Of a stretch of 64,000 nt of DNA, positions 1-64,000 are shown one piece after another. Both the position numbers and the translations under genes were made by a program. The stretch comes from Streptomyces sp. NBC_01478. Its GTDB lineage: Bacteria; Actinomycetota; Actinomycetes; Streptomycetales; Streptomycetaceae. The stretch is taken from positions 4,197,501 through 4,261,500 of the forward strand of contig NZ_CP109444.1 in assembly GCF_036227225.1 (NCBI RefSeq), read 5' to 3'. The notes below the pieces were generated by a model. It saw only the letters and a program-made list of their open reading frames with translations. It was not told where the DNA came from and did no database searches. Positions within the stretch are counted from its first letter, which is position 1. Each line of letters begins with the position of its first letter.

Positions 1-239
1 ATGTTCACGACCTTGCGGCCACGGTGCGTACCGAACTCCACCGCACCGGCGTTCAGCGCGAACAGCGTGTCGTCGCCGCCACGGCCGACGCCCGAACCGG
101 GGTGGAAGTGGGTGCCGCGCTGGCGGACCAGGATCTCACCAGCGTTGACGACCTGACCGCCGAAGCGCTTCACGCCGAGCCGCTGGGCATTGGAGTCGCG
201 ACCGTTCCGGGTGGACGATGCGCCCTTCTTGTGTGCCAT
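1..239 (-). CDS. rpmA: 50S ribosomal protein L27 (3' end outside window)
   Basis: The start codon is the ATG at 239 and the reading frame runs off the left edge, leaving 79 codons. The protein begins [20 protein letters not shown], which is the typical L27 N-terminus, and continues through the [20 protein letters not shown] segment. L27 sits at the peptidyl-transferase centre of the large subunit. Full-length actinobacterial L27 is about 85 residues, so only the last few residues are missing. It lies 14 bases downstream of rplU on the same strand, the usual rplU-rpmA operon. No cleavable N-terminal extension of the Firmicutes kind is present. Confidence 0.97.
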
Positions 240-253
240 CTCTCCTCAGTCCC

Positions 254-574
254 TTACTTCGCAGCCGCGGGGATCTCAGTGACCTTGATCGCCGTGTACT
301 GCTGGCGGTGGCCCTGACGACGGCGGTAACCGGTCTTGTTCTTGTACCGAAGGATGTCGATCTTGACGCCCTTGTGGTGGTCCACGATCTCGGCCTGGAC
401 CTTGATGCCGGCCAGCACCCACGGGTCGCTGGTCACAGCGTCGCCGTCGACAACGAGCAGGGTCGAGAGCTCGACCGTGTCGCCAACCTTGGCAGTGGAA
501 ATCTTGTCAACCTCAACGATGTCGCCGACAGCAACCTTGTGCTGGCGACCACCGCTGCGCACGATGGCGTACAC
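254..574 (-). CDS. rplU: 50S ribosomal protein L21
   Basis: This encodes 106 residues starting at a GTG (574) and reading [20 protein letters not shown], the standard L21 start. It ends in the conserved basic tail with [13 protein letters not shown]. The open frame extends upstream past the GTG, but the extension has no L21 similarity, and a GAGAGTGAG ribosome binding site sits just before the GTG. L21 is an early-assembly protein that binds 23S rRNA. The gene is followed at once by rpmA. It is separated from the upstream rne by about 230 bases that hold several hairpins and may form an L21-type leader. Confidence 0.96.
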
Positions 575-686
575 GCTGATCTCACTCTCTAGCTCAGGGA
601 CGGCACCCCCGCAGTCCAGCCGCCCTGCAGAGCAGACGGCCTCTCCCGGCGGAACACACCCGGGAGGAAGAGGTTTACGGGGATGT

Positions 687-709
687 GGCGTGTCACCAGT
701 GGACACGCC
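687..709 (-). promoter_or_regulatory. Perfect 8-bp hairpin in the rplU leader
   Basis: GGCGTGTC (687-694) and GACACGCC (702-709) form a perfect stem around a 7-base loop, about 110 bases upstream of the rplU start. A second, looser stem (CTCCCGG / CCGGGAG, 643-666) lies nearer the gene. Ribosomal-protein autoregulatory leaders are known upstream of L21 operons in other bacteria. Whether this is such a leader is inference from position and pairing only. Confidence 0.4.
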
Positions 710-764
710 GACAGTCAAGGTTACGGGCCCGCAGCCGAACGGGTCAAACCGGGCCCGGTGGGGA

Positions 765-793
765 GTGCGGCCGGTCACATGGACCGGCCGCAC
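765..793 (-). terminator. Terminator hairpin after rne
   Basis: A perfect 12-bp inverted repeat (GTGCGGCCGGTC / GACCGGCCGCAC) with a 5-base loop starts 12 bases beyond the rne stop codon. There is no T tract, which is usual for Streptomyces hairpin terminators. It probably ends or attenuates rne transcripts before rplU. Confidence 0.75.
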
Positions 794-804
794 CCGCCCG
801 GGGT

Positions 805-3800
805 TCAGCCCTCGTCGGTGGAGGCGGTGACGGAGGACGGGCTCGTCTGCTCCGCCGCCGCGGTCTTCTTCGACGTGGTCTTGGCGGCCTTCTTGGCCGT
901 CGTCTTCTTGGCGGCCGTCTTCTTGGCCGCGGTCTTGGTGGCCGCCGCCTTCTTGGCGACCGCCTTCTTCGCCGGGGCCTTCTTGGCGGCCTTGCGAGCG
1001 GCCGTCTTCTTCACCGGCGCGTCAGCCTCGACCTCGGCCGCAGCCGCGACCTCGGCGGCCGGCGCTTCCTCCACCACGGCCGACGGTACGACCGTGACGG
1101 CCGCCTCCTCGGACGCGGTGGGCGCGGTGGCCTTGCGCACGGCACGACGCCGCGGGCGGGCCGGAGCCGCGCTCTCGGCGGGCGCCTCGGGCTGCTCGAC
1201 CTCGGCGGCCGGGGCGGGTGCCTCGACGACGACCGGTGCGGCGGCCTCGGTGACCGTCACGACGGCGGCCTCCTCGGACCCCGCCGGAGACCCGGCGGGC
1301 GCGGTCGCCTTGCGAGTCGCACGACGGCGCGTACGCCCCTTGGGCGCGGCGTCGTCGACGGCCGGGGCCTCGACCTCGACCACGGGGGCCTGGGTCTCCT
1401 CGACCGCGGGCGCCTCGACGACCGGGTCCTCCACGGCGGCGGGGGCGGCCTGCGCGGCGGACGCCGGCTCGGCCTCCTCGCGCACCTCGTGGACCTCACG
1501 CGGCTGCCGCGACTCACGGGACTCCGCCCTCGGCGCACCGGCCGGAGCCGACGCCCGCCGGCTCGTCCGGCGCCGCGAACGCCCGCCACGGGTGGCCGCG
1601 GCCTCCGCCTCGGCGGCGCTGCTGTACAGGTCCTCGTCGGGCCTGAACTCGGTCTCGGCGAACGGCACCGGCATGGCGACCTCGGCCGCCACCTCCGCCT
1701 CGGTCTCGACCTCGTCGGACTCGTGGTCGTGCTCGTGCGTGTCGTGGGCGTCCTGCCCGCTCCCGTCACCACCACGCCCGCGCCGCTTGCGCTTGCCGCC
1801 GCCACCGACCGAGGTCGGCTGCTCCATGTGCACGATCACGCCACGGCCGTTGCAGTGGACGCAGGTCTCGGAGAAGGACTCCAGCAGACCCTGTCCAACG
1901 CGCTTACGGGTCATCTGGACCAGGCCCAGCGAGGTGACCTCGGCGACCTGGTGCTTCGTACGGTCGCGTCCCAGGCACTCCAGGAGCCGCCGCAGGACGA
2001 GGTCCCGGTTGGACTCCAGGACCATGTCGATGAAGTCGATGACGACGATGCCGCCCAGGTCGCGCAGCCGGAGCTGGCGCACGATCTCCTCGGCCGCCTC
2101 CAGGTTGTTCCTGGTCACGGTCTCTTCGAGGTTGCCGCCCTGACCGGTGAACTTGCCGGTGTTGACGTCGATCACGATCATCGCTTCGGTCTTGTCGATG
2201 ACCAGCGAACCGCCGCTCGGCAGCCAGACCTTGCGGTCCAGCGCCTTCATCAACTGCTCGTCGATGCGGTACGTCGCGAAGACGTCGACCTCGGAGGTCC
2301 ACCGGGACAGCCGGTCGGCGAGGTCGGGGGCGACGTGCGAGACGTAGCCGTGGATGGTGTCCCACGCCTCGTCACCGCTGACGATGACCTTGGTGAAGTC
2401 CTCGTTGAAGATGTCGCGCACGACGCGGACGGTCATGTCCGGCTCGCCGTACAGCAGGGACGGGGCGTTCGAACCGCCGCCGCCCTTCGACTTCTTCTGG
2501 ATGTCCTCCCACTGGGCCTGCAGCCGCTCGACGTCACGGCTCAGCTCGTCCTCGCTCGCGCCCTCGGCGGCGGTGCGCACGATGACGCCCGCGTCCTCGG
2601 GGACGATCTTCTTGAGGATGGTCTTCAGCCGGGCCCGCTCGGTGTCGGGCAGTTTGCGGCTGATGCCGGTCATCGAACCCTCGGGGACGTACACGAGGTA
2701 ACGCCCCGGCAGCGAGACCTGGCTGGTCAGCCGAGCGCCCTTGTGCCCGATCGGGTCCTTGGTGACCTGTACGAGGACGGACTGGCCGGACTTGAGCGCG
2801 CTCTCGATGCGGCGCGGCCCGTTGGCCATGCCGAGCGCCTCGAAGTTGACCTCACCGGCGTACAGGACGGCGTTGCGCCCCTTGCCGATGTCGATGAACG
2901 CGGCCTCCATGGAGGGCAGCACGTTCTGGACCTTGCCCAGGTAGACGTTGCCGACGTACGAGGTCGACTGCTCCTTGTTGACGTAGTGCTCGACGAGCAC
3001 GCCGTCCTCCAGGACGCCGATCTGCGTGCGCTCACCGCTCTGCCGGACGACCATCACACGCTCGACGGCCTCGCGGCGGGCCAGGAACTCGGCCTCGGTG
3101 ATGATCGGGACGCGCCGACGCCCCTGCTCGCGGCCTTCGCGACGACGCTGCTTCTTGGCCTCGAGACGCGTCGAGCCCTTGATGGACTGCACCTCGTCGC
3201 TCGGGTGCTCGTCCTTCTTGGCGCGCGGCTCGCGGACCTTGACGACGGTGCGCTCGGGGTCGTCCGACGACGAGGGCGTCTCGCTCTCGCCGCCCGAGTC
3301 ACCGGCGCGACGACGCCGACGGCGCCGGCGACGGCTGCTGCTCGACCCGGAACCGCCCTGGTCCTCGTCCGCGTCCTCGGCGTCCTCCTCGATCTGCTCG
3401 GCGGTGTCCGCCGCATCCTGATCGGCCTGCGCGGCCTGCTCGGCGGCGTACTCCTCGCCGTCCTCGCCCTCGTCCTCACCGGTGGCGGACTCGCCACGGC
3501 GACGGCGACGGCCTCCACGACGACGGCGGCGGCGCGAACCGGTCTCCTCGGCCTCGTCACCGTCGGCGGAGTCCTCGGCCTCCTCGGCCTCTTCGGGCTC
3601 CTCCTCGACGACGACGGCCTCCACGACGGCCGGAGCCTCGGGCTCCGCCTCGAAGGCGGCACCCCGGCGCCGACGCCGACGACGTCCGCCGGTCTCCTCC
3701 TCGACAGCCTCCACGACGACGGGCTCCGCCACGACGACGATCTCTTCCTCGTCGTCCTCCACGGCCTCGGCGGCAGCGGCCGCGGCGGCGCGCTCCGGCG

Positions 3801-4860
3801 TCTGGAACATCGGCTCGGTGAAGACGGGCGCCTGGAACACGGCCACCGCGGGCCGCCTCGGCCGACGCGGTCCGTCCTCGTCCTCGGCAGCGGTCCCGTT
3901 CTTGGGCGCGGGCGCGGAGAACCCTCCGGCGGCGGTCCGTACGGCCCGACGCCGACGCCGCGGCCCGGAGTCCTCGGCGGGAGTCTCAGCAGGGGTGTTC
4001 GTCTCCGCGGTGTCCGCGGGGGTCTCGTCGTTCACAGGGGCCTCCTCGCCCACGGGCGTCCCGGCAGGCGCGGACACACGGCGCGTGGCGCGACGACGGC
4101 TCCGACGCGGAGCGGCATCCTCATCGGACACCGCGGCCGCGGAACCTTCGGTCACTTCTTCGGTCACCGAGGTGGCTTCAACACTCTCGGCGTTCTCAGG
4201 CACATCACTCGCCTCAGGCGCAGCGGCAGGCGCGGACACCCGCCGAGTGGCACGCCGACGCGTACGCCCGGCAGGCGCGGCCTCTTCAGCCACGGCCTCT
4301 TCCACAACAGGCGCCTCTACGACGGCGGGCGCCTCGGCGACAACAGCCGCCTCGGTCGCTTCAGGCACCTCCGCCTCGACGGTCTCGGGCGCGGTCACCC
4401 GGCGCGTGGCCCGACGGCGGCTACGCCGCGGAGCGGCATCCTCGTCGGACTCGACGGGCGGCGCGGCCTCCTCGACGGCGGCAGGCGCGGCGGCGGCAAC
4501 GGCCGGCACCACGATCTCGGCCGCCTCGGGCACCTCACTCGCCTCAGGCGCACCGGCGGGCGCGGACACCCGCCGAGTGGCACGCCGACGCGTACGCCCG
4601 GCAGGCGCGGCCTCTTCGGCCACGGCCTCTTCCACGACAGGCGTCTCTACGACAGCGGGCGCCTCGATGGCCGCCACCTCGTCGTTCTTCTCGTCGCTCA
4701 CCTCGGCCGGTATGGCCGGAGCGCCGTTCTCGACCGCGCCCTCGGCGGCGGTCGGCGGTCCCGCTGGGCGAGACGCGGCGCGGCGCCTGCGGCGCGGCGG
4801 CAGCGTGTCGCTCGGGGTGTTCGGTTCGGAACCCTCTGCGGGTTCGGTCGGTTCGAGCAT
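805..4860 (-). CDS. rne: Ribonuclease E/G family endoribonuclease, long Streptomyces form
   Basis: This 1351-residue protein has its catalytic core in the middle, as in Streptomyces RNase ES. Residues 1 to about 590 are low-complexity, Ala/Glu/Arg-rich, with clusters such as RRRRRRRRR and at least four near-identical RRRATRRV cassettes. The S1-like RNA-binding part follows (about 600-705, [19 protein letters not shown]). The catalytic metal-binding aspartates are in VIDVNTGKF (D898) and VVIDFIDM (D942). The zinc-link CVHCNGRG is at 1000-1007. The C-terminus returns to low complexity and ends in a Lys/Ala tail resembling histone H1. The enzyme cuts AU-rich single-stranded RNA in mRNA decay and rRNA processing. 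The disordered arms are presumed scaffolds for degradosome partners and RNA. The ATG at 4860 is the first plausible start. Confidence 0.95.
4201..4660. repeat. Near-identical 130-bp direct repeat inside rne
   Basis: Bases 4201-4330 and 4531-4660 are almost identical and lie exactly 330 bases (110 codons) apart, so the duplication is in frame. Each copy encodes the Arg-rich cassette ending in [13 protein letters not shown] plus the preceding [15 protein letters not shown] segment. This is direct evidence that the disordered N-terminal arm of RNase E grows and shrinks by segmental duplication. Confidence 0.85.
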
Positions 4861-5122
4861 GCGGGCGTTTCTCCCGTCAGGCTCCCGGGCGCCGCGCCTG
4901 GTCCGGCATGAATGCCGGTGACGTCCGCGGCTCGCGCGTTGCGCGGTGCCGCCGTCCGGGGCGCGGGCGCCGCACGGGAGCTCTCTGTGTCCTGTCTCGC
5001 CGGTTCCGTACGCCCATTTGCGGACGGCCTGGCGAAAGTCTTGTGGTCGGTGCGCTGCCCGACCCAGGTGGCTCCCGAGTCCGAGGGCGACGCTACGACG
5101 TCCGTCCTACGCGGAACCTTCC

Positions 5123-5932
5123 CTACGCCGGCGCCTTCGCGGCGGCAGCTTCGGCGACCGTGGCATTCCCGGTCACTGCTGCCTCGCGGTCGGGCGCGAG
5201 CGGGTCGGTCACCGTGCCGGTCTCTTCATCGAACAGCCCCTGCGCCAGCCTGGTCACCGCTGCGGCGACCGGCGGCGCCAGGTCGGCCACGGCGCGAAGA
5301 CCGGACAGGACGTCGTCGGGTCGAACGGCAGGCGTCACGTGCCGAACAACCAGCCGCAGTATCGCACAGGCCTGGTCGGTAGGCCTATCAGCCTGTGGAC
5401 TGATCGTCTCGAGATGGGCTACCGCGGAGCGGGCGTCGAAGGTGCGCATGCCGTTCTTGGCCATGCGCTGGACCTCTACGCTCTCGGCCGCGTTGAACGC
5501 GGCCACCGCGCGCTCGGCGTCCTCGGGCGCCACCCCGTCCAGCCGCAGCTCCCACACGGAAGCCGTGAGCCGGTCGGCGAGCCCGGAGGTCCGGGCCTCG
5601 ACCGCGTCGACGATGTCGAGCCCGACGGGCATCGACTCGTCGAGCAGCTCGCGCAGTTGGCCGGGGTCGCGCTCGGCGGTGAGCGCGATCTCCAGGTATT
5701 CCGCCTCACTGCCCGTGCCGGTGGGTGCGGCATTGGCGTACGACACCTTCGGATGCGGCGTGAACCCGGCCGAGTACGCCATCGGCACCTCGGCGCGGCG
5801 CAGCGCACGCTCGAAGGCGCGCTGGAAGTCACGGTGGCTGGTGAACCGGAGGCGGCCGCGCTTGGTGTAGCGCAGTCGGATGCGCTGCACCGCGGGTGCG
5901 GGCGGCGGGCCTTCGGGCTGTCGCTTGCCCAG
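5123..5932 (-). CDS. TIGR03936 family (DUF2344) radical-SAM-associated protein
   Basis: The protein (269 residues from the chosen start) carries the family signature RLRYTKRGRLRFTSHRDFQR followed by FTPHPKVSYANAAPTGTGSEAEYLEI. Family members are the usual partner, or C-terminal fusion, of the TIGR03960 radical SAM protein. That partner is at 14268-16235 here, unusually far away. The molecular function is not established. No ATG or GTG has a good ribosome binding site near the conserved start. A CTG at 5932 sits 8 bases after AAGGA and 4 bases after the upstream stop, giving the product MGKRQPEGPPP, and I prefer it. The GTG at 5890 is the alternative. Confidence 0.85.
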   Translation of the reverse strand: MGKRQPEGPPPAPAVQRIRLRYTKRGRLRFTSHRDFQRAFERALRRAEVPMAYSAGFTPHPKVSYANAAPTGTGSEAEYLEIALTAERDPGQLRELLDESMPVGLDIVDAVEARTSGLADRLTASVWELRLDGVAPEDAERAVAAFNAAESVEVQRMAKNGMRTFDARSAVAHLETISPQADRPTDQACAILRLVVRHVTPAVRPDDVLSGLRAVADLAPPVAAAVTRLAQGLFDEETGTVTDPLAPDREAAVTGNATVAEAAAAKAPA

Positions 5933-5936
5933 TGTC

Positions 5937-7058
5937 CTAGTCCTTCGTGAGAACGGTCGTACTTCTGCCAAGAGTACGTGTGTCGTCGGCCATCGGTTCC
6001 CGTCGCTCCACCGGCTCCGGTTGTCGCGGCTCGCCGAAGACCATCCGCCGGAAGTCGGCACGCGCCTGCCGGGCGGACTCGCGCACGGCGCCCAGCACCT
6101 GCCGGGTGACCCGTCCCACAGCGCGCGCGGCCTCGGCGGCGGGCCGCAGCACCAGGTCCCGTACGAGGTGTCCGACCGGGGTGAGAACGGTCCGGTACAC
6201 CCAGGTCACCGGCTCCACGAAGATCCACCGGAAGAGGGTCCCCAGCACCCGCCCCACGGCGCGCGAGATGTGCCCCGCGATCCGCCAGGCATGCCCGAGG
6301 GCGTCCCACACCTCCCGCCCGACGACGGCGAGCACCCGCCCGACCGGTGTCAGCACCCAGCGCCACAGTCCGATCGCGGGCAGCACGAGCAGAATCCGGG
6401 CCGCCCAGTACAGGACGACGCCCACTCCCGTGCCGACGGCCCTCACCAGCCACAACACTCCCCGCCCGCACCAGGCGAACGCGTGCCCGACCGGCGTGAG
6501 GATCCAGGTGTACAGCCACCCGGCGGGCACGACGAGCAGATACCGCCCGAGCCAGGCCACGCCCGCGGCCACCCCGTTGACGACCCAGGCCACACCGGCG
6601 GCCAGCCCGTTCACCACCCACGCGCACGCGTGCCCGACGGGAGTGAGCACGCGCGCGTAGACCCATGCCAGCCCGCTCCCGATCTGCCGGGCGACCCAGG
6701 TGAGGGCGTGCCCGAGCGGGGTGAGCACGTACCGGTACAGCCGGACGAGCGGCACCAGGACAAGAAGGTTGGCGAGCCATCCGAGCGCCTTGGCGAGCGG
6801 CACGACGACGTATCGCCACAGCACCACCCACGGCCACACGAACACCGCGCGTGCCACCGGCCGCAGCACGGTCCGGTACAGGAACCGTCCGCCGGCCACC
6901 AGCGCGTCCCACACCAGGCGCACCGGCACGACCAGTACGAGCACGACGATCCGCACCGGCACGCGGATCGCGACGGCGAGACATCCCTCGGGCGGCTGCG
7001 GCGACGGCCGCGCGGCGGGCGGCTTCTCGAATTTCCTGGGGGCGTCCATACCGGGCAA
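5937..7058 (-). CDS. Repeat-containing putative membrane protein
   Basis: I do not recognise a functional family. The 373 residues are rich in V, A, L, W and G, and contain five copies of [VI]LTP[LV]G[HR] at about residues 111, 137, 186, 235 and 291. Two degenerate copies lie at about 64 and 84. Spacings of 20-27 or 49-56 residues suggest a repeated unit of one or two short hydrophobic helices. The acidic/basic C-terminus (after about 330) is likely cytoplasmic. The TTG at 7058 is the preferred start because GGGGAG and GAGG precede it; the ATG at 7049 is too far from them. The stop is only 4 bases before the TIGR03936 start, so the two are probably co-transcribed. Confidence 0.7.
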   Translation of the reverse strand: MPGMDAPRKFEKPPAARPSPQPPEGCLAVAIRVPVRIVVLVLVVPVRLVWDALVAGGRFLYRTVLRPVARAVFVWPWVVLWRYVVVPLAKALGWLANLLVLVPLVRLYRYVLTPLGHALTWVARQIGSGLAWVYARVLTPVGHACAWVVNGLAAGVAWVVNGVAAGVAWLGRYLLVVPAGWLYTWILTPVGHAFAWCGRGVLWLVRAVGTGVGVVLYWAARILLVLPAIGLWRWVLTPVGRVLAVVGREVWDALGHAWRIAGHISRAVGRVLGTLFRWIFVEPVTWVYRTVLTPVGHLVRDLVLRPAAEAARAVGRVTRQVLGAVRESARQARADFRRMVFGEPRQPEPVERREPMADDTRTLGRSTTVLTKD

Positions 7059-7064
7059 GACGCC

Positions 7065-7598
7065 TCAGCTCCCCGTCCGGATCCAGTACCGCAACTTCCC
7101 GTCCCGCTCGTCCTCGAACTCCCCGCCACCGGCCTCGATCACCTTGCGGGAGGCGATGTTGGTGGTGTCACAGGTCACGAGCACCGGATCCAGGCCGAGC
7201 GCGCGGGCGTACGGCAGGACGTCGCGGAGCATCGCGGTCGCGTGCCCCCGGCGACGATGGGCGGGCCGGATGCCGTAGCCGATGTGGCCGCCGTAGTCGC
7301 GGAGGTACGGGGTGAGCCGGTGCCGTAGCTGTATCCGGCCGAGGTAGGTGTCGCCGTCGACGTACCAGTACCAGGTGTTCGGCACGAATCCCTCGGGCCG
7401 GTGACCCGCCTCCGACTCCTCCTCGCGCACCGCCTCGACGTACCGCGCGAACCCGGCCGGCTGCCGCCAGGTGCTGCCGTGTTCCCGCAGTTCGCGCGCG
7501 AGGGTGCCGCCGAAGAAGTCGTCCTCGACGATGTGCTCGTGCACGGCGTCCAGGAACGAGACCCGGAACCGGGCGTCGGGCAGGATCAGTTCAGGCAT
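7065..7598 (-). CDS. GNAT family N-acetyltransferase
   Basis: A 177-residue protein with the GNAT acetyl-CoA signature in IGYGIRPAHRRRGHATAML (about 107-125) and the downstream V/T-CDTTNIASRKVIEAGG motif typical of the family. The WYWYVDGDTYLGRIQLRH strand precedes the core. The substrate is unknown; amino-group acetylation of a small molecule or protein N-terminus is possible. Only 3 bases separate it from the next acetyltransferase upstream, and 6 bases from the repeat membrane protein downstream, so this is a tight operon. No strong ribosome binding site is visible, consistent with translational coupling. Confidence 0.88.
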   Translation of the reverse strand: MPELILPDARFRVSFLDAVHEHIVEDDFFGGTLARELREHGSTWRQPAGFARYVEAVREEESEAGHRPEGFVPNTWYWYVDGDTYLGRIQLRHRLTPYLRDYGGHIGYGIRPAHRRRGHATAMLRDVLPYARALGLDPVLVTCDTTNIASRKVIEAGGGEFEDERDGKLRYWIRTGS

Positions 7599-7601
7599 CG
7601 G

Positions 7602-8081
7602 TCAAGGGTAGGGGTCGCCGCGGGCGACGCGGGCGTGCAGGAGCCGGGGCGAGGAGGCGAAGCCGCGGCGGGCGTAGGCGGGGATCGCCCGGGGGGAGGA
7701 GTGGACGGTGACGCGTTCGAGCCCGAGGTCCTGGGCGCGGGCCAGCACCGCTTCCACCAGTTGTCCGCCGACACCGCTGTCCCGCTCGCCGGGGATCACG
7801 TACACGCACTGCAGATCGCCGCCGGCCCGCCGCAGGGCACGCGGAGTCGGCACCCGCTGGACCACGGCCGGCCACGCCATCCCGATGAGCACGCCGTCCC
7901 GTACGACGACCATGCAGCGGTGTGAACCCGTGTTCTCCGCCGCCCAGTTGACGAAGTGCCGGACGAACTCCTCGCGGGTGGTGACGGGTTGGTCGCCGTT
8001 CTCCAGGATCCACCGCCAGCGCAGTCCGGCGACGACGCCCAGCTCGGCGGGTTCCGCAGGGCGGATCGTGATGTTGTCCAC
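7602..8081 (-). CDS. GNAT family N-acetyltransferase
   Basis: This 159-residue protein starts at GTG 8081 (MDNITIRPAEPAELGVVAGL). The acetyl-CoA binding region is LQCVYVIPGERDSGVGGQLVEAVL, which keeps the R/Q-x-x-G-x-G/A pattern in degenerate form. A YARRGFASSPRLLHARV end follows. It is a paralogue in kind, not in sequence, of the adjacent GNAT gene. The substrate is unknown. It probably heads the short operon running left to the repeat membrane protein. Confidence 0.85.
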   Translation of the reverse strand: MDNITIRPAEPAELGVVAGLRWRWILENGDQPVTTREEFVRHFVNWAAENTGSHRCMVVVRDGVLIGMAWPAVVQRVPTPRALRRAGGDLQCVYVIPGERDSGVGGQLVEAVLARAQDLGLERVTVHSSPRAIPAYARRGFASSPRLLHARVARGDPYP

Positions 8082-8100
8082 CCGTGCATTGTGCGGCAGT

Positions 8101-8775
8101 TCAGCGGCCGTCGGCAGGGGGCGCCAGCAGCGCGTCGACGATCTCCCGCAGAGGCGCGGCCAGTTGGGCGGCGGTCGCGTCGCGCAGGGGACGCAGACCT
8201 ACGGCGGACCGTACGACGGCGACGCCGACGCCGAGCGCGACGAGCAGTTCCGCCCGCAGCAGCCGTTCGTCGTCCTCCCCCGCCGGGCCCTCGCCGGACG
8301 CCTCGAGGATCTGGCGGCTGTACTCGTCCAACGCCTTGCGGCGCAGGGCGTCCACGCGCTCGTCGCCGGAGCCGCGCAGCAGCATCAGTACGGGGTGTTC
8401 GCCGAACTCCGGCCAGGCACCGGCGGACAGTTGGTGGCTGAGCGCCTCGGCGAGGCCGGCCCGGTCCGAGGGGAATTCCTCATCCCGGCCCAGGAAGCGG
8501 GGAGTCGAGGCCAGGGCCGCCTTGAACAGCCCCTCCTTCGAGTCGAAGTACCGCTTGATGAGAGCCAGGTTGACCCCGACGTCGGCGGCGACGTCCCGCA
8601 AGGTCGTGCGGTCGTACCCGAGTCGGGTGAACCGGCTGCTGGCGGCCTCGAGCAGCGCCTGCCGGGTCGCCGCCGCGTCCCGCCGACGGGGCCCGTCGGC
8701 CTCACCCGTCTCACTGCCCTCACCCGTCACCACCGGCGACCTCCTGCCCAAGCCCAAGTAATCACTCGTTGACAT
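8101..8775 (-). CDS. TetR family transcriptional regulator
   Basis: The 224-residue protein has an N-terminal TetR DNA-binding domain at about residues 33-80, with the helix-turn-helix TLRDVAADVGVNLALIKRYFDSKEGLF. The C-terminal ligand domain is less conserved. It is transcribed divergently from the isochorismatase-like gene at 8843, the classic layout for a local repressor of that gene. The ATG at 8775 overlaps a CATGCC/GGCATG inverted repeat, and only a weak ribosome binding site is present, so the transcript may be nearly leaderless. The inducer cannot be predicted. Confidence 0.9.
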   Translation of the reverse strand: MSTSDYLGLGRRSPVVTGEGSETGEADGPRRRDAAATRQALLEAASSRFTRLGYDRTTLRDVAADVGVNLALIKRYFDSKEGLFKAALASTPRFLGRDEEFPSDRAGLAEALSHQLSAGAWPEFGEHPVLMLLRGSGDERVDALRRKALDEYSRQILEASGEGPAGEDDERLLRAELLVALGVGVAVVRSAVGLRPLRDATAAQLAAPLREIVDALLAPPADGR

Positions 8776-8801
8776 GCCTACAGGGCATGGTTACGTTAAG
8801 C

Positions 8802-8821
8802 AAGTAATCACCTGATGACTT
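8802..8821. promoter_or_regulatory. Candidate TetR operator
   Basis: AAGTAATCA-CC-TGATGACTT is a 20-bp palindrome matching at 8 of 9 paired positions in the divergent promoter region. The same AAGTAATCA half-site recurs at 8756-8764, at the start of the TetR gene itself, with a weak second half. This suggests two operators 46 bases apart and autoregulation. Confidence 0.6.
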
Positions 8822-8842
8822 AGCCCCTATGAAGGGACAGCG

Positions 8843-9388
8843 GTGTCCAACCAGGCCCTCCTCGTCATGGACGTCCAGCGCGTGATCGTGGACCGTTACC
8901 CCGACCCGGCCTATCTGCCGCGCCTGCGCGAGGCGATCGACACGGCGCGCGCGAACGGCGTCCACGTGATCTACGTGGCCGTCGGATTCCGCCCCGGCGC
9001 CCCCGAGATCAGCCCCCGCAACAAGCTGTTCGGGAGGCTCGCGGGTGTCACCCTGCCGGCCGCCGCCGCCCAGGCCAACGAGATCCACCCGGACGTGGCC
9101 CCCGCCCCCGGCGACATCCAGGTCACCAAGCGCCGCGTCAGCGCGTTCGCCGGCAGCGACCTCGACATGGTCCTGCGGGCGAACGACATCGACCACCTGG
9201 TCCTGACGGGCATCGCCACCAGCGGAGTCGTCCTGTCCACCCTCCGGCAGGCCGCCGACCTGGACTTCACCCTCACCGTCCTGTCCGACGGCTGCGTCGA
9301 CAACGACCCGGAGGTCCACCGCGTCCTCACCGAGAAGGTGTTCCCGATGCAGGCCGAGGTGACGACGGTCGCGGACTGGACGCCCTGA
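8843..9388 (+). CDS. Isochorismatase-like hydrolase lacking the catalytic cysteine
   Basis: A 181-residue alpha/beta hydrolase of the isochorismatase/nicotinamidase fold. The conserved Asp (D10 in LLVMDVQ) and Lys (K96 in VTKRRVSAF) are present. In the nucleophile loop GIATSGVVLST the position that is Cys in nicotinamidases is Val129. True isochorismatases also lack this Cys, so the enzyme is more likely a non-thiol hydrolase, or it has lost activity. The start is GTG at 8843, with AAGGGA correctly spaced. It is divergent from a TetR gene that probably controls it and convergent with the SDR gene. Confidence 0.88.
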   Translation: MSNQALLVMDVQRVIVDRYPDPAYLPRLREAIDTARANGVHVIYVAVGFRPGAPEISPRNKLFGRLAGVTLPAAAAQANEIHPDVAPAPGDIQVTKRRVSAFAGSDLDMVLRANDIDHLVLTGIATSGVVLSTLRQAADLDFTLTVLSDGCVDNDPEVHRVLTEKVFPMQAEVTTVADWTP

Positions 9389-9397
9389 GCCGGGACT

Positions 9398-10150
9398 TCA
9401 GCCCTGCGCGGTGGGCCTGATGACGATCTCGTTGACGTCGACGTCCGCGGGCTGGTTGACGGCGTAGACGATCGCCTCGCCGATCGCCGTCGCGGGGATC
9501 GCGATGCCCATCATGTCCTCGGCGACCGCGCGCATGCCCAAGTCGCTGATGCCGTCGGTCAGTTCACTACGGGTGAGGCCGGGGCTGACCACGGTGACGC
9601 GCAGGTCTCGGCTCTCCTGCCGCAGTCCTTCGGAGATGGCGCGGACAGCGAACTTGGTGGCGCAGTAGACGGCCGCGGTGGGATCGACGCGGTGCCCGGC
9701 GACGGAGGCGACGTTCACGATGTGGCCCGCGCCCTGCTCGCGCATGACGGGCAGCACCGCGGCGATGCCGTGCAGCACGCCCCGGATGTTCACGTCGATC
9801 ATGCGGTTCCACTCGTCGACCTTCAGCGCCTCCAGCATCGAGAGGGGCATCACGCCCGCGTTGTTGACGAGCACGTCGACCCGTCCGTACGACTCCTGCG
9901 CGGCCCGGACGAAGGCCCGCACGCTCTCCAGGCTGGTCACGTCCAGCTCGCGGTGGCCGGCCGTGCCCCCGGCCGCCTGGATGTCCTTCGCCACGGCGGC
10001 GACGCGGTCGGTGCGCCGGGCGCCGAGAAACACCTGGTGACCCGCCGCGGCGAGCAGCCGGGCGGTGGCCTCGCCGATGCCGCTGCCGGCACCGGTGACC
10101 AGGACGACCTTGGCGGCACGGGAGGTGGAGTGGACGGTGGTGGCGGTCAT
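9398..10150 (-). CDS. Short-chain dehydrogenase/reductase
   Basis: A 250-residue classical SDR with the cofactor loop TGAGSGIG (19-26), the structural motif NNAG (96-99) and a catalytic triad of S149, Y162 and K166 (YCATK). The basic residues GARRTDR after the second strand (about 43-49) suggest NADP(H) preference. The ATG at 10150 is preceded by GAAGGG at proper distance; the longer upstream frame is not conserved. It resembles clavaldehyde-dehydrogenase-like oxidoreductases often paired with MmyB regulators. The divergent neighbour at 10308 is such a regulator, with a 29-bp palindrome between them. The substrate is unknown. Confidence 0.92.
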   Translation of the reverse strand: MTATTVHSTSRAAKVVLVTGAGSGIGEATARLLAAAGHQVFLGARRTDRVAAVAKDIQAAGGTAGHRELDVTSLESVRAFVRAAQESYGRVDVLVNNAGVMPLSMLEALKVDEWNRMIDVNIRGVLHGIAAVLPVMREQGAGHIVNVASVAGHRVDPTAAVYCATKFAVRAISEGLRQESRDLRVTVVSPGLTRSELTDGISDLGMRAVAEDMMGIAIPATAIGEAIVYAVNQPADVDVNEIVIRPTAQG

Positions 10151-10241
10151 GGGGAGCCCTTCGGTGAAACCTGGTCCGCGCGGCGGTGCTCCACCGCGCC
10201 TTCCGAGCATCGGCGGAACCGGCCCGATGAGGCAGGACGAG

Positions 10242-10270
10242 GCTTCCTGGGTGCGCCACACCTAGGAAGC
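10242..10270. promoter_or_regulatory. 29-bp palindrome, likely MmyB-regulator operator
   Basis: GCTTCCTGGGTG and CACCTAGGAAGC match at 11 of 12 paired positions around a 5-base centre. The site is 91 bases upstream of the SDR start and 37 bases upstream of the regulator start, placed to control both divergent genes. Confidence 0.7.
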
Positions 10271-10307
10271 GAGGAGGTGGGCAGCGAGGGCGCCGTAGGC
10301 TTTTGGA

Positions 10308-11156
10308 ATGGACGGCATGCGCGGCACGGACGGCACGAACGGCTACCCGCTCGGCGATTTCCTTCGTGCGCGGCGTTCCCGGCTGACGCCCGCCGAGGTG
10401 GGTTTTCCCCGTTCCGGGGCGCGCCGGGTGACCGGGCTGCGGCGGGAGGAGGTCGCCGTGCTGGCCGGGGTCAGCGCCGACTACTACGCCCGGCTGGAAC
10501 AGGGCCGCGAACGCAGCCCCTCCGGCCAGGTGGTCGACGCCATCGCCCGCGCCCTGCGCCTCGACACGGACGCCCGCTGGCACGCGTACCGGCTGGCCGG
10601 CCTGGTCCCGAGGCCCGTCCCCGCCGAGCCGTCCGACGAAGTCGACCCGGCGCTGCTCCAGTTGATGCACGCGTTCCCGACGGCGGCGGCGTACGTCATC
10701 AACCGGCGCCTGGAGGTCCTGGCGTCGAACGCGCTGGCCGACGCACTCCTCGCTCCCCTCGGCGACCGTAGGCGCATGGTCCGCTCGCTCTTCCTGGACC
10801 CGGCCGCCAAGGACCTCTTCGCCGACTGGCACCACGTCGCCCGCTGCTCGGCCGAGGCATTGCGGCTCGCGACGGGGCACGACCGGGACGACCGCGAGCT
10901 GGGCTCCCTGATCGCCGAACTCCTCGGCGGCAGCGAGGAGTTCGCCACGCTGTGGCAGGACCACAGCGTCAGCCGCCCCGGCCGCCGGTCCAAGACCTTC
11001 AACCACCCGGACGCGGGCCGGATCACGCTCACGTACCAGACCTTCGACGTGCAGAGCGCCCCCGGCCAGCAGCTCCTGGTCGGCACGGCCGAGCCGGACA
11101 CGGAGGACGCGGAGGCCTTGGCACAACTGGGCTCCCTGCACGCGACGAAGCGCTGA
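10308..11156 (+). CDS. Helix-turn-helix regulator, MmyB-like
   Basis: The N-terminal XRE-type helix-turn-helix (about residues 15-80) reads [20 protein letters not shown] followed by YYARLEQGR, the hallmark of the MmyB/pyrroline-type family. The C-terminal part (about 105-270) is the PAS-like MmyB ligand-binding domain, with [18 protein letters not shown] near the end. Members commonly control the SDR gene divergent to them, and they bind small ligands, possibly fatty acids. There is no clear ribosome binding site before the ATG at 10308. The ATG at 10317 is an alternative start. Confidence 0.9.
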
Positions 11157-11175
11157 ACGGGCGGACCGAGGACGC

Positions 11176-12324
11176 CTACTTCTTCCTCCCCCTGGCCGCC
11201 TTCCCCGCCCGGGAGGCCTTCGGCCTGCGCCCGCCGGACGGTCCGGGGACCGTGGCGAGGTGCGGAGCGCAGAACTCCCGGTTGGCCAGCGTCTGGCGGC
11301 GGACGGAGGCGGGCAGGTCCGGCAGGGCCAGCAACCTGTCGCACGCCTCGACGGAGGCCGCGAGCTCACCCACCCAGTAGGAGGTGATCGAGAACTCGAA
11401 GAGGAGCCCCCATCGGTACACCCAGGGCTGGGTGAAGAGCAGATCGTCCGGTTCCGGCCTTTCGACGACGTCACGGAGCAGGGCGTACGCGGTGCGGTAG
11501 CGGCCCGCGAGCCGCAGCCGGGACGCCAACTCGTAGCAGGCTTCCAGGCGTTGAGGGCGTCCGTCCCAGGCCCGGGAGAACGCGTCCATCGCCCCCGGCC
11601 AGTCGTCGGTCCGCTCCGCCCGCAGGACTCCGGCCTCCAGGAGCGAGCAGTAGACCTCCTCGCCCCAGCCGCCCATCCGGGCGCGACGCTCGTAGAGAGC
11701 GATCGCCTCCTCCGCGTGCCCCAGGTCGCGTTCGGTGTTGGCCAGATAGAAGACGGTGCGCGGATTGTCGGGGTCGCGGTCCAGCTCGCGCCGCAGCAGA
11801 CGCGCGTCCCGCTCGAACTTGTCGCCGCGGCACCCGCCGTCGGCCCGGTCCTCGATGACGAGGGCACCCAGGTTCTCCTGGGCGTCGGGCTCGTCGGTGC
11901 ACGGGTACTCGTGCGTGACACCCTCGTAGCGCCACAGCCAGTCGCCCCGCATCAGGTGCTTGAAGCGGTGCTGGGTGCCGGGGCCGTCGTAGCGCAGCAT
12001 GTACGAGCCCGCTGTCAGCCGCGGCAGCGGGGCGTCCTGCCGCAGGACGTGGTCGGCGTCGAGGGTGAGCAGGTAGTCGGCCCTGCCGCGGGCGAGCCGG
12101 ATGTTCCGGGTGCGGTTGTGCCCGAAGTCGACCCAGGGTTCCTCGTGGAGTTCGCCCGGAACACCGTCCAGCACCTTGCGGATCAGGTCCTGCGTACCGT
12201 CCGTGGAGCCGGTGTCGGAGATCACCCAGTAGTCGATGAGAGGGCGGACGGCCTCCAGACAGCGCTCGATCACGAGCGACTCGTTCTTGACGATCATGCA
12301 CAGGCAGAGGGTCTGCTGCTTCAC
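11176..12324 (-). CDS. Family 2 glycosyltransferase with TPR-like tail
   Basis: The GT2 domain begins right after the chosen GTG (12324) with QTLCLCMIVKNES. It continues through DTGSTDGTQDLI (nucleotide-sugar binding) and LLTLDADH, where DADH replaces the usual DxD. The rest (about 180-360) has helical repeats resembling TPR segments (NTERDLGHAEEAIALYERRA), as in LgtF/SunS-like transferases that act on proteins or small acceptors. The C-terminal RRPKASRAGKAARGRKK tail is strongly basic. The frame stays open to a GTG at 12396, but the extension is not conserved in the GT2 fold. Acceptor and sugar are unknown. Confidence 0.85.
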   Translation of the reverse strand: MKQQTLCLCMIVKNESLVIERCLEAVRPLIDYWVISDTGSTDGTQDLIRKVLDGVPGELHEEPWVDFGHNRTRNIRLARGRADYLLTLDADHVLRQDAPLPRLTAGSYMLRYDGPGTQHRFKHLMRGDWLWRYEGVTHEYPCTDEPDAQENLGALVIEDRADGGCRGDKFERDARLLRRELDRDPDNPRTVFYLANTERDLGHAEEAIALYERRARMGGWGEEVYCSLLEAGVLRAERTDDWPGAMDAFSRAWDGRPQRLEACYELASRLRLAGRYRTAYALLRDVVERPEPDDLLFTQPWVYRWGLLFEFSITSYWVGELAASVEACDRLLALPDLPASVRRQTLANREFCAPHLATVPGPSGGRRPKASRAGKAARGRKK

Positions 12325-12625
12325 GGCCTCACCCGTCCCGGACTGCTGACGTCCCGTCGGAAACACGCGCGCCACAGTGGCACGCGCCCGCTCCACGACC
12401 GTCCATCCACGCGGAGGACCGTGCCCGAGAGCCCCCGAACAGCGGCGGCTGAGCCCGGACGGGTGACCACAGGCAAAAAATGCCCCATCAGAACGCGCGG
12501 ATTGGTCCGATACGATGATAAATGGGCGCGTTCAGGCCGGTTAGGTCTCCCGCCCGAGCCACTCAGGTCAAGCTCGCACTCGGATTCGGGACATCACCCG
12601 AACCGGTCGAGCAAGGAGCATGTGG
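12325..12625. other. Intergenic region upstream of the collagen-like gene
   Basis: This lies between the divergent glycosyltransferase and collagen-like genes. It has a small GGCA-A5-TGCC hairpin near 12473 and a short AT-richer stretch around 12515-12530 that could hold promoter elements. An AAGGAG ribosome binding site lies at 12613-12618. I see no RNA gene or coding region. Confidence 0.5.
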
Positions 12626-13411
12626 ATGAGTCCTGAGTTCCGCACATCACCACTCGGACCGCTGGTCCGGAACAGGTTCAGGAAGGCGGGCATGGTGGCC
12701 TCGCTCGCGCTGGTCCTGGCGGCCGGGGCGACCAGTCCGGCCACCGCGGCGGCGCAGAGCATGACCGGACAGACCAAGGCGACAGCCGGCAACGGTGGCG
12801 GCGGCGACTGCAAGCCGCACCACCACAAGTCCGGGGCGACCGAGGCCGGCGGCAAGGGCCACTGCAAGGGACCGACCGGCCCCACCGGCCCCAAGGGCCC
12901 CGCCGGACCGAAGGGCGACCAAGGCCCCGCCGGACCGGCTGGACCCGCTGGCCCCGCCGGACCGGCTGGACCGGCTGGACCCGCTGGCCCGGCTGGACCG
13001 GCTGGACCCGCCGGGCCGAAGGGTGCCACCGGACCCTGCGCCGACATCGACGGGTTCCAGGACCAGCAGGAGTACGAGGTCCGTGGCGCGGTGAGCGGGA
13101 CCATCACCTACGCGGGCATCCGTGACGTCCGCCCCAACAGGAACCACACCATGAGGTGGACCGACCTCAGCACCCTGACGGGCTATCCGAACGGCGGCAC
13201 CAACGGCTTCGCCTGCGGTGTCTCCGTCAACGAGCACAGCCAGGGCAACCAGGATCTGGCAGGCATCAAGTACGACGTCATCACGACCACCGGTCTGGTC
13301 TTCGAGACGATCTGCACGGAGAGCCACTCCGCGAACACCCTGGCCAGCCTGAGCTGCCCCGGCCCGTGGAACCCGCTGAACTCACCCGAACCGGGAAACA
13401 GCAACAACTGA
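12626..13411 (+). CDS. Secreted collagen-like protein
   Basis: Of the two in-frame ATGs, 12626 is 7 bases from AAGGAG while 12620 is only 1 base away, so 12626 is chosen (261 residues). A signal peptide spans roughly residues 1-45, with an Arg-containing start, a hydrophobic [11 protein letters not shown] core and an AxA-type cleavage site. A Gly- and His-rich linker follows, then 19 uninterrupted Gly-X-Y triplets including ten consecutive Gly-Pro-Ala, flanked by cysteines. The remaining 120 or so residues are a globular domain of unknown type. Bacterial collagen-like proteins trimerise through Gly-X-Y tracts and usually act at the cell surface. Role here unknown; no wall-sorting signal is present. 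Confidence 0.88.
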
Positions 13412-13428
13412 CCGTTCAGCACGCGCTG

Positions 13429-13460
13429 GGCCCGGCCGCGTCGGAGGACGCGGCCGGGCC
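13429..13460 (+). terminator. Terminator after the collagen-like gene
   Basis: A perfect 14-bp stem (GGCCCGGCCGCGTC / GACGCGGCCGGGCC) with a GGAG loop lies 17 bases after the stop codon. It has no T tract. Confidence 0.8.
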
Positions 13461-13563
13461 AGGCACGTAAACGAACGACTTCAGGGCCGACCGATGAGTT
13501 CCGAAGCCTGGCGAGGTCCACCTCCGGACAAGGGACAGCCACACACGAACTCTGTGAGGGACC

Positions 13564-14256
13564 GTGACCGCCGACGCCCTACCCCCCGTCGTAGACACCG
13601 CCACATGGGAGCACCGGCTCGAAGCCCTTCGCGCCCGCGAGAAAGCCGCGACCCGGGAGCTCGACGCCATCGCCGCCGAGCGTCGTCGCCTGCCGATGGT
13701 CGAGATGCCCGACTACACCCTCGATGGCGAGGAGGGCCCGGTCCGGCTGGCGGACGTCTTCGAAGGCAAGCGGCAACTGATCATCTACAACCACATGTGG
13801 TTCGCGGGCAAGGAATGGCAGTGCCCGGGCTGCACCGGCTTCACCTCGCAGTACACCCGCCTGGAGTTCCTGGACAACTACGACGCCCGGTTCGTCATCG
13901 TCACCCAGGGCCCCATCGCGGAGGCGCTCGCCTACAAGCAGCGGGTCGGCAACCGCATGCCGTGGTACTCGACCGCGAGCAGCTCCTTCGGCGCCGATGT
14001 CGGCGCACCCCCCGACGGAGGATTCGCGGTCAACGTGTTCCTGCGCGACGGCGACACCGTCTACCGCACCTGGCACACCACCGGCCGAGGCACCGAGCAG
14101 CTCAGCCACACCTTCGCCCTGATCGACCTCCTGCCGTACGGCCGCCAGGAGGAATGGCAGGACTCCCCCGAGACCTGGCCCCAATCGCCCACCTACAGCC
14201 GGTGGTCAGGATCCAAGGACATCGCCGCGCTCTACGGCCCGGATTCCATCAGCTGA
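13564..14256 (+). CDS. DUF899 thioredoxin-like protein
   Basis: A 230-residue member of the DUF899 family. It has a short helical N-terminus, the MPDYTLDGEEGPVRLADVF segment, and a thioredoxin-fold core with FAGKEWQCPGCTGF carrying a CxxC pair at C87 and C90. A WYSTASSSFGADVG stretch follows. The family is annotated as thioredoxin-like with no settled substrate; a redox role is inferred from the CPGC motif. The start is GTG at 13564, with GAGGGACC just upstream. It is convergent with the radical SAM gene, 11 bases from its end. Confidence 0.87.
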   Translation: MTADALPPVVDTATWEHRLEALRAREKAATRELDAIAAERRRLPMVEMPDYTLDGEEGPVRLADVFEGKRQLIIYNHMWFAGKEWQCPGCTGFTSQYTRLEFLDNYDARFVIVTQGPIAEALAYKQRVGNRMPWYSTASSSFGADVGAPPDGGFAVNVFLRDGDTVYRTWHTTGRGTEQLSHTFALIDLLPYGRQEEWQDSPETWPQSPTYSRWSGSKDIAALYGPDSIS

Positions 14257-14267
14257 GCAGCACTCCC

Positions 14268-16235
14268 TCAGTGCGCGTGCCCATTCCCCGCAGGCTGCTT
14301 CACCGTCAGCGGCAGCAGTTTCTTCCCAGTCGGGCCGATCTGGATGGACGTGTCCATCTGCGGGCACACCCCGCAGTCGAAGCACGGCGTCCACCGGCAG
14401 TCCTCGACCTCCGTCTCGTCGAGGGCGTCCTGCCAGTCCTCCCAGAGCCAGTCCTTGTCGAGGCCCGAGTCCAGGTGGTCCCAGGGCAGGACCTCCTCGT
14501 ACGTCTTCTCGCGGGTCGTGTACCAGTCGACGTCGACGCCGAACGCGGGCAGCGTCTTCTCCGCGCAGCGCATCCAGCGGTCGTAGGAGAAGTGCTCGCG
14601 CCAGCCGTCGAAGCGGCCGCCGTCCTCGTAGACCGCGCGGATGACCGCGCCGATCCGGCGGTCGCCCCGGGACAGCAGGCCCTCGACGATGCCCGGCTTG
14701 CCGTCGTGGTAGCGGAAGCCGATCGAGCGGCCGTACTTCTTGTCGCCGCGGATCTTGTCGCGGAGTTTGGTGAGGCGGGCGTCCGTCTCCGTCGCCGAGA
14801 GCTGCGGGGCCCACTGGAAGGGGGTGTGGGGCTTGGGGACGAAGCCGCCGATCGAGACCGTGCAGCGGATGTCGTTCTGGCCGGAGACCTTGCGGCCCTC
14901 GGCGATCACCTTCATCGCCATGTCGGCGATCTGGAGGACGTCCTCGTCGGTCTCCGTCGGCAGGCCGCACATGAAGTACAGCTTCACCTGGCGCCAGCCG
15001 TTGCCGTACGCCGTCGAGACCGTCCGGATGAGGTCTTCCTCCGACACCATCTTGTTGATGACCTTGCGCAGGCGCTCCGAGCCGCCCTCCGGCGCGAAGG
15101 TGAGGCCGGAGCGGCGGCCGTTGCGGGTCAGTTCGTTCGCCAGGTCGACGTTGAACGCGTCGACGCGGGTCGACGGGAGGGACAGGCCGACCTTGTCCTC
15201 CGTGTACCGGTCCGCCAGGCCCTTCGCGATCTCGCCGATCTCCGAGTGGTCCGCCGAGGAGAGCGAGAGCAGGCCGACCTCCTCGAAGCCCGTCGCCTTC
15301 AGGCCCTTCTCGACCATCTCGCCGATGCCCGTGATCGACCGCTCCCGCACCGGGCGCGTGATCATGCCCGCCTGGCAGAAACGGCAGCCGCGCGTGCAGC
15401 CGCGGAAGATCTCCACCGACATGCGCTCATGGACCGTCTCGGCGAGCGGGACCAGCGGCTGCTTCGGGTACGGCCACTCGTCGAGGTCCATGACGGTGTG
15501 CTTGCTCACCCGCCACGGGACACCCGACTTGTTGGGGACCACCCGCGCGATCCGGGCGTCCGGCAGGTACTCGACGTCGTAGAAGGCCGGGACGTAGACC
15601 GAACCCGTCTTCGCCAGGCGGAAGAGGACCTCCTCGCGGCCGCCGGGGCGGCCCTCCGCCTTCCAGTTGCGGACGATCTTCGTCATGTCGAGGACGGCCT
15701 GCTCACCGTCGCCGATGATCGCCGCGTCGATGAAGTCGGCGATCGGCTCGGGGTTGAAGGCCGCGTGGCCGCCCGCCAGCACGATCGGGTCGTCGAGCGT
15801 CCGGTCCTTCGACTCCAGCGGGATGCCCGCCAGGTCCAGGGCCGTGAGCATGTTCGTGTAGCCGAGTTCGGTGGAGAAGGACAGGCCGAACACGTCGAAG
15901 GCGCCCACCGGGCGGTGGCTGTCGACCGTGAACTGCGGGACGCGGTGCTCGCGCATCAGCGCCTCAAGGTCCGGCCACACGCTGTACGTGCGCTCGGCGA
16001 GGACGCCCTCCTGCTCGTTCAGCACCTCGTAGAGGATCATGACGCCCTGGTTGGGCAGACCGACCTCGTACGCGTCCGGGTACATCAGCGCCCAGCGGAC
16101 ATCGCAGGACTCCCACGGCTTGACCGTGGAGTTGAGCTCTCCACCGACGTACTGGATCGGCTTCTGCACCTGCGGGAGCAGGGCTTCGAGCTGCGGAAAC
16201 ACGGACTCTGCGGCCGCAGCGACTTCGGCAGGCAT
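14268..16235 (-). CDS. TIGR03960 family B12-binding/radical SAM protein
   Basis: A 655-residue protein with an N-terminal B12-binding-like half (VRWALMYPDAYEVGLPNQG) and a radical SAM core. The 4Fe-4S ligands are C280, C284 and C287 in CTRGCRFCQAG. A Cys-rich C-terminal region (CFDCGVCPQM) follows. The reaction is not established. The partner protein family TIGR03936 is normally adjacent or fused; here it is encoded at 5123-5932, about 8 kb away. The ATG at 16235 has GAAGG upstream. Confidence 0.92.
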   Translation of the reverse strand: MPAEVAAAAESVFPQLEALLPQVQKPIQYVGGELNSTVKPWESCDVRWALMYPDAYEVGLPNQGVMILYEVLNEQEGVLAERTYSVWPDLEALMREHRVPQFTVDSHRPVGAFDVFGLSFSTELGYTNMLTALDLAGIPLESKDRTLDDPIVLAGGHAAFNPEPIADFIDAAIIGDGEQAVLDMTKIVRNWKAEGRPGGREEVLFRLAKTGSVYVPAFYDVEYLPDARIARVVPNKSGVPWRVSKHTVMDLDEWPYPKQPLVPLAETVHERMSVEIFRGCTRGCRFCQAGMITRPVRERSITGIGEMVEKGLKATGFEEVGLLSLSSADHSEIGEIAKGLADRYTEDKVGLSLPSTRVDAFNVDLANELTRNGRRSGLTFAPEGGSERLRKVINKMVSEEDLIRTVSTAYGNGWRQVKLYFMCGLPTETDEDVLQIADMAMKVIAEGRKVSGQNDIRCTVSIGGFVPKPHTPFQWAPQLSATETDARLTKLRDKIRGDKKYGRSIGFRYHDGKPGIVEGLLSRGDRRIGAVIRAVYEDGGRFDGWREHFSYDRWMRCAEKTLPAFGVDVDWYTTREKTYEEVLPWDHLDSGLDKDWLWEDWQDALDETEVEDCRWTPCFDCGVCPQMDTSIQIGPTGKKLLPLTVKQPAGNGHAH

Positions 16236-16314
16236 CTCGCGAACCTTCGTGAGCGGTACTGAACGGACGGGTGACCATCCAGACTAACGCGATCCCGGAC
16301 GTCCCCCGTACGGC

Positions 16315-17823
16315 TCAGACCGGCTCCCCGGACCCGATCTCCTCCCACGCCCCCGGCAACGCCGCCTCCACCCCGGCCGCCCGCTGCTCCTCCCGGCCGT
16401 ACAGCACCCCGTACGTGAACGAGCTCTCCCCCGCCGCGTGCGCCACCGCGGACAGCTCCCGCAGGGTCAGCCGGACCATCACGCTGTCCTGGTGCTCGCC
16501 GAGCAGGCTGGTCAGCGACTTCATGGACTTGGCCAGCGCGCGGGCCGGGGCACCGAGGGACGGAGTCGCCGCCTCCGCCGCGTACCGGGTGCGCTTGGCC
16601 TTCTTGCGGGCCTCGTGCAGCGCGAGATCACGGTCCGCGCCGGGCGGCGCCCCGATCGCCTCCGCCACGAGCGCGGAAACCTTCCCGAAGTCCTTGCGTA
16701 CGGCCTTGGCGATCACCTTCTCCGGTGTGCCGGCCGCGTCCTTCAGGAGAGGCGGCTCGGCGACCAGCGCGTCGAGGGTGTCGAGGAGCGCGAGGTAGCG
16801 CTTGGAGTCCAGGACGCCGATCAGCCGACGGCGCGAGCCGCCCCGGCGGGCGTTGGCCCAGGTGCGCATACGCGTGCGGATCGGGCCGGAGACGAGCGTG
16901 CGGGGCAGTTCGGCGAGGACCGTCGTCAGGCGTTCGGTCAGCACCTCGCGGTCGCGGTCCACGCCCAACTCGCCTGCCAGCCACTTCAGTTCCTCGCCGA
17001 TCGGGTCGGTGACCGTACGGTCGAGCACCTTGCCGTACGAGCGGAACGTGCCGCGCAGCCGGCGGGTGGCGACCCGCATGCGGTGCACGGAGTCGTACGC
17101 GTCCTGCCGTACGGCCGGGTCGAGTTCGAGGATCGCGTCGCGCTGGGCGCGGGCGTAGGCGAGGACGTGGTCGCCGGCGGTCCGGGGTTCCTCGGGGGCC
17201 GGGGTCGCCTTGCGCTTCTGCTTTTTCGGAGCGGTCTCCGAGAGGGCTCTGGCCAGCTTCGACGTGGACGACGACGGCCGTACGCCCGCCTTGCGCAACC
17301 GTTTCTCCACCTTGTCGAGGAAGACCGGGTCGCCGCCGTCGGCGAGCTCGACCTCGATCTCGGTCCACTGGGCGGTGCCGCCGCCGTCGGTGAGGCGCTC
17401 CGCGCGCACGGCGTCCACGCTGACCTCGGCGAGCAGCGCACCGTCCGCGCCCACGAGGTGCCGTATGTCACGGTCGGAGCGCAGCCGGACGACGGGCAGC
17501 AACTCGGCCTCGCGCACCCGGGCGCGGACCAGGCCTGCCAGGGTGCGCGGCACGGTGTCGGAGAGCGGTTCCCGGATCTCGTCGCGGACCCCGGGCGCGA
17601 CCGGCACCTTCAGGTGCCAACCCGCGTCGGAACCGCCGGTGCGGCGGCGCAGGGTCAGTGAGGCGGCGGCCAGGCGCTCGTCGGCCGTGTCGTAGTACAC
17701 GGCGTCCAGGTGCGCGACGCCCTTGTCGATGACGGCCTCGACGCCGGCGACGCCGGTCAGGTCGGGAAGGCCGCTCTCGTCGGACTCGTACTTACGCTCG
17801 ATCTCGCGCTGTGTGTCCGCCAT
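16315..17823 (-). CDS. CYTH and CHAD domain protein
   Basis: A 502-residue protein with an N-terminal CYTH domain (about 1-200) that begins with the ExExK signature REIERKY (E7, E9, K11). The CHAD domain (about 220-490) is an alpha-helical module rich in conserved His and Arg (VHRMRVATRRLRGTF). CYTH domains bind triphosphate groups with divalent metal. CHAD domains bind inorganic polyphosphate and often sit with CYTH proteins. A role in polyphosphate or triphosphate metabolism is inferred. It lies between the radical SAM gene and rodA, on the same strand, in the conserved Streptomyces order. Confidence 0.93.
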   Translation of the reverse strand: MADTQREIERKYESDESGLPDLTGVAGVEAVIDKGVAHLDAVYYDTADERLAAASLTLRRRTGGSDAGWHLKVPVAPGVRDEIREPLSDTVPRTLAGLVRARVREAELLPVVRLRSDRDIRHLVGADGALLAEVSVDAVRAERLTDGGGTAQWTEIEVELADGGDPVFLDKVEKRLRKAGVRPSSSTSKLARALSETAPKKQKRKATPAPEEPRTAGDHVLAYARAQRDAILELDPAVRQDAYDSVHRMRVATRRLRGTFRSYGKVLDRTVTDPIGEELKWLAGELGVDRDREVLTERLTTVLAELPRTLVSGPIRTRMRTWANARRGGSRRRLIGVLDSKRYLALLDTLDALVAEPPLLKDAAGTPEKVIAKAVRKDFGKVSALVAEAIGAPPGADRDLALHEARKKAKRTRYAAEAATPSLGAPARALAKSMKSLTSLLGEHQDSVMVRLTLRELSAVAHAAGESSFTYGVLYGREEQRAAGVEAALPGAWEEIGSGEPV

Positions 17824-17911
17824 GAACCGAATCTAGTTCCTGACGAGCCGGGACGGCAGGGGGAGTCCCGGATGAACCGCCGGGAAACCCGAGCGGATCC
17901 GCGGGTGACCA

Positions 17912-19108
17912 CTAGGCGGACATGGGCCTCTGCACCCGGATCGACTGCAACAGCCCCACCGCCACCCACACCGCGAACATCGACGTGCCTCCGTACGACA
18001 CAAAGGGCAGTGGCAGACCGGTGACCGGCATGATGCCGAGGGTCATGCCGACGTTCTCGAAGGCCTGGAAGGCGAACCAGGCGACGATTCCGGCGGCGAC
18101 GATCGTGCCGTAGAGCTCGGTCGAGTCGCGGGCGATGCGGCAGGCGCGCCACAGGACCACGCCCAGGAGGACGAGGATCAGGCCCGCGCCGACGAAGCCC
18201 AGCTCCTCGCCCGCGACCGTGAAGACGAAGTCTGTCTGCTGTTCGGGGACGAACTGGCCTGTGGTCTGCGAGCCGTGGAACAGGCCCTCGCCGGTGAGGC
18301 CGCCGGAGCCGATCGCGATGCGGGCCTGGTTGGTGTTGTAGCCGACGCCGGCCGGGTCGAGGCTCGGGTTGGCGAAGGCGGCGAAGCGGGCGATCTGGTA
18401 CTCGTCCAGGATGTGGAGCTGCCAGACCGCGATCGCGCCCAGGGTGCCCGCGCCGAGCAGGCCGAAGATCCAGCGGTTGGAGGCGCCGGAGGCCAGCAGC
18501 ACGCCGAGCACGATGATGACCATGACCATGACCGAGCCGAGGTCGGGCATCAGCATGACGATCATCATCGGGACCGAGGCCAGGCCCAGGGCCTGGAGGA
18601 CCGTGCGGTGGTCGGGGTAGGGCTTGTCGCCCGCGTCGACCCGCGCCGCCAGCACCATCGCCATGCCCAGGATGATCGTGATCTTCACGAACTCCGAGGG
18701 CTGGAGCGAGAAGCCGCCGCCGAGCACGATCCAGGAGTGCGCGCCGTTGACCGTGGAGCCGAGCGGGGTGAGCACCAGCAGGATGCCGAACACCGAGGCG
18801 CCGTACAGGAAGGGGACGACGACGCGCAGGGTGCGGTGGCCGACCCAGACGACGGCGATCATCAGGGCGATGCCGATGCCGGTGTTCATCAGGTGCCGGA
18901 TCAGGAAGTAGTACTGGTCGCCCTGGTTGATCTCGGTGCGGTTGCGGGTCGCCGAGTAGACCAGCAGCGAGCCGATCAAGGACAGGCCGATCGCGGAGAG
19001 CAGTATCGGCCAGTCCAGCCGGCGGGCCAGCGAGTCACGGGCGAAGACCCGGGTCCAGCCGGCCCGCTCGGGCCCGTACCCGGAGACGGAGAAGGTGTTG
19101 CCGGTCAT
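17912..19108 (-). CDS. rodA: Peptidoglycan glycosyltransferase RodA (Sfr)
   Basis: A 398-residue polytopic SEDS protein with about ten membrane helices. It carries the family loop GSGGLTGEGLFHGSQT and the late P-V-T-G-LPLPFVSYGGTS motif. SEDS proteins polymerise lipid II into glycan strands together with a class B penicillin-binding protein. Here the ATG overlaps the stop of the pbp2 gene (ATGA, 19105-19108), so the two are translationally coupled. In Streptomyces this pair and mreBCD act mainly in spore-wall synthesis. Confidence 0.94.
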   Translation of the reverse strand: MTGNTFSVSGYGPERAGWTRVFARDSLARRLDWPILLSAIGLSLIGSLLVYSATRNRTEINQGDQYYFLIRHLMNTGIGIALMIAVVWVGHRTLRVVVPFLYGASVFGILLVLTPLGSTVNGAHSWIVLGGGFSLQPSEFVKITIILGMAMVLAARVDAGDKPYPDHRTVLQALGLASVPMMIVMLMPDLGSVMVMVIIVLGVLLASGASNRWIFGLLGAGTLGAIAVWQLHILDEYQIARFAAFANPSLDPAGVGYNTNQARIAIGSGGLTGEGLFHGSQTTGQFVPEQQTDFVFTVAGEELGFVGAGLILVLLGVVLWRACRIARDSTELYGTIVAAGIVAWFAFQAFENVGMTLGIMPVTGLPLPFVSYGGTSMFAVWVAVGLLQSIRVQRPMSA

Positions 19109-21369
19109 GTGAGCATCCTCCGGTTTCCCCTTCTGCGCGGGCGCCTGCGGGTGTTGCTGTTGGTGGTGGACGGCGAGGGCGCGACAGCCGGCTGCTGGGT
19201 GTCGTCCGCGGCCGTGACCCCGCCCTCGGTCGCCTTCTCCTGCTGCTTCTCCAGCTCCTTGGCCGGGTCGGCGGTGATCTTCGGGGAGGCGATCGTGCCG
19301 TCGGCGCGGACCTTCGGGAGGCTCGTCTGCGGGGTGGGCAGCATCGCCTTCTTCTTGTCGACGGAGCCGTCGGCCTGGACGCCGTACATCGCGTTGTAGA
19401 TGTTGCGCACGGCCTCACCGGAGGCGCCCGAACCCGTACCGGCCTGGGCGATCGTCATGACGACCGTGTAGTCCTTGGTGTACGTCGCGAACCACGAGGT
19501 CGTCTGCTTGCCGTAGACCTCGGCGGTACCCGTCTTGGCGTGCAGCTCGATCTTGTCCTGCGGCCAGCCCTGGAACTTCCAGGCGGCGGTACCGCTGGTG
19601 ACCACGCCCGCGAGGGCCTTGTCGATGCCCTTGTGCGTGGCCGCGCTGATCGGCAGCTTGGCCTTCACCTTGGGCTTGATCTCCGTGACGGTCTTGCCGT
19701 CGGCGCTGACGATCGCCTTGCCGATGGTCGGGACGTACTCGGTGCCGCCGTTGGCGAGCGCGCCGTAGATCATGGCCTCCTGGATCGGCGTGACGAGGGT
19801 GTCGCCCTGGCCGATGGAGTAGTTGATCGAGTCGCCCTCGCGCATCTTGTTGCCTTCGAGGCAGTTCTCGTACGCGATCTGCTGGACGTACGTGCCGCCC
19901 TTCTTGCCGGTCTTGCACCAGTAGGCCTTGTTGGCCTCCCAGGTCTCCTGCTTCCACTTGCGGTCCGGGATCCGGCCGGTGACCTCGTTCGGGAGGTCCA
20001 CGCCGGTGGTCTTGCCGAGGCCGAACTGGTGGGCCGCCTTGTAGAAGTAGTCCTTGGGCTCACCCTTCTTCGGGTTGATGCCGCCGTCCTTCTTCCACTG
20101 GGAGTCGGCGAGACCGTAGAAGACGGTGTCGCAGGAGACCTCCAGCGCGCGGCCCAGCGAGATGGGGCCGAAGTTCTCGCCCTCGAAGTTCTTGAAGACC
20201 TGGCCGCCCACCGAGTACGAACTCGTGCAGGGGTAGCCGCCGTCCCACTCGTAGCCGGCCTCGACCGCGGCGGCCGTGGAGACCACCTTGAACGTCGAAC
20301 CGGGCGCCGACTGACCCTGTATGGCCCGGTTGAGCAGCGGGTAGTCGGAGTTCTTGCCGGTGAGCTGCTTGTAGTCCTTGGCGGAGATGCCGCCGACCCA
20401 GACGTTCGGGTCGTACGTCGGCGCGGACGCCATCGCGACGATCCGGCCGGTCTTGGCCTCCATCACGACGACGGCACCGGAGTCGGCCTTGTAGTTCTCG
20501 CCGGTGATCTTGTCGAACTGCTGGCGGGCGGTCTTCATCGCCTTGTCGAGCTGGTACTCGGCGACGCGCTGCACGCGGGCGTCGATGCTGGTGACGAGGT
20601 TCGAACCGGGCTCCGGGGCATCGGACTCGGCCTTGCCGATCACGCGTCCGAGGTTGTCGACCTCGTAGCGGGTGACGCCGGCCTTGCCGCGCAGTTCCTT
20701 GTCGTACTCGCGCTCAAGACCCGAGCGGCCGACCTGGTCGGAGCGCAGATACGGCGAGTCGGAGTCCTTGGCCTGGGTGATCTCGTCGTCGGTGACCGGC
20801 GAGAGATAGCCCAGCACCTGTGCCGCGTTGGCGTCGCCGGGGGCCGCGTAGCGCCGTACGGCCTCGGGCTCGGCGGTGATGCCGGGGAAGTCCTCGGCGC
20901 GCTCGCGGATCTGGAGGGCCTGCTTGGCGGTGGCCTCGTCGGTGATCGGGATGGGCTGGTACGGCGAGCCGTTCCAGCAGGGCTGCGGGGTCTTCGCGTC
21001 GCACAGCCGGACCTTCTGGATGACGTCCGCGGGCTTCAGACCCAGCACGCCTGCCAGCTTGGTGAGGACGGCCTTGCCGTCGTCGGCCTGCTTCAGCAGG
21101 TCGGTGCGGGAGGCGGAGACCACCAGCCGGGTCTCATTGTCGGCGAGGGGCACACCGCGCGCGTCCAGTATCGAACCGCGCACCGCGGGCTCGACGACCT
21201 GCTGGACGTGGTTGCCGGACGCTTCCTTCTGGTACGCGGCGCCCTCACGGATCTGGAGGTACCAGAGGCGCCCGCCGAGGGTGCCGAGGAGGGAGAGGAC
21301 GAGGATCTGGATGACGACGAGCCTGATCTGAACCCGTGGAGTCCGTCCGGTCTCCGGGATGTTGGTCAT
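19105..21369 (-). CDS. mrdA: Penicillin-binding protein 2 (transpeptidase)
   Basis: A 754-residue class B PBP. It has an N-terminal membrane anchor (about 14-36), a dimerisation domain with GREYDKELRG-type motifs, and a transpeptidase domain. The catalytic motifs are STFK (nucleophile S358), YSIGQGD for the second motif and KTGT (K612). The C-terminus has an unstructured Ser/Thr/Pro tail that ends in a basic RRRPRRRGNRR stretch. It cross-links peptidoglycan with its coupled partner RodA. GGAGG precedes the ATG at 21369. It follows mreD after 92 bases. Confidence 0.95.
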   Translation of the reverse strand: MTNIPETGRTPRVQIRLVVIQILVLSLLGTLGGRLWYLQIREGAAYQKEASGNHVQQVVEPAVRGSILDARGVPLADNETRLVVSASRTDLLKQADDGKAVLTKLAGVLGLKPADVIQKVRLCDAKTPQPCWNGSPYQPIPITDEATAKQALQIRERAEDFPGITAEPEAVRRYAAPGDANAAQVLGYLSPVTDDEITQAKDSDSPYLRSDQVGRSGLEREYDKELRGKAGVTRYEVDNLGRVIGKAESDAPEPGSNLVTSIDARVQRVAEYQLDKAMKTARQQFDKITGENYKADSGAVVVMEAKTGRIVAMASAPTYDPNVWVGGISAKDYKQLTGKNSDYPLLNRAIQGQSAPGSTFKVVSTAAAVEAGYEWDGGYPCTSSYSVGGQVFKNFEGENFGPISLGRALEVSCDTVFYGLADSQWKKDGGINPKKGEPKDYFYKAAHQFGLGKTTGVDLPNEVTGRIPDRKWKQETWEANKAYWCKTGKKGGTYVQQIAYENCLEGNKMREGDSINYSIGQGDTLVTPIQEAMIYGALANGGTEYVPTIGKAIVSADGKTVTEIKPKVKAKLPISAATHKGIDKALAGVVTSGTAAWKFQGWPQDKIELHAKTGTAEVYGKQTTSWFATYTKDYTVVMTIAQAGTGSGASGEAVRNIYNAMYGVQADGSVDKKKAMLPTPQTSLPKVRADGTIASPKITADPAKELEKQQEKATEGGVTAADDTQQPAVAPSPSTTNSNTRRRPRRRGNRRMLT

Positions 21370-21461
21370 TGGTGCTGCCTCCCCCTCTCAGTGCGTGTAC
21401 ACGATGCGTGTATGAGTCATATACGACGGACCTGTGGATCCGTGACCCAACTCCCCGGTGT

Positions 21462-22130
21462 TCAAAGCCTCTTGACCCCCTTGATACGTCCCGCCCGGGC
21501 CACGCGCGCGCGGGCGGTCTTCATCCGCAGTCCGCCGCGCTGGCCGCCGATCTTGAGACCGGTGCCGGACGAGAGCCAACCCGAGGAGATGTCGGCCGAC
21601 TTGGCGGCATTGGTCTCGGCGAGCGGGTCGTTGTCGGCGCGCCGGGCCAGCGCCATGACGCCGGGGACGACGAACGGGGCGAGCAGCAGGTCGTACAGGG
21701 CGGCCGTGAACAGCAGGCTGCCCAGGCCCACATGGCGGGCGGCGGTGTCTCCGACGAGGGCGCCGACACCGGCGTACAGGACGGTGGCGCCGATCGCGGC
21801 GGCGACCACGACGGCCATCGGGCCGGTCGCCGACTTCAGGCGGCCGTTCTCCGGTTTCGCCAGGCCCGCGAGGTAGCCGATGACGCACAGGACGAGGGCG
21901 TAGCGGCCGGCCGCGTGGTCGGCGGGCGGGGCGAGGTCGGCGAGGAGGCCCGCGCCGAAGCCGATGAGGGCGCCCGCGACATGGCCGTAGACCATGGCCA
22001 GGCCGAGGACCGTGAGGAGCAGCAGGTCGGGGACGGCGCCCGGGAGGTGGAGGCGGGCGAGGACGCTCACCTGGATCACGAGGGCGACGACGACCAGCGG
22101 CACGGAGAGCAGGATCCGGTTGACACGCAT
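21462..22130 (-). CDS. mreD: Rod shape-determining protein MreD
   Basis: A 222-residue integral membrane protein with about five to six helices in the first 170 residues, followed by a basic C-terminal tail (RMKTARARVARAGRIKGVK). Its position directly after mreC and before pbp2 supports MreD. The small protein links MreC to the wall synthases. The longer tail is common in actinobacterial MreD. The ATG at 22130 has AGGAG at good spacing and is 12 bases from the end of mreC. Confidence 0.93.
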   Translation of the reverse strand: MRVNRILLSVPLVVVALVIQVSVLARLHLPGAVPDLLLLTVLGLAMVYGHVAGALIGFGAGLLADLAPPADHAAGRYALVLCVIGYLAGLAKPENGRLKSATGPMAVVVAAAIGATVLYAGVGALVGDTAARHVGLGSLLFTAALYDLLLAPFVVPGVMALARRADNDPLAETNAAKSADISSGWLSSGTGLKIGGQRGGLRMKTARARVARAGRIKGVKRL

Positions 22131-22142
22131 GGGGAGGGGCTC

Positions 22143-23108
22143 CTACTGCTGTTGCTGGCCGTCGACCGGCGCGTTCGCGGACGGGGTGACCGTGACGGTC
22201 ACCGTCGGGATCGGGGTCGGCTTGGGCTTCGCCGGCAGGACCGTGTCGCGCGGGTCCTTCTTCGGGGCCTCCACGACCACGCCGACGATGTCGAGCTTGG
22301 TGAAGTTGACGTACGGCGTGACGTACAGCGTGCGGGTCAGGCCGCCGCCGGAGGGGTCGACGCGGGAGACGACACCGACGGGGACGCCGGGCACGAACGG
22401 CTTGTCGGCCTCCGAGCCGAAGGTGACCAGACGGTCGCCCTTCTTCACCTCCGCCTTGCCGTTGAGGAGTTCGACGCGCAGCGGGCCGTCGCCCTCACCG
22501 GAGGCGAAGCCGAGTTCGTCGCTGCCCTCCATGCGGGTGCCGACGGTGAAGTCGGGGTCGTTGGCGAGGAGGACGGTCGCGGAGTCGGGGCCGACGGTGG
22601 TGACGCGGCCGACCAGTCCGTTGCCGTTGAGGACGGTCATGTCGCGCTTGATGCCGTCGTTGGCGCCGACGTCGATGGTGATCGTCCAGGAGAAGCTCTG
22701 GGCGGCTCCTATCGCGATGACCTGGGCACCCTTGATGCCGTACTGGCCCTCGCCGGCCACCTTCACCAGTTTGTCGAGCTGGTCGAGACGGCTGCGGTTG
22801 CGGTCGTCGCTGCCGAGCTTCGCCTTGAGGGCCGCGTTCTCCTTCTCCAGGACGGCGAGCCGGTCGTGCCGCTCACCGGAGTCGCGGACCGCTGAGACCG
22901 CGTCACCGACCGGGTCGACGGCGGACGACACACCGTTCTCGATCGGGCCGAACACGGCGGCCGCGGCCCGGCGGGCACCGTCGACCGGTGAGTCCTGCCC
23001 TCCCCGGATGTCCACCGTGATCAACGCGAACGCTACGGCGATCAGCAGCACCAGGAGCAGCCGGCTCTCTCGTGTGTCCCTCACGTGCGGCGGCCGTGCC
23101 TTCCTCAT
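22143..23108 (-). CDS. mreC: Rod shape-determining protein MreC
   Basis: A 321-residue bitopic protein with one membrane helix at about 17-35, a coiled coil at about 80-105 (RLAVLEKENAALKAKL) and the extracytoplasmic beta-barrel domain (about 120-280). It ends in a Pro/Thr-rich tail and four glutamines. MreC is the periplasm-side scaffold of the elongation complex. The ATG at 23108 lacks a clear ribosome binding site. A 139-base gap separates it from mreB and could hold a separate promoter. Confidence 0.94.
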   Translation of the reverse strand: MRKARPPHVRDTRESRLLLVLLIAVAFALITVDIRGGQDSPVDGARRAAAAVFGPIENGVSSAVDPVGDAVSAVRDSGERHDRLAVLEKENAALKAKLGSDDRNRSRLDQLDKLVKVAGEGQYGIKGAQVIAIGAAQSFSWTITIDVGANDGIKRDMTVLNGNGLVGRVTTVGPDSATVLLANDPDFTVGTRMEGSDELGFASGEGDGPLRVELLNGKAEVKKGDRLVTFGSEADKPFVPGVPVGVVSRVDPSGGGLTRTLYVTPYVNFTKLDIVGVVVEAPKKDPRDTVLPAKPKPTPIPTVTVTVTPSANAPVDGQQQQ

Positions 23109-23247
23109 AGAAATGTGCAGAGGTTCAGGTATGCAGGTGTTGTACGTGCGGATGAATACAGACGCCTATGACGGAGCCTATGCCTCCGTATCAACGATCC
23201 GCCGCACGAGAGGAGATCATCCCGTACGGCGGAATCGAAGCGTTACG

Positions 23248-24267
23248 TCATCTGCGCGGCTGGGCGTCCAGAACCTGCTGGAGCGCCTCGAATTCCTCGA
23301 CGCACTTGCCGGAGCCGAGCGCCACGCTGTCCAGCGGGTCCTCGGCGATGTGGATCGGCATTCCGGTCTCCCGGCGCAGCCGCTCGTCGAGACCCTGCAG
23401 CAGGGCTCCGCCGCCGGTCAGAACGATTCCGCGGTCCATGATGTCGCCGGAGAGCTCCGGCGGGCACTTGTCGAGGGTCGTCTTCACCGCGTCGACGATC
23501 GCGTTGACGGGCTCCTCGATCGCCTTGCGGACTTCGGCGGCCGAGATGACGACGGTCTTGGGCAGGCCGGAGACCAGGTCCCGGCCGCGGATTTCGGTGT
23601 GCTGGTCGTCGTCGAGGTCGTACGCGGAACCAATCGTGATCTTGATCTGCTCAGCCGTCCGCTCACCCAGAAGGAGCGAGTACTCCTTCTTGATGTGCTG
23701 GATGATCGCGTTGTCCAACTCGTCGCCCGCGACGCGGATGGACTGGGCGGTGACGATGCCACCGAGCGAGATGACCGCGACCTCCGTGGTGCCGCCGCCG
23801 ATGTCCACCACCATGTTGCCCGTGGCCTCGTGGACCGGCAGGCCGGAGCCGATGGCCGCGGCCATGGGCTCCTCGATGATGTGCACCTGGCGGGCCCCGG
23901 CCTGGGACGACGCCTCGATGACGGCACGGCGCTCGACGCCCGTGATGCCCGAGGGCACACAGACGACGACACGGGGACGGGCCAGATAGCGCCGCTTGTG
24001 GATCTTCAAGATGAAGTAGCGGAGCATGCGCTCGGTGATCTCGAAGTCGGCGATGACACCGTCCTTCAGCGGACGTACGGCAACGATGTTGCCGGGCGTG
24101 CGCCCGATCATCTTCTTGGCTTCCGAGCCGACCGCGAGAATGCCACCGGTGTTGGTGTTGATCGCGACGACGGACGGCTCGTTGAGTACGATCCCGCGAC
24201 CCCTGACGTACACCAGCGTGTTGGCGGTCCCGAGGTCGACAGCCATGTCACGGCCGATGAACGACAT
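23248..24267 (-). CDS. mreB: Actin-like cytoskeletal protein MreB
   Basis: A 339-residue MreB with the nucleotide-binding signatures [11 protein letters not shown] near the start, [11 protein letters not shown] in the middle and [11 protein letters not shown] near the end. The start chosen is ATG 24267 ([10 protein letters not shown]), because GGGGA lies 5 bases before it; the ATG at 24279, four codons upstream, is also used in annotations. MreB polymers organise wall synthesis. In Streptomyces it is needed for spore-wall integrity rather than for polar vegetative growth. It heads the mreB-mreC-mreD-pbp2-rodA block. Confidence 0.97.
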
Positions 24268-24484
24268 TGAGTTCCCCATCAGGATTCGTCTGGCCTTCCT
24301 GGGAGCTTTTGAGGGCTTTTCAGGTCGGCGAAGTGGGTGCAGTGACGTGAAGGCTTCCATCGTAGACGCGCCATCACGAACACTGCGCGAGGGTCTTCGC
24401 CATTGTCAGCATGTGAGGCACTGCCTCGCTTGTGGAGACGGCCCAACGGGGGCACTCGTTCCCCCGATCGGCACGCATATGCCA

Positions 24485-24514
24485 AGAGACGGCCGGAAAA
24501 TCGCGGCCGTCCCT
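24485..24514 (-). terminator. Terminator after ndk
   Basis: AGAGACGGCC and GGCCGTCCCT pair over 10 bp, with one G-U wobble in the transcript, around a 10-base loop, 30 bases past the ndk stop. The rest of the 276-base gap to mreB is presumed mreB promoter and leader; a GAGGCA/TGCCTC palindrome lies at 24415-24427. Confidence 0.65.
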
Positions 24515-24543
24515 GGTCAGGCATGTGGGTTACTGATGGAGAT

Positions 24544-24957
24544 TCAGGAACGCCCCGGGAAGAAGATCTTCACCTCGCGTTCGGCGGACTCCTCCGAGTC
24601 CGAGGCGTGGATCAGGTTCTCCCGGACGATGACACCGAAGTCCCCGCGGATCGAGCCCGGCGAGGCGGCGATCGGGTCGGTCGGACCGGCCAGCGCGCGT
24701 ACACCCTCGATGACCCGCTCGCCCTCGACGATCAGGGCGACGACGGGACCGGAGGCCATGAACTCCACCAGCGGCTCGTAGAAGGGCTTGCCCTTGTGCT
24801 CGCCGTAGTGCTGCTCCAGGGTGTCCTGGTCCAGGGTGCGCAGCTCCAGCGCGGTGATCTGCCAGCCGGCCTTGCGCTCGATGCGGCTGATGATCTCGCC
24901 GGTCAGGCCACGACGTACGGCGTCGGGCTTGAGCAGGACGAGGGTGCGCTGGGTCAC
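24544..24957 (-). CDS. ndk: Nucleoside diphosphate kinase
   Basis: The 137-residue protein starts at GTG 24957 (MTQRTLVLLKPDAVRRGL), 7 bases after GGAG; the open frame extends seven codons further but without similarity. The phospho-accepting histidine is H117 in NLIHASDS. The enzyme balances NTP pools by gamma-phosphate exchange. It sits between mreB and the DUF4233-folC-valS group, the standard Streptomyces order. Confidence 0.98.
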   Translation of the reverse strand: MTQRTLVLLKPDAVRRGLTGEIISRIERKAGWQITALELRTLDQDTLEQHYGEHKGKPFYEPLVEFMASGPVVALIVEGERVIEGVRALAGPTDPIAASPGSIRGDFGVIVRENLIHASDSEESAEREVKIFFPGRS

Positions 24958-25082
24958 GACGGGGCTCCTTCTGATCATGATGGTGCGGGTCGACTCACGG
25001 TCGTGTCACGGTCGTCTCACGACAAGGCCGAGGCTACAGGGCGTGTCCATGCGGCCATTACGCAACGTCAGGTGTAGTGGAG

Positions 25083-25448
25083 TCACGCCGCGCCGGGAGT
25101 GGCGGAATCGGCCTGCGCGGCCTGCGCCGCGAACCGCGCCTTCGCCTCGTCGATCTTCCGGCCGTAGTGGACCGACGCCCACCACAGGGCCGCGAAGATC
25201 GCCCCGAGGAAGAACATCGACGGCACGACGAAGCCCGACGCGATCAGCGCGATCTGCAGGGCCCAGCCGAGCGCGATGCCGCCCGGCCGGGTCACCACGG
25301 CGCACAGCGCGACGGACAGGAACATCGCGATCCCGCTGACCGTCCACACCGTGGCCGTGGTCAGATCGGGGTCCTTCATGGCGACCAGACCGGCGAAACC
25401 GATCACGAAGAACTCGCCGATCAAGGTCGAAGAACAGAGCGTACGCAC
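25083..25448 (-). CDS. DUF4233 membrane protein
   Basis: A 121-residue protein with three to four hydrophobic segments (IGEFFVIGFAGLVAM, WTVSGIAMFLSVALCAV, IALIASGFVVPSMFFLGAIF) and a charged, Ala-rich cytoplasmic tail. It belongs to the actinobacterial DUF4233 family, regularly found directly after folC; function unknown. The start is GTG 25448 with GGAGGGG about 10 bases upstream, inside the end of folC. Spacing of 6 bases implies an operon with folC. Confidence 0.87.
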   Translation of the reverse strand: MRTLCSSTLIGEFFVIGFAGLVAMKDPDLTTATVWTVSGIAMFLSVALCAVVTRPGGIALGWALQIALIASGFVVPSMFFLGAIFAALWWASVHYGRKIDEAKARFAAQAAQADSATPGAA

Positions 25449-25454
25449 GGAAAG

Positions 25455-26942
25455 TCAGCCCCTCCCCAGGAGCAGTCGGGCCTCACCGACGGTGATGACC
25501 GAACCGGTGACGAGCACACCGCCGCCCGCGAACTCGCCGTCCTCCTCGGCCAGCGTGATCGCGGCCTCCAGAGCGTCCGGCAACCGCGGCTCGACCTGCA
25601 CCCGCTCGTCGCCGAACACCTCGACGGCGATCCCCGCCAGTTCGTCCACGTCCATCGCGCGGTGACTGGAGTTCTGCGTGACGACGACCTCGGCGAACAT
25701 CGGCTCGAAGGCTTCGAGCAGCCCGCGCACGTTCTTGTCGCCGCTGGCCCCGACGACCCCGATCAGCCGGCTGAAGTCGAAGGCCTCGGCCACGGCCTCG
25801 GCGGTAGCACGGGCGCCCGCGGGGTTGTGCGCCGCGTCGAGCACAACGGTCGGCGACCGCCGCACCACCTCCAGCCGCCCCGGCGAGGTGACGGACGCGA
25901 ACGCCTTCCGGACGGTGTCGATCGCGAGCGGATCGGGCCGCTGCGCCCCGACACCGAAGAACGCTTCTACGGCGGCGAGGGCGACGGCCGCGTTGTGCGC
26001 CTGGTACGGCCCGTGCAGCGGGAGGTAGATCTCCTCGTACTCGCCACCGAGCCCGCGCAGGTTGACGAGCTGCCCGCCGACCGCGACGCTCCGGGACACG
26101 ACACCGAACTCCAGACCCTCACGGGCCACGGTCGCGTCCACCTCGACGGCCTTCTTCAACAGCACCTGCGCCGCGTCCACCGGCTGCTGCGCCAGGATCA
26201 CGGTCGCGTCCTGCTTGATGATCCCGGCCTTCTCGGTGGCGATCTCACCGGTCGTCCCGCCGAGCCGGTCGGTGTGGTCGAGATCGATGGGGGTGACCAC
26301 CGCGACGTCGGCGTCGATGACGTTGGTGGCGTCCCAGGAGCCGCCCATCCCGACTTCCACCACGGCGACATCGACGGGCGCGTCCGCGAACGCGGCGTAC
26401 GCCATCCCCGTCAGCACCTCGAAGAACGACAGCCTGAACTCCTGCTGCGCGTCCACCATGTCGATGTACGGCTTGATGTCGTTGTACGTCTCGATGAACC
26501 GCTCGGCGGAGATCGGGGCGCCGTCGAGGCTGATGCGTTCGGTGATCGACTGGACGTGCGGGGAGGTGTAGCGGCCGGTCCGCAGTTCGAAGGCGCCGAG
26601 CAGGGCCTCGATCATGCGGGCCGTGGACGTCTTGCCGTTCGTGCCGGTGATGTGGATCGAGGGGTACGAGCGCTGCGGGTCGCCCAGGACGTCCATCAGC
26701 GCGGCGATACGGCTGACCGAGGGCTCCAGCTTGGTCTCGCCCCAGCGGGTGGCCAGGTCCGCCTCTACCTCGCGGAGGGCCTTGTCCAGGGCGGGGTCTT
26801 CAGGGCGCCCGGGTACGTCGGCCTGAGGTGCGCCGGTGCCCTGGGTGCGGAGGGTTCGGCTGCCGGCCTCGATGACCGCGAGGTCGGGGTCGCGGTCTGT
26901 CTCGGCCTCGATGATCTCGTCGAACGGGTCGCTGTCAGTCAC
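25455..26942 (-). CDS. folC: Bifunctional folylpolyglutamate synthase / dihydrofolate synthase
   Basis: A 495-residue Mur-ligase-like ATPase with the P-loop GTNGKT at 100-105 and the downstream SPHVQSITERISLDG folate-binding loop. A DHTDRLGGT region follows, and the C-terminal glutamate-ligase domain has the conserved HNPAGARA. It adds glutamate to folates and makes dihydrofolate from dihydropteroate. The first 50 or so residues are an acidic extension seen in Streptomyces FolC. No ribosome binding site precedes the GTG at 26942, so the true start could be a little further in. Confidence 0.94.
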   Translation of the reverse strand: MTDSDPFDEIIEAETDRDPDLAVIEAGSRTLRTQGTGAPQADVPGRPEDPALDKALREVEADLATRWGETKLEPSVSRIAALMDVLGDPQRSYPSIHITGTNGKTSTARMIEALLGAFELRTGRYTSPHVQSITERISLDGAPISAERFIETYNDIKPYIDMVDAQQEFRLSFFEVLTGMAYAAFADAPVDVAVVEVGMGGSWDATNVIDADVAVVTPIDLDHTDRLGGTTGEIATEKAGIIKQDATVILAQQPVDAAQVLLKKAVEVDATVAREGLEFGVVSRSVAVGGQLVNLRGLGGEYEEIYLPLHGPYQAHNAAVALAAVEAFFGVGAQRPDPLAIDTVRKAFASVTSPGRLEVVRRSPTVVLDAAHNPAGARATAEAVAEAFDFSRLIGVVGASGDKNVRGLLEAFEPMFAEVVVTQNSSHRAMDVDELAGIAVEVFGDERVQVEPRLPDALEAAITLAEEDGEFAGGGVLVTGSVITVGEARLLLGRG

Positions 26943-27057
26943 GTGGGTCAGTCTACGGAGGTTGGGGTGGTCTTTCGTCTGCGGGCCGGTGGGGGCTGGT
27001 CGCGCCCACGCGGCGGAGCCGCATATCGATACAGACCCGCGCCCCTTAGGTACGGGA

Positions 27058-27089
27058 GGGCGCCCGGTGTTGAAAGGTCCCGGCGCCCT
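27058..27089 (-). terminator. Second hairpin in the valS-folC gap
   Basis: AGGGCGCC and GGCGCCCT, with an additional CGG/CCGG extension and one bulge, form a stem around an A/G-rich loop. It follows the first terminator by 12 bases, making a tandem pair. Confidence 0.55.
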
Positions 27090-27101
27090 ACGGCAGGCGA
27101 A

Positions 27102-27132
27102 GGGCCCCGGTGCTGAATACGCACCGGAGCCC
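27102..27132 (-). terminator. Terminator after valS
   Basis: GGGCCCCGGTGC and GCACCGGAGCCC pair over 12 bp with one G-U wobble around a 7-base loop, 18 bases past the valS stop. It probably separates valS from folC. Confidence 0.75.
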
Positions 27133-27150
27133 CCACCCGACTACAAACCC

Positions 27151-29775
27151 CTACGCCTGCGGCAAGCCGTCCAACTGGGCCTTGATGCGCTCGATGTCCT
27201 CGTCCGCCTTGGAGAGACGGCCGCGGATCTTGTCGACCACGTTGTCCGGGGCCTTCGCCAGGAACGCCTCGTTGCCGAGCTTGGCCGTCGCCTGGGCCTT
27301 CTCCTTCTCGGCGGCGGCGAGGTCCTTCGCGAGGCGCTTCCGCTCCGCCGCGACGTCGATCGTGCCGGAGAGGTCGAGGGCGACCGTGGCACCCGCGACC
27401 GGGAGGGTGGCCGTCGCCGCGAAGGTGTCGCCCTCCGGCTGGAGGCGGAGGAGCTGGCGGATGGCGGCCTCGTGGGGTGCCAGTGCCGTGCCGGTCAGGG
27501 TGAGGCGGGCCGGGACGCGCTGGCCGGGCTGGAGGCCCTGGTCGGCACGGAAGCGGCGGACCTCGGTGATGACCTGCTGGAGGGTCTCGATCTCGCGCTC
27601 GGCAGCCTCGTCCCGGAAGCCGCTGTCCTTCGGCCACTCGGCGATGACCACCGACTCGCCGCCCGTCAGCGTCGTCCAGAGCGTCTCCGTGACGAACGGG
27701 ACGATCGGGTGCAGCAACTTCAGGGTGACGTCGAGGACTTCACCGAGGACGCGCTTGGAGACCTCGGCCGGTTCGCCGCCCGCCATGAACGTCGTCTTGG
27801 ACAACTCGACGTACCAGTCGAAGACTTCGTCCCACGCGAAGTGGTAGAGGGCGTCCGAGAGCTTGGCGAACTGGAAGTCGTCGTAGAGCGCGTCGACTTG
27901 GGACACCGTCTTGTTGAGACGGGAGAGGATCCAGCGGTCCGTGGCCGACAGTTGCTCGGCCGGCGGCAGGTCGCCCTCGATCGTCGCGCCGTTCATCAGC
28001 GCGAAGCGCGTCGCGTTCCAGAGCTTGTTGGCGAAGTTCCGGGACGCCTGGACCCAGTCCTCGCCGATCGGCACGTCCGTACCGGGGTTGGCACCCTTGG
28101 CCAGGGTGAAACGGACGGCGTCGGAGCCGTACGCGTTCATCCAGTCCAGCGGATCCACGGCCGTGCCGGAGGACTTGGACATCTTCTTGCCGAACTGGTC
28201 GCGGACCAGACCCGTCAACGCGATGGTCTTGAAGGGGACTTCACCGTCCATCGCGTACAGGCCGAACATCATCATCCGGGCGACCCAGAAGAAGATGATG
28301 TCGTGGCCGGTGAGCAGGACGTCCGTTGTGTAGAACTTCTTGAGATCCGGGGTCTGTTCGGGCCAGCCGAGGGTCGAGAAGGGCCACAGGCCGGAGGAGA
28401 ACCAGGTGTCCAGGACGTCGGAGTCCTGGGTCCAGCCCTCGCCGGCGGGCGGCTCCTCGTCGGGGCCGACGCAGACGACCTCGCCGTCCGGGCCGTACCA
28501 GACGGGGATGCGGTGGCCCCACCACAACTGCCGTGAGATGCACCAGTCGTGGAGGTTGTCGACCCAGTCGAAGTAGCGCTTCTCCATCTCCTGGGGGTGG
28601 ATCTTGACGCGGCCGTCACGGACCGCGTCGCCGGCCGCCTTCGCGAGCGGGGCGACCTTGACCCACCACTGCATGGACAGGCGCGGCTCGATGGTCGTCT
28701 TGCAGCGCGAGCAGTGGCCGACGGAGTGGACGTAGGGCCGCTTCTCGGCGACGATCCGGCCGTCGGCGCGCAGCGCGGCGACGATCGCGGAACGGGCCTC
28801 GAAGCGGTCCAGGCCCTCGAAGGGGCCGTGCACGGTGATGACACCGCGCTCGTCCATGACGGTCAGCGCTTCGAGGTCGTGGCGCTGGCCGATGGCGAAG
28901 TCGTTCGGGTCGTGCGCCGGGGTCACCTTGACCGCGCCGGTGCCGAACTCGGGGTCGACGTGGGTGTCGGCGACGACCGGGATGGTGCGGTCGGTGAGCG
29001 GCAGCTTGATGCGCCGGCCGACGAGGTGCTGGTAGCGCTCGTCGTCGGGGTGGACGGCGACGGCGGTGTCGCCGAGCATCGTCTCGGCGCGGGTCGTGGC
29101 GACGACGATGGTGTCGTCCCCCTCCCCGTACTTCATGGAGACGAGTTCGCCGTCGTCGTCCTGGTACTCGACCTCGATGTCCGAGATCGCGGTGAGACAA
29201 CGCGGGCACCAGTTGATGATGCGCTCGGCGCGGTAGATCAACTCGTCGTCGTAGAGCCGCTTGAAGATGGTCTGGACGGCCTGGGACAGGCCCTCGTCCA
29301 TGGTGAAGCGCTCGCGGCTCCAGTCGACGCCGTCGCCGAGCCGACGCATCTGGCCGAGGATCTTGCCGCCGTACTCGTCCTTCCACTGCCAGACGCGCTC
29401 GACGAACGCCTCACGGCCCAGGTCGTGGCGGGACTTGCCCTCCTTGCCGAGCTCGCGCTCGACGACGTTCTGGGTGGCGATGCCCGCGTGGTCCATGCCC
29501 GGCAGCCACAGCGACTCGAAGCCCTGCATGCGCTTGCGGCGGGTCAGGGCGTCCATCAGCGTGTGCTGGAAGGCATGCCCGAGGTGCAGGCTGCCCGTGA
29601 CGTTCGGCGGCGGGATGACGATGGTGTACGGCGGCTTCTCGCTCTTCGCGTCCGCTTCGAAGTAACCCCGCTCCACCCAGCGCTCGTACAGCGGCCCCTC
29701 TACCTCGGCCGGCGCGTACTGGGTCGGCAGTTCGGAGTCGGGCGCTGGTGGCTGCTGCTGAGCGTTCTCGGTCAC
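27151..29775 (-). CDS. valS: Valyl-tRNA synthetase
   Basis: An 874-residue class I synthetase. The HIGH motif is HLGH (64-67, in [15 protein letters not shown]) and the KMSKS motif is exact at 531-535. The CP1 editing insertion and the C-terminal coiled coil (about 805-870, [16 protein letters not shown]) are in place. It charges tRNA-Val and edits threonine. The start is GTG 29775. No T-box leader is visible upstream. Confidence 0.97.
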
Positions 29776-29911
29776 AGGCCCAGTTTAGGGGTGTCCCGGG
29801 GGTGTCCCGAAACGCGTTTGTTCTGTAACGGTGCGGTCCCCGATGCCGTGCGGTTCCTGTGACTGGGCCAGGATGTCGGGATCACATAAGTATCTGGAGG
29901 GGAACCCAGGA

Positions 29912-30928
29912 ATGAGCTACAACCAGCCGGGCCCGTACGGCGGGCAGCCTCAGCAGCCCGGTCCGTACGGTCAGCCGGGTCCCTACGGCCCGCCTCCCCA
30001 GCAGGCGCCGCAGGGCGCCCCCCAGCCCGGCTACGGCTACCCCCAGCAGGCTCCCCCCGCCCAGCCCGGTTACGGCTACCCGGCGCAGCCCCCGCAGGGC
30101 GTCCCGCCACAGAGCCCCTACGGCCAGCCGCAGCCGCCGTACGGCCAGCAGGCGCCGTACGGCCAACCGCCTTACGGGCAGCCCCCGTTCGGCGTTCCGC
30201 AGCCGCCGGCGCCCGGCGGGAAGAAGAAGACCGGGCTCATCATCGGCGCGGTGGCGGTCGTGGCCGCCATCGGTGTGGGCGTGTACTTCGTCCTCGGCTA
30301 CACCGGGGGGTCCGGTCTCACGGACGACGGTGCCCACAAGCTGACGACGCCGGCGAAGGTGCTCGGCGACTACAACCGGGCGACCAAGGACGGCGACACC
30401 AGCGACAGCGGTTCCTCGACCGTGAAGGACCTGGAGAAGAGCGGCGTCAAGAACGGCACCGCGGTCTTCGGCGCCTACACGACGGCCGACCTGAGCGGCT
30501 ACGACCCGGACGACCCCTCCACCGCGCCCGGTCAGACCGAACTCCTCACGGCCAAGGGCATCTCGCTCATCGGCGCCTACGGCAAGATCGCCGATCCGCA
30601 GGCGGCCCTGGACGCGTTCTTCGCGGACATCCAGAAGGACGTCAAGGAGAGCAACTCCTCCGACAGCAGCACGACGGGCAAGAGCGAGCTGGTCGGCGAG
30701 CCCGAGTCGGTCGACGTCGACGGCGCGGTCATGAAGTGCCAGGCGGCCAAGGCGACCAACCAGTTGACCAAGAAGACGCAGACCGACTGGTTCTGCGCCT
30801 GGGCCGACTACAGCACGATCGCGATGGTCTCCCCCGGTGACAACACGGGCGATGTGTCGAAGGACACCGCCGTCAGCATGACCACCAAGCTCCGCAAGGA
30901 AGTTCGGGTGAGCTACCGCCCCCAGTGA
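29912..30928 (+). CDS. Pro/Gly/Gln/Tyr-rich single-pass membrane protein
   Basis: A 338-residue protein of unknown function. Residues 1-100 are low complexity with repeated PYGQP and GYGYP units, a cytoplasmic tail type common in Streptomyces. One membrane helix follows (about 103-127, TGLIIGAVAVVAAIGVGVYF). The extracellular domain of about 210 residues has no motif I recognise. The ATG at 29912 has GGAGGGG 8-9 bases upstream; the longer frame from 29831 is not supported. It is convergent with clpX, with a strong shared terminator between them. Confidence 0.85.
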   Translation: MSYNQPGPYGGQPQQPGPYGQPGPYGPPPQQAPQGAPQPGYGYPQQAPPAQPGYGYPAQPPQGVPPQSPYGQPQPPYGQQAPYGQPPYGQPPFGVPQPPAPGGKKKTGLIIGAVAVVAAIGVGVYFVLGYTGGSGLTDDGAHKLTTPAKVLGDYNRATKDGDTSDSGSSTVKDLEKSGVKNGTAVFGAYTTADLSGYDPDDPSTAPGQTELLTAKGISLIGAYGKIADPQAALDAFFADIQKDVKESNSSDSSTTGKSELVGEPESVDVDGAVMKCQAAKATNQLTKKTQTDWFCAWADYSTIAMVSPGDNTGDVSKDTAVSMTTKLRKEVRVSYRPQ

Positions 30929-30931
30929 ACT

Positions 30932-30973
30932 ACGAAGGGCGCCCGGTCGGTTGACCGACCGGGCGCCCTTCGT
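30932..30973. terminator. Bidirectional terminator between convergent genes
   Basis: A perfect 19-bp inverted repeat (arms 30932-30950 and 30955-30973) with a TTGA loop lies 4 bases after the stop of the membrane protein gene and 20 bases beyond the clpX stop. It is one of the strongest hairpins in the window and can serve both strands. Confidence 0.9.
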
Positions 30974-30992
30974 GTCGTAGCGGAGAAAGCGG

Positions 30993-32279
30993 CTACGCCG
31001 TCTTCTGCTCGCCCGGGCCGCGGCCCCGCGCGTCACGCGGGATCAGGGTCGGGTTGACGTTCGAGAGGACGACGTCCGCGGTGATGACGACCCGGGCCAC
31101 GTCCTTGCGGGACGGGACCTCGTACATCACGCCCTGGAGGACTTCCTCCATGATGGCGCGCAGGCCGCGGGCGCCGGTCTGGCGGAGGATGGCCTGGTCG
31201 GCGATGGCTTCGAGGGCCTCGCGCTCGAAGTCCAGCTCCACGCCGTCGAGTTCGAAGAGGCGCTCGTACTGCTTGACGAGTGCGTTGCGCGGCTCGATGA
31301 GGATCTGGAGCAGGGCCTCGCGGTCCAGGTTGTGGACCGAGGTGATGACGGGCAGTCGGCCGATGAACTCGGGGATCATGCCGAACTTGACCAGGTCCTC
31401 GGGCATGACGTCCTCGAACTGGTCCTTGGCCTGCAGCTCCCGCTTGGAGCGGATCGTCGCGCCGAAGCCGATGCCCTTGGCGCCGGCCCTGGACTCGATG
31501 AGCTTCTCCAGGCCCGAGAAGGCGCCGCCCACGATGAACAGGACGTTCGTCGTGTCGATCTGGATGAACTCCTGGTGCGGGTGTTTACGGCCGCCCTGCG
31601 GCGGGACCGAGGCCGTCGTGCCCTCCAGGATCTTCAGCAGGGCCTGCTGGACGCCCTCGCCCGACACGTCACGGGTGATCGAGGGGTTCTCGCTCTTCCG
31701 CGCGACCTTGTCGATCTCGTCGATGTAGATGATGCCCGTCTCGGCCTTCTTGACGTCGTAGTCAGCGGCCTGGATGAGCTTCAGCAGGATGTTCTCGACG
31801 TCCTCGCCGACGTAGCCCGCCTCCGTGAGCGCGGTCGCGTCGGCGATCGCGAACGGGACGTTCAGCATGCGCGCCAGGGTCTGCGCGAGGAGGGTCTTGC
31901 CCGAGCCCGTGGGGCCGAGCAGCAGGATGTTGGACTTCGCCAACTCGATGGCGTCCTCGCGGCTCTGGCCGCCGCCGTTCTCACCGGCCTGGACGCGCTT
32001 GTAGTGGTTGTACACCGCGACCGAGAGGGCCTTCTTCGCCGACTCCTGGCCGACGACGTAGCCCTCCAGGAACTCGTAGATCTCGCGGGGCTTGGGGAGT
32101 TCCTCCCAGCGCACCTCGCTCGTCTCCGCGAGTTCTTCCTCGATGATCTCGTTGCAGAGGTCGATGCACTCGTCGCAGATGTACACACCGGGCCCTGCGA
32201 TGAGCTTCTTGACCTGCTTCTGGCTCTTGCCGCAGAACGAGCACTTGAGCAGATCGCCGCCGTCACCGATGCGTGCCAC
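30993..32279 (-). CDS. clpX: ClpX ATP-dependent unfoldase
   Basis: A 428-residue protein with an N-terminal zinc-binding domain (C13, C16, C35, C38), Walker A GPTGSGKT (122-129), Walker B in [10 protein letters not shown], and the ClpP-docking loop region in the second half. The start is GTG 32279 with AGGGGA 8 bases upstream. ClpX selects and unfolds substrates for ClpP. It lies 160 bases downstream of clpP2 in the same orientation, so it may have its own promoter. Downstream it meets the convergent terminator. Confidence 0.97.
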
Positions 32280-32439
32280 GGTGTGCTTCCCCTTCGCCTG
32301 GGAGACGCCTAGGTTCAGCGGCTCCTGGTGCTGCCTTATGTCCGACGGTACCTTGCCGGGCCCCCCGTTCGGGCCCCCCTTGGCACGGTTCACTTCCACG
32401 TGGACCGTGCCGAGGGGTGGTGGACGATACAGGTCCGGG

Positions 32440-33120
32440 TCAGCGGACGTCGGCGTTGTTCATCTTCCGGGTGGAGATGATCTGGTCGATCAGGCCGTAC
32501 GCCAGGGCGTCCTCGGCCGTGAGGATCTTGTCGCGCTCGATGTCCTCGCGGATCTTCTCCAGCGGGGTGGTCGAGTGCTTGGCCAGCATGTCCTCGAGCT
32601 GGGCACGCATGCGGAGGATCTCGTTGGCCGCGATCTCCAGGTCGGAGACCTGACCCCGGCCCGTCTCGCTGTAGGGCTGGTGGATCAGCACGCGCGCGTT
32701 CGGCAGCGCCATGCGCTTGCCCGGCGTACCGGCGGCCAGCAGGACGGCGGCGGCGGACGCGGCCTGGCCCATGCAGACCGTCTGGACGTCCGGCTTCACG
32801 AACTGCATCGTGTCGTAGATCGCGGTCAGCGCGGTGAAGGAGCCACCGGGGCTGTTGATGTAGATCGAGATGTCGCGGTCCGGGTCCATCGACTCCAGGC
32901 ACAGCAACTGCGCCATGACGTCGTTGGCCGACGCGTCGTCGATCTGGACACCGAGGAAGATCACGCGCTCCTCGAAGAGCTTCGCGTACGGGTCGTACTC
33001 ACGCACGCCCTGCGAGGTGCGCTCCACGAACCGCGGGATCACATAGCGGGATTCGGCGGCGGGAGCCGTGTATTCGGCGCGTGCGTGCTCGTACAGGCCG
33101 TTGCCGGGGAAGTCGTTCAC
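32440..33120 (-). CDS. clpP2: ATP-dependent Clp protease proteolytic subunit 2
   Basis: A 226-residue ClpP with the catalytic serine S122 (GQAASAAA) and histidine H147 (LIHQP). The GTG at 33120 has GGAGAGAG upstream. The 40-residue N-terminal segment before FEERVIFLG is longer than in ClpP1 and presumably includes a propeptide. In actinomycetes ClpP1 and ClpP2 assemble as a mixed tetradecamer. It is 50 bases from clpP1, forming one operon. Confidence 0.97.
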
Positions 33121-33170
33121 TGTCTCTCTCCTGGGGGCTGTGGCGGTCGGCTGGGGGCTGTCCTGGGGCC

Positions 33171-33785
33171 TCAGGCCCCGGTGCCGCCGCCGCCCGGCAT
33201 ACCGGCGGCCGTGGGCATGATGTCGTCGATGAGGCCGTACTCCTTGGCCTCGATCGGGTCGAACCAGCGGTCGCGGTCGGAGTCACGGGTGACCTGCTCG
33301 ACCGTCTGACCGGTGTGGAAGGAGGTCAGCTCCGCCATCCGCTTCTTGGTGTGCAGCAGCCGCTCGGCGTGGATCTTGATGTCCGACGCGGAACCGGCGA
33401 GGCCGGCGGAGGGCTGGTGGATCAGGATCTCGGCGTTCGGCAGCGCGAAGCGCTTGCCGGGGGTGCCCGCGCTGAGCAGGAACTGGCCCATCGAGGCCGC
33501 CATGCCCATGGCGATGGTCACCACGTCGTTCTTGATGTACTGCATGGTGTCGTAGATCGCCATGCCCGCGGTGATCGAACCACCGGGGCTGTTGATGTAC
33601 AGAAAGATGTCCTTCTCCGGGTCGGAGGCAAGGAGGAGGAGCTGCGCGGTGATCTTGTTCGCGATGTCGTCGTCGACCGCCTGGCCGAGGAAGATGATCC
33701 GCTCACCGAGCAGCCGGTTGTAGACCTGGTCGCCGAGGCCACCGATAGAGGGCTCGCCGGCGGCTGTAGGCATCAGATTCGTCAC
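33171..33785 (-). CDS. clpP1: ATP-dependent Clp protease proteolytic subunit 1
   Basis: A 204-residue ClpP with S98 (MGMAASMGQ), H123 (LIHQP) and a catalytic aspartate near D172. The GTG at 33785 is preceded by AGGTGG; the ATG at 33773 is an internal alternative. It leads the clpP1-clpP2 operon. A ClgR-like site lies about 135-150 bases upstream, which fits the known ClgR control of clpP1P2 in Streptomyces. Confidence 0.97.
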
Positions 33786-33919
33786 GTATCCACCTGCTCG
33801 TCTTTACGACGGCGCCGGGCCGTCTCACGTGTACTGCCGGGGGCAACGGGGACTCCCCTGCCCTCGTATTCATGGACCCTAACGCGCGGGTCCCTCCGGG
33901 GAATCCCGCAAAGGGAACT

Positions 33920-33933
33920 GTTCGCTGTGAGCG
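33920..33933. promoter_or_regulatory. Candidate ClgR-binding site upstream of clpP1
   Basis: GTTCGC-N5-GCG is a palindromic CGC-N5-GCG core. ClgR, an XRE-type activator of clp and lon genes in actinomycetes, is reported to bind sites with this kind of core. Assignment rests on motif and position upstream of clpP1. Confidence 0.5.
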
Positions 33934-33966
33934 CATGTACGGCGCTGGTGAGACCCCGGGTAAGGG

Positions 33967-34002
33967 CAGGGGCCCCGGGGTGCGATGTCCCCGGGGCCCC
34001 TG
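33967..34002 (-). terminator. Terminator after trigger factor gene
   Basis: A perfect 14-bp stem (CAGGGGCCCCGGGG / CCCCGGGGCCCCTG) with an 8-base loop, 18 bases past the tig stop. It separates tig from the clpP1 promoter region. Confidence 0.85.
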
Positions 34003-34019
34003 TGTGCCTGTGTGCCTGC

Positions 34020-35414
34020 TTACGCCTTGGTGGGCTCCTCGGCGGCGGCCTCGACGGCCTCGACGGCCTCGACGGTCTCAGTGGCCGCCTCGACGGCCTC
34101 CTCCTCGTCCTCCAGGTCGACGATCTCGCCGTTGGTGTCCTTGACCGTGGCGGCCTCCACGACGACCGCGAGGGCCTTGCCGCGGGCGACCTCGCCGACC
34201 AGGAGGGGAACCTGGCCGCCTTCGACGACCGCCTGGGCGAACTGGTCGGGGGACATGCCGGAGGAAGCCGCGCGGCGCATGAGGTGCTCGGTGAGCTCCT
34301 CCTGGTTGACGTTGAGCTTCTCCTTGTTGACGAGCTCGTCGAGGACGAACTGCGTCTTGATGCCCTTGACCGCGGCGTCCTTGGTCTCGGCGTCGAACTC
34401 CTCGGCCGTCTTGCCCTGGATCTCGAGGTACTTCTCGAGGTCGAGGCCCATCTGGCCGAGCTGGTGGTGCTCCAGGTTGTGCTTGCGGGTGTTGATCTCG
34501 TCCTCGAGCAGCTTCTCGGGGACGGGCACCTCGACGAGCTCCAGCAGCTTCTCCAGGACGCGCTCCTGGGCCTGCGTGGCCTGGTCGTACTGCTTCATGT
34601 TCTCGAGGCGCTTGCGGCTGTCCGCGCGCAGCTCCTCCAGGGTGTCGAACTCGGAGGCGAGCTGTGCGAACTCGTCGTCCAGCGTGGGCAGTTCGCGGGC
34701 GGCGACCTGGGTGACCTTGACGGTGACCTGGGCCTCCTGGCCGGCCGCGGAGCCGCCCTTGAGCTCGGAGGCGAAGGTGGCCTCGCCACCGGCCTCCAGG
34801 CCGGTCACGGCCTCGTCGATGCCTTCGAGCAGCTCGCCGGAACCGATGGTGTAGGAGACGCCCTCGGCGACGCCGTCCTCGAGGACCTCGCCGTCGACCT
34901 TGGCCTCCAGGTCGAGGGTGACGACGTCACCGTCGACGGCGGCGCGCTCGACCGGGGAGGTCGAGGCGAAGCGCTCGCGGAGCTGCTCGACGGACTCGTC
35001 GATGTCCTCTTCGCTGACGGCCACGGCGTCGACCTCGACCTCGATGCCCGAGTAGTCCGGGATCTCGATGGTCGGGCGGATGTCGACCTCGGCGGTGAAG
35101 TTCAGCGTCTCGCCGTCCTTCAGCTCCGTGATGTCGACCTCGGGCTGGCCGAGCGGGTTGAGCTCCGCCTCGTTGACCGCCTCGGTGTAGAACTTCGGAA
35201 GCGCGTCGTTGACCGCCTCCTCCAGGACCGCACCGCGGCCGAACCGCTGGTCGATGACGCGCGCCGGGATCTTGCCCTTCCGGAAGCCCTTCACCGTGAC
35301 CTGCTGGTTGATCTTCTTGTACGCCGCGTCGAGGCTGTCCTTGAGCTCCTCGAAGGGCACCTCGATGCTGAGCCGAACCCGGGTCGGGTTCAGGGTCTCC
35401 ACGGCGCTCTTCAC
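34020..35414 (-). CDS. tig: Trigger factor
   Basis: A 464-residue ribosome-associated chaperone. It has the ribosome-binding domain (1 to about 145) with the signature [17 protein letters not shown], a prolyl-isomerase domain (about 155-245), and the helical C-terminal arms. An acidic Glu/Ala-rich tail ([20 protein letters not shown]) closes it, longer than in E. coli. The GTG at 35414 follows AAGGAG. Placement directly upstream of clpP1-clpP2-clpX links nascent-chain folding to proteolysis. Confidence 0.96.
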
Positions 35415-35527
35415 GGTTCGGTCTCCTTGGGGGCTGACTTCTTGGGTTGCGGACCCAGACAGGTCCGGCGGTTTCTGGTCGCCCGGAGGACTTCAGAGTG
35501 TGAGAGACACACGGGCGCGCAGCTTGC

Positions 35528-35556
35528 ATAGTAGCCGCAGCGGCTGGACGCCCCAA
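35528..35556 (-). promoter_or_regulatory. Candidate sigma70-type promoter for tig
   Basis: Reading on the minus strand, TTGGGG is followed after 17 bases by TACTAT, a good -35/-10 pair. It lies just downstream of tRNA-Pro and about 115 bases upstream of the tig start codon. Confidence 0.55.
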
Positions 35557-35623
35557 AAGGCGATCTCGCGAGGTCCTCGTGTGGTACCGGTCCTGCTGCC
35601 GGTCCCGAAGGTCCGGCATGTGG

Positions 35624-35697
35624 TCGGGGTGGCGGGATTTGAACCCACGGCCTTCCGCTCCCAAAGCGGACGCGCTACCAAGCTGCGCCACACCCCG
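35624..35697 (-). tRNA. tRNA-Pro (UGG)
   Basis: A 74-base cloverleaf with acceptor stem CGGGGUG/CACCCCG, an A discriminator, the GUUCAAAUC T-loop and anticodon UGG (complement of 35661-35663). No CCA is encoded. The 3' ends of tRNA-Pro genes are known attachment sites for actinomycete integrative elements such as pSAM2; nothing is integrated here. Confidence 0.97.
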
Positions 35698-35872
35698 TCT
35701 GGTGCGACACGTAGGGTACATGCCCGCAGGCGGTGAGGCCTCCGCATTTCACGAGCGCCGGGATGCCGGGCGGGGCGTGGGGCGTTGCAGCGGAATGCGG
35801 TGTGCGCGGAGGGCATCCGACCCGCTACGATGCCCTGTGTGCCGCGGTCTTCTGACCTGCGGCGCGTCGTGT

Positions 35873-35943
35873 GCGGGCGTAGCTCAATGGTAGAGCACTA
35901 GTCTTCCAAACTAGCTACGCGGGTTCGATTCCCGTCGCCCGCT
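35873..35943 (+). tRNA. tRNA-Gly (UCC)
   Basis: A 71-base cloverleaf with acceptor stem GCGGGCG/CGCCCGC, T-loop GGUUCGAUUCC and anticodon UCC at 35905-35907. The CCA is encoded directly after it (35944-35946). A TACGAT sequence at 35825-35830 could be its -10 box. Confidence 0.97.
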
Positions 35944-36044
35944 CCAGGCATCTCAGGGCCAGGTCGGAGGTTGTTCCTCCTCACCTGGCCCTGAGTCGTT
36001 CCCGGAGTCCTCCCCGGTCATGACTCAGAAACCGGGCCCCGGAC

Positions 36045-36239
36045 TCAGAAGCTGATCGAGTTGATCGTCTCCGCCAGTGAGTTTATGAACCGGTTGATGG
36101 ACGGTGCCATGCCGGTCGAGGCGAGGAAGAAGCCGAAGAGGATCGCGACTATGGCTGGGCCCGCCTTGATCGACCCCCCTCGGATCAACACCACCAGGAT
36201 GATCGCCAACAGCAGCACCACAGACAGTGAAATGGCCAC
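36045..36239 (-). CDS. Small membrane protein, unknown function
   Basis: This 64-residue protein starts at GTG 36239 and has two hydrophobic stretches: LSVVLLLAIILVVLIRGGSI (about 5-22) and AIVAILFGFFLASTG (about 29-43). The C-terminus has a polar NRFINSLAETINS helix. Codon use is that of a real gene. It resembles conserved short Streptomyces membrane proteins, but I cannot name a family. It lies alone between tRNA-Gly and the acyltransferase, on the opposite strand. Confidence 0.7.
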   Translation of the reverse strand: MAISLSVVLLLAIILVVLIRGGSIKAGPAIVAILFGFFLASTGMAPSINRFINSLAETINSISF

Positions 36240-36542
36240 AACTGATCACACCCTCGGTCGGTCCGCACTCCCGGCCCGGGGTCGCAACCCGCGCACCCCG
36301 CCAGAACCATCGTGCCACCAACGCGGCCCACCTATGCGGCGGGTGACGCATCGTTGGTCGCAAAGGTTCGGAAGAGACGCGTTCGCAGGTCGTTCGCATT
36401 ATTGGCATGCGCACACGAACAGACCTTCCCCGTGTGCCCTTTTGCGCCTTTTGATCGGGATGAATCGTGACATCGTGAACAGATTCCGGACGCGCGTCCG
36501 ATGGTTTCACCGATTCCCACAGGCAACGCTAGGGTGCCTCAG
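36240..36542. other. Intergenic region between divergent genes
   Basis: The region is AT-richer than its surroundings around 36350-36430. It contains a direct repeat of GTTCGCA near 36388 and 36401 and presumably the promoters of both flanking genes. I see no RNA gene or coding sequence. Confidence 0.4.
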
Positions 36543-37673
36543 ATGTTCCACGCCGACACGCCCCCGGGCCAGAACGAACAGAGCAAACAGAACGAAAAGA
36601 GCGAACTGGCCAAACCGCGCGACGCGTTCTTCGACAACGCGAAGTACCTGGCGATCCTCCTGGTCGCCATCGGGCACTCCTGGGAACCGCTCAAGGGCGG
36701 CGACCGAGCGCTGCAGGGGCTGTACATGGTCGTGTACAGCTTCCACATGCCGGCCTTCATCGTCATCTCCGGCTATTTCTCCCGCAGTTTCGACATGAGC
36801 CCCGCCCGGCTGAAGCGGCTCCTGACCGGTGTCGCGCTGCCGTACATCCTCTTCGAGATCGCCTACTCGCTGTTCAGCCGCTACGCCAACGACGACCCGC
36901 ACCAGCGGATCACGCTCCTCGATCCGCTGTATCTGACCTGGTTCCTCTGCGCGTTGTTCATCTGGCGGCTGACCACCCCGATCTGGAAACTGGTCCGCCA
37001 TCCGCTGCCGCTCGCCCTCGGCATCGCCATGCTCGCGTCCTGCACCCCGGACATGACCGACGACTTCGATCTGCAGCGGCTGGCGCAGTTCCTGCCGTAC
37101 TTCGTGCTCGGGCTGGTGCTGCGGCCCGAGCACTTCCGGTGGGTGCGCCGGCGCGCGGTGCGGGTCCTGTCCGTGCCGGTGTTCGTGAGCGCGCTGGCCG
37201 TCGGCTACTGGGCGGTGCCGCGGATGAACGCCGGCTGGTTCTACCACCACGACTCCGCGCAGGAGTTCGGCGCGCCCTGGTGGACCGGGCCGGTGATGAT
37301 GCTGCTGATGTTCGGCTGCTCGCTGCTGCTGACGGCCGGCTTCTGCTCCTGGGTGCCGGGCCGCCGGACGTGGTTCACGGCGCTCGGCGCGGGCACGCTG
37401 TACGGCTATCTGCTGCACGGCTTCCTGATCAAGGGCGCCGGTTACGCGGGCCTGTACGACCACGCCTGGCTGCACCGGCCGTACGGCGTCGCCCTGGTGA
37501 CCGCGCTCGCGGCCACCGCCGTCACGCTGCTGTGCACCCCGCCCGTACGACGGGTGTTCCGCTCCGTGATCGAGCCGGACATGGAGTGGGCGTTCAAGCG
37601 AAACGCAGCCGAACCGGCCCGCGACCGCAGGCAGTTGGAGCGGCCCGCGGTGCGCGAGAAGGTCAACGCCTAA
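36543..37673 (+). CDS. Acyltransferase 3 family membrane protein
   Basis: A 376-residue integral membrane protein with about ten helices. The N-terminal motif DNAKYLAILLVAIGHSWEPL holds the conserved histidine, and HMPAFIVISGYFSRSF is the second family block. It belongs to the OafA/fucose-4-O-acetylase-like group, which transfers acetyl or other acyl groups to extracytoplasmic glycans. The acceptor is unknown. The ATG at 36543 is chosen because AGGGTG sits 8 bases before it; the ATG at 36501 has no site. Its TAA stop overlaps the stop of the convergent HD gene. Confidence 0.9.
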   Translation: MFHADTPPGQNEQSKQNEKSELAKPRDAFFDNAKYLAILLVAIGHSWEPLKGGDRALQGLYMVVYSFHMPAFIVISGYFSRSFDMSPARLKRLLTGVALPYILFEIAYSLFSRYANDDPHQRITLLDPLYLTWFLCALFIWRLTTPIWKLVRHPLPLALGIAMLASCTPDMTDDFDLQRLAQFLPYFVLGLVLRPEHFRWVRRRAVRVLSVPVFVSALAVGYWAVPRMNAGWFYHHDSAQEFGAPWWTGPVMMLLMFGCSLLLTAGFCSWVPGRRTWFTALGAGTLYGYLLHGFLIKGAGYAGLYDHAWLHRPYGVALVTALAATAVTLLCTPPVRRVFRSVIEPDMEWAFKRNAAEPARDRRQLERPAVREKVNA

Positions 37674-38125
37674 AGGTCGACGCCGAGTCCGAGAAGTGCG
37701 CGCATCCGTGCGTACTTCCCGGTCAGCCGGGTCCGGGTCGCCTCGCCGAGGACCGCGAGGCGGGCCGGGTCCGCGTTGTGCGCCAGGTCCGCCTGCTTCA
37801 CGAGGAGCGCGCCGGGGGTCGCGAGAATGCGCCCGGCGTACGCCTCCGGGGGCTCCCCGGCCCGCTTGGTGACCGCGCGCACGATGTCCTTCGTACGACG
37901 GCTCAGCGCGGCCTCGTCCAGCCAGTGCTCGGTGAGTGCGTCGTCCTCCACGGAGTCGTGCAGCCAGGCCGCCGCGATCTGGTCCGGGTCCCCGCCACGT
38001 GCGCGGACGCCCTCGGCCACGGCCTGGAGGTGCTCGGCGTAGGGGCGCCCCGCCTTGTCGGTCTGGCCCTCGTGGGCGGTGCGCGCGAGGGCCTCGACCT
38101 CGGTCAGCGTGAGGAGCGCGGTCAC
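37670..38125 (-). CDS. HD-domain metal-dependent phosphohydrolase
   Basis: A 151-residue protein with the H...HD...ED pattern of HD hydrolases: ARTAHEGQTDKAGRPYAEHL and AAWLHDSVEDD. The size and arrangement resemble the hydrolase half of RelA/SpoT (MESH1-like), so hydrolysis of a nucleotide such as ppGpp is possible but not shown. Its GTG start overlaps the phosphatase stop (GTGA, 38122-38125), so the two are co-translated. The TAG stop overlaps the TAA of the opposing acyltransferase gene. Confidence 0.85.
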   Translation of the reverse strand: MTALLTLTEVEALARTAHEGQTDKAGRPYAEHLQAVAEGVRARGGDPDQIAAAWLHDSVEDDALTEHWLDEAALSRRTKDIVRAVTKRAGEPPEAYAGRILATPGALLVKQADLAHNADPARLAVLGEATRTRLTGKYARMRALLGLGVDL

Positions 38126-39309
38126 CGGGTCAGCGCCTGGGCCGCCGCCGTGGGGCCTTCGCGGCAGACCAGCAGCAGGGCCCGGTCGTCGTTGACGTCC
38201 TTCGCGACGGCCTCGATCAGGTGCCAGGCGGCGCCGTGGAAGCCGCCGGCGACATAGCGGTCGGCCTCGCCGGTGAGGCGGTCGATGCCCTCGACGATGT
38301 CGCGGTCGGAGGTCTCCACCAGACCGTCTGTGAACAGCATCAACACGTCCCCGGGCCGCAGCGATCCCTTCACAGGGTCGAACTGGGCGCCGTCGTACAC
38401 ACCCAGCAACGGCCCCTCGGCCGCCTTCTCCTCCCAGCGGCCGCTGCCCGCGCTGAGCTGGAGGCCCGGCGGGTGGCCGGCCGAGAAGAGTTCGTAGTCG
38501 CCGGAGTCGAGGTCCAGGACGAGGTGGATCGAGGTCGCGAAGCCCTCGTCCCAGTCCTGGCGGAGCAGATAGCCGTTGGCGGCGGGCAGGAACGCGTGCG
38601 GGGGCAGCGAGCCGAGCAGGCCGCCGAAGGCGCCCGACAGCAGCAGGGCGCGGGAGCCCGCGTCCATGCCCTTGCCGGAGACGTCGGTGAGGACGACCTC
38701 CATGGTCCGGCCGCCGTTCGTCCGGGCCGCGACGACGAAGTCGCCGGAGAACGACTGGCCGCCCGCCGGCCGCAGCGCCATCTCCCGGTGCCAGCCCTGC
38801 GGCAACTGCGGGAGCTTGCTCTGCACCCGGATCCGTTCACGCAGGTCGAAGAGCATGGTGCCGCCGCGCCGCCAGGGCACGCCCACCCGGCTGCGGAACT
38901 GCGCGATCAGCAGCCCGAAGAAACCGCACGCGGCCACCACGAGCACCACGCCCGGGGTCACCCGCGCCGGGCCCTCGGTGTACGGGCCGAGCTTCACCGA
39001 CTCCACGATCAGGCCGGTGGCCGCCGCCGCGTACAGCCCGAGCAGGCTCGCGGGGCGCAGCAGCAGGCCGCCCGCGACGATCGGGAGGACCAGCGCGTTC
39101 GGCGAGCACCACACCGGGTTGGCGAGGGTCATGACCACGATCACCGGGATCGTGATCAGCAGCCCGGCCAGCGCGACCCAGTCCGAGCCGTCCCCGCGGA
39201 AGTAGTCCACGGCACTTCTGCGCAGGCCGGTGCGGACCCGGTGAGCCAGCTTCCTCAACCGGGCCGTGAACGTGTCGGCCTCCGCGCGCCGCTCTCGTCC
39301 TGCTGCCAT
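38122..39309 (-). CDS. Membrane PP2C/SpoIIE-type serine phosphatase
   Basis: A 395-residue protein with four predicted membrane helices (about 45-140) and a C-terminal SpoIIE-like PP2C domain (about 165-385). The metal-binding motifs are GGQSFSGDFV, VVLTDVSGKGMDAG and LFTDGLVE. Such enzymes dephosphorylate anti-anti-sigma factors in partner-switching cascades; no anti-sigma gene is adjacent. No sensor PAS or GAF domain is present, so signal input may be through the membrane part. It is followed by the overlapping HD gene. Confidence 0.92.
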   Translation of the reverse strand: MAAGRERRAEADTFTARLRKLAHRVRTGLRRSAVDYFRGDGSDWVALAGLLITIPVIVVMTLANPVWCSPNALVLPIVAGGLLLRPASLLGLYAAAATGLIVESVKLGPYTEGPARVTPGVVLVVAACGFFGLLIAQFRSRVGVPWRRGGTMLFDLRERIRVQSKLPQLPQGWHREMALRPAGGQSFSGDFVVAARTNGGRTMEVVLTDVSGKGMDAGSRALLLSGAFGGLLGSLPPHAFLPAANGYLLRQDWDEGFATSIHLVLDLDSGDYELFSAGHPPGLQLSAGSGRWEEKAAEGPLLGVYDGAQFDPVKGSLRPGDVLMLFTDGLVETSDRDIVEGIDRLTGEADRYVAGGFHGAAWHLIEAVAKDVNDDRALLLVCREGPTAAAQALTR

Positions 39310-39376
39310 TAGTTCGGGACCCTATCCATCCGACCAGCCGCTTGGCACGGGAGGTCCCACTTGTCCCCCCTGCGAG

Positions 39377-39400
39377 GTTCAACTTCACAGTGAACTTCAC
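39377..39400. promoter_or_regulatory. Overlapping inverted repeats upstream of the phosphatase and eis-like genes
   Basis: TTCAC-A-GTGAA (39384-39394) lies inside a wider GTTCA-N9-TGAAC (39377-39395), and AACTTCAC is repeated directly. The position between divergent genes suggests an operator, but no regulator is known. Confidence 0.35.
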
Positions 39401-39471
39401 CAGAGGCCGCTGTGCGGGCCCCCGGCGGAAATTCCCTGGCTCGTCCCGCAATGCGCTGGTAGGCATGGCTC

Positions 39472-40734
39472 ATGGGCACAGTTGCGAAGAACACACCGAC
39501 CGGGCGGACCGAGCTGCGGGTACTGCGCCAGGACGAGTGGGACACCTGGTACGACAACCTGGTCAACGCCTTCGGCGCCGTCCCGGAGTCGACCGAGGAG
39601 CGTGAGCTGACGCGCGGGCTCACCGAGTTCGACCGCTCCCTCGGCGTCTGGGACGGCGACGCGTGTGTGGGGACGGCGGGCGCGTTCAGCTTCCGGCTCA
39701 CCGTGCCCGGCGGCGCCTCGGTGCCCGCCGCGGGCATCACGATGGTCAGCGTGGCCGCCACGCACCGGCGCCGCGGCATCCTCACGTCGATGATGCGCCG
39801 GCAGTTGGACGACGTACGGTCCTGGGGCGAACCGCTGGCCGTGCTGACGGCCTCCGAGCCGGTGATCTACGGCCGGTTCGGGTACGGCATCGCGACGATG
39901 GCCATGGCCGCGGAGATCGACACCGATCGCGTCCGGCTCTCGGTGCCGCCGGGCACGGACGACGTACGACTCCGGTTCGCCGACCCCGTCGCCGTACGCG
40001 ACCAGTGCGAGGCGGTGTACGCGCGGCAGGTGGCCGGGCGGGCGGGGATGCTCGCGCGGCGGCCCGGGTGGGAGAACGAGCCGCTGCTGGACCCGGAGAG
40101 CGAGCGGCAGGGTTCGTCGCCGCTCCAGTGCGTGCTCGCGGAGCGGGACGGTGAAGTCGTCGGCTACACGCGGTACTTCGTCAAGCCCGAGTGGGACCTG
40201 CAGGGCCCCAAGGGGACCGTACGGCTGCGGGATCTGGAGGCGCTGGACCCGGCGTCGTACGCGGCGCTGTGGCGGTTCCTCTGTGAGATCGACCTGACGG
40301 GGAAGGTGGTGATGCACAACCGTCCCGTCGACGACGCCTGGCAGCATCTCGTCTCCGACATCCGCCGGTGCGCGATCCGGCAGCGGGACTCGCTGCACGT
40401 ACGGCTGGTGGACCTCGGGGCGGCGCTTGAGGCGCGCACGTACCAGGCGCCCGTGGACGTCGTGTTCGAGGTCGCGGACGCCTTCTGCCCCTGGAACGAA
40501 GGGCGTTGGCGGCTCACCGGCGACGCGAAGGGCGCGGCTTCCTGCAAGCGCACCGAGGAGGAGGCCGATCTCGCGCTGTCCGTAAGGGAGTTGGGGGCCG
40601 CGTATCTCGGCGGGGTGTCCCTCACGTCACTCGCGGGAGCGGGGCGGGTGCGGGAGCTGCGGGCCGGGGCGCTGGCGGAGACGTCGTTGGCGTTCGGGTC
40701 GACGGTCGCGCCCTGGCTGCCGCACGGGTTCTAG
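39472..40734 (+). CDS. Eis-type GNAT family N-acetyltransferase
   Basis: A 420-residue protein with the three-part Eis layout: an N-terminal GNAT domain with the acetyl-CoA loop VAATHRRRGILTSMMRRQ (about 93-110), a second degenerate GNAT domain, and an SCP2-like C-terminal domain. The terminal carboxylate-bearing WLPHGF end is typical of Eis proteins, where it joins the active site. Eis relatives acetylate aminoglycosides or lysines of proteins; the target here is unknown. It is convergent with the Nei-type glycosylase, 7 bases apart. Confidence 0.92.
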   Translation: MGTVAKNTPTGRTELRVLRQDEWDTWYDNLVNAFGAVPESTEERELTRGLTEFDRSLGVWDGDACVGTAGAFSFRLTVPGGASVPAAGITMVSVAATHRRRGILTSMMRRQLDDVRSWGEPLAVLTASEPVIYGRFGYGIATMAMAAEIDTDRVRLSVPPGTDDVRLRFADPVAVRDQCEAVYARQVAGRAGMLARRPGWENEPLLDPESERQGSSPLQCVLAERDGEVVGYTRYFVKPEWDLQGPKGTVRLRDLEALDPASYAALWRFLCEIDLTGKVVMHNRPVDDAWQHLVSDIRRCAIRQRDSLHVRLVDLGAALEARTYQAPVDVVFEVADAFCPWNEGRWRLTGDAKGAASCKRTEEEADLALSVRELGAAYLGGVSLTSLAGAGRVRELRAGALAETSLAFGSTVAPWLPHGF

Positions 40735-40741
40735 AACTCCC

Positions 40742-41557
40742 CTACGGCCGCTGGCAGTCGGGGCACCAGAAGAGGTTGCGGGAGGCGAGGTCGGCGGTGC
40801 GGATCCCGGCGCCGCAGATGTGGCAGGGCCGGTTCGCCCGGCGGTAGACGTAGACCTCGCCGCCGTGGTCGTCGACGCGGGGCGGGCGGCCCATCGCCTC
40901 GGGGGTGTGCTCGGGGCGGACGGTGTCGATGCGGTTGTTGCGGACGCCCTCGCGCATCAGCTCGACGAGGTCGGCCCAGATCGCGTCCCACTCGGCGGGC
41001 GTGAGGTCCCTGCCCACGCGGTACGGGTCGATGCCGTGCCGGAAGAGCACCTCGGCGCGGTAGACGTTGCCGACGCCCGCGATGACCTTCTGGTCCATCA
41101 GGAGTGCGGCGATCGTCGTACGGCTGCGGGAGATACGGCGGTACGCGGCGCCCGGGTCGGTGTCCTGCGGCGGGCGCAGCGGGTCGGGGCCGAGGCGGTC
41201 GTGTATCGCCTGCTTCTCGGTGTCCGTGATCAGGGCGCAGGTCGTGGGGCCGCGGAGATCGACGTACGACGTGTCGTTCGCGAGGCGTAGGCGGACGGTG
41301 TCGGTGGGCGGGGGCGCGGGGGCTCCGCCGAAGGTCACCTTGCCGAAGAGGCCGAGGTGGATGTGGATCCAGTCGGCGTCCCGGAAACCCAGGAACAGAT
41401 GCTTGCCGTGGGCTTCCGTGCGGGTGAGTTCCGTACCGTCGAGCAGTGCGGCGGCGTCGGTGAACTTGCCCTGGGGACTGGTGACTTGGGTTGTTCGGCC
41501 GCTGAAGTGACCGCCGTAGTCCAGCGCCAGTCGGTGAATCGTGTGCCCCTCTGGCAC
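40742..41557 (-). CDS. Fpg/Nei family DNA glycosylase (endonuclease VIII-like)
   Basis: A 271-residue enzyme starting at GTG 41557 and reading MPEGHTIHRLA. After removal of Met this leaves the catalytic Pro-Glu pair. The helix-two-turn-helix region (MDQKVIAGVGNVYRAEVLFR) and the C-terminal zinc finger (CHIC...CPDC) are complete. It removes oxidised bases and nicks the abasic site. AAGGA precedes the start by 9 bases. Confidence 0.93.
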   Translation of the reverse strand: MPEGHTIHRLALDYGGHFSGRTTQVTSPQGKFTDAAALLDGTELTRTEAHGKHLFLGFRDADWIHIHLGLFGKVTFGGAPAPPPTDTVRLRLANDTSYVDLRGPTTCALITDTEKQAIHDRLGPDPLRPPQDTDPGAAYRRISRSRTTIAALLMDQKVIAGVGNVYRAEVLFRHGIDPYRVGRDLTPAEWDAIWADLVELMREGVRNNRIDTVRPEHTPEAMGRPPRVDDHGGEVYVYRRANRPCHICGAGIRTADLASRNLFWCPDCQRP

Positions 41558-41645
41558 CTGCGCAAATCCTTTCCCACCAGCCCACCCGTCTCAGTCACTT
41601 GACGGGTGGGCCTCGAAAAGCCTCGGGGCTCCGCCCCGGACCCCG

Positions 41646-42131
41646 CTACTGCTGCGGATGGTGCGCCGGGATCGGCGGCAGCTCCCCCGTCGTCTCGTAC
41701 TCCGTCAGCATCTCGATGCGACGAATGTGCCGCGGGTCCTCGGAGAACGGCGTCGACACGAACGTCTCGACGAACTTCGTCGCCTCCTCCCGCGAGTGCA
41801 TCCGCGCACCGACCGCGACGACGTTCGCGTTGTTGTGCTGCCGGCCGAGCGACGCGGTCTCCTCGCTCCAGGCGAGGGCCGCCCGTACGCCCTTCACCTT
41901 GTTCGCCGCGATCTGCTCGCCGTTGCCGGAGCCGCCGATGACGACGCCGAGGGCCTCGGGGTCGGCGGCCGCGCGCTCGGCGGCGCGGAGGCAGAAGGGC
42001 GGGTAGTCGTCCTGGGCGTCGAAGATGTGCGGCCCGCAGTCGACGGGCTCATGACCCGCCTCCTTGAGCCACTCGACGAGGTGGTTCTTGAGTTCGAAGC
42101 CCGCATGGTCGGAGCCGAGATACACGCGCAT
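41646..42131 (-). CDS. rpiB: Ribose-5-phosphate isomerase B
   Basis: A 161-residue RpiB/LacAB enzyme (MRVYLGSDHAGFELK). The active-site loop reads GGSGNGEQIAANK: Ser replaces the Cys of E. coli RpiB, and a Glu (E72) takes the base role, as described for the actinobacterial subgroup. It interconverts ribose-5- and ribulose-5-phosphate. It is 88 bases upstream of the glycosylase gene; a GC-rich hairpin of a common Streptomyces type (GGGGCTCCGCCCC) lies just past its stop. Confidence 0.93.
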   Translation of the reverse strand: MRVYLGSDHAGFELKNHLVEWLKEAGHEPVDCGPHIFDAQDDYPPFCLRAAERAAADPEALGVVIGGSGNGEQIAANKVKGVRAALAWSEETASLGRQHNNANVVAVGARMHSREEATKFVETFVSTPFSEDPRHIRRIEMLTEYETTGELPPIPAHHPQQ

Positions 42132-42324
42132 GGGTCGAGTGTGACATGCCTGTTTCGGGGCAGCAGCGCGGGGGGCTGATCCGGAAAGCGGGCGGCAACA
42201 CTACCGCCACCCAATAGAACCTCAAGAAAACCTCAAGTAACGATCGGGAATCAAAGGTTCACTAATCACTTTGCCTCCGATTCACTGGACCGTCTTGTTA
42301 ACCCGGCGCAAAGGAATTCCCCCC

Positions 42325-43749
42325 ATGACTGATGGTTCCGGCCTCCAGGCAGGGCTCAAGAACCGACATCTGTCGATGATCGCGATCGGTGGCGTCATCG
42401 GCGCCGGTCTGTTCGTCGGTTCCAGTTCCGGCATCGCGACCGCGGGACCCGGCATCCTTCTCTCCTACGCGCTCGTCGGCACGCTCGTGGTGCTGGTGAT
42501 GCGCATGCTCGGTGAGATGTCCGCCGCGAACCCCACTTCCGGCTCGTTCTCCGCACACGCCGACCGCGCGCTCGGCCGCTGGGCCGGTTTCTCGATCGGC
42601 TGGCTGTACTGGTTCTTCTGGGTCGTCGTGCTCGCCGTCGAGGCGACCGCCGGCGCCAAGATCCTCGAAGGGTGGATCCCCGCCGTACCGCAGTGGGGGT
42701 GGGCGCTCATCGTGATGGTGGTGCTGACCGCCACGAACCTCGTATCGGTCGGCTCCTACGGCGAGTTCGAGTTCTGGTTCGCCGGGATCAAGGTCGTCGC
42801 GATCGGCGCGTTCATCGTCGTCGGCGCGCTGGCGGTCTTCGGCGTGCTGCCCGGCGCCCACACCGACAAGGCCGGTGTCGGCAACCTCACCGACCACGGC
42901 GGCTTCCTGCCGAACGGCCCCGGCGCGATCCTGACCGGCGTCCTGCTGGTCGTCTTCTCCTTCATGGGCAGCGAGATCGCGACCCTGGCCGCCGGCGAGT
43001 CCGAGGACCCGCAGCGCGCGGTCACCAAGTCGACCAACAGCATCATCTGGCGGATCGGCGTCTTCTACCTCGGCTCGATCCTCGTCGTCGTCTGTCTGCT
43101 CCCGTGGAACGACCCGTCGATCAAGGAGCAGGGCTCGTACGTCGCCGCCCTCGACTCCCTCGGCATCGCGCACGCCGGTCAGATCATGAACTTCATCGTG
43201 CTGACCTCGGTGCTGTCCTGCCTCAACTCCGGTCTCTACACGGCCTCCCGCATGGCGTTCTCGCTCGGCGGCCGCGGTGACGCGCCGGCCGCGTTCGCCC
43301 GGACGACCTCCCGCGGTGTGCCGATGGCGGCGATCATCGCCTCCGTCGTCTTCGGGTTCGTCGCCGTCTTCTTCAACTACGCCTTCCCGGACACCGTCTT
43401 CCTCTTCCTCGTCAACTCCTCAGGCGCGGTCGCCCTGTTCGTGTGGCTGGTCATCTGCGCGTCGCAGCTCCGCCTGCGCCGGATCATCGAGCGCGAGTCG
43501 CCGGAGAAGCTCGTCGTACGGATGTGGCTGTTCCCGTATCTGACCTGGGCGACGATCGCCCTGATCGTGTTCGTCCTCGGCTACATGCTCACCGACACGG
43601 AGGGCGAGAGCAGCGGCCGTACGACCGTTCTGCTGTCCCTGGCGGTCGCGTTGGCCGTGGTGGCGGTCTCGGTGGTCAAGGAGCGGGTGCGGGGCGGACA
43701 GGCGGTCACGGCCGCCGACGCGGACCCGGACAAGGTGTCGGTGAGCTAA
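42325..43749 (+). CDS. Amino-acid permease (APC superfamily, GABA/aromatic type)
   Basis: A 474-residue transporter with twelve membrane helices. The N-terminal signature LKNRHLSMIAIGGVIGAGLFVG is followed by the GSEIATLAAGESEDPQRAV helix-6 region, typical of the AAT family (GabP, AnsP, CycA). It is a proton-coupled amino-acid importer. The exact substrate (GABA, asparagine, alanine) cannot be read from sequence. The ATG at 42325 has AAGGAA about 7 bases before it. The preceding 190 bases are unusually AT-rich. Confidence 0.92.
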   Translation: MTDGSGLQAGLKNRHLSMIAIGGVIGAGLFVGSSSGIATAGPGILLSYALVGTLVVLVMRMLGEMSAANPTSGSFSAHADRALGRWAGFSIGWLYWFFWVVVLAVEATAGAKILEGWIPAVPQWGWALIVMVVLTATNLVSVGSYGEFEFWFAGIKVVAIGAFIVVGALAVFGVLPGAHTDKAGVGNLTDHGGFLPNGPGAILTGVLLVVFSFMGSEIATLAAGESEDPQRAVTKSTNSIIWRIGVFYLGSILVVVCLLPWNDPSIKEQGSYVAALDSLGIAHAGQIMNFIVLTSVLSCLNSGLYTASRMAFSLGGRGDAPAAFARTTSRGVPMAAIIASVVFGFVAVFFNYAFPDTVFLFLVNSSGAVALFVWLVICASQLRLRRIIERESPEKLVVRMWLFPYLTWATIALIVFVLGYMLTDTEGESSGRTTVLLSLAVALAVVAVSVVKERVRGGQAVTAADADPDKVSVS

Positions 43750-43755
43750 GGGCGT

Positions 43756-45711
43756 TCACAGCACGACGAAGCTGTTCTTGACCTTGTCGTAGGTCTTCAG
43801 GGCCCGGGTCTCCACGTCCGGCTGGTACCAGGTGTTGATCTGGTACGACTTCCCGTCCTCGTCGAAGCCGAGCAGCCGGGCGTGCCAGGCGACGCCCTTG
43901 AGCGTGAACGTGTACTCCCAGATCACCGCCGGCCGGCCGCGGAACGTCGTCCTGTCGAGGCGGATCTTCCGGTAGTCCGCCCCCTGTTGGGCGTTCCGCT
44001 CCGAGGCCTCCCACGTCTCCATCAGGTCACCGCGGGCGAGGGACGACTTGCCGACCAGCTCCTGGCCGCCGTCCGGGGAGGTGTAGTGCACCTCGGCCCC
44101 CGTCTTCAGATCCCGCCGCCATCCGACGGGCGTGGCCCACGCGAACCCGCCCGCCTCGCGGTGCGTGCCAGGGGGGAGGGTCCGGGGGCGGGAGGTGCCC
44201 TCGACCGTGGCGGGCGGGGAAGTGGACGGTTCAGCCGAAGTCGATGAACTCGATGAACTCGACGAAGCCGACGGGGTTGCTGAAGTACCGGTCGAGCCAC
44301 CGGAGTTGGTGAGGATCGTGCCGAGGACCGCACCTACGACCACTACGGCCGCGGCGGCGATGAGTCCGGTACGGCGACGGTGGGTGCGGCGGCGGGTGAA
44401 CGGCTGGGCGGGGCCCGGGAGTTCACTGCCAGGCGGTGGAGCGGCGGGGCCTCGGGGCAGGCGGGCGGGGTGCGGGCCGAGGGCGGGGCGCGGTGGCGCC
44501 GGGCGCGGGGCAGGTGGGTGGGCCGGGAGGGGGATGGGCTTTCGCTCGGTCAACGCTTCGGCGGGGTCGGCGGGTTGAGCCGGTGGGACCAGCTCGGCCT
44601 TTTCGGCGGCGGGTTCGGCTTGGCCGGGGTGCTCGGTCTGCTCGGTGCGGGCGAGGGAGACACCCGGCTTGCGGAGAGCGGACGGCGGGGAGTTGGGCTC
44701 GACGGCGGGACGCTGCGTCGGTATCGCGTCCTCGACGGGGTCGGGATCAGGGTCGTACACCCGGGGATCGCGTGCCGCGCGGACGAGCGACGGTTCCAGG
44801 AAGGCCGGGGTGGGCGACTCCCGGTAGGCCTCGGGAGTCTCGGGCTCCTGCGCCGACTCCGGTTCCACCGAACCCGGTTCTTCAGCCTCCTCCCCCTCCG
44901 CCTCCTCCCTTTCCACCGGAAACGCGACCGGCGTCAGCGCCTCCTCGACCTCCTCCAGCCCCGGCCGGACCGAGGGGTCCTTCTCCAGCAGCTCGGCCAG
45001 TACCTCCCTCAACGGACCTGCCGCCGACGGGAGTTCGGGCTCCTCGTACAGCACCGCGTGCAAGGTCGCCAGGGTGGTGTCGCGGGAGAACGGTGAGCGG
45101 CCTCCGAGTGCCGCGCAGAGGGTCGCGCCGAGGGACCAGAGGTCGGAGGGCGGTCCCTGTGGGCGGCCGGAGATCCGCTCGGGGGCCATGTAGTCGGGCG
45201 AGCCGACGAGCATGCCGACCATGGTGAGCGCCTTGGCGTCCTGGATCGCGGCGATGCCGAAGTCCGTGAGCACGACCCGTTGGGCGCGGCTCTCGACGAG
45301 GACGTTGCCGGGTTTGATGTCGCGGTGCAGGACGCCTCCCGCGTGCACCTGGCGCAGCGCGGCCACCAGGCCGAGTCCGATACGGGCGACCTCGCGCGGG
45401 CCGAGCGCGCCGTCGTCCGCGAGGATGCGTTCCAGGGAGCGCCCGGCGATCAACTCCATGACGATCCACAGGCGTTCGCCCTCGTCCACGACGTCGTAGA
45501 CCCGCACGACGTTGGGGTGGTCGATGCGGGCCGTCGCCCTGGCCTCGCGCAGGGTGCGCTCACGGCGGGTGCGGGTGTCCTCCGCGTCGAGGCCGTCTAT
45601 GCGCATTTCCTTGACCGCGACCTGCCGGTGCAGCATTTCGTCGGCGGCTCGCCACACCCGCCCCATTCCCCCCTGGCCGATACTTTCGACCAGCCGATAG
45701 CGCCCGGTCAC
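43756..45711 (-). CDS. Membrane Ser/Thr protein kinase (PASTA-less PknB type)
   Basis: From GTG 45711 the protein has 651 residues. The kinase domain (1 to about 260) has the G-loop IGQGGMGRVW (11-20), catalytic lysine K34 (VAVKEM), HRDIKPGN (129-136), DFG (150-152) and an APE motif. A Pro/Glu-rich juxtamembrane linker leads to one membrane helix (about 450-467). The outer part is a Ser/Thr linker and a 125-residue sensor domain without PASTA repeats. The frame opens upstream to a TTG at 45780, which lacks a ribosome binding site. It is divergent from the LPXTG protein gene. Confidence 0.9.
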   Translation of the reverse strand: MTGRYRLVESIGQGGMGRVWRAADEMLHRQVAVKEMRIDGLDAEDTRTRRERTLREARATARIDHPNVVRVYDVVDEGERLWIVMELIAGRSLERILADDGALGPREVARIGLGLVAALRQVHAGGVLHRDIKPGNVLVESRAQRVVLTDFGIAAIQDAKALTMVGMLVGSPDYMAPERISGRPQGPPSDLWSLGATLCAALGGRSPFSRDTTLATLHAVLYEEPELPSAAGPLREVLAELLEKDPSVRPGLEEVEEALTPVAFPVEREEAEGEEAEEPGSVEPESAQEPETPEAYRESPTPAFLEPSLVRAARDPRVYDPDPDPVEDAIPTQRPAVEPNSPPSALRKPGVSLARTEQTEHPGQAEPAAEKAELVPPAQPADPAEALTERKPIPLPAHPPAPRPAPPRPALGPHPARLPRGPAAPPPGSELPGPAQPFTRRRTHRRRTGLIAAAAVVVVGAVLGTILTNSGGSTGTSATPSASSSSSSSSTSAEPSTSPPATVEGTSRPRTLPPGTHREAGGFAWATPVGWRRDLKTGAEVHYTSPDGGQELVGKSSLARGDLMETWEASERNAQQGADYRKIRLDRTTFRGRPAVIWEYTFTLKGVAWHARLLGFDEDGKSYQINTWYQPDVETRALKTYDKVKNSFVVL

Positions 45712-45863
45712 CCATAGCCCCGGAGTTCCGCCACCCCTCAAGTTCCCCGTATTCCCCGGCAATCCGCTGCACCCCCACAATGGTCACACTTCATGCCGTA
45801 CCAGCATAGTGCGGAGAAATCTTGTGGTACCTCTTCAAGTACTGCGAATTCAGGCGCAGCCCC

Positions 45864-45907
45864 AGGGGGACACAGGGGAACGCAAGGGGAACACAAGGGG
45901 GACGAAC
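45864..45907 (+). repeat. Four tandem Shine-Dalgarno-like 11-mers
   Basis: AGGGG(G/A)ACxCA is repeated four times immediately before the ATG at 45908; the last copy provides the ribosome binding site. Confidence 0.7.
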
Positions 45908-46645
45908 ATGAGTTCTCGTCGCGCTGCGGCCATGGCCACAGCCGTCACAGGTTCGCTGCTCACGGCATCTTTCTCGGCGGTGATGGTCCTTTCCTTCACC
46001 GCTTCGGCGGATGACCAGGGACCGGGGAGCAGCAAAGGCGGAAAGGTGATGGAGGCGGCTCCGGCGGGTGTGAAACTGACCACGCTCCTGCCGGAAAAGA
46101 TCTCGGTCGACAACAGTTCGAAAAAGACGGCGATCACCGCCACCGTGAAGAACGAGGGGACCAAAACGAGCGGCGAACTCAATCTCCTGGTCGTCGGTTT
46201 CGACGGCCTCAAGGTCACGCATGTGCAGGGCTGTTCGGCGATCGGTGAGAAGGATCTGCCGCCCGGTTCGAACAGCGGATTCACCTGCCCTGTCGGCGCT
46301 CTCGCCGCGGGCAGTTCGAAGTCGTACGCCGTCGACGCGACGTACGACCTGGGCAAGGCCGGGAAGATCTGTCTGCCGGTGGTGTCCGCCGACGGCAAGA
46401 AGACGTTCTGGCAGCAGGGCCCGGTCCCGTTCGGTACGACGAACCCGTCACCGAACGCGCCGGCCACCCCGTTGCTGCTCGGCACCGACAACAAGCCGGT
46501 GGCGCCGGGCGGCGACACGCTGCCCAAGACGGGGGTCGGCGCCGACGTGCTGCCGCTGGGCGCGGCCGGTGCGGCGCTGATCGCGGCGGGCGCGGCGGGC
46601 CTGCACTGGTCGCAGCGACGGCCGAGGCAGCCTCTGGAGAGCTGA
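45908..46645 (+). CDS. LPXTG-anchored surface protein
   Basis: A 245-residue protein with a signal peptide (about 1-34), a mostly beta-type exposed domain with two cysteines in QGCSAIGEKD and GFTCPVG, and a sorting signal. The signal is LPKTG at 205-209, followed by a hydrophobic segment and a SQRRPRQ basic tail. Sortase would link it to peptidoglycan. The ATG at 45908 is chosen over 45809 because of the adjacent AAGGGGG. It is divergent from the membrane kinase, which might sense the wall; that link is speculation. Confidence 0.88.
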   Translation: MSSRRAAAMATAVTGSLLTASFSAVMVLSFTASADDQGPGSSKGGKVMEAAPAGVKLTTLLPEKISVDNSSKKTAITATVKNEGTKTSGELNLLVVGFDGLKVTHVQGCSAIGEKDLPPGSNSGFTCPVGALAAGSSKSYAVDATYDLGKAGKICLPVVSADGKKTFWQQGPVPFGTTNPSPNAPATPLLLGTDNKPVAPGGDTLPKTGVGADVLPLGAAGAALIAAGAAGLHWSQRRPRQPLES

Positions 46646-46658
46646 GGACACGAAACAA

Positions 46659-46695
46659 GGGAGGGCCGGGGTGCTCGCGCACCACCGGCCCTCCC
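46659..46695. terminator. Bidirectional terminator between LPXTG gene and bioY
   Basis: GGGAGGGCCGG and CCGGCCCTCCC pair perfectly over 11 bp, with further pairing inside the loop and an outer ACAAGGGAG/CTCCCTTGT pair. It lies between convergent genes. Confidence 0.8.
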
Positions 46696-46709
46696 CCTCA
46701 ACTCCCTTG

Positions 46710-47291
46710 TCAGCGCTGCTTGTTGACGAACTTCCAGGCCGTCGGGGTCGCGCCCATCGCCAGGGCCGCCTTCAGGGCGTCGCCGAGCAGGAAGGGGGTG
46801 AGGCCGGCGGCGATCGCGGCGCTCGTCGAGAGGTCGAGGCTCAGCGCCAGGTACGGGACGCCGATCGCGTAGATGATCGCCTCGCCCAGCAGCATCGTGC
46901 CGGCCATGCGCAGCACCGAGCGGTCGGCGCCGCGGCGGGCCAGGGCGCCGACGGCGGCGGAGGCGAGCAGCATGCCGATGATGTAGCCGAAGGAGGCGCC
47001 GCCTCCGTGGGTGCCGCCGGCGAACCACGGGACGCCGGCGAGGCCGAGCAGCGCGTACAGGGCGAGCGAGAGGAAGCCGCGGCCGGCACCGAGGGAGGTG
47101 CCGACGAGCAGCGCGGCGAAGGTCTGGCCGGTGACCGGGACCGGGGAGCCCGGCACGGGCACGGCGATCTGCGCGGCGAGGCCGGTGAGCGCGGCGCCGC
47201 CGAGCACGAGGGCGAGGTCCCGGACGCGGGAGGCGGGCAGCAGGTCGGCGAGGACCAGTCCCGGGCGGGCGGTGGCGACGGCGGTACTCAA
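46710..47291 (-). CDS. bioY: Biotin transporter BioY
   Basis: A 193-residue six-helix S-component with the BioY signature VPVTGQTFAALLVGTSLGAGRGF and the later GGASFGYIIG motif. It imports biotin, alone or with a shared ECF energy module; no ecfA/T genes are adjacent. The TTG at 47291 is chosen because CGGAG lies 5 bases upstream and conservation begins there; the upstream ATG at 47348 gives a non-conserved extension. Confidence 0.88.
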   Translation of the reverse strand: MSTAVATARPGLVLADLLPASRVRDLALVLGGAALTGLAAQIAVPVPGSPVPVTGQTFAALLVGTSLGAGRGFLSLALYALLGLAGVPWFAGGTHGGGASFGYIIGMLLASAAVGALARRGADRSVLRMAGTMLLGEAIIYAIGVPYLALSLDLSTSAAIAAGLTPFLLGDALKAALAMGATPTAWKFVNKQR

Positions 47292-47523
47292 GGGAACTCC
47301 GCAGGTTGACGGGGTACAGGGGGACTCCGCGACGCTATCCCAGGGCACTGCGGCCGATCACCGTCAGCGCTCGACAAAGGCTTCGCCGCGGAGTTGGTGG
47401 GCTCCGGACAAAGGATGCCCGCTACACACGCCCGGGCGTGATGCCGGTCACGCGGACCCCGTGCCGTCTCGCACACCGGTCACCGTCTGGGCAGCCGTGG
47501 ACCGTTTTGCTAGCTTCGACCGC
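47292..47523. other. Intergenic region between bioY and the leader peptide
   Basis: Divergent promoter region. A TAGCTT at 47511-47516 is placed to act as the -10 box for transcription starting at or next to the ATG at 47524. I did not find a convincing biotin-repressor operator. Confidence 0.45.
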
Positions 47524-47607
47524 ATGGTTGCCCAGGCCCGGAACTTCGCGTCGCGTCGCTATGTCGACCTGCGACGCCAGGCCGCGGCGACCTGTTACCG
47601 CCCCTGA
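47524..47607 (+). CDS. Putative leader peptide (leaderless)
   Basis: A 27-residue reading frame ending SRRYVDLRRQAAATCYRP. The pattern SRR-Y/H-VDL-x-R followed by a late cysteine matches the short leader peptides seen upstream of sulfur-related transport genes in streptomycetes. A TAGCTT -10-like box ends 7 bases before the ATG, so the transcript would begin at the ATG without a ribosome binding site. It precedes the ROK gene by 97 bases. I infer a role in translation-coupled control of the downstream genes by cysteine supply. The peptide is too short for homology to be certain. Confidence 0.65.
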   Translation: MVAQARNFASRRYVDLRRQAAATCYRP

Positions 47608-47638
47608 GGCGGGCGGAGCGGATCCGGTGCGCCTCGAC

Positions 47639-47658
47639 GTGTCTCGCATGTGAGACAC
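47639..47658. promoter_or_regulatory. 20-bp palindrome between leader peptide and ROK gene
   Basis: GTGTCTC-GCATGT-GAGACAC is symmetric at 18 of 20 positions. As DNA it looks like an operator; as RNA it forms a 7-bp hairpin right after the leader peptide stop, so it could take part in attenuation. Confidence 0.6.
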
Positions 47659-47704
47659 ACAAGACGACGGCGCACTGTCGGACCCGTTCCCGAGGAAGAT
47701 CCCC

Positions 47705-48931
47705 ATGCCCCGTAACGCGGCACCTCTTCTCCGCTCCCCCGTACCCCGCGCCGCCGACAGCGACCGGCGGCGCACCAACGCGAGTGTCATCCTGCGGTCC
47801 GTGCTGGAGCACGGGCCGGTGGCCCGCTCCACCATCTCGCGGCTGACCGGGCTGTCCCCGGCGTCGGTGACCGACTACTGCGCCCGCTTCGCCGAACTCG
47901 GCCTGATCCGCGAGTCGGCCACCCCCGAGCGGTCGGGAGGTGTGGGCCGACCCCATGTGCCCGTCGACCTGGACGGCACACGGTTCATCGTGGGCGGGGT
48001 CCATGTGGCCGTGCCCTATACGACCGTGGCGCTGCTGGATCTGCGCGGGCGGGTGCTGGCCGAGCGGCGGCTGCGGCACGACACCGCGGCCGGCCGCACC
48101 GAGCCTGCCCGGGTACTGGCCCGGGCCGCGGACGGGCTGGGCGCGCTGTTCGCGGAGGCCGCCGGATGCACCCCGCTCGGGGTCGGCGTGGCCGCCGGCG
48201 GCTGGGTCGACCGGGACTCCGGGACCATCGTCGAACATCCGCTGCTCAACTGGCGTGAGGTGCCGGTGCGCGAGCTCCTCGGCGCCCGCACCGGGCTCCC
48301 GGTCCATGTCGACGGCCACGCACGGGCGTTGGTGAACGCGGAGCGCCTGTTCGGGCGGGCGGCCCGCGGCAGCCGTAGCGTGCTGCATCTCTTCGTCGGC
48401 AATGTGGTCGACGCGGCCTTCGCCACCAACGACGAGGTGCACCACGGCCCTCGGTCCCAGGCCGGGGCGATCGCGCATCTGCCGCTGCGCGGCGGCACGG
48501 AACCGTGCGGCTGCGGGCGCGTCGGCTGCCTCCAAGTCGAGCTGAGCGAACGGACGTTGTGCCGTCGGGCCCGGGAGGCGGGGATCGTCGACGGGGTGAA
48601 CCCGACCCATGTCGTGGCCGCGGCCGAACGCGGAGACCCGCTCGCCGTACGGCTGTTGACGCAGCGGGCGCGGATGGTCGGGCGGGCGGCCGGGCTGCTG
48701 CTCGACATCCTCAACCCGGAGACGGTGGTCGTCACCGAGCTGGGGGTGATGCGGCGGGAGGACTGCCTGCGCGCGCTGCGCGAGGAGGTCGGTGACGGAC
48801 GGGCGTCGGCTGTCGTGCCGACGAGTTTCCCGGATTCCGTGCTGGCGGTTGCGGGTGGTTCGGTGCTGCTGGACGTGCTGTACCGGGATCCGCTGAGCGT
48901 GTCACCGAGCGCTTCACCGGGGCGTATTTAA
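47705..48931 (+). CDS. ROK family transcriptional regulator
   Basis: A 408-residue NagC/Mlc-type protein. The winged helix-turn-helix is at about 23-75 (STISRLTGLSPASVTDYCARF). The ROK domain follows, with a zinc-binding CGCGRVGC (C268, C270, C275). ROK regulators usually sense sugars. The position between two cysteine-containing leader peptides and upstream of a sulfonate operon suggests it controls that operon, but this is inference. The sugar-binding Glu-His pattern is not fully typical, so the ligand may not be a sugar. An AGGAAG site precedes the ATG. Confidence 0.9.
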   Translation: MPRNAAPLLRSPVPRAADSDRRRTNASVILRSVLEHGPVARSTISRLTGLSPASVTDYCARFAELGLIRESATPERSGGVGRPHVPVDLDGTRFIVGGVHVAVPYTTVALLDLRGRVLAERRLRHDTAAGRTEPARVLARAADGLGALFAEAAGCTPLGVGVAAGGWVDRDSGTIVEHPLLNWREVPVRELLGARTGLPVHVDGHARALVNAERLFGRAARGSRSVLHLFVGNVVDAAFATNDEVHHGPRSQAGAIAHLPLRGGTEPCGCGRVGCLQVELSERTLCRRAREAGIVDGVNPTHVVAAAERGDPLAVRLLTQRARMVGRAAGLLLDILNPETVVVTELGVMRREDCLRALREEVGDGRASAVVPTSFPDSVLAVAGGSVLLDVLYRDPLSVSPSASPGRI

Positions 48932-48953
48932 TTCAGAAACTCGGAATATTGAC

Positions 48954-48959
48954 AAGGGG
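48954..48959 (+). promoter_or_regulatory. Ribosome binding site of the Cys-Cys leader peptide
   Basis: AAGGGG lies 5 bases before the ATG at 48965 and is what makes this short frame credible as a translated gene. The TTGACA at 48949 overlaps it and is unlikely to be its promoter. Confidence 0.6.
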
Positions 48960-48964
48960 TGCGC

Positions 48965-49024
48965 ATGACCGGGAACATCCTGGTCATGAGCCTGCAGATG
49001 AGTTGTCGCACTTCTTGTTGCTGA
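48965..49024 (+). CDS. Cysteine leader peptide of the sulfonate operon
   Basis: A 19-residue frame, MTGNILVMSLQMSCRTSCC, with three cysteines in its last six residues and two of them directly before the stop. It has its own AAGGGG site and sits 120 bases upstream of the sulfonate-binding protein gene. In mycobacteria, short upstream frames ending in cysteine runs attenuate sulfur operons when cysteine is plentiful. Ribosome stalling at the Cys codons in starvation would change downstream RNA folding or coupling. The spacer 49025-49144 has weak hairpins (CGGAC/GTCCG near 49077-49092) and T-rich patches but no unmistakable terminator. Confidence 0.75.
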   Translation: MTGNILVMSLQMSCRTSCC

Positions 49025-49144
49025 CCCGTTGACGCGCCCCGAGCGCCGGTCTCATCCTGCCTGGATTTCTTTTTCCGGACTTCTCCGTCCGTGAATTTCG
49101 CGCGCATTCTCGCGTTCCCAAAACTTTGATCAGGGAGTCTTCCC

Positions 49145-50215
49145 ATGCCTCATTCCCGTGCGCCCGGCGTCGACCGGCGGCTCTTCCTCACCTCGGCGCT
49201 CGGTGCCGCCGCGGGCATCGCCGGCCTCAGTGGCTGCGCCACGAGCAGTGCCGCGACCGCCAAGTCGGGGGCCGGTCTGTCCGCCCCGCTCGCCCAGAAG
49301 GTGCCGTCCGGCACGAGTCTGAAGATCTCCTCGTACCTCAACACCCAGCAACTCCAGTTCAAACTGGCGAAGTTGCCCAAGTTGCCGTTCACCGTGTCGA
49401 GTTGGCTGAACATCGGGGCCGGTCCCGATGTCATCAACGCGTTCCGCGCCAAGTCCCTGGACCTCGCCAACAACGCGGGCATCCCGCCGATCCAGGCGCA
49501 CTACCAGGGCTACGACGCGAAGATCGTCGCGATCAATGTCACCCGCAAGCCCAACTACCTCTTCGCCACCAAGCCCGGCAGCGACATCCGCACCGTCGCC
49601 GACTTCAAGGGCAAGAAGCTGGCGTTCTCGCAGGGCCAGGCCCAAGGCGTCGTCCTGCTGCGGGCGTTGAAGGAAGCGGGCCTGGAGTACGACGAGGTGA
49701 AGCTGGTCCCGCTGACCAGCAACCAGTTCTTCACCGCCCTCCAGTCGGGCCAGGTCGACATCGCCCCGCTCGCCAACAGCCAGGCACCCGCGTACCTCAA
49801 GCAGTACGAGGCGAAGGGCGCCCGCGCCGTCACGACCGACGTCGTGGACCTGCTGAACCTGTTGTGGGCGCCGGCCGCCGTACTGGCCGACCCGGCGAAG
49901 GCCGCCGCGATCGCCGCGTACATCCCGCAGTGGGCGCAGGGGCAGGTCTGGCAGTACGAGAACCCGGACACCTGGAACGAGGAGTTCTACGTCAAGACGC
50001 AGAACCTGACTCTCGCGCAGGCCCAGTCGGTCACCGCGCTGGCCAACAAGCCGCTGTTCCCGCCGAGTTGGGACGAGGCCGTGAAGTGGGAGCAGGAGAC
50101 CGCCGATCTGCTCGCGGAGGGCGGCTTCGTGAAGGAGTTCAAGGTGGACTCGCTCTTCGACCGGCGCTTCGAGTCCATCGCGGCGCGGGCCGTACCGGCG
50201 GAGTACCGGAAGTGA
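49145..50215 (+). CDS. Sulfonate-type ABC transporter substrate-binding lipoprotein
   Basis: A 356-residue SsuA/TauA-like protein. The signal has a twin-arginine (R11-R12, RRLFLTS) and a lipobox LSGC with C31 as the lipid-bearing residue, so it is likely Tat-exported and lipidated. The mature part has the family pattern GPDVINAFRAKSLDLANNAG and the later ADFKGKKLAFSQGQAQG. AGGGAG is 7 bases before the ATG. It is first in a transporter operon whose next genes overlap it. The ligand is probably an alkanesulfonate or related organosulfur compound, inferred from the adjacent oxygenases. Confidence 0.9.
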   Translation: MPHSRAPGVDRRLFLTSALGAAAGIAGLSGCATSSAATAKSGAGLSAPLAQKVPSGTSLKISSYLNTQQLQFKLAKLPKLPFTVSSWLNIGAGPDVINAFRAKSLDLANNAGIPPIQAHYQGYDAKIVAINVTRKPNYLFATKPGSDIRTVADFKGKKLAFSQGQAQGVVLLRALKEAGLEYDEVKLVPLTSNQFFTALQSGQVDIAPLANSQAPAYLKQYEAKGARAVTTDVVDLLNLLWAPAAVLADPAKAAAIAAYIPQWAQGQVWQYENPDTWNEEFYVKTQNLTLAQAQSVTALANKPLFPPSWDEAVKWEQETADLLAEGGFVKEFKVDSLFDRRFESIAARAVPAEYRK

Positions 50216-51078
50216 CGGCCGTGACGACCTCGACGACCACTGCAACCAGCGTGCCGGTGACCGCCGTTGAGGAGAAGGCGGCGGTAAGGCGGCGCGGGCG
50301 GCGGCGCGGCCTCGCCCCCGGCAAGCGGCTGCCCGCCTCCCGGGTCATCGGCCCCGCGCTCTTCTTCGCCCTGTGGGCCCTCGCCTCCGCCGCCGGGCAG
50401 TTGGACCCGGCGGCGATCCCGGCGCCCTGGACGGTGCTGCGGACCGCCGGACGGCTGTGGACGTCCGGCACGCTCCCCACGGACATGCTGACCTCGCTGG
50501 AACGCGCCGCCTACGGCTTCGCCCTCGGCCTCACCGCCGGTGTCGTCCTCGCGCTGGCCGCCGGGCTGAGCCGGGTCGGCGAGGCGCTGATCGACGGGAC
50601 CGTGCAGCTCAACCGGGCGATCCCGACCCTCGGCCTCATCCCGCTGTTCATCCTCTGGCTGGGCATCGGCGAGACCTTCAAGATCGCCATCATCGCGATC
50701 GTCGTCTACATCCCGATCTACCTCAACCTGCATGCCGCGCTGTCCGGCATCGACCACCGCTATGTCGAACTCGCCGAGGTCCAGGGCCTGTCGAGGCTCC
50801 GGTTCATCCGCCAGATCGTCATCCCCGGCGCCCTGCCCGGCTTCTTCGTGGGCCTGCGGCTCGGGGTGACCGGCTCCTGGCTGAGCCTGGTGGTCCTGGA
50901 GCAGATCAACGCCACCAGCGGCCTCGGTTACATGATGTTCCAGGCCCAGAACTACGGCCAGTCGGACGTCATCCTCGTCGGCCTGCTGATCTACGGCGTG
51001 TTCGGTCTGGTCTCCGACAGCGCGGTCCGTCTCGTCGAACGGAGGGTGCTGTCATGGCGCCGCACACTCAGCAGTTGA
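50212..51078 (+). CDS. Sulfonate-type ABC transporter permease
   Basis: A 288-residue SsuC-like permease. The first 45 residues are a Thr/Val- and Arg-rich cytoplasmic extension. About six helices follow, and the ATPase-coupling EAA loop is VELAEVQGLSRLRFIRQIVIP. The start is GTG 50212, which overlaps the stop of the binding-protein gene (GTGA) with GGAG 8 bases before it. The 3' end overlaps the ATPase gene by 25 bases. These overlaps imply tight translational coupling. Confidence 0.92.
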   Translation: MTAVTTSTTTATSVPVTAVEEKAAVRRRGRRRGLAPGKRLPASRVIGPALFFALWALASAAGQLDPAAIPAPWTVLRTAGRLWTSGTLPTDMLTSLERAAYGFALGLTAGVVLALAAGLSRVGEALIDGTVQLNRAIPTLGLIPLFILWLGIGETFKIAIIAIVVYIPIYLNLHAALSGIDHRYVELAEVQGLSRLRFIRQIVIPGALPGFFVGLRLGVTGSWLSLVVLEQINATSGLGYMMFQAQNYGQSDVILVGLLIYGVFGLVSDSAVRLVERRVLSWRRTLSS

Positions 51079-51773
51079 CCACCGCACCGCCCACCGTCCA
51101 ACTCCGGGGTCTCACCCGGTCGTTCGACGGTCGTACGGTCCTCGACGACATCGACCTCGACCTGCCCGCCGGACAGTTCACCGCACTGCTCGGGCACAGC
51201 GGTTCCGGCAAGAGCACGCTGCTTCGGGCCATCGCGGGCCTGGACCACGAGGTCGTCGGGAGCGGTCAACTCACCGCCCCCGAACGGGTGTCGGTGGTCT
51301 TCCAGGACTCCCGGCTGCTGCCCTGGCGCCGGGTGCTCGACAACGTGCTGCTGGGGACGGAGGGCAAGGAAGCCGCCGAGAAGGGCCGCGAGGCCCTTGC
51401 CGAGGTGGGGTTGAAGGGCCGTGAGCGCGCCTGGCCCAACGAGTTGTCCGGCGGTGAGGCGCAGCGCGCCGCTCTCGCCCGGTCCCTGGTCCGTGAGCCC
51501 GAACTCCTGTTGGCCGATGAGCCGTTCGGGGCGTTGGACGCGCTGACCCGCATTCGGATGCACGTGTTGCTGCGCGAGCTGTGGGAGCGGCATCGGCCCT
51601 CGGTGTTGCTGGTCACGCATGACGTGGATGAGGCGATTGTGCTTGCGGACCGGGTGTTGGTGCTGGAACGGGGGCGGATCGGGCTGGACTTGGCCATCGA
51701 CCCCGAGGTGCCGCGTGCGGAGTACCGGGAACGGTTGCTGGCGGCGCTCGGTGTGACGTCGGATTCCCGGTGA
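51054..51773 (+). CDS. Sulfonate-type ABC transporter ATPase
   Basis: A 239-residue SsuB-like ATPase with Walker A GHSGSGKST (47-55), the Q-loop in VVFQDSRLLPW, signature LSGGE (131-135), Walker B LLLADEP (151-157) and the H-loop THD. The ATG at 51054 lies within the permease gene, 7 bases after GGAGGG. It energises import. The last two bases before the stop begin a triplicated 18-bp repeat. Confidence 0.94.
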   Translation: MAPHTQQLTTAPPTVQLRGLTRSFDGRTVLDDIDLDLPAGQFTALLGHSGSGKSTLLRAIAGLDHEVVGSGQLTAPERVSVVFQDSRLLPWRRVLDNVLLGTEGKEAAEKGREALAEVGLKGRERAWPNELSGGEAQRAALARSLVREPELLLADEPFGALDALTRIRMHVLLRELWERHRPSVLLVTHDVDEAIVLADRVLVLERGRIGLDLAIDPEVPRAEYRERLLAALGVTSDSR

Positions 51774-51823
51774 TCGTCGGCCGCGCGGTGACCGTCGGTT
51801 GCGCAGTGACCGTCGGTTGCGCG
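51770..51823. repeat. Three tandem 18-bp repeats over the ATPase stop codon
   Basis: GTGAYCGTCGGYYGCGCR occurs three times head to tail. The second and third copies differ by one base; the first differs by a few. The first copy contains the TGA stop of the transporter ATPase. Each copy carries a GTGA. Confidence 0.85.
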
Positions 51824-51831
51824 TGCCGCCC

Positions 51832-51846
51832 GGGGGCTGCGCCCCC
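51832..51846 (+). terminator. GC-rich hairpin after the transporter operon
   Basis: GGGGGC-TGC-GCCCCC, the common Streptomyces intergenic hairpin, followed by AGACCCCC. It may end transcripts of the transporter genes and leave the monooxygenase gene with its own promoter. Confidence 0.55.
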
Positions 51847-51880
51847 AGACCCCCATCGGCCCTGAAGGGGCCTCGTCCTC

Positions 51881-52112
51881 AAACGCCGGACGGGCTGAAT
51901 ATGGGCGGCCTGTGCTGAAAGGCACCGGTCCGGCTGGATGTTGGCAGCCCGTACTGAAAGGCGCCGGACGGGCTGGATGTTGGCAGCCCGCGCCGAAAAG
52001 TCGCCGGACGGGCTGATTGTTGCCGCCCGCGTTGACAAGGCGCCGACCGCCCGATGGTCGCCGCCCGCCTCGACAAGACGCCGGCCGCCCGACAGTCGCG
52101 GACCGCGTCGAA
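51881..52112. repeat. Array of six degenerate 37-39-bp hairpin repeats
   Basis: Units begin near 51881, 51918, 51957, 51996, 52035 and 52073. The best-preserved unit contains CGGGCTG-GATGTTGG-CAGCCCG, a 7-bp hairpin (51969-51990). Neighbouring units keep CGCCGGACGGGCTG in front, decaying to the right. The first unit is the familiar Streptomyces intergenic sequence with CTCAAACGCCGGACGGGCTG. The array fills most of the 393-base gap before the monooxygenase gene, and no coding sequence is convincing there. Confidence 0.75.
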
Positions 52113-52166
52113 ACGGCGCTCGAAGGACCGACTCCCGCACCGGAACACTCACACAAAGGATCTGGC

Positions 52167-53510
52167 ATGCCCCGCCGTCTCCACCTCAACGCCTTCCTCA
52201 TGAACACCGGGCACCACGAGGCCTCCTGGCGCCTCCCGGAGAGCAACCCCTACGCCCACGTCGAGCTGGACCACTACACACACCTCGCCCGGATCGCGGA
52301 GCGCGGCACCTTCGACTCCCTCTTCCTGGCCGACGGACCGCAGTTGTGGAGCAACCTGGCCCAACGACCGGCGGGCGCACTGGAACCGCTCACGCTGCTC
52401 ACCGCGTTGGCGACGGCCACCGAGCACATAGGCCTGATTGCCACGGCCTCGACGTCCTACAACTCCCCCTACAACCTGGCCCGCAAGTTCGCCTCGCTCG
52501 ACATCATCAGCGGCGGCCGGGCCGGCTGGAACATCGTCACCACCGCCGGTGCCGAGGCCGCCCGTAACTTCGGTCTGGCGCACGAGCCCGCGCATGCCGA
52601 ACGGTACGCACGGGCCGCCGAGTTCCTCGATGTGGCGTTGAAGCTCTGGGACAGTTGGGAGGACGACGCGATCGTCGCCGACAAGGCGGCGGGGGTGTGG
52701 GGCGACGACACGAAGATCCACCCGCCCCACCACCAGGGGACGTACTTCAGCGTCGAGGGCGCCCTCAACGTGCCCCGCTCACCCCAGGGTTACCCGCTGC
52801 TCGTGCAGGCCGGGTCGAGCGAGGACGGCAAGGCGTTCGCGGCCCGGTACGCGGAGGCCGTGTTCACCGCGCAGCAGACCCTCGCCGACGCGCAGGACTT
52901 CTACCAGGACCTCAAGTCCCGTACGGCGGCGGCCGGTCGGGACCCCGAGCACATCAAGGTGCTGCCCGGCATCGTCCCGGTGATCGGCGGGACGGAGGCC
53001 GAGGCCCGCGCGAACGAGCGGCTGCTGGAGGACCACATCGTGTACACGCACGGCGTGGACCATCTGGAGCGGCTGCTCCAACTACCCTCCGGCACGCTGG
53101 AGTTGGACGCCCCGCTGCCCGCCGGCCTTCCGCCCGAGGACGCCATCGAAGGCGCCAAGAGCCGCTACACCCTCGTCGTCGAACTCGCCCGCCGGGACCG
53201 GCTCACCGTGCGGCAGTTGATCGGCCGGCTCGGTGGCGGGCGCGGGCATCTCACCTTCGCCGGTACGCCGGAACAGGTCGCCGACGCGATCGAGTCCTGG
53301 TTCACGCAGGGTGCCGCCGACGGCTTCAACATCATGCCCGCGGTCCTGCCGTCCGGCCTCGACGCCTTCGTCGACCACGTCGTCCCGCTCCTGCGCACCC
53401 GCGGTCTGCTCCGCACGGAGTACGGCCCGCGCACCACCCTCCGGGAGCGCTACGGCCTCCCCCGCCCCGCCAACCAGTACACCCGACCCGCCCAACCCGC
53501 CCTCGTCTGA
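52167..53510 (+). CDS. LLM-class flavin-dependent monooxygenase (NtaA/SnaA/DszA family)
   Basis: A 447-residue TIM-barrel enzyme starting MPRRLHLNAFLMNTGHHEASWR. It contains the ADGPQLW and STSYNSPYNLARKFASLDIISGGRAGWNIVT blocks typical of two-component FMNH2-dependent monooxygenases such as nitrilotriacetate, dibenzothiophene-sulfone and dimethylsulfide monooxygenases. It would cleave C-S (or C-N) bonds in imported organosulfur compounds. A separate flavin reductase is required and none is adjacent. AAGGA is 7 bases before the ATG. The dioxygenase gene follows after 12 bases. Confidence 0.92.
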   Translation: MPRRLHLNAFLMNTGHHEASWRLPESNPYAHVELDHYTHLARIAERGTFDSLFLADGPQLWSNLAQRPAGALEPLTLLTALATATEHIGLIATASTSYNSPYNLARKFASLDIISGGRAGWNIVTTAGAEAARNFGLAHEPAHAERYARAAEFLDVALKLWDSWEDDAIVADKAAGVWGDDTKIHPPHHQGTYFSVEGALNVPRSPQGYPLLVQAGSSEDGKAFAARYAEAVFTAQQTLADAQDFYQDLKSRTAAAGRDPEHIKVLPGIVPVIGGTEAEARANERLLEDHIVYTHGVDHLERLLQLPSGTLELDAPLPAGLPPEDAIEGAKSRYTLVVELARRDRLTVRQLIGRLGGGRGHLTFAGTPEQVADAIESWFTQGAADGFNIMPAVLPSGLDAFVDHVVPLLRTRGLLRTEYGPRTTLRERYGLPRPANQYTRPAQPALV

Positions 53511-53522
53511 AAGGACTTCAGC

Positions 53523-54419
53523 ATGTCCATCGAGATCGAGATCCAGAAGGTCACCGCGAACATCGGCGCCCGCGTGTCCGGTGTCGACATCAACAAGCCA
53601 CTGAACGCCGAGCAGGTCGCGGCGATCCGCGAGGCCCTCAACATCCACAAGGCGCTGGTCTTCGACGACGTCCACCTCGACGACGAGGGCCAGGAGGCCT
53701 TCGCCCGCCACTTCGGCGACCTCACCACCGCCCACCCCACCGTGCCCGCCGTCGACGGCGCCCCGAACGTGCTGCCCGTCGACAGCGAGCGCGGCCGGGC
53801 CAACCACTGGCACACCGACGTCACCTTCGTCCTCAACCCGCCCCAGGCCAGCACCCTGCGCTCGATCACGGTCCCGCCGTACGGCGGCGAGACCCTGATC
53901 GCCAGTTCGGCCGCCGCCTACCGCGACCTGCCCGAACCGCTGCGCGCCCTCGCCGACACCCTGTGGGCGGAGCACACCAACGACTACGACTACGCCGTAC
54001 CGGACGAGGAGATCGACGGCGAAAAGGCGGCCCAGCGCGCCCAGTTCACGTCCATCAAGTTCCGCACGGTCCACCCGGTCGTCCGCGTCCACCCGCTGAC
54101 CGGTGAACGCGGCCTGTTCATCGGCGGGTTCGCGCAGCGGATCGTCGGCCTGTCGACCGGTGAGTCCCGCAAGATCCTCGACATCCTCCAGGCGTACGTC
54201 ACCCGCCCCGAGAACGTCCTGCGCTGGCGCTGGTCCCCGAACCAGCTCGTCCTGTTCGACAACCGCATCACCCAGCACTACGCCATCGACAACTACGACA
54301 ACCAGCCCCGCCGCCTCAACCGCGTCACCGTGGCCGGCGACATCCCGACCGGCATCGAGGGCAAGCAGAGCTACTCGATCGAGGGCGACGCGTCGCACTA
54401 CACATCGGTCGCGGAGTAG
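53523..54419 (+). CDS. TauD-type alpha-ketoglutarate/Fe(II) dioxygenase
   Basis: A 298-residue enzyme with the iron ligands H97 and D99 (HWHTDVTF) and distal H252 (TQHYAI), and the ketoglutarate-binding Arg in [12 protein letters not shown]. It is in the taurine dioxygenase / alkylsulfatase group, which releases sulfite or sulfate from sulfonates or sulfate esters. The size and the [15 protein letters not shown] block resemble AtsK-like alkylsulfatases. AAAGGA precedes the ATG. Together with the monooxygenase it completes an organosulfur desulfurisation module. Confidence 0.93.
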
Positions 54420-54450
54420 CCACACCGAGCCTTCTCACCGATTGTTTGTA

Positions 54451-54469
54451 GTTGCAAGTGATGTGCAAC
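54451..54469. promoter_or_regulatory. Nur-like operator upstream of the sodF remnant
   Basis: GTTGCA-N7-TGCAAC is a perfect 6-bp inverted repeat. Read as TTGCAA-N5-GTGCAA it resembles the box of Nur, the nickel-responsive Fur homologue that represses sodF in Streptomyces. It survives although the gene it served is broken. Confidence 0.6.
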
Positions 54470-54496
54470 AAGAGGTCCGGAGGGGATCGATCCGTC

Positions 54497-54816
54497 ATGC
54501 CCGTCTACACGCTGCCCGACCTGGCGTTCCACCTCTCCGGACACATCCTGCACAGCATCCACTGGCGCAACATGACAAGGCCGCCGCGACGACACAGGGT
54601 TCGGGCTGGGGCGTGCTCGCCCACGAGCCCCTGAGCGGCCGGTTCATCGTCGAGCAGGTCTACGACCACCAGGGCAACGTCTGGCAGGGGGCGACCCCCC
54701 TCCTCGTCTTCGACGCCTGGGAGCACGCCTTCTATCTCCAGTACAAGAACCAGAAAGTCGACTTCATCGACGCGATGTGGGCTGTCGTCAACTCTCCGAT
54801 CCGCACGGCACGTTGA
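54497..54816 (+). pseudogene. sodF: Iron superoxide dismutase remnant (sodF)
   Basis: The start is intact: a GGAGGGG site and the ATG at 54497 giving MPVYTLPDL. The sequence then jumps to [17 protein letters not shown], which in FeSOD lies some 60 residues further on, so an in-frame block including the first iron-ligand histidine is gone. At about 54571-54577 a second deletion shifts the frame. The next frame reads [21 protein letters not shown] and goes on to [15 protein letters not shown] (the late Asp and His ligands) and MWAVVN, after which similarity stops. The enzyme cannot be functional. The last bases overlap the end of the opposing phosphatase gene, so a rearrangement may have removed the 3' end. 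Confidence 0.88.
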
Positions 54817-55405
54817 GCGACAGCAGGGCCACCGTCCCGCCCTGCAGTTGGAGTTCGCTGACCGCCGCGTTCCGCAGTCGTGGAAACACCCGCCGGTATT
54901 CACTCAGCGGAATCCCCAGCAACCGGCACAGCACCAGCCGCAGCAGGCTGTTGTGGGCGACGACCAGGACGCGTTGGTCGGGGTGGGCGGCGGCGATGCG
55001 GTGCAGGGCGGCCGTGCCGCGTGTCGCCGCCGCGGTCGGGTCCTCGGCCTCGGGGAAGGGGTTCGACACCGGGTCGGCGCGGAAGGCCTGTGCCGCCTCG
55101 GGGTTCTCCGCCTCGAACTCCGCGAGGGTACGGCCCTCCACCACCCCGAAGTCGCATTCGATCAGGGCGGGTTCGGTGTGCGGGATGAGGTTCAGGGCGC
55201 GGGCGGCGGGGGCCGCCGTGCGGACGGCCCGGGACAGGGGGGACGTCCAGATCGCGTCCACCGGGTGGTCGGCGGCCCAGTGGCCCAACGCCTCCGCCTG
55301 GGCGCGGCCCGTGTCGGTGAGGGCCACGTCGCTGACGCCGGCGTAGCGGTTCTCGGCGTGCCAGACGGTCTGGCCGTGGCGGGCCAGCAGGAGAGTCGTG
55401 CTCAT
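54788..55405 (-). CDS. Histidine phosphatase family protein
   Basis: A 205-residue phosphoglycerate-mutase-like phosphatase with the catalytic [19 protein letters not shown] near the N-terminus, a second acidic block [12 protein letters not shown] and the late His in VVAHNSLLR. The ATG at 55405 overlaps the stop of the upstream kinase gene (ATGA). It probably dephosphorylates a small sugar-acid or sugar phosphate made by that locus; alpha-ribazole-phosphatase-like enzymes look similar. Its 3' end overlaps the sodF remnant by 29 bases. Confidence 0.88.
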
Positions 55406-56844
55406 GAGTCGATCGTGTCCTGGTTCAGCCGGGTGCGGGTGTGGGTCGCGAGCGGGGTCGGCAGCCAGCCTCGGGTCTCCAGTTCGTCCACCAGGCGAGC
55501 GTACGGCTCGACGAAGCGCGCCGTGCGGGACGCGCGGGGTTCGAGGACCGTGCGGATACGGACCATGCGGTCGGCCGCGTCGACGAGTGAGGAAGCGGCC
55601 CCCGTCCCGTACGCCGCCAACACCGCCATCCCCAGGGCCGGTTCGATCTGTTCGGGTACCCGGGCCGGGCGGCCGAGGACGTCGGCGCGGAGCTGGTTCC
55701 AGTACGCGCTGCGGGCCGCGCCGCCCGTGAAGGTGAGCGGGCCGTCTATCGGGGCGCCGAGCTGGTGCAGGTAGTCGAGGCACAGGCGCTCGGTGAATGC
55801 CACGCCCTGTAGTACCGCCGCCCAGCGGTCCGCCTCGGAGGCCGGGGTGCCGAGCGTGAACGCGGTGGCGTCCGGGGCCAGGAAGGGGAAGCGTTCGCCG
55901 GGCGAGGAGAGGGGGTAGGCGATGACGCCCGACGGTTCGTACGCGGCCGCCCGCAGGTCCATGTCCGCCGGGTCCGACCCCGCCGGCAGCGCTCCCGCCC
56001 CCACGCTCGACGCCCCGCCCGGCAGCCAACTCCCGTCCGGTGCCCGGTGGTTGTAGACCACCCCGGCGTCGTCCCGAACGGGCTTCGCGGACGCGCCCTT
56101 GAGGACCAGTGTGGTGCCGAGCACCGAGTTCCACGCGCCGGGGCGCAGCGCGCCGGACGCGATCTGGGCCGCGCAGCCGTCCGTCATCCCCGCGACGACC
56201 GGGGTGCCGACGGGGATGCCGGTCGCTTCGGCGGCGGCCCGGCAGACCTCGCCCAGCCGGGTGCCGGACCGGACCACCTCCGGCAACACCTCGCCCAAGT
56301 GGGCCAGTTGGGACGGCCAGGCCTCGCGCTCCGCGTCGTAGCCCGTCTTGAGGGCGTGGCTGGAGTCGGTCGGGACCGTCCCGCCCGTCAACTGCGCGGT
56401 GATCACGTCGGGTTGGTGGGTCACCCGTCCGGGGCCATAGGTGTCCAACAGCCACAACGCCTTCGGCAGCGCCCAGCTCGTCTGCATCCCGACACGCGCC
56501 GCCTCCGCCACCGCGCGCCCGTCGTCGTACATCAGCCCCGGTGTGAGCGGGCGCCCTTCGGCGTCCGTCAGCAGGACGGTCCCGGAGGTGCCGCACACCG
56601 CGAGCCCACCGATCCGTACCCCTGACGACCCTCGTCCCGCCAGGGCAGTCCGGCACGCCGTGCACACCGCTTCCCACCACTCCCCCGGATCCTGTTCGTG
56701 CCGTACGCCGCCGTCCCGGTGGTTGGTCAGCGGGGCGGCGCCGGCGCCGAGGACCCGCCCGTCGCCGGTGACCAGCAGCGCGCGGACGCTCTGCGTGCCC
56801 AGGTCAATGCCCAGCCACGCCCCGCCGTCACCTTCGAACATCAT
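55402..56844 (-). CDS. FGGY family carbohydrate kinase
   Basis: A 480-residue kinase with the N-terminal phosphate-binding IDLGTQSVRALLV, the central MTDGCAAQIASGAL region and the FGGY signature-like TFTGGAARSAYWNQLRADVLGRP in the C-terminal half. The substrate class (xylulose, ribulose, tetritols) cannot be fixed. GGGAGG precedes the ATG at 56844. It is divergent from the 2-hydroxyacid dehydrogenase, which is followed by a second FGGY kinase. Confidence 0.9.
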   Translation of the reverse strand: MMFEGDGGAWLGIDLGTQSVRALLVTGDGRVLGAGAAPLTNHRDGGVRHEQDPGEWWEAVCTACRTALAGRGSSGVRIGGLAVCGTSGTVLLTDAEGRPLTPGLMYDDGRAVAEAARVGMQTSWALPKALWLLDTYGPGRVTHQPDVITAQLTGGTVPTDSSHALKTGYDAEREAWPSQLAHLGEVLPEVVRSGTRLGEVCRAAAEATGIPVGTPVVAGMTDGCAAQIASGALRPGAWNSVLGTTLVLKGASAKPVRDDAGVVYNHRAPDGSWLPGGASSVGAGALPAGSDPADMDLRAAAYEPSGVIAYPLSSPGERFPFLAPDATAFTLGTPASEADRWAAVLQGVAFTERLCLDYLHQLGAPIDGPLTFTGGAARSAYWNQLRADVLGRPARVPEQIEPALGMAVLAAYGTGAASSLVDAADRMVRIRTVLEPRASRTARFVEPYARLVDELETRGWLPTPLATHTRTRLNQDTIDS

Positions 56845-56915
56845 CCGGACCTCCCACAGGGGTTACGCATTCGGCATTCCCCGTTCATCGTGGCAAAGAG
56901 GGAGGGAGCCCCACG

Positions 56916-57956
56916 ATGACCGAGACCCTGCGTGTCGTCGCCGCCGGTGACCATTTCGTCCTGCCGTCGCTGATCACTTCCGCGATCTCCGAGGAACTGC
57001 GCGAACACCCTTTCACCGTAAGCGAGTTGACGCTCGGCTGGCCTCTGGAACCCTTCGGGTCCGTCGCCGAGGTCGAGGAGGCCAGTGACGCCGAGGGCGA
57101 GGTGATCGACGCCCTGCGCGGCACCGGTGCGACGGTGCTGGTCACCCAGATGGGCCCGGTCACCGAGCGCGTACTAGAGGCCTGCCCGGATCTGCGGCTG
57201 GTCGTCGTGTGCCGGGGCGGACCCGTCAACGTCAACCTGGACGCGGCCAAGACCCACGACGTACGGGTGTGCTTCGCGCCCGGCCGCAACGCCGCCGCGA
57301 CCGCCGAGTTCACGGTGGGGATGATGCTGGCCGCACTCCGCCGCATCCCGCAGGCCCATGAACTCCTTGCGGGTCAGGGCAGTTGGGAGGCGGGCGCCGC
57401 CTACTACACCTACGAGCACAGCGGGTTGGAGCTGGAGGACCTGCCGGTCGGGCTCGTCGGGTACGGGGCCGTCGGCAGCCGGGTCGCCCGTGTCCTCTGT
57501 GCCTTCGGCGCCCGCGTGATGGTGTACGACCCTTATGTGCACGGCGAGATCCACGGACTGCGCGTCACGGCGCTGGACGAACTCCTCCGCCGCTCCCAAG
57601 TCATCACCCTGCACGCCCGGTTGACCCCCGAGACGCGTGGCCTGATCGGTGCCCGCGAGCTGGCGCTGCTGCGGCCCGGCGCGGTGGTGGTGAACGTGGC
57701 GCGGGGTCCGTTGCTGGACGAGGACGCGTTGTGCGAGGCGCTGGAGAGCGGTCAGGTGTCGGCGGCGGCCCTGGACACGTACGCGCGCGAGCCGTTGCCG
57801 TCCGCTTCAAGGCTGTTCGGCCTCACCGACAGGCTGGTCCTCACGCCTCACCTGGGCGGGGCCTCCCGGGCGGTGGCCGAGAAGGCGGCACGAATAGCGG
57901 CGAGTGAAGTCGGCCACTGGGCACGAGGCGAACCTCTGTCCCACCAACTCGGTTGA
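56916..57956 (+). CDS. D-isomer-specific 2-hydroxyacid dehydrogenase
   Basis: A 346-residue enzyme with the NAD-binding GLVGYGAVGSRVA (GxGxxG), the catalytic Arg in NVARGPLLDEDAL, a Glu and the His in LTPHLGGAS. It resembles phosphoglycerate dehydrogenase but lacks the ACT domain. GAGGGAG is before the ATG. Flanked by two FGGY kinases, it probably oxidises a hydroxyacid derived from a polyol or aldonate. The gap of 159 bases to the next kinase holds no clear hairpin. Confidence 0.92.
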   Translation: MTETLRVVAAGDHFVLPSLITSAISEELREHPFTVSELTLGWPLEPFGSVAEVEEASDAEGEVIDALRGTGATVLVTQMGPVTERVLEACPDLRLVVVCRGGPVNVNLDAAKTHDVRVCFAPGRNAAATAEFTVGMMLAALRRIPQAHELLAGQGSWEAGAAYYTYEHSGLELEDLPVGLVGYGAVGSRVARVLCAFGARVMVYDPYVHGEIHGLRVTALDELLRRSQVITLHARLTPETRGLIGARELALLRPGAVVVNVARGPLLDEDALCEALESGQVSAAALDTYAREPLPSASRLFGLTDRLVLTPHLGGASRAVAEKAARIAASEVGHWARGEPLSHQLG

Positions 57957-58115
57957 GAGCCCACCAAGTTGGACTGAACCCACGCGTCGGCCGAACCAAA
58001 AGAGGTGCGCGCGTGGGTGCCTGCTCAACACGGTGCGCTTCCACGGCATTTAACACCCCCACAAAAAACCTGCAAACGCCCCCAAAACCCCATCCCCATC
58101 CCGGGAGGCCCCCAC

Positions 58116-59537
58116 ATGTACATCGGAATCGACGTAGGCACCTCCACCGTAAAAGCCGCAGCCTTCGACCCCTCCGGCCGTCAACTCGCCGTGGCCGCCC
58201 GCCCGGTGGAGCTGTCGATGCGCGGTGGGTTCGTCGAGCAGGACATGGACGAGGTCTACGCCGCGGTGGTCGCCGTACTCGACGAACTCACGGCAGACAC
58301 CGCCGAGCCGGTCGAGCTCGCCGGGCTCACCGGGCAGGGTGACGGGGTGTGGCTGGTGGACGCGGAGGGGCGGCCGGTGCGGGCGGCGGCGTCCTGGATG
58401 GACGGGCGGGCGCATGAACTGCTCGACCGGTGGCTGGCGGACGGGACCTTCGAGACGGTGTTCCGGCGGACGGGGAGCGCGATGTTCCCGGGGTGTCCGG
58501 GGCCGTTGCTGGCCTGGTTCGAGGCGCACGAGCCGAAGACGCTGGACGCGGCGAGGCGTGCCCTGTACTGCAAGGACATGGTCTTCCAGCGGCTGACGGG
58601 GGCGCGGGCGGCCACCGATGTGTCGGACGCGTCGATGCCGTTCCTCGACCCCAGGACGCGGTCGTACGACAACGGTGTCGTCGAACTCCTCGGTCTGACC
58701 CGGCGCCGCGGGCTGCTGGCCCCGGTCAGCGACCCGGTCGCGACGGCCGAGACGCGCGGCGAGGGGCTGCCGGCGGGCACCCGGATCGCGAACGGGCCGT
58801 ACGACCTGCCCGCCTGCGCGCTCGGCGCGGGCGTTACGGAACCGGGCGACGGGCTGCTCATCGTCGGGACCTGCCTCGCCAGTCTCGTCGCGACCACCGA
58901 TCTCGACCTGTCCGGCGAACCGGCCGGTCTGTACATCTCCCTCGACCGGCCGGGGCACTGGTTGCGGGCCATGCCGGCGATGGTCGGTACGGCGGCCCTG
59001 GACTGGGTGCTGTCGACGACGGGCGTCCGGCACGAGGAGGTGGACGCGCTGCTCGCGGCGACTCCGGCCGGGGCGAACGGGGTGCGGGTGCTGCCGTACT
59101 TCGCGCCGTCCGGCGAGCGCGCGCCCTTCGTCGAGCCCCGGCTGCGCGCCGAACTGACCGGTGTTTCCCTGGAGTCGACGCCCGCCGACCTGATCCGCGC
59201 GACCTGCGAGGGCATCGGTTACGCGGCCCGGCACTGTCTGGAGGCGGCCGGGCTGACGGGTTCGCTGGCCGTGTGCGGCGGGGGGACGCGCAGCTCCGCC
59301 TGGATGCGGCTGCTCGCGGATGTGCTGGGGCGGCCGTTGCGGGTGGTCGAGGGTGAGGTGGGCGCGCGGGGCGCGGTGCTCGCGGCGGCCGAACGGTACG
59401 GGGTGGCGCTGGACGCGGGGGCGTGGACCCGGCCGACGGAGGTCGTCGAGCCGGACGCGGTGCGGGCCGCGTACTACGCCAAGGGGTTCGAGGATCATCT
59501 GGCGCGGCTGACGGCGGCGCGCCACCGGAGCCGGTGA
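58116..59537 (+). CDS. FGGY family carbohydrate kinase
   Basis: A 473-residue kinase starting MYIGIDVGTSTVKAAAFDPS. It has the TGQGDGVWLVDAEG substrate loop and the C-terminal VCGGGTRSSAWMRLLADVLGRP signature. It is only distantly similar to the kinase at 55402-56844, so the two likely act on different substrates or form a paralogous pair. The ATG at 58116 follows GGGAGG by 7 bases; longer frames upstream lack similarity. Candidate substrates include tetritols, pentitols or autoinducer-like sugars. Confidence 0.9.
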   Translation: MYIGIDVGTSTVKAAAFDPSGRQLAVAARPVELSMRGGFVEQDMDEVYAAVVAVLDELTADTAEPVELAGLTGQGDGVWLVDAEGRPVRAAASWMDGRAHELLDRWLADGTFETVFRRTGSAMFPGCPGPLLAWFEAHEPKTLDAARRALYCKDMVFQRLTGARAATDVSDASMPFLDPRTRSYDNGVVELLGLTRRRGLLAPVSDPVATAETRGEGLPAGTRIANGPYDLPACALGAGVTEPGDGLLIVGTCLASLVATTDLDLSGEPAGLYISLDRPGHWLRAMPAMVGTAALDWVLSTTGVRHEEVDALLAATPAGANGVRVLPYFAPSGERAPFVEPRLRAELTGVSLESTPADLIRATCEGIGYAARHCLEAAGLTGSLAVCGGGTRSSAWMRLLADVLGRPLRVVEGEVGARGAVLAAAERYGVALDAGAWTRPTEVVEPDAVRAAYYAKGFEDHLARLTAARHRSR

Positions 59538-59606
59538 TTTCGGGGGCGGGCGCCCGCGATTCGCGGTGTACTACCGGCCTGGCCCGTGCGTGGCGAGGAG
59601 GAGTTC

Positions 59607-59840
59607 ATGACGGTGCTTCGACGGTGGTGCCCGAACTGTCTTGGGTGGCAGGACTTCCAGAAGATGGCCGACGCCGAGAAGGTGGCCGTCCGGGAGGAGA
59701 AGGGGCCCCGGCACTACGTGGGGGATCTGTGGCGCTGCGCCGTCAAGGGCTGTGTGCGCTACCAGCCGGCGTACAACGCGCGAGGCGGCGGCGATCTCCC
59801 CGAGAAGTTCCGTGAGGAGAAGGCCGCCGCCCCCGAGTGA
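59607..59840 (+). CDS. Small zinc-ribbon-like protein, unknown function
   Basis: A 77-residue protein with CPNC near the N-terminus (WCPNCLGWQ) and a second CAVKGC in the middle (LWRCAVKGCVRYQ), which could bind one zinc. The rest is charged. GAGGAGGAG lies just before the ATG at 59607. It is not a family I can name. It is convergent with the nitroreductase gene, 19 bases away. Confidence 0.75.
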   Translation: MTVLRRWCPNCLGWQDFQKMADAEKVAVREEKGPRHYVGDLWRCAVKGCVRYQPAYNARGGGDLPEKFREEKAAAPE

Positions 59841-59859
59841 GCGCCGCTGTGCCCTGTGC

Positions 59860-60510
59860 TTACAGGTTGCTGAAGTCCGGGCCCTTGGTGCGCGAGCGCT
59901 TGATCTCGTAGAAGCCGGGCACGGACGCGACCGCGACGGTGCCGTCCCAGAGGCGGGCGGCCTCCTCGCCCTTGGGGGCGGGGGTGACGACCGGGCCGAA
60001 GAAGGCGATCTGCTCGCCGTCGGGGCCGGGGACGGCGATGACGGGGGTGCCGACGTCCTGGCCGACCTTGTCGATGCCCTCCTTGTGGGAGGCGCGCAGC
60101 TCGGCGTCGAACTCGAAGTCCTCCTGGGAGGCGTAGTCGATCAGGTCGGCGGGCAGGCCGACGTCCGCGAGCGCGCCGGCGATGGCCTCGACGGTCGGGC
60201 CCTCGCCGTTGTTGTGGATGCGGGTGCCGAGCGCGGTGTAGAACGGGCCGAGGGCGTCCGCGCCGTGCTTCTGCCAGACGGCGGTGACCACGCGGATCGG
60301 GGCCCAGGCCTTGGTGGACAGCAGCTCGCGGTACTCCTCGGGCAGCTCGTCGAGCTTGGGCTCGTTGAGCACCGCCAGGCTCATGATGTGCCAGTTGACC
60401 TCGATGTCCCGGACCTTCTCCACTTCGAGCACCCACCGGGAGGTCATCCACGCCCAGGGGCACAGCGGGTCGAACCAGAAGTCCACGGGAGTCTTGGCGG
60501 TCTCAGACAT
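59860..60510 (-). CDS. Mycothiol-dependent nitroreductase (DsbA/FrnE-like, Rv2466c family)
   Basis: A 216-residue thioredoxin-fold protein with the active-site FDPLCPWAW (C17), the motif of the DsbA-like mycoredoxin-type nitroreductases. The GTPVIAVPG cis-Pro loop is present. In mycobacteria the homologue uses mycothiol and defends against oxidative stress. GAGGAG is before the ATG at 60510. It is divergent from pepN. Confidence 0.9.
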   Translation of the reverse strand: MSETAKTPVDFWFDPLCPWAWMTSRWVLEVEKVRDIEVNWHIMSLAVLNEPKLDELPEEYRELLSTKAWAPIRVVTAVWQKHGADALGPFYTALGTRIHNNGEGPTVEAIAGALADVGLPADLIDYASQEDFEFDAELRASHKEGIDKVGQDVGTPVIAVPGPDGEQIAFFGPVVTPAPKGEEAARLWDGTVAVASVPGFYEIKRSRTKGPDFSNL

Positions 60511-60626
60511 GACGCTCCTCGGAATACGGCCGTTTCCCCACGGCAACACCGTCTCTCGCCACCTCATTCCCGGGTACCCGCGGTCAGGGGCGCATGGCAG
60601 GATCGGCCCTGACCGCATAGCGAACA

Positions 60627-60653
60627 CGTTGATCGAACATCGTTGATCGAACA
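60627..60653. repeat. Duplicated 13-mer in the pepN promoter region
   Basis: CGTTGATCGAACA occurs twice with one base between, ending 20 bases before the pepN start. It may be a regulator site or a chance slippage. Confidence 0.6.
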
Positions 60654-60673
60654 CCATCCGAGGGAGTGCCTCC

Positions 60674-63280
60674 GTGCCCGGTGAGAATCTGTCCCGCGAC
60701 GAGGCCCGGGAGCGGGCCGCACTGCTGTCCGTCGACGGGTACGACGTGTCCCTCGACCTGCGCTCGGCGGTGGGTGACGACGCCGGTGAGGGGCCGCGGA
60801 CCTTCCGGTCCGTGACCACGATCCGGTTCCGCTGTGCCGAGCCGGGCGCGGCGAGCTTCGCGGACCTGATCGCGCCGAGCGTCACCGCCGTGTCGCTCAA
60901 CGGCAGGGACCTCGACCCGGGCGCGGTCTTCGACGGCTCGCGCATCCAGTTGGAGGACCTGGCCGCCGAGAACGAGCTGATCGTCGACGCGCGGTGCGCG
61001 TACTCCCGTACCGGCGAGGGCATGCACCGCTTCGTCGACCCCGAGGACGGCGAGATCTACCTCTACACCCAGTACGAGCCGGCCGACTCGCGCCGGGTCT
61101 TCACCACCTTCGAGCAACCGGACCTGAAGGCGCCGTTCCGCGCCGAGGTGCGGGCCCCCGAGGGCTGGACGGTGTGGAGCAACGGCGTCGGTGAACTGAC
61201 CGACGGCGTATGGAAGTTCGCGGAGACGAAGCCGATCTCGACGTACATCACGGCGTTCCTGGCGGGCCCGTACCACTACGTCACGGACTCCTACTCGCGC
61301 ACCTTCGACGACGGTACGACGCTGGAGATCCCGCTCGGCGCGATGTGCCGCAAGGGTCTGGCGCCGTACTTCGACTCCGACGACGTGTTCCTGGTGACGA
61401 AGCAGGGGCTGGACTTCTTCCACGACCACTTCGACTATCCGTACCCGTTCGGCAAGTACGACCAGGCGTTCGTGCCGGAGTACAACCTCGGCGCGATGGA
61501 GAACCCGGGGCTTGTCACCTTCCGCGAGGAGTACATCTTCCGGGGGAAGGTGACGCAGGCGTCGTACGCGGGGCGGGCGAACACGATTCTGCACGAGATG
61601 GCGCACATGTGGTTCGGCGACCTCGTGACCATGGAGTGGTGGGACGACCTGTGGCTGAAGGAGTCGTTCGCCGACTTCATGGGGGTGTTCGCGAGCGTCG
61701 GCGCGACCCGCTTCTCCGACGCCTGGATCAGCTTCGCCAACCGCCGCAAGGCGTGGGCGTACCGCGCGGACCAGCTCCCCTCCACGCATCCGATCACCGC
61801 CGACATCCGCGACCTCCAGGACGCGAAGCTCAACTTCGACGGCATCACGTACGCCAAGGGGGCGTCCGTACTGAAGCAGTTGGTGGCGTACGTCGGCCAG
61901 GACGCGTTCCTGGAGGGTGCGCGCCGCTACTTCAAGCGGAACGCGTACGGCAACACGCGCCTCGGTGATCTGCTGTCGGTCCTCGAGGAGACGAGCGGCC
62001 GGGACATGACGTCCTGGGCGCGGTCGTGGCTGCAGACAGCCGGGGTCAACTCCCTCACTCCGCAAGTGGTGTTGGACGTGGAGGGCGGCCGTATCGCCGA
62101 GCTGACGGTCCTTCAGGACGCGGCCGAGTCGCATCCCGAACTCCGCCCGCACCGGGTGGTCGTGGGCCTCTACCGGACGGAGGACAAGCGTCTCGTCCGG
62201 TACGAGCGGGCCGAGGTGGACGTCGACGGCCCGCGCACGGTCGTGGTCGAACTGGCCGGTGCGGACGCGCCGGAGCTGGTGCTCGTCAACGACGAGGACC
62301 TCACGTACGCCAAGACACGTTTCGACGCGGTGTCGTTGGCGACCCTGCGGGAGCGGCTCGGCGCGCTCACCGACCCGATGGCGCGGGCGCTGTGCTGGTC
62401 GGCGCTGTGGAACATGACGCGGGACGCGTTGCTGCTCGCGCCCGACTTCATCGACCTGGTGGCGCAGTACGGGCGCCGGGAGACCGACATCGGTGTCCTC
62501 CAGGTGCTGCACGCGTGGGCGAACTCGGCGCTGGTCAACTACTCGCCGCCGTGGTGGCGCGAGACCGGCGCGAAGATCCTGGCGCACATCGCGGAGCGGG
62601 ATCTGCGGGACGCCGAGCCGGGCAGCGAGCACCAGTTGGCGTGGGCGCGGTTCTTCGCGTCGGTGGCGTCGGCGCCGGACGAACTGGCGCTGCTGCGGGG
62701 CCTGTTGGACGGCACGGAGAAGGTGGACGGGCTGGTGGTCGACCAGGAGCTGCGCTGGGCGTTCCTGGAGCCGCTGACCGCGCACGGCGTCGCCGACGAG
62801 GCCGTGGTGGCCGCCGAACTGGCCCGCGACGACACCGCGTCCGGCAAGCGCCACCAGGTCCGCTGTCTCGCCGCGCGTCCCTCGGCGGCCGTCAAGGCGC
62901 AGGCGTGGGCGCAGGTCGTGGAGTCGGAGGCGCTGTCCAACGCGCTGGTCGAGGCGACGATCGCGGGCTTCGTGCAGCCGTCGCAGCGGGAGCTGCTCGC
63001 GCCGTACACGGAGAAGTACTTCGCGGCGATCGAGCGGGTGTGGGAGGAGCGGTCGATCCAGATCGGCATGGATGTGGTGCGGGGTCTGTTCCCGGCGTTC
63101 CCGACCGCCGAGGACGGGCAGGCGACGCTGGCGGCGACGGACGCGTGGCTGACGTCCCACAAGGGGGCGGCGCCGGCGCTGCGGCGGCTGGTGCTGGAGT
63201 CGCGGGACGATCTGGCGCGGGCGCTGCGGGCGCAGGCGGCGGACAACGAGGGGCGCGGTTCCGACAGTTCCGAGGGCTGA
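60674..63280 (+). CDS. pepN: Aminopeptidase N
   Basis: An 868-residue M1 metallopeptidase. The exopeptidase motif GAMEN is at 273-277 and the zinc site HEMAH (H307, E308, H311) with distal E330. The long helical C-terminal domain is complete. It removes N-terminal residues from peptides in the cytosol. The GTG at 60674 follows GAGGGAG. A strong terminator follows. Confidence 0.96.
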   Translation: MPGENLSRDEARERAALLSVDGYDVSLDLRSAVGDDAGEGPRTFRSVTTIRFRCAEPGAASFADLIAPSVTAVSLNGRDLDPGAVFDGSRIQLEDLAAENELIVDARCAYSRTGEGMHRFVDPEDGEIYLYTQYEPADSRRVFTTFEQPDLKAPFRAEVRAPEGWTVWSNGVGELTDGVWKFAETKPISTYITAFLAGPYHYVTDSYSRTFDDGTTLEIPLGAMCRKGLAPYFDSDDVFLVTKQGLDFFHDHFDYPYPFGKYDQAFVPEYNLGAMENPGLVTFREEYIFRGKVTQASYAGRANTILHEMAHMWFGDLVTMEWWDDLWLKESFADFMGVFASVGATRFSDAWISFANRRKAWAYRADQLPSTHPITADIRDLQDAKLNFDGITYAKGASVLKQLVAYVGQDAFLEGARRYFKRNAYGNTRLGDLLSVLEETSGRDMTSWARSWLQTAGVNSLTPQVVLDVEGGRIAELTVLQDAAESHPELRPHRVVVGLYRTEDKRLVRYERAEVDVDGPRTVVVELAGADAPELVLVNDEDLTYAKTRFDAVSLATLRERLGALTDPMARALCWSALWNMTRDALLLAPDFIDLVAQYGRRETDIGVLQVLHAWANSALVNYSPPWWRETGAKILAHIAERDLRDAEPGSEHQLAWARFFASVASAPDELALLRGLLDGTEKVDGLVVDQELRWAFLEPLTAHGVADEAVVAAELARDDTASGKRHQVRCLAARPSAAVKAQAWAQVVESEALSNALVEATIAGFVQPSQRELLAPYTEKYFAAIERVWEERSIQIGMDVVRGLFPAFPTAEDGQATLAATDAWLTSHKGAAPALRRLVLESRDDLARALRAQAADNEGRGSDSSEG

Positions 63281-63341
63281 TCGTTGGCCTGTGATTGATC
63301 CCTCCGTGACCGTTACTGAATACAGGTAATCGCAGCCGTAA

Positions 63342-63374
63342 CCCCTGGTCCACCCCATCCGGACCAGGGGTTTT
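63342..63374 (+). terminator. Intrinsic terminator after pepN
   Basis: CCCCTGGTCC and GGACCAGGGG form a 10-bp stem around a 9-base loop, directly followed by TTTT. This is the only hairpin in the window with a proper T tract. Confidence 0.92.
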
Positions 63375-63486
63375 CGGCGCCTACTCGGCATCCGAACGCC
63401 TGTCCTTTAGTACCGCGTTGTCCGGATTTGTCGACGGGCGTGTAACAGCGGTTAGGGACCGGATCCGGCGCGGGAAACCCCGTTGC

Positions 63487-64000
63487 ATGAACCACAACAC
63501 CCCGCTCTCCCCCCGCCCCCTCAGCCACCTCTCCGAGGTGCACCGCCGGGTTCTGACGACGGCTCAGCTCCGGACGCACGGTGTCCCGGCGGCCGAGGTG
63601 AACGAGCAGTGCCGCCCCGGCGGCCCCTGGCAGCAGATCCTCCCCGGTGTCGTGCTGCTGCACTCCGGCCCGCCGACCGGCGAGGAGCGGCTGCACGCGG
63701 TGCTGATGTACGCGGCGCGGGAGCGGACGGCGGGGGTCCCGGTCCAGCCCGGCGCGGAGGGGCCGCACCGGCCGACGTACACGGAGACGATGGTCACGGG
63801 CCTGGCCGCCCTGACCCTGCACGGCTTCACCGCGGCCGGGCCGCTCCCCTCCCTCGACCACATCGACGTCCTGGTCCCCCGGATGCGCCGGCTCCGCTCC
63901 ACGGGCTGCGCCCGCGTCGTCCGTACGTCGGCGCTGCCCACCCCGCAGCAGGTGAAGGGCGTACCGGTGGCCCCGGTGCCGCGGGCCCTCGCGGACGCGG
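63487..64000 (+). CDS. AbiEi-like protein, 3' end outside window
   Basis: From ATG 63487 a frame of 171 codons stays open to the window edge with strong Streptomyces codon bias. The N-terminus (LSEVHRRVLTTAQLRTHGVPAAEVNEQC followed by WQQILPGVVLLHSGPP) resembles the winged-helix domain of AbiEi-type proteins, the antitoxin or regulator part of type IV toxin-antitoxin systems. Later parts (LDHIDVLVPRMRRLRSTGCARVV) match the same broad family. Many streptomycete members occur without a toxin partner. There is no obvious ribosome binding site before the ATG, so the start is less certain. Confidence 0.75.
   Translation, partial: MNHNTPLSPRPLSHLSEVHRRVLTTAQLRTHGVPAAEVNEQCRPGGPWQQILPGVVLLHSGPPTGEERLHAVLMYAARERTAGVPVQPGAEGPHRPTYTETMVTGLAALTLHGFTAAGPLPSLDHIDVLVPRMRRLRSTGCARVVRTSALPTPQQVKGVPVAPVPRALADA

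Follow-up and report, generated by a model that had tools for sequence, protein, structure and literature searches.

The operon and its upstream region

We analysed a window of 64,000 nucleotides from Streptomyces sp. NBC_01478, in which a ROK-family regulator gene is followed by a short cysteine-ending frame and by genes for a transporter, a monooxygenase and a dioxygenase (Table 1). An earlier note, made from the sequence, had described these neighbours as a sulfonate-type ABC transporter linked to two desulfurising oxygenases, and profile matches bore this out: SsuA/SsuC/SsuB-like transporter proteins, an NtaA/DmoA-family monooxygenase and a TauD-family dioxygenase. Degenerate tandem repeats with periods of about 18, 38-39 and 78 nt (window 51753-52119) occupy most of the gap between the ATPase and FMN monooxygenase genes.

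The short frame itself had been presented as a 19-codon leader at 48965-49024, with its own AAGGGG ribosome-binding site, lying 120 bases upstream of the transporter. The frame reads MTGNILVMSLQMSCRTSCC followed by a stop, AAGGGG stands just 5' of it, and the distance is correct: 120 nt separate the end of the stop codon from the substrate-binding gene, whose ATG is at 49145. Among the 551 short ORFs of the window (8-60 aa, one per stop, both strands), a single one ends in Cys-Cys-stop and, judged by length and ending, it is the leader frame.

Table 1. Coordinates of the features discussed, in window positions
Feature	Position	Strand	Basis or remark
Second leader ORF MVAQARNFASRRYVDLRRQAAATCYRP-stop, before the ROK gene	47524..47607	+	NF042934 22.5 bits, cut-off 27
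ROK-family regulator gene	47705..48931	+	PF00480 116.9 bits; upstream of leader, same strand
17-bp dyad ATTCAGAAACTCGGAAT, candidate ROK operator	48931..48947	+	0 mismatches in 68/78
-35 hexamer TTGACA	48949..48954	+	Present in 78/78
Earlier N-terminal extension (MTGNILV)	48965..48985	+	In-frame start in 31/78 only; overlaps -10 hexamer
-10 hexamer GAACAT	48973..48978	+	18 nt after -35, 7 nt before ATG 48986
Leader ORF MSLQMSCRTSCC-stop, 12 codons	48986..49024	+	Start at dyad+55/56 nt in 78/78
Leader Cys codons	49004-49006 (TGT), 49016-49018 (TGT), 49019-49021 (TGC)	+	Sequence
Possible hairpin over Cys codons and stop (GUCGCA / UGC-U-GAC)	49005..49025	+	RNAalifold, 40 sequences
Pyrimidine-rich spacer, C > G, possibly rut-like	49025..49144	+	No terminator-like site
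Possible GCGC/GCGC hairpin 3' of stop	49034..49046	+	Core invariant or one-sided changes
Shine-Dalgarno GGGAG of binding-protein gene	49133..49137	+	Has local complement
SsuA-like substrate-binding lipoprotein gene	49145..50215	+	TIGR01728 107.3 bits, below cut-off 163.5; NMT1
SsuC-like permease gene	50224..51078 (start approximate)	+	Below NCBIfam cut-off
SsuB-like ATPase gene	51075..51773 (start approximate)	+	Below NCBIfam cut-off
NtaA/DmoA-family FMN monooxygenase gene	52167..53510	+	TIGR03860 553.8 bits, cut-off 279.7
TauD-family dioxygenase gene	53523..54419	+	PF02668; PRK09553 229.9 bits, below cut-off 313

Start of the leader and its promoter

Scanning GTDB contigs with the binding protein returned 78 named loci, 76 from Streptomyces and 2 from Actinacidiphila. 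Counts over 78 sequences refer to the window plus 77 of these loci, L065, in which no promoter or leader was found, being omitted; the loci are related, so that the counts are not independent. A stretch resembling AATTCAGAAACTCNGAATNTTGACA (19-25 of 25 letters matching) is present in the window and in 77 of the 78 named loci. Counted from its first base, the leader start codon (ATG in 76 sequences, GTG in 2) follows after 56 nt in 70 sequences and after 55 nt in 8. A start equivalent to 48986 is found in 78/78, whereas an in-frame start at the position of 48965 is found in 31/78; some in-frame start between dyad and ATG occurs in 51/78.

The spacing expected of a leaderless short ORF was found at this start, a hexamer of the form nAnnnT ending seven nt before it in 74/78 sequences (GAACAT 51, GAGCAT 19, others 4). 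This spacing places the most likely 5' end of the mRNA at or close to ATG 48986, and the leader ORF is probably leaderless. The AAGGGG, whose first base is the last base of the -35 hexamer, is then most likely promoter DNA, and the segment 48965..48985 is probably promoter DNA as well, and untranslated. A generic promoter scan found no promoter at this place, as expected from a -10 hexamer that is far from TATAAT. In S. lividans, promoters of the nTGACn and TAnnnT kind and a 17% share of leaderless transcripts are given in the available part of PMC8079986.

A Shine-Dalgarno-led ORF of 19 codons beginning at 48965 has the open frame and the AAGGGG on its side. Yet its in-frame start is confined to the 31 loci mentioned above and would fall upstream of the inferred transcription start, and we regard this ORF as highly improbable; 48965 was rejected as a general start. 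The earlier note was right on the frame and its sequence, while its start codon and its AAGGGG ribosome site did not hold.

Conservation of the leader end and signs of translation

The leader ends in Cys-Cys-stop in 75 of the 78 sequences and in Cys-Arg-stop in the other 3, so that adjacent Cys codons of the mycobacterial polycysteine type are nearly always present and the first Cys of the pair is kept in 78/78. Conservation of the terminal Cys codons in relatives was the check that had been proposed in the earlier note, and the leader passed it. The first codon of the final pair is TGT in 78/78 and the second is TGC in 72, TGT in 3 and CGC in 3; the stop codon is TGA in 78/78. Across 459 called genes of the loci, only 14% of Cys codons are TGT, so that its invariance here needs a separate explanation. 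Further upstream, Arg is kept in 77/78 and Thr in 74/78, the latter by all four codons (ACC 47, ACT 20, ACA 5, ACG 2); a variable residue stands between Thr and the final pair. On this conservation the short frame is real, and a chance ORF was ruled out.

From start to stop the leader counts 8, 11, 12 or 13 codons in its short form (n=66) and 27, 50 or 52 in its long form (n=12), and the frame is open from the conserved start at all seven lengths, including the 8 loci in which the ATG comes one base earlier. The peptides include MSCRTLCC, MTCRTLCC, MLLTSCRTLCC, MSLFVSCRTLCC and the MSLQMSCRTSCC of the window. In the 12 long leaders entropy is highest at the third codon position (0.195, 0.240 and 0.492 for positions one to three). 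In 38 twelve-codon leaders the values were 0.488, 0.493 and 0.429, and the lack of a third-position excess means that the short form alone is no proof of coding selection. Judged by these values, the short form is under nucleotide-level constraint as well as any peptide-level constraint.

Distribution and origin of the leader

A leader of the type MDRHxVNLVKRRVIDLMRVGRSSC[CR]R-stop, starting at dyad+56, is found in three loci of another family of the order (MDRHHVNLVKRRVIDLMRVGRSSCCR, MDRHHVNLVKRRVIDLMRVGRSSCRR and MDRHLVNLVKRRVIDLMRVGRSSCRR), whose binding proteins are 60-61% identical. On a tree of 82 binding proteins, the long form occurs in these other-family loci and in the first-branching Streptomycetaceae, and the short form needs at least 3 changes of state. 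With the other family as root, the short form is probably derived.

When 293 genomes were evenly drawn from the order, 28 loci were returned (9 of them duplicates of named loci), and dyad and Cys-Cys-stop leader were present in 28/28. Among 20 further close orthologs (3 duplicating named loci), 19 had dyad and leader; the remaining one, L195, has the leader MSPFTSCRTLCR without the dyad. We also looked at 20 divergent homologs over 900 nt 5' of the gene, a span beyond which more distant elements would be missed. L211 has the leader, five homologs of 39-41% identity carry leaders of RRxxD(L/F)xRVA(S/T)AxCS-stop type, and L197 (L219 in a longer read) has a different Cys-rich ORF, MNPMEHLEEQAHRAGLGAARCRRRCRPFCR, spotted by eye. 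In the 13 homologs of 52-58% identity no such leader was found within the 900 nt. Close orthologs thus typically have the leader, whereas the transporter family as a whole does not always have it.

Four of these 13 (L206, L207, L209 and L210), which are more distant operons with a different gene order, have a dyad-like site with GTTGCATTGTTGACC 728-899 nt upstream and an ATG at +55; in L210 this site runs straight into a gene resembling, by eye, a flavin reductase gene. A pattern search of the own genome gave 9 matches, the window's leader included, and a plasmid collection gave no DNA match.

The dyad and the ROK regulator

Of the named loci, 73 extend far enough to be judged; in 71 of them the ROK gene is the immediate upstream neighbour, and in these 71 the dyad has at most 2 mismatches. 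Over the 78 sequences it has 0 or 1 mismatch in 76, 2 in L069 and 4 in L071, which is without ROK. Among other loci with no ROK gene nearby, the best dyad has 4-5 mismatches within the 400-600 nt scanned in L065, L004 and L195, and L197/L219 has no such stretch (13 of 25 letters). This degeneration of the dyad where ROK is absent supports it as a ROK operator, and it is probably bound by the adjacent regulator. The leader is retained in L071 and L195 despite the absence of ROK, and lost in L004 and L065. The arrangement of the SsuR/CysR type, an inverted repeat upstream of -35 and linked to a ROK gene, is found here; within the 12.1-Mb genome, the dyad with TTGACA has only this exact copy.

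A second candidate leader precedes the ROK gene. By pattern search, a similar ORF was found at 68 of 79 loci, all 68 with Cys (5 were too short and 6 had none found). Its NF042934 score is below cut-off, and such sub-threshold matches also occur in 6/14 control genomes, so its case rests on conservation. In L004, which lacks ROK, the binding-protein gene is immediately preceded by the end of a leader of this type. Between the ROK leader and the ROK gene the window also has a perfect inverted repeat, GTGTCTC..GAGACAC (47639-47658); as a conserved part this repeat was rejected, its TGTCTC..GAGACA core being present in 1/68 sequences only.

The spacer and possible RNA structures

The spacer between leader and binding-protein gene was compared with control regions, that is, regions before other genes of the loci as given by a crude GC3-based caller. 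Spacer and folding counts omit L072, L073, L087 and L094, which have no Shine-Dalgarno-led start near the match, leaving 74 loci. The C-rich, G-poor region expected after a Rho-type leader was found by composition: on average the 74 spacers have a pyrimidine content of 0.685 vs 0.524 (sd 0.064) in 364 control regions and a C-G skew of 0.273 vs 0.051 (sd 0.175). The window's own spacer is less extreme than this average, with 65.0% pyrimidine and a skew of 0.228 vs 50.8% and 0.023 in its 27 control regions; it is reached by 2/27 controls (7.4%) for pyrimidine and by 11.1% for skew. The pyrimidine-rich spacers suggest that attenuation of the Rho type is favoured. In L086, L088 and L107, short repeats of the type ACGTTGACGC lie 3' of the leader stop.

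RNA structure was examined in an alignment of 40 of 45 selected short-form sequences, and the predictions allow one hairpin spanning the Cys codons and another 3' of the stop. The former is nearly invariant in the 40 aligned sequences, with no two-sided change, and hence comes without covariation evidence; by its best arm, six pairs can form in 69/78. A compensatory A-U change in L081/L082 was not borne out, as only 5 of 6 pairs form there, via another arm. Against Rfam, the region 48400-49600 gave one weak match only, EFASI at 16 bits vs 51.2, away from the leader.

A probable cysteine-responsive leader

The position of the frame, its conservation, the fixed promoter spacing, the linkage to operon and ROK gene, and the composition of the spacer are observed. 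In our view, 48986-49024 is likely to encode the leader peptide of an operon for organosulfur uptake, translated from a leaderless mRNA and acting by cysteine stalling under a ROK-controlled promoter and most likely through Rho. A leaderless ORF whose Cys codons adjoin its stop, and which precedes genes supplying cysteine, fits a supply of cysteine sensed by the ribosome. Transcription would run from TTGACA-N18-GAACAT, next to the probable ROK-bound dyad, and start at or near the AUG. From there on we infer translation, cysteine response, stalling and Rho action: with scarce charged Cys-tRNA, ribosomes would stall on the Cys codons beside the stop, whereas with plentiful cysteine they would complete the leader and leave. 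Stalling would let RNA polymerase proceed into the ssuA-like genes, most likely because Rho is kept off the C-rich spacer. A ribosome halted on the Cys codons would shield the first part of this spacer, since the stop codon follows directly. Within the leader model, we favour coupling through Rho with about an even chance of being right.

In M. smegmatis, a stalled ribosome reportedly frees a hidden Shine-Dalgarno sequence. The earlier note had referred to cysteine-rich short upstream frames as mycobacterial attenuators, and in the available parts of PMC9031893 and PMC13236596 attenuation of translation by cysteine codons is reported for M. smegmatis. Applied here, a stalled ribosome would break an mRNA structure hiding the downstream Shine-Dalgarno, which has a local complement in 45/74 loci and, in the long-form loci L037 and L041, a predicted pairing of 0.82 with the leader. 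Yet the predicted pairing has a median of 0.002 and a mean of 0.059, blocking a ribosome footprint on the Cys codons raised the predicted accessibility by more than 0.1 in 1/74 loci only, and the spacer varies from 87 to 298 nt. Folding thus gave no support for release by a stalled ribosome, the coupling reported for mycobacteria, and we find this translational attenuator rather unlikely. A classical attenuator, switching between terminator and antiterminator hairpins, could make use of the small GC hairpin seen 3' of the stop in the 40 aligned short-form loci, but terminator-like sites occur in 18/74 spacers vs 13.3 (sd 3.1) in shuffles, and none was found in the window's own spacer. Moreover, folding of the window's leader region is not stronger than that of shuffled sequence (z 0.30), and covarying alternative helices were looked for without any being found. 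An intrinsic terminator between leader and gene was rejected, as not enriched over shuffles, and the classical scheme appears very unlikely.

Two further readings concern the leader itself. It might be a conserved untranslated DNA or RNA element, such as a protein or regulator site, that is open by chance; its near-invariant nucleotides and the absence of a third-position excess in short forms would agree with this. But the frame is preserved over seven lengths and a 1-nt shift, the long forms vary in a coding-like manner, and the other-family leaders differ in sequence and still retain Cys near the end, which makes such an element quite improbable. Alternatively, the R-T-x-C-[CR]-stop chain could arrest the ribosome on a sulfur metabolite, with no role for slow decoding of Cys. 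The Arg, the Thr kept through four different codons and a final pair whose first Cys is constant while the last may be Arg speak for it, whereas this conservation may in part be due to an RNA hairpin and an 8-residue chain is short for arrest; we hold this arrest to be unlikely. A combined form, in which an 8-13-residue peptide of this pattern would be a minimal arrest sensor responding to nascent chain and UGU, not only to Cys-tRNA, and gating Rho, is doubtful to us. If true, such an arrest sensor would form, together with the Cys leader of the ROK gene, a sulfur switch with two tiers and two leaders.

We read the locus as one in which a leader peptide most likely responds to cysteine and transcription is probably under ROK control. 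It would extend cysteine leader control to organosulfur scavenging in Streptomyces, with the start of the element corrected. The leaders from 52 down to 8 codons also offer a natural series for testing coupling in terminator-less actinobacterial cysteine leaders.

Relation to known leaders and regulators

The mycobacterial Cys leaders of Canestrari et al. (2020, Mol Microbiol) are considered here through the available parts of citing papers (PMC9094748, PMC9031893, PMC13236596). Like them, the window's short ORF is actinobacterial, probably leaderless, carries adjacent Cys codons and precedes sulfur genes; it probably works as they do. Unlike them, it has another peptide, Cys codons directly at the stop and an adjacent putative ROK operator, and release of the Shine-Dalgarno by stalling is not predicted for window-type leaders. 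Seliverstov et al. (2005, PMC1262725) proposed candidate Cys leaders upstream of cys operons in Mycobacterium and P. acnes and of cbs in B. longum; the available text calls the mode of regulation unknown and suggests Rho. Those leaders share with ours runs of Cys codons near the stop, the lack of a conserved terminator and polyY motifs in the spacer, but the same text reports no Streptomyces or sulfonate operon for cysteine.

In C. glutamicum, SsuR and CysR are ROK activators with inverted repeats just upstream of -35 and leaderless transcripts (PMC2580772, as available). The likeness lies in the ROK regulator, the inverted repeat at -35 and the sulfonate and sulfate genes, and does not imply orthology; a leader peptide goes unmentioned in the available part of that paper. 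In S. lividans (PMC8079986, available part), amino-acid leaders are mostly leaderless, as is probable here, but the eight that are named cover Leu, Trp, Ala, Ile, Met and Thr; the leader for Met contains Cys, and none precedes a sulfonate operon. Among the matches listed in a literature search that covered few subscription papers, there was no Cys leader before a Streptomyces sulfonate operon.

The window peptide (21 residues as tested) matched none of the NCBIfam Cys-leader models NF042933, NF042934 and NF042936, nor does the SCRTxCC-stop form, so that annotation may miss ORFs of this kind. Scores of three further peptides, taken from other loci, were below cut-off with the NCBIfam leader models, the long form of L037 reaching 15.8 bits vs 45. 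The long orthologous leaders do share with these models, among them NF042934 (cis_reg_atten), an xDLMRV core and terminal Cys. In the own genome NF042934 gave at least 21 matches, 8 of them over cut-off, when 150 of 447 candidates were scored; the lowest-scoring places resemble chance. Several of these matches (L112-L132) precede genes whose N-termini resemble, by eye, cysteine synthase, sulfite reductase, rhodanese and flavin monooxygenases, and the matches may possibly form a genome-wide cysteine-leader regulon.
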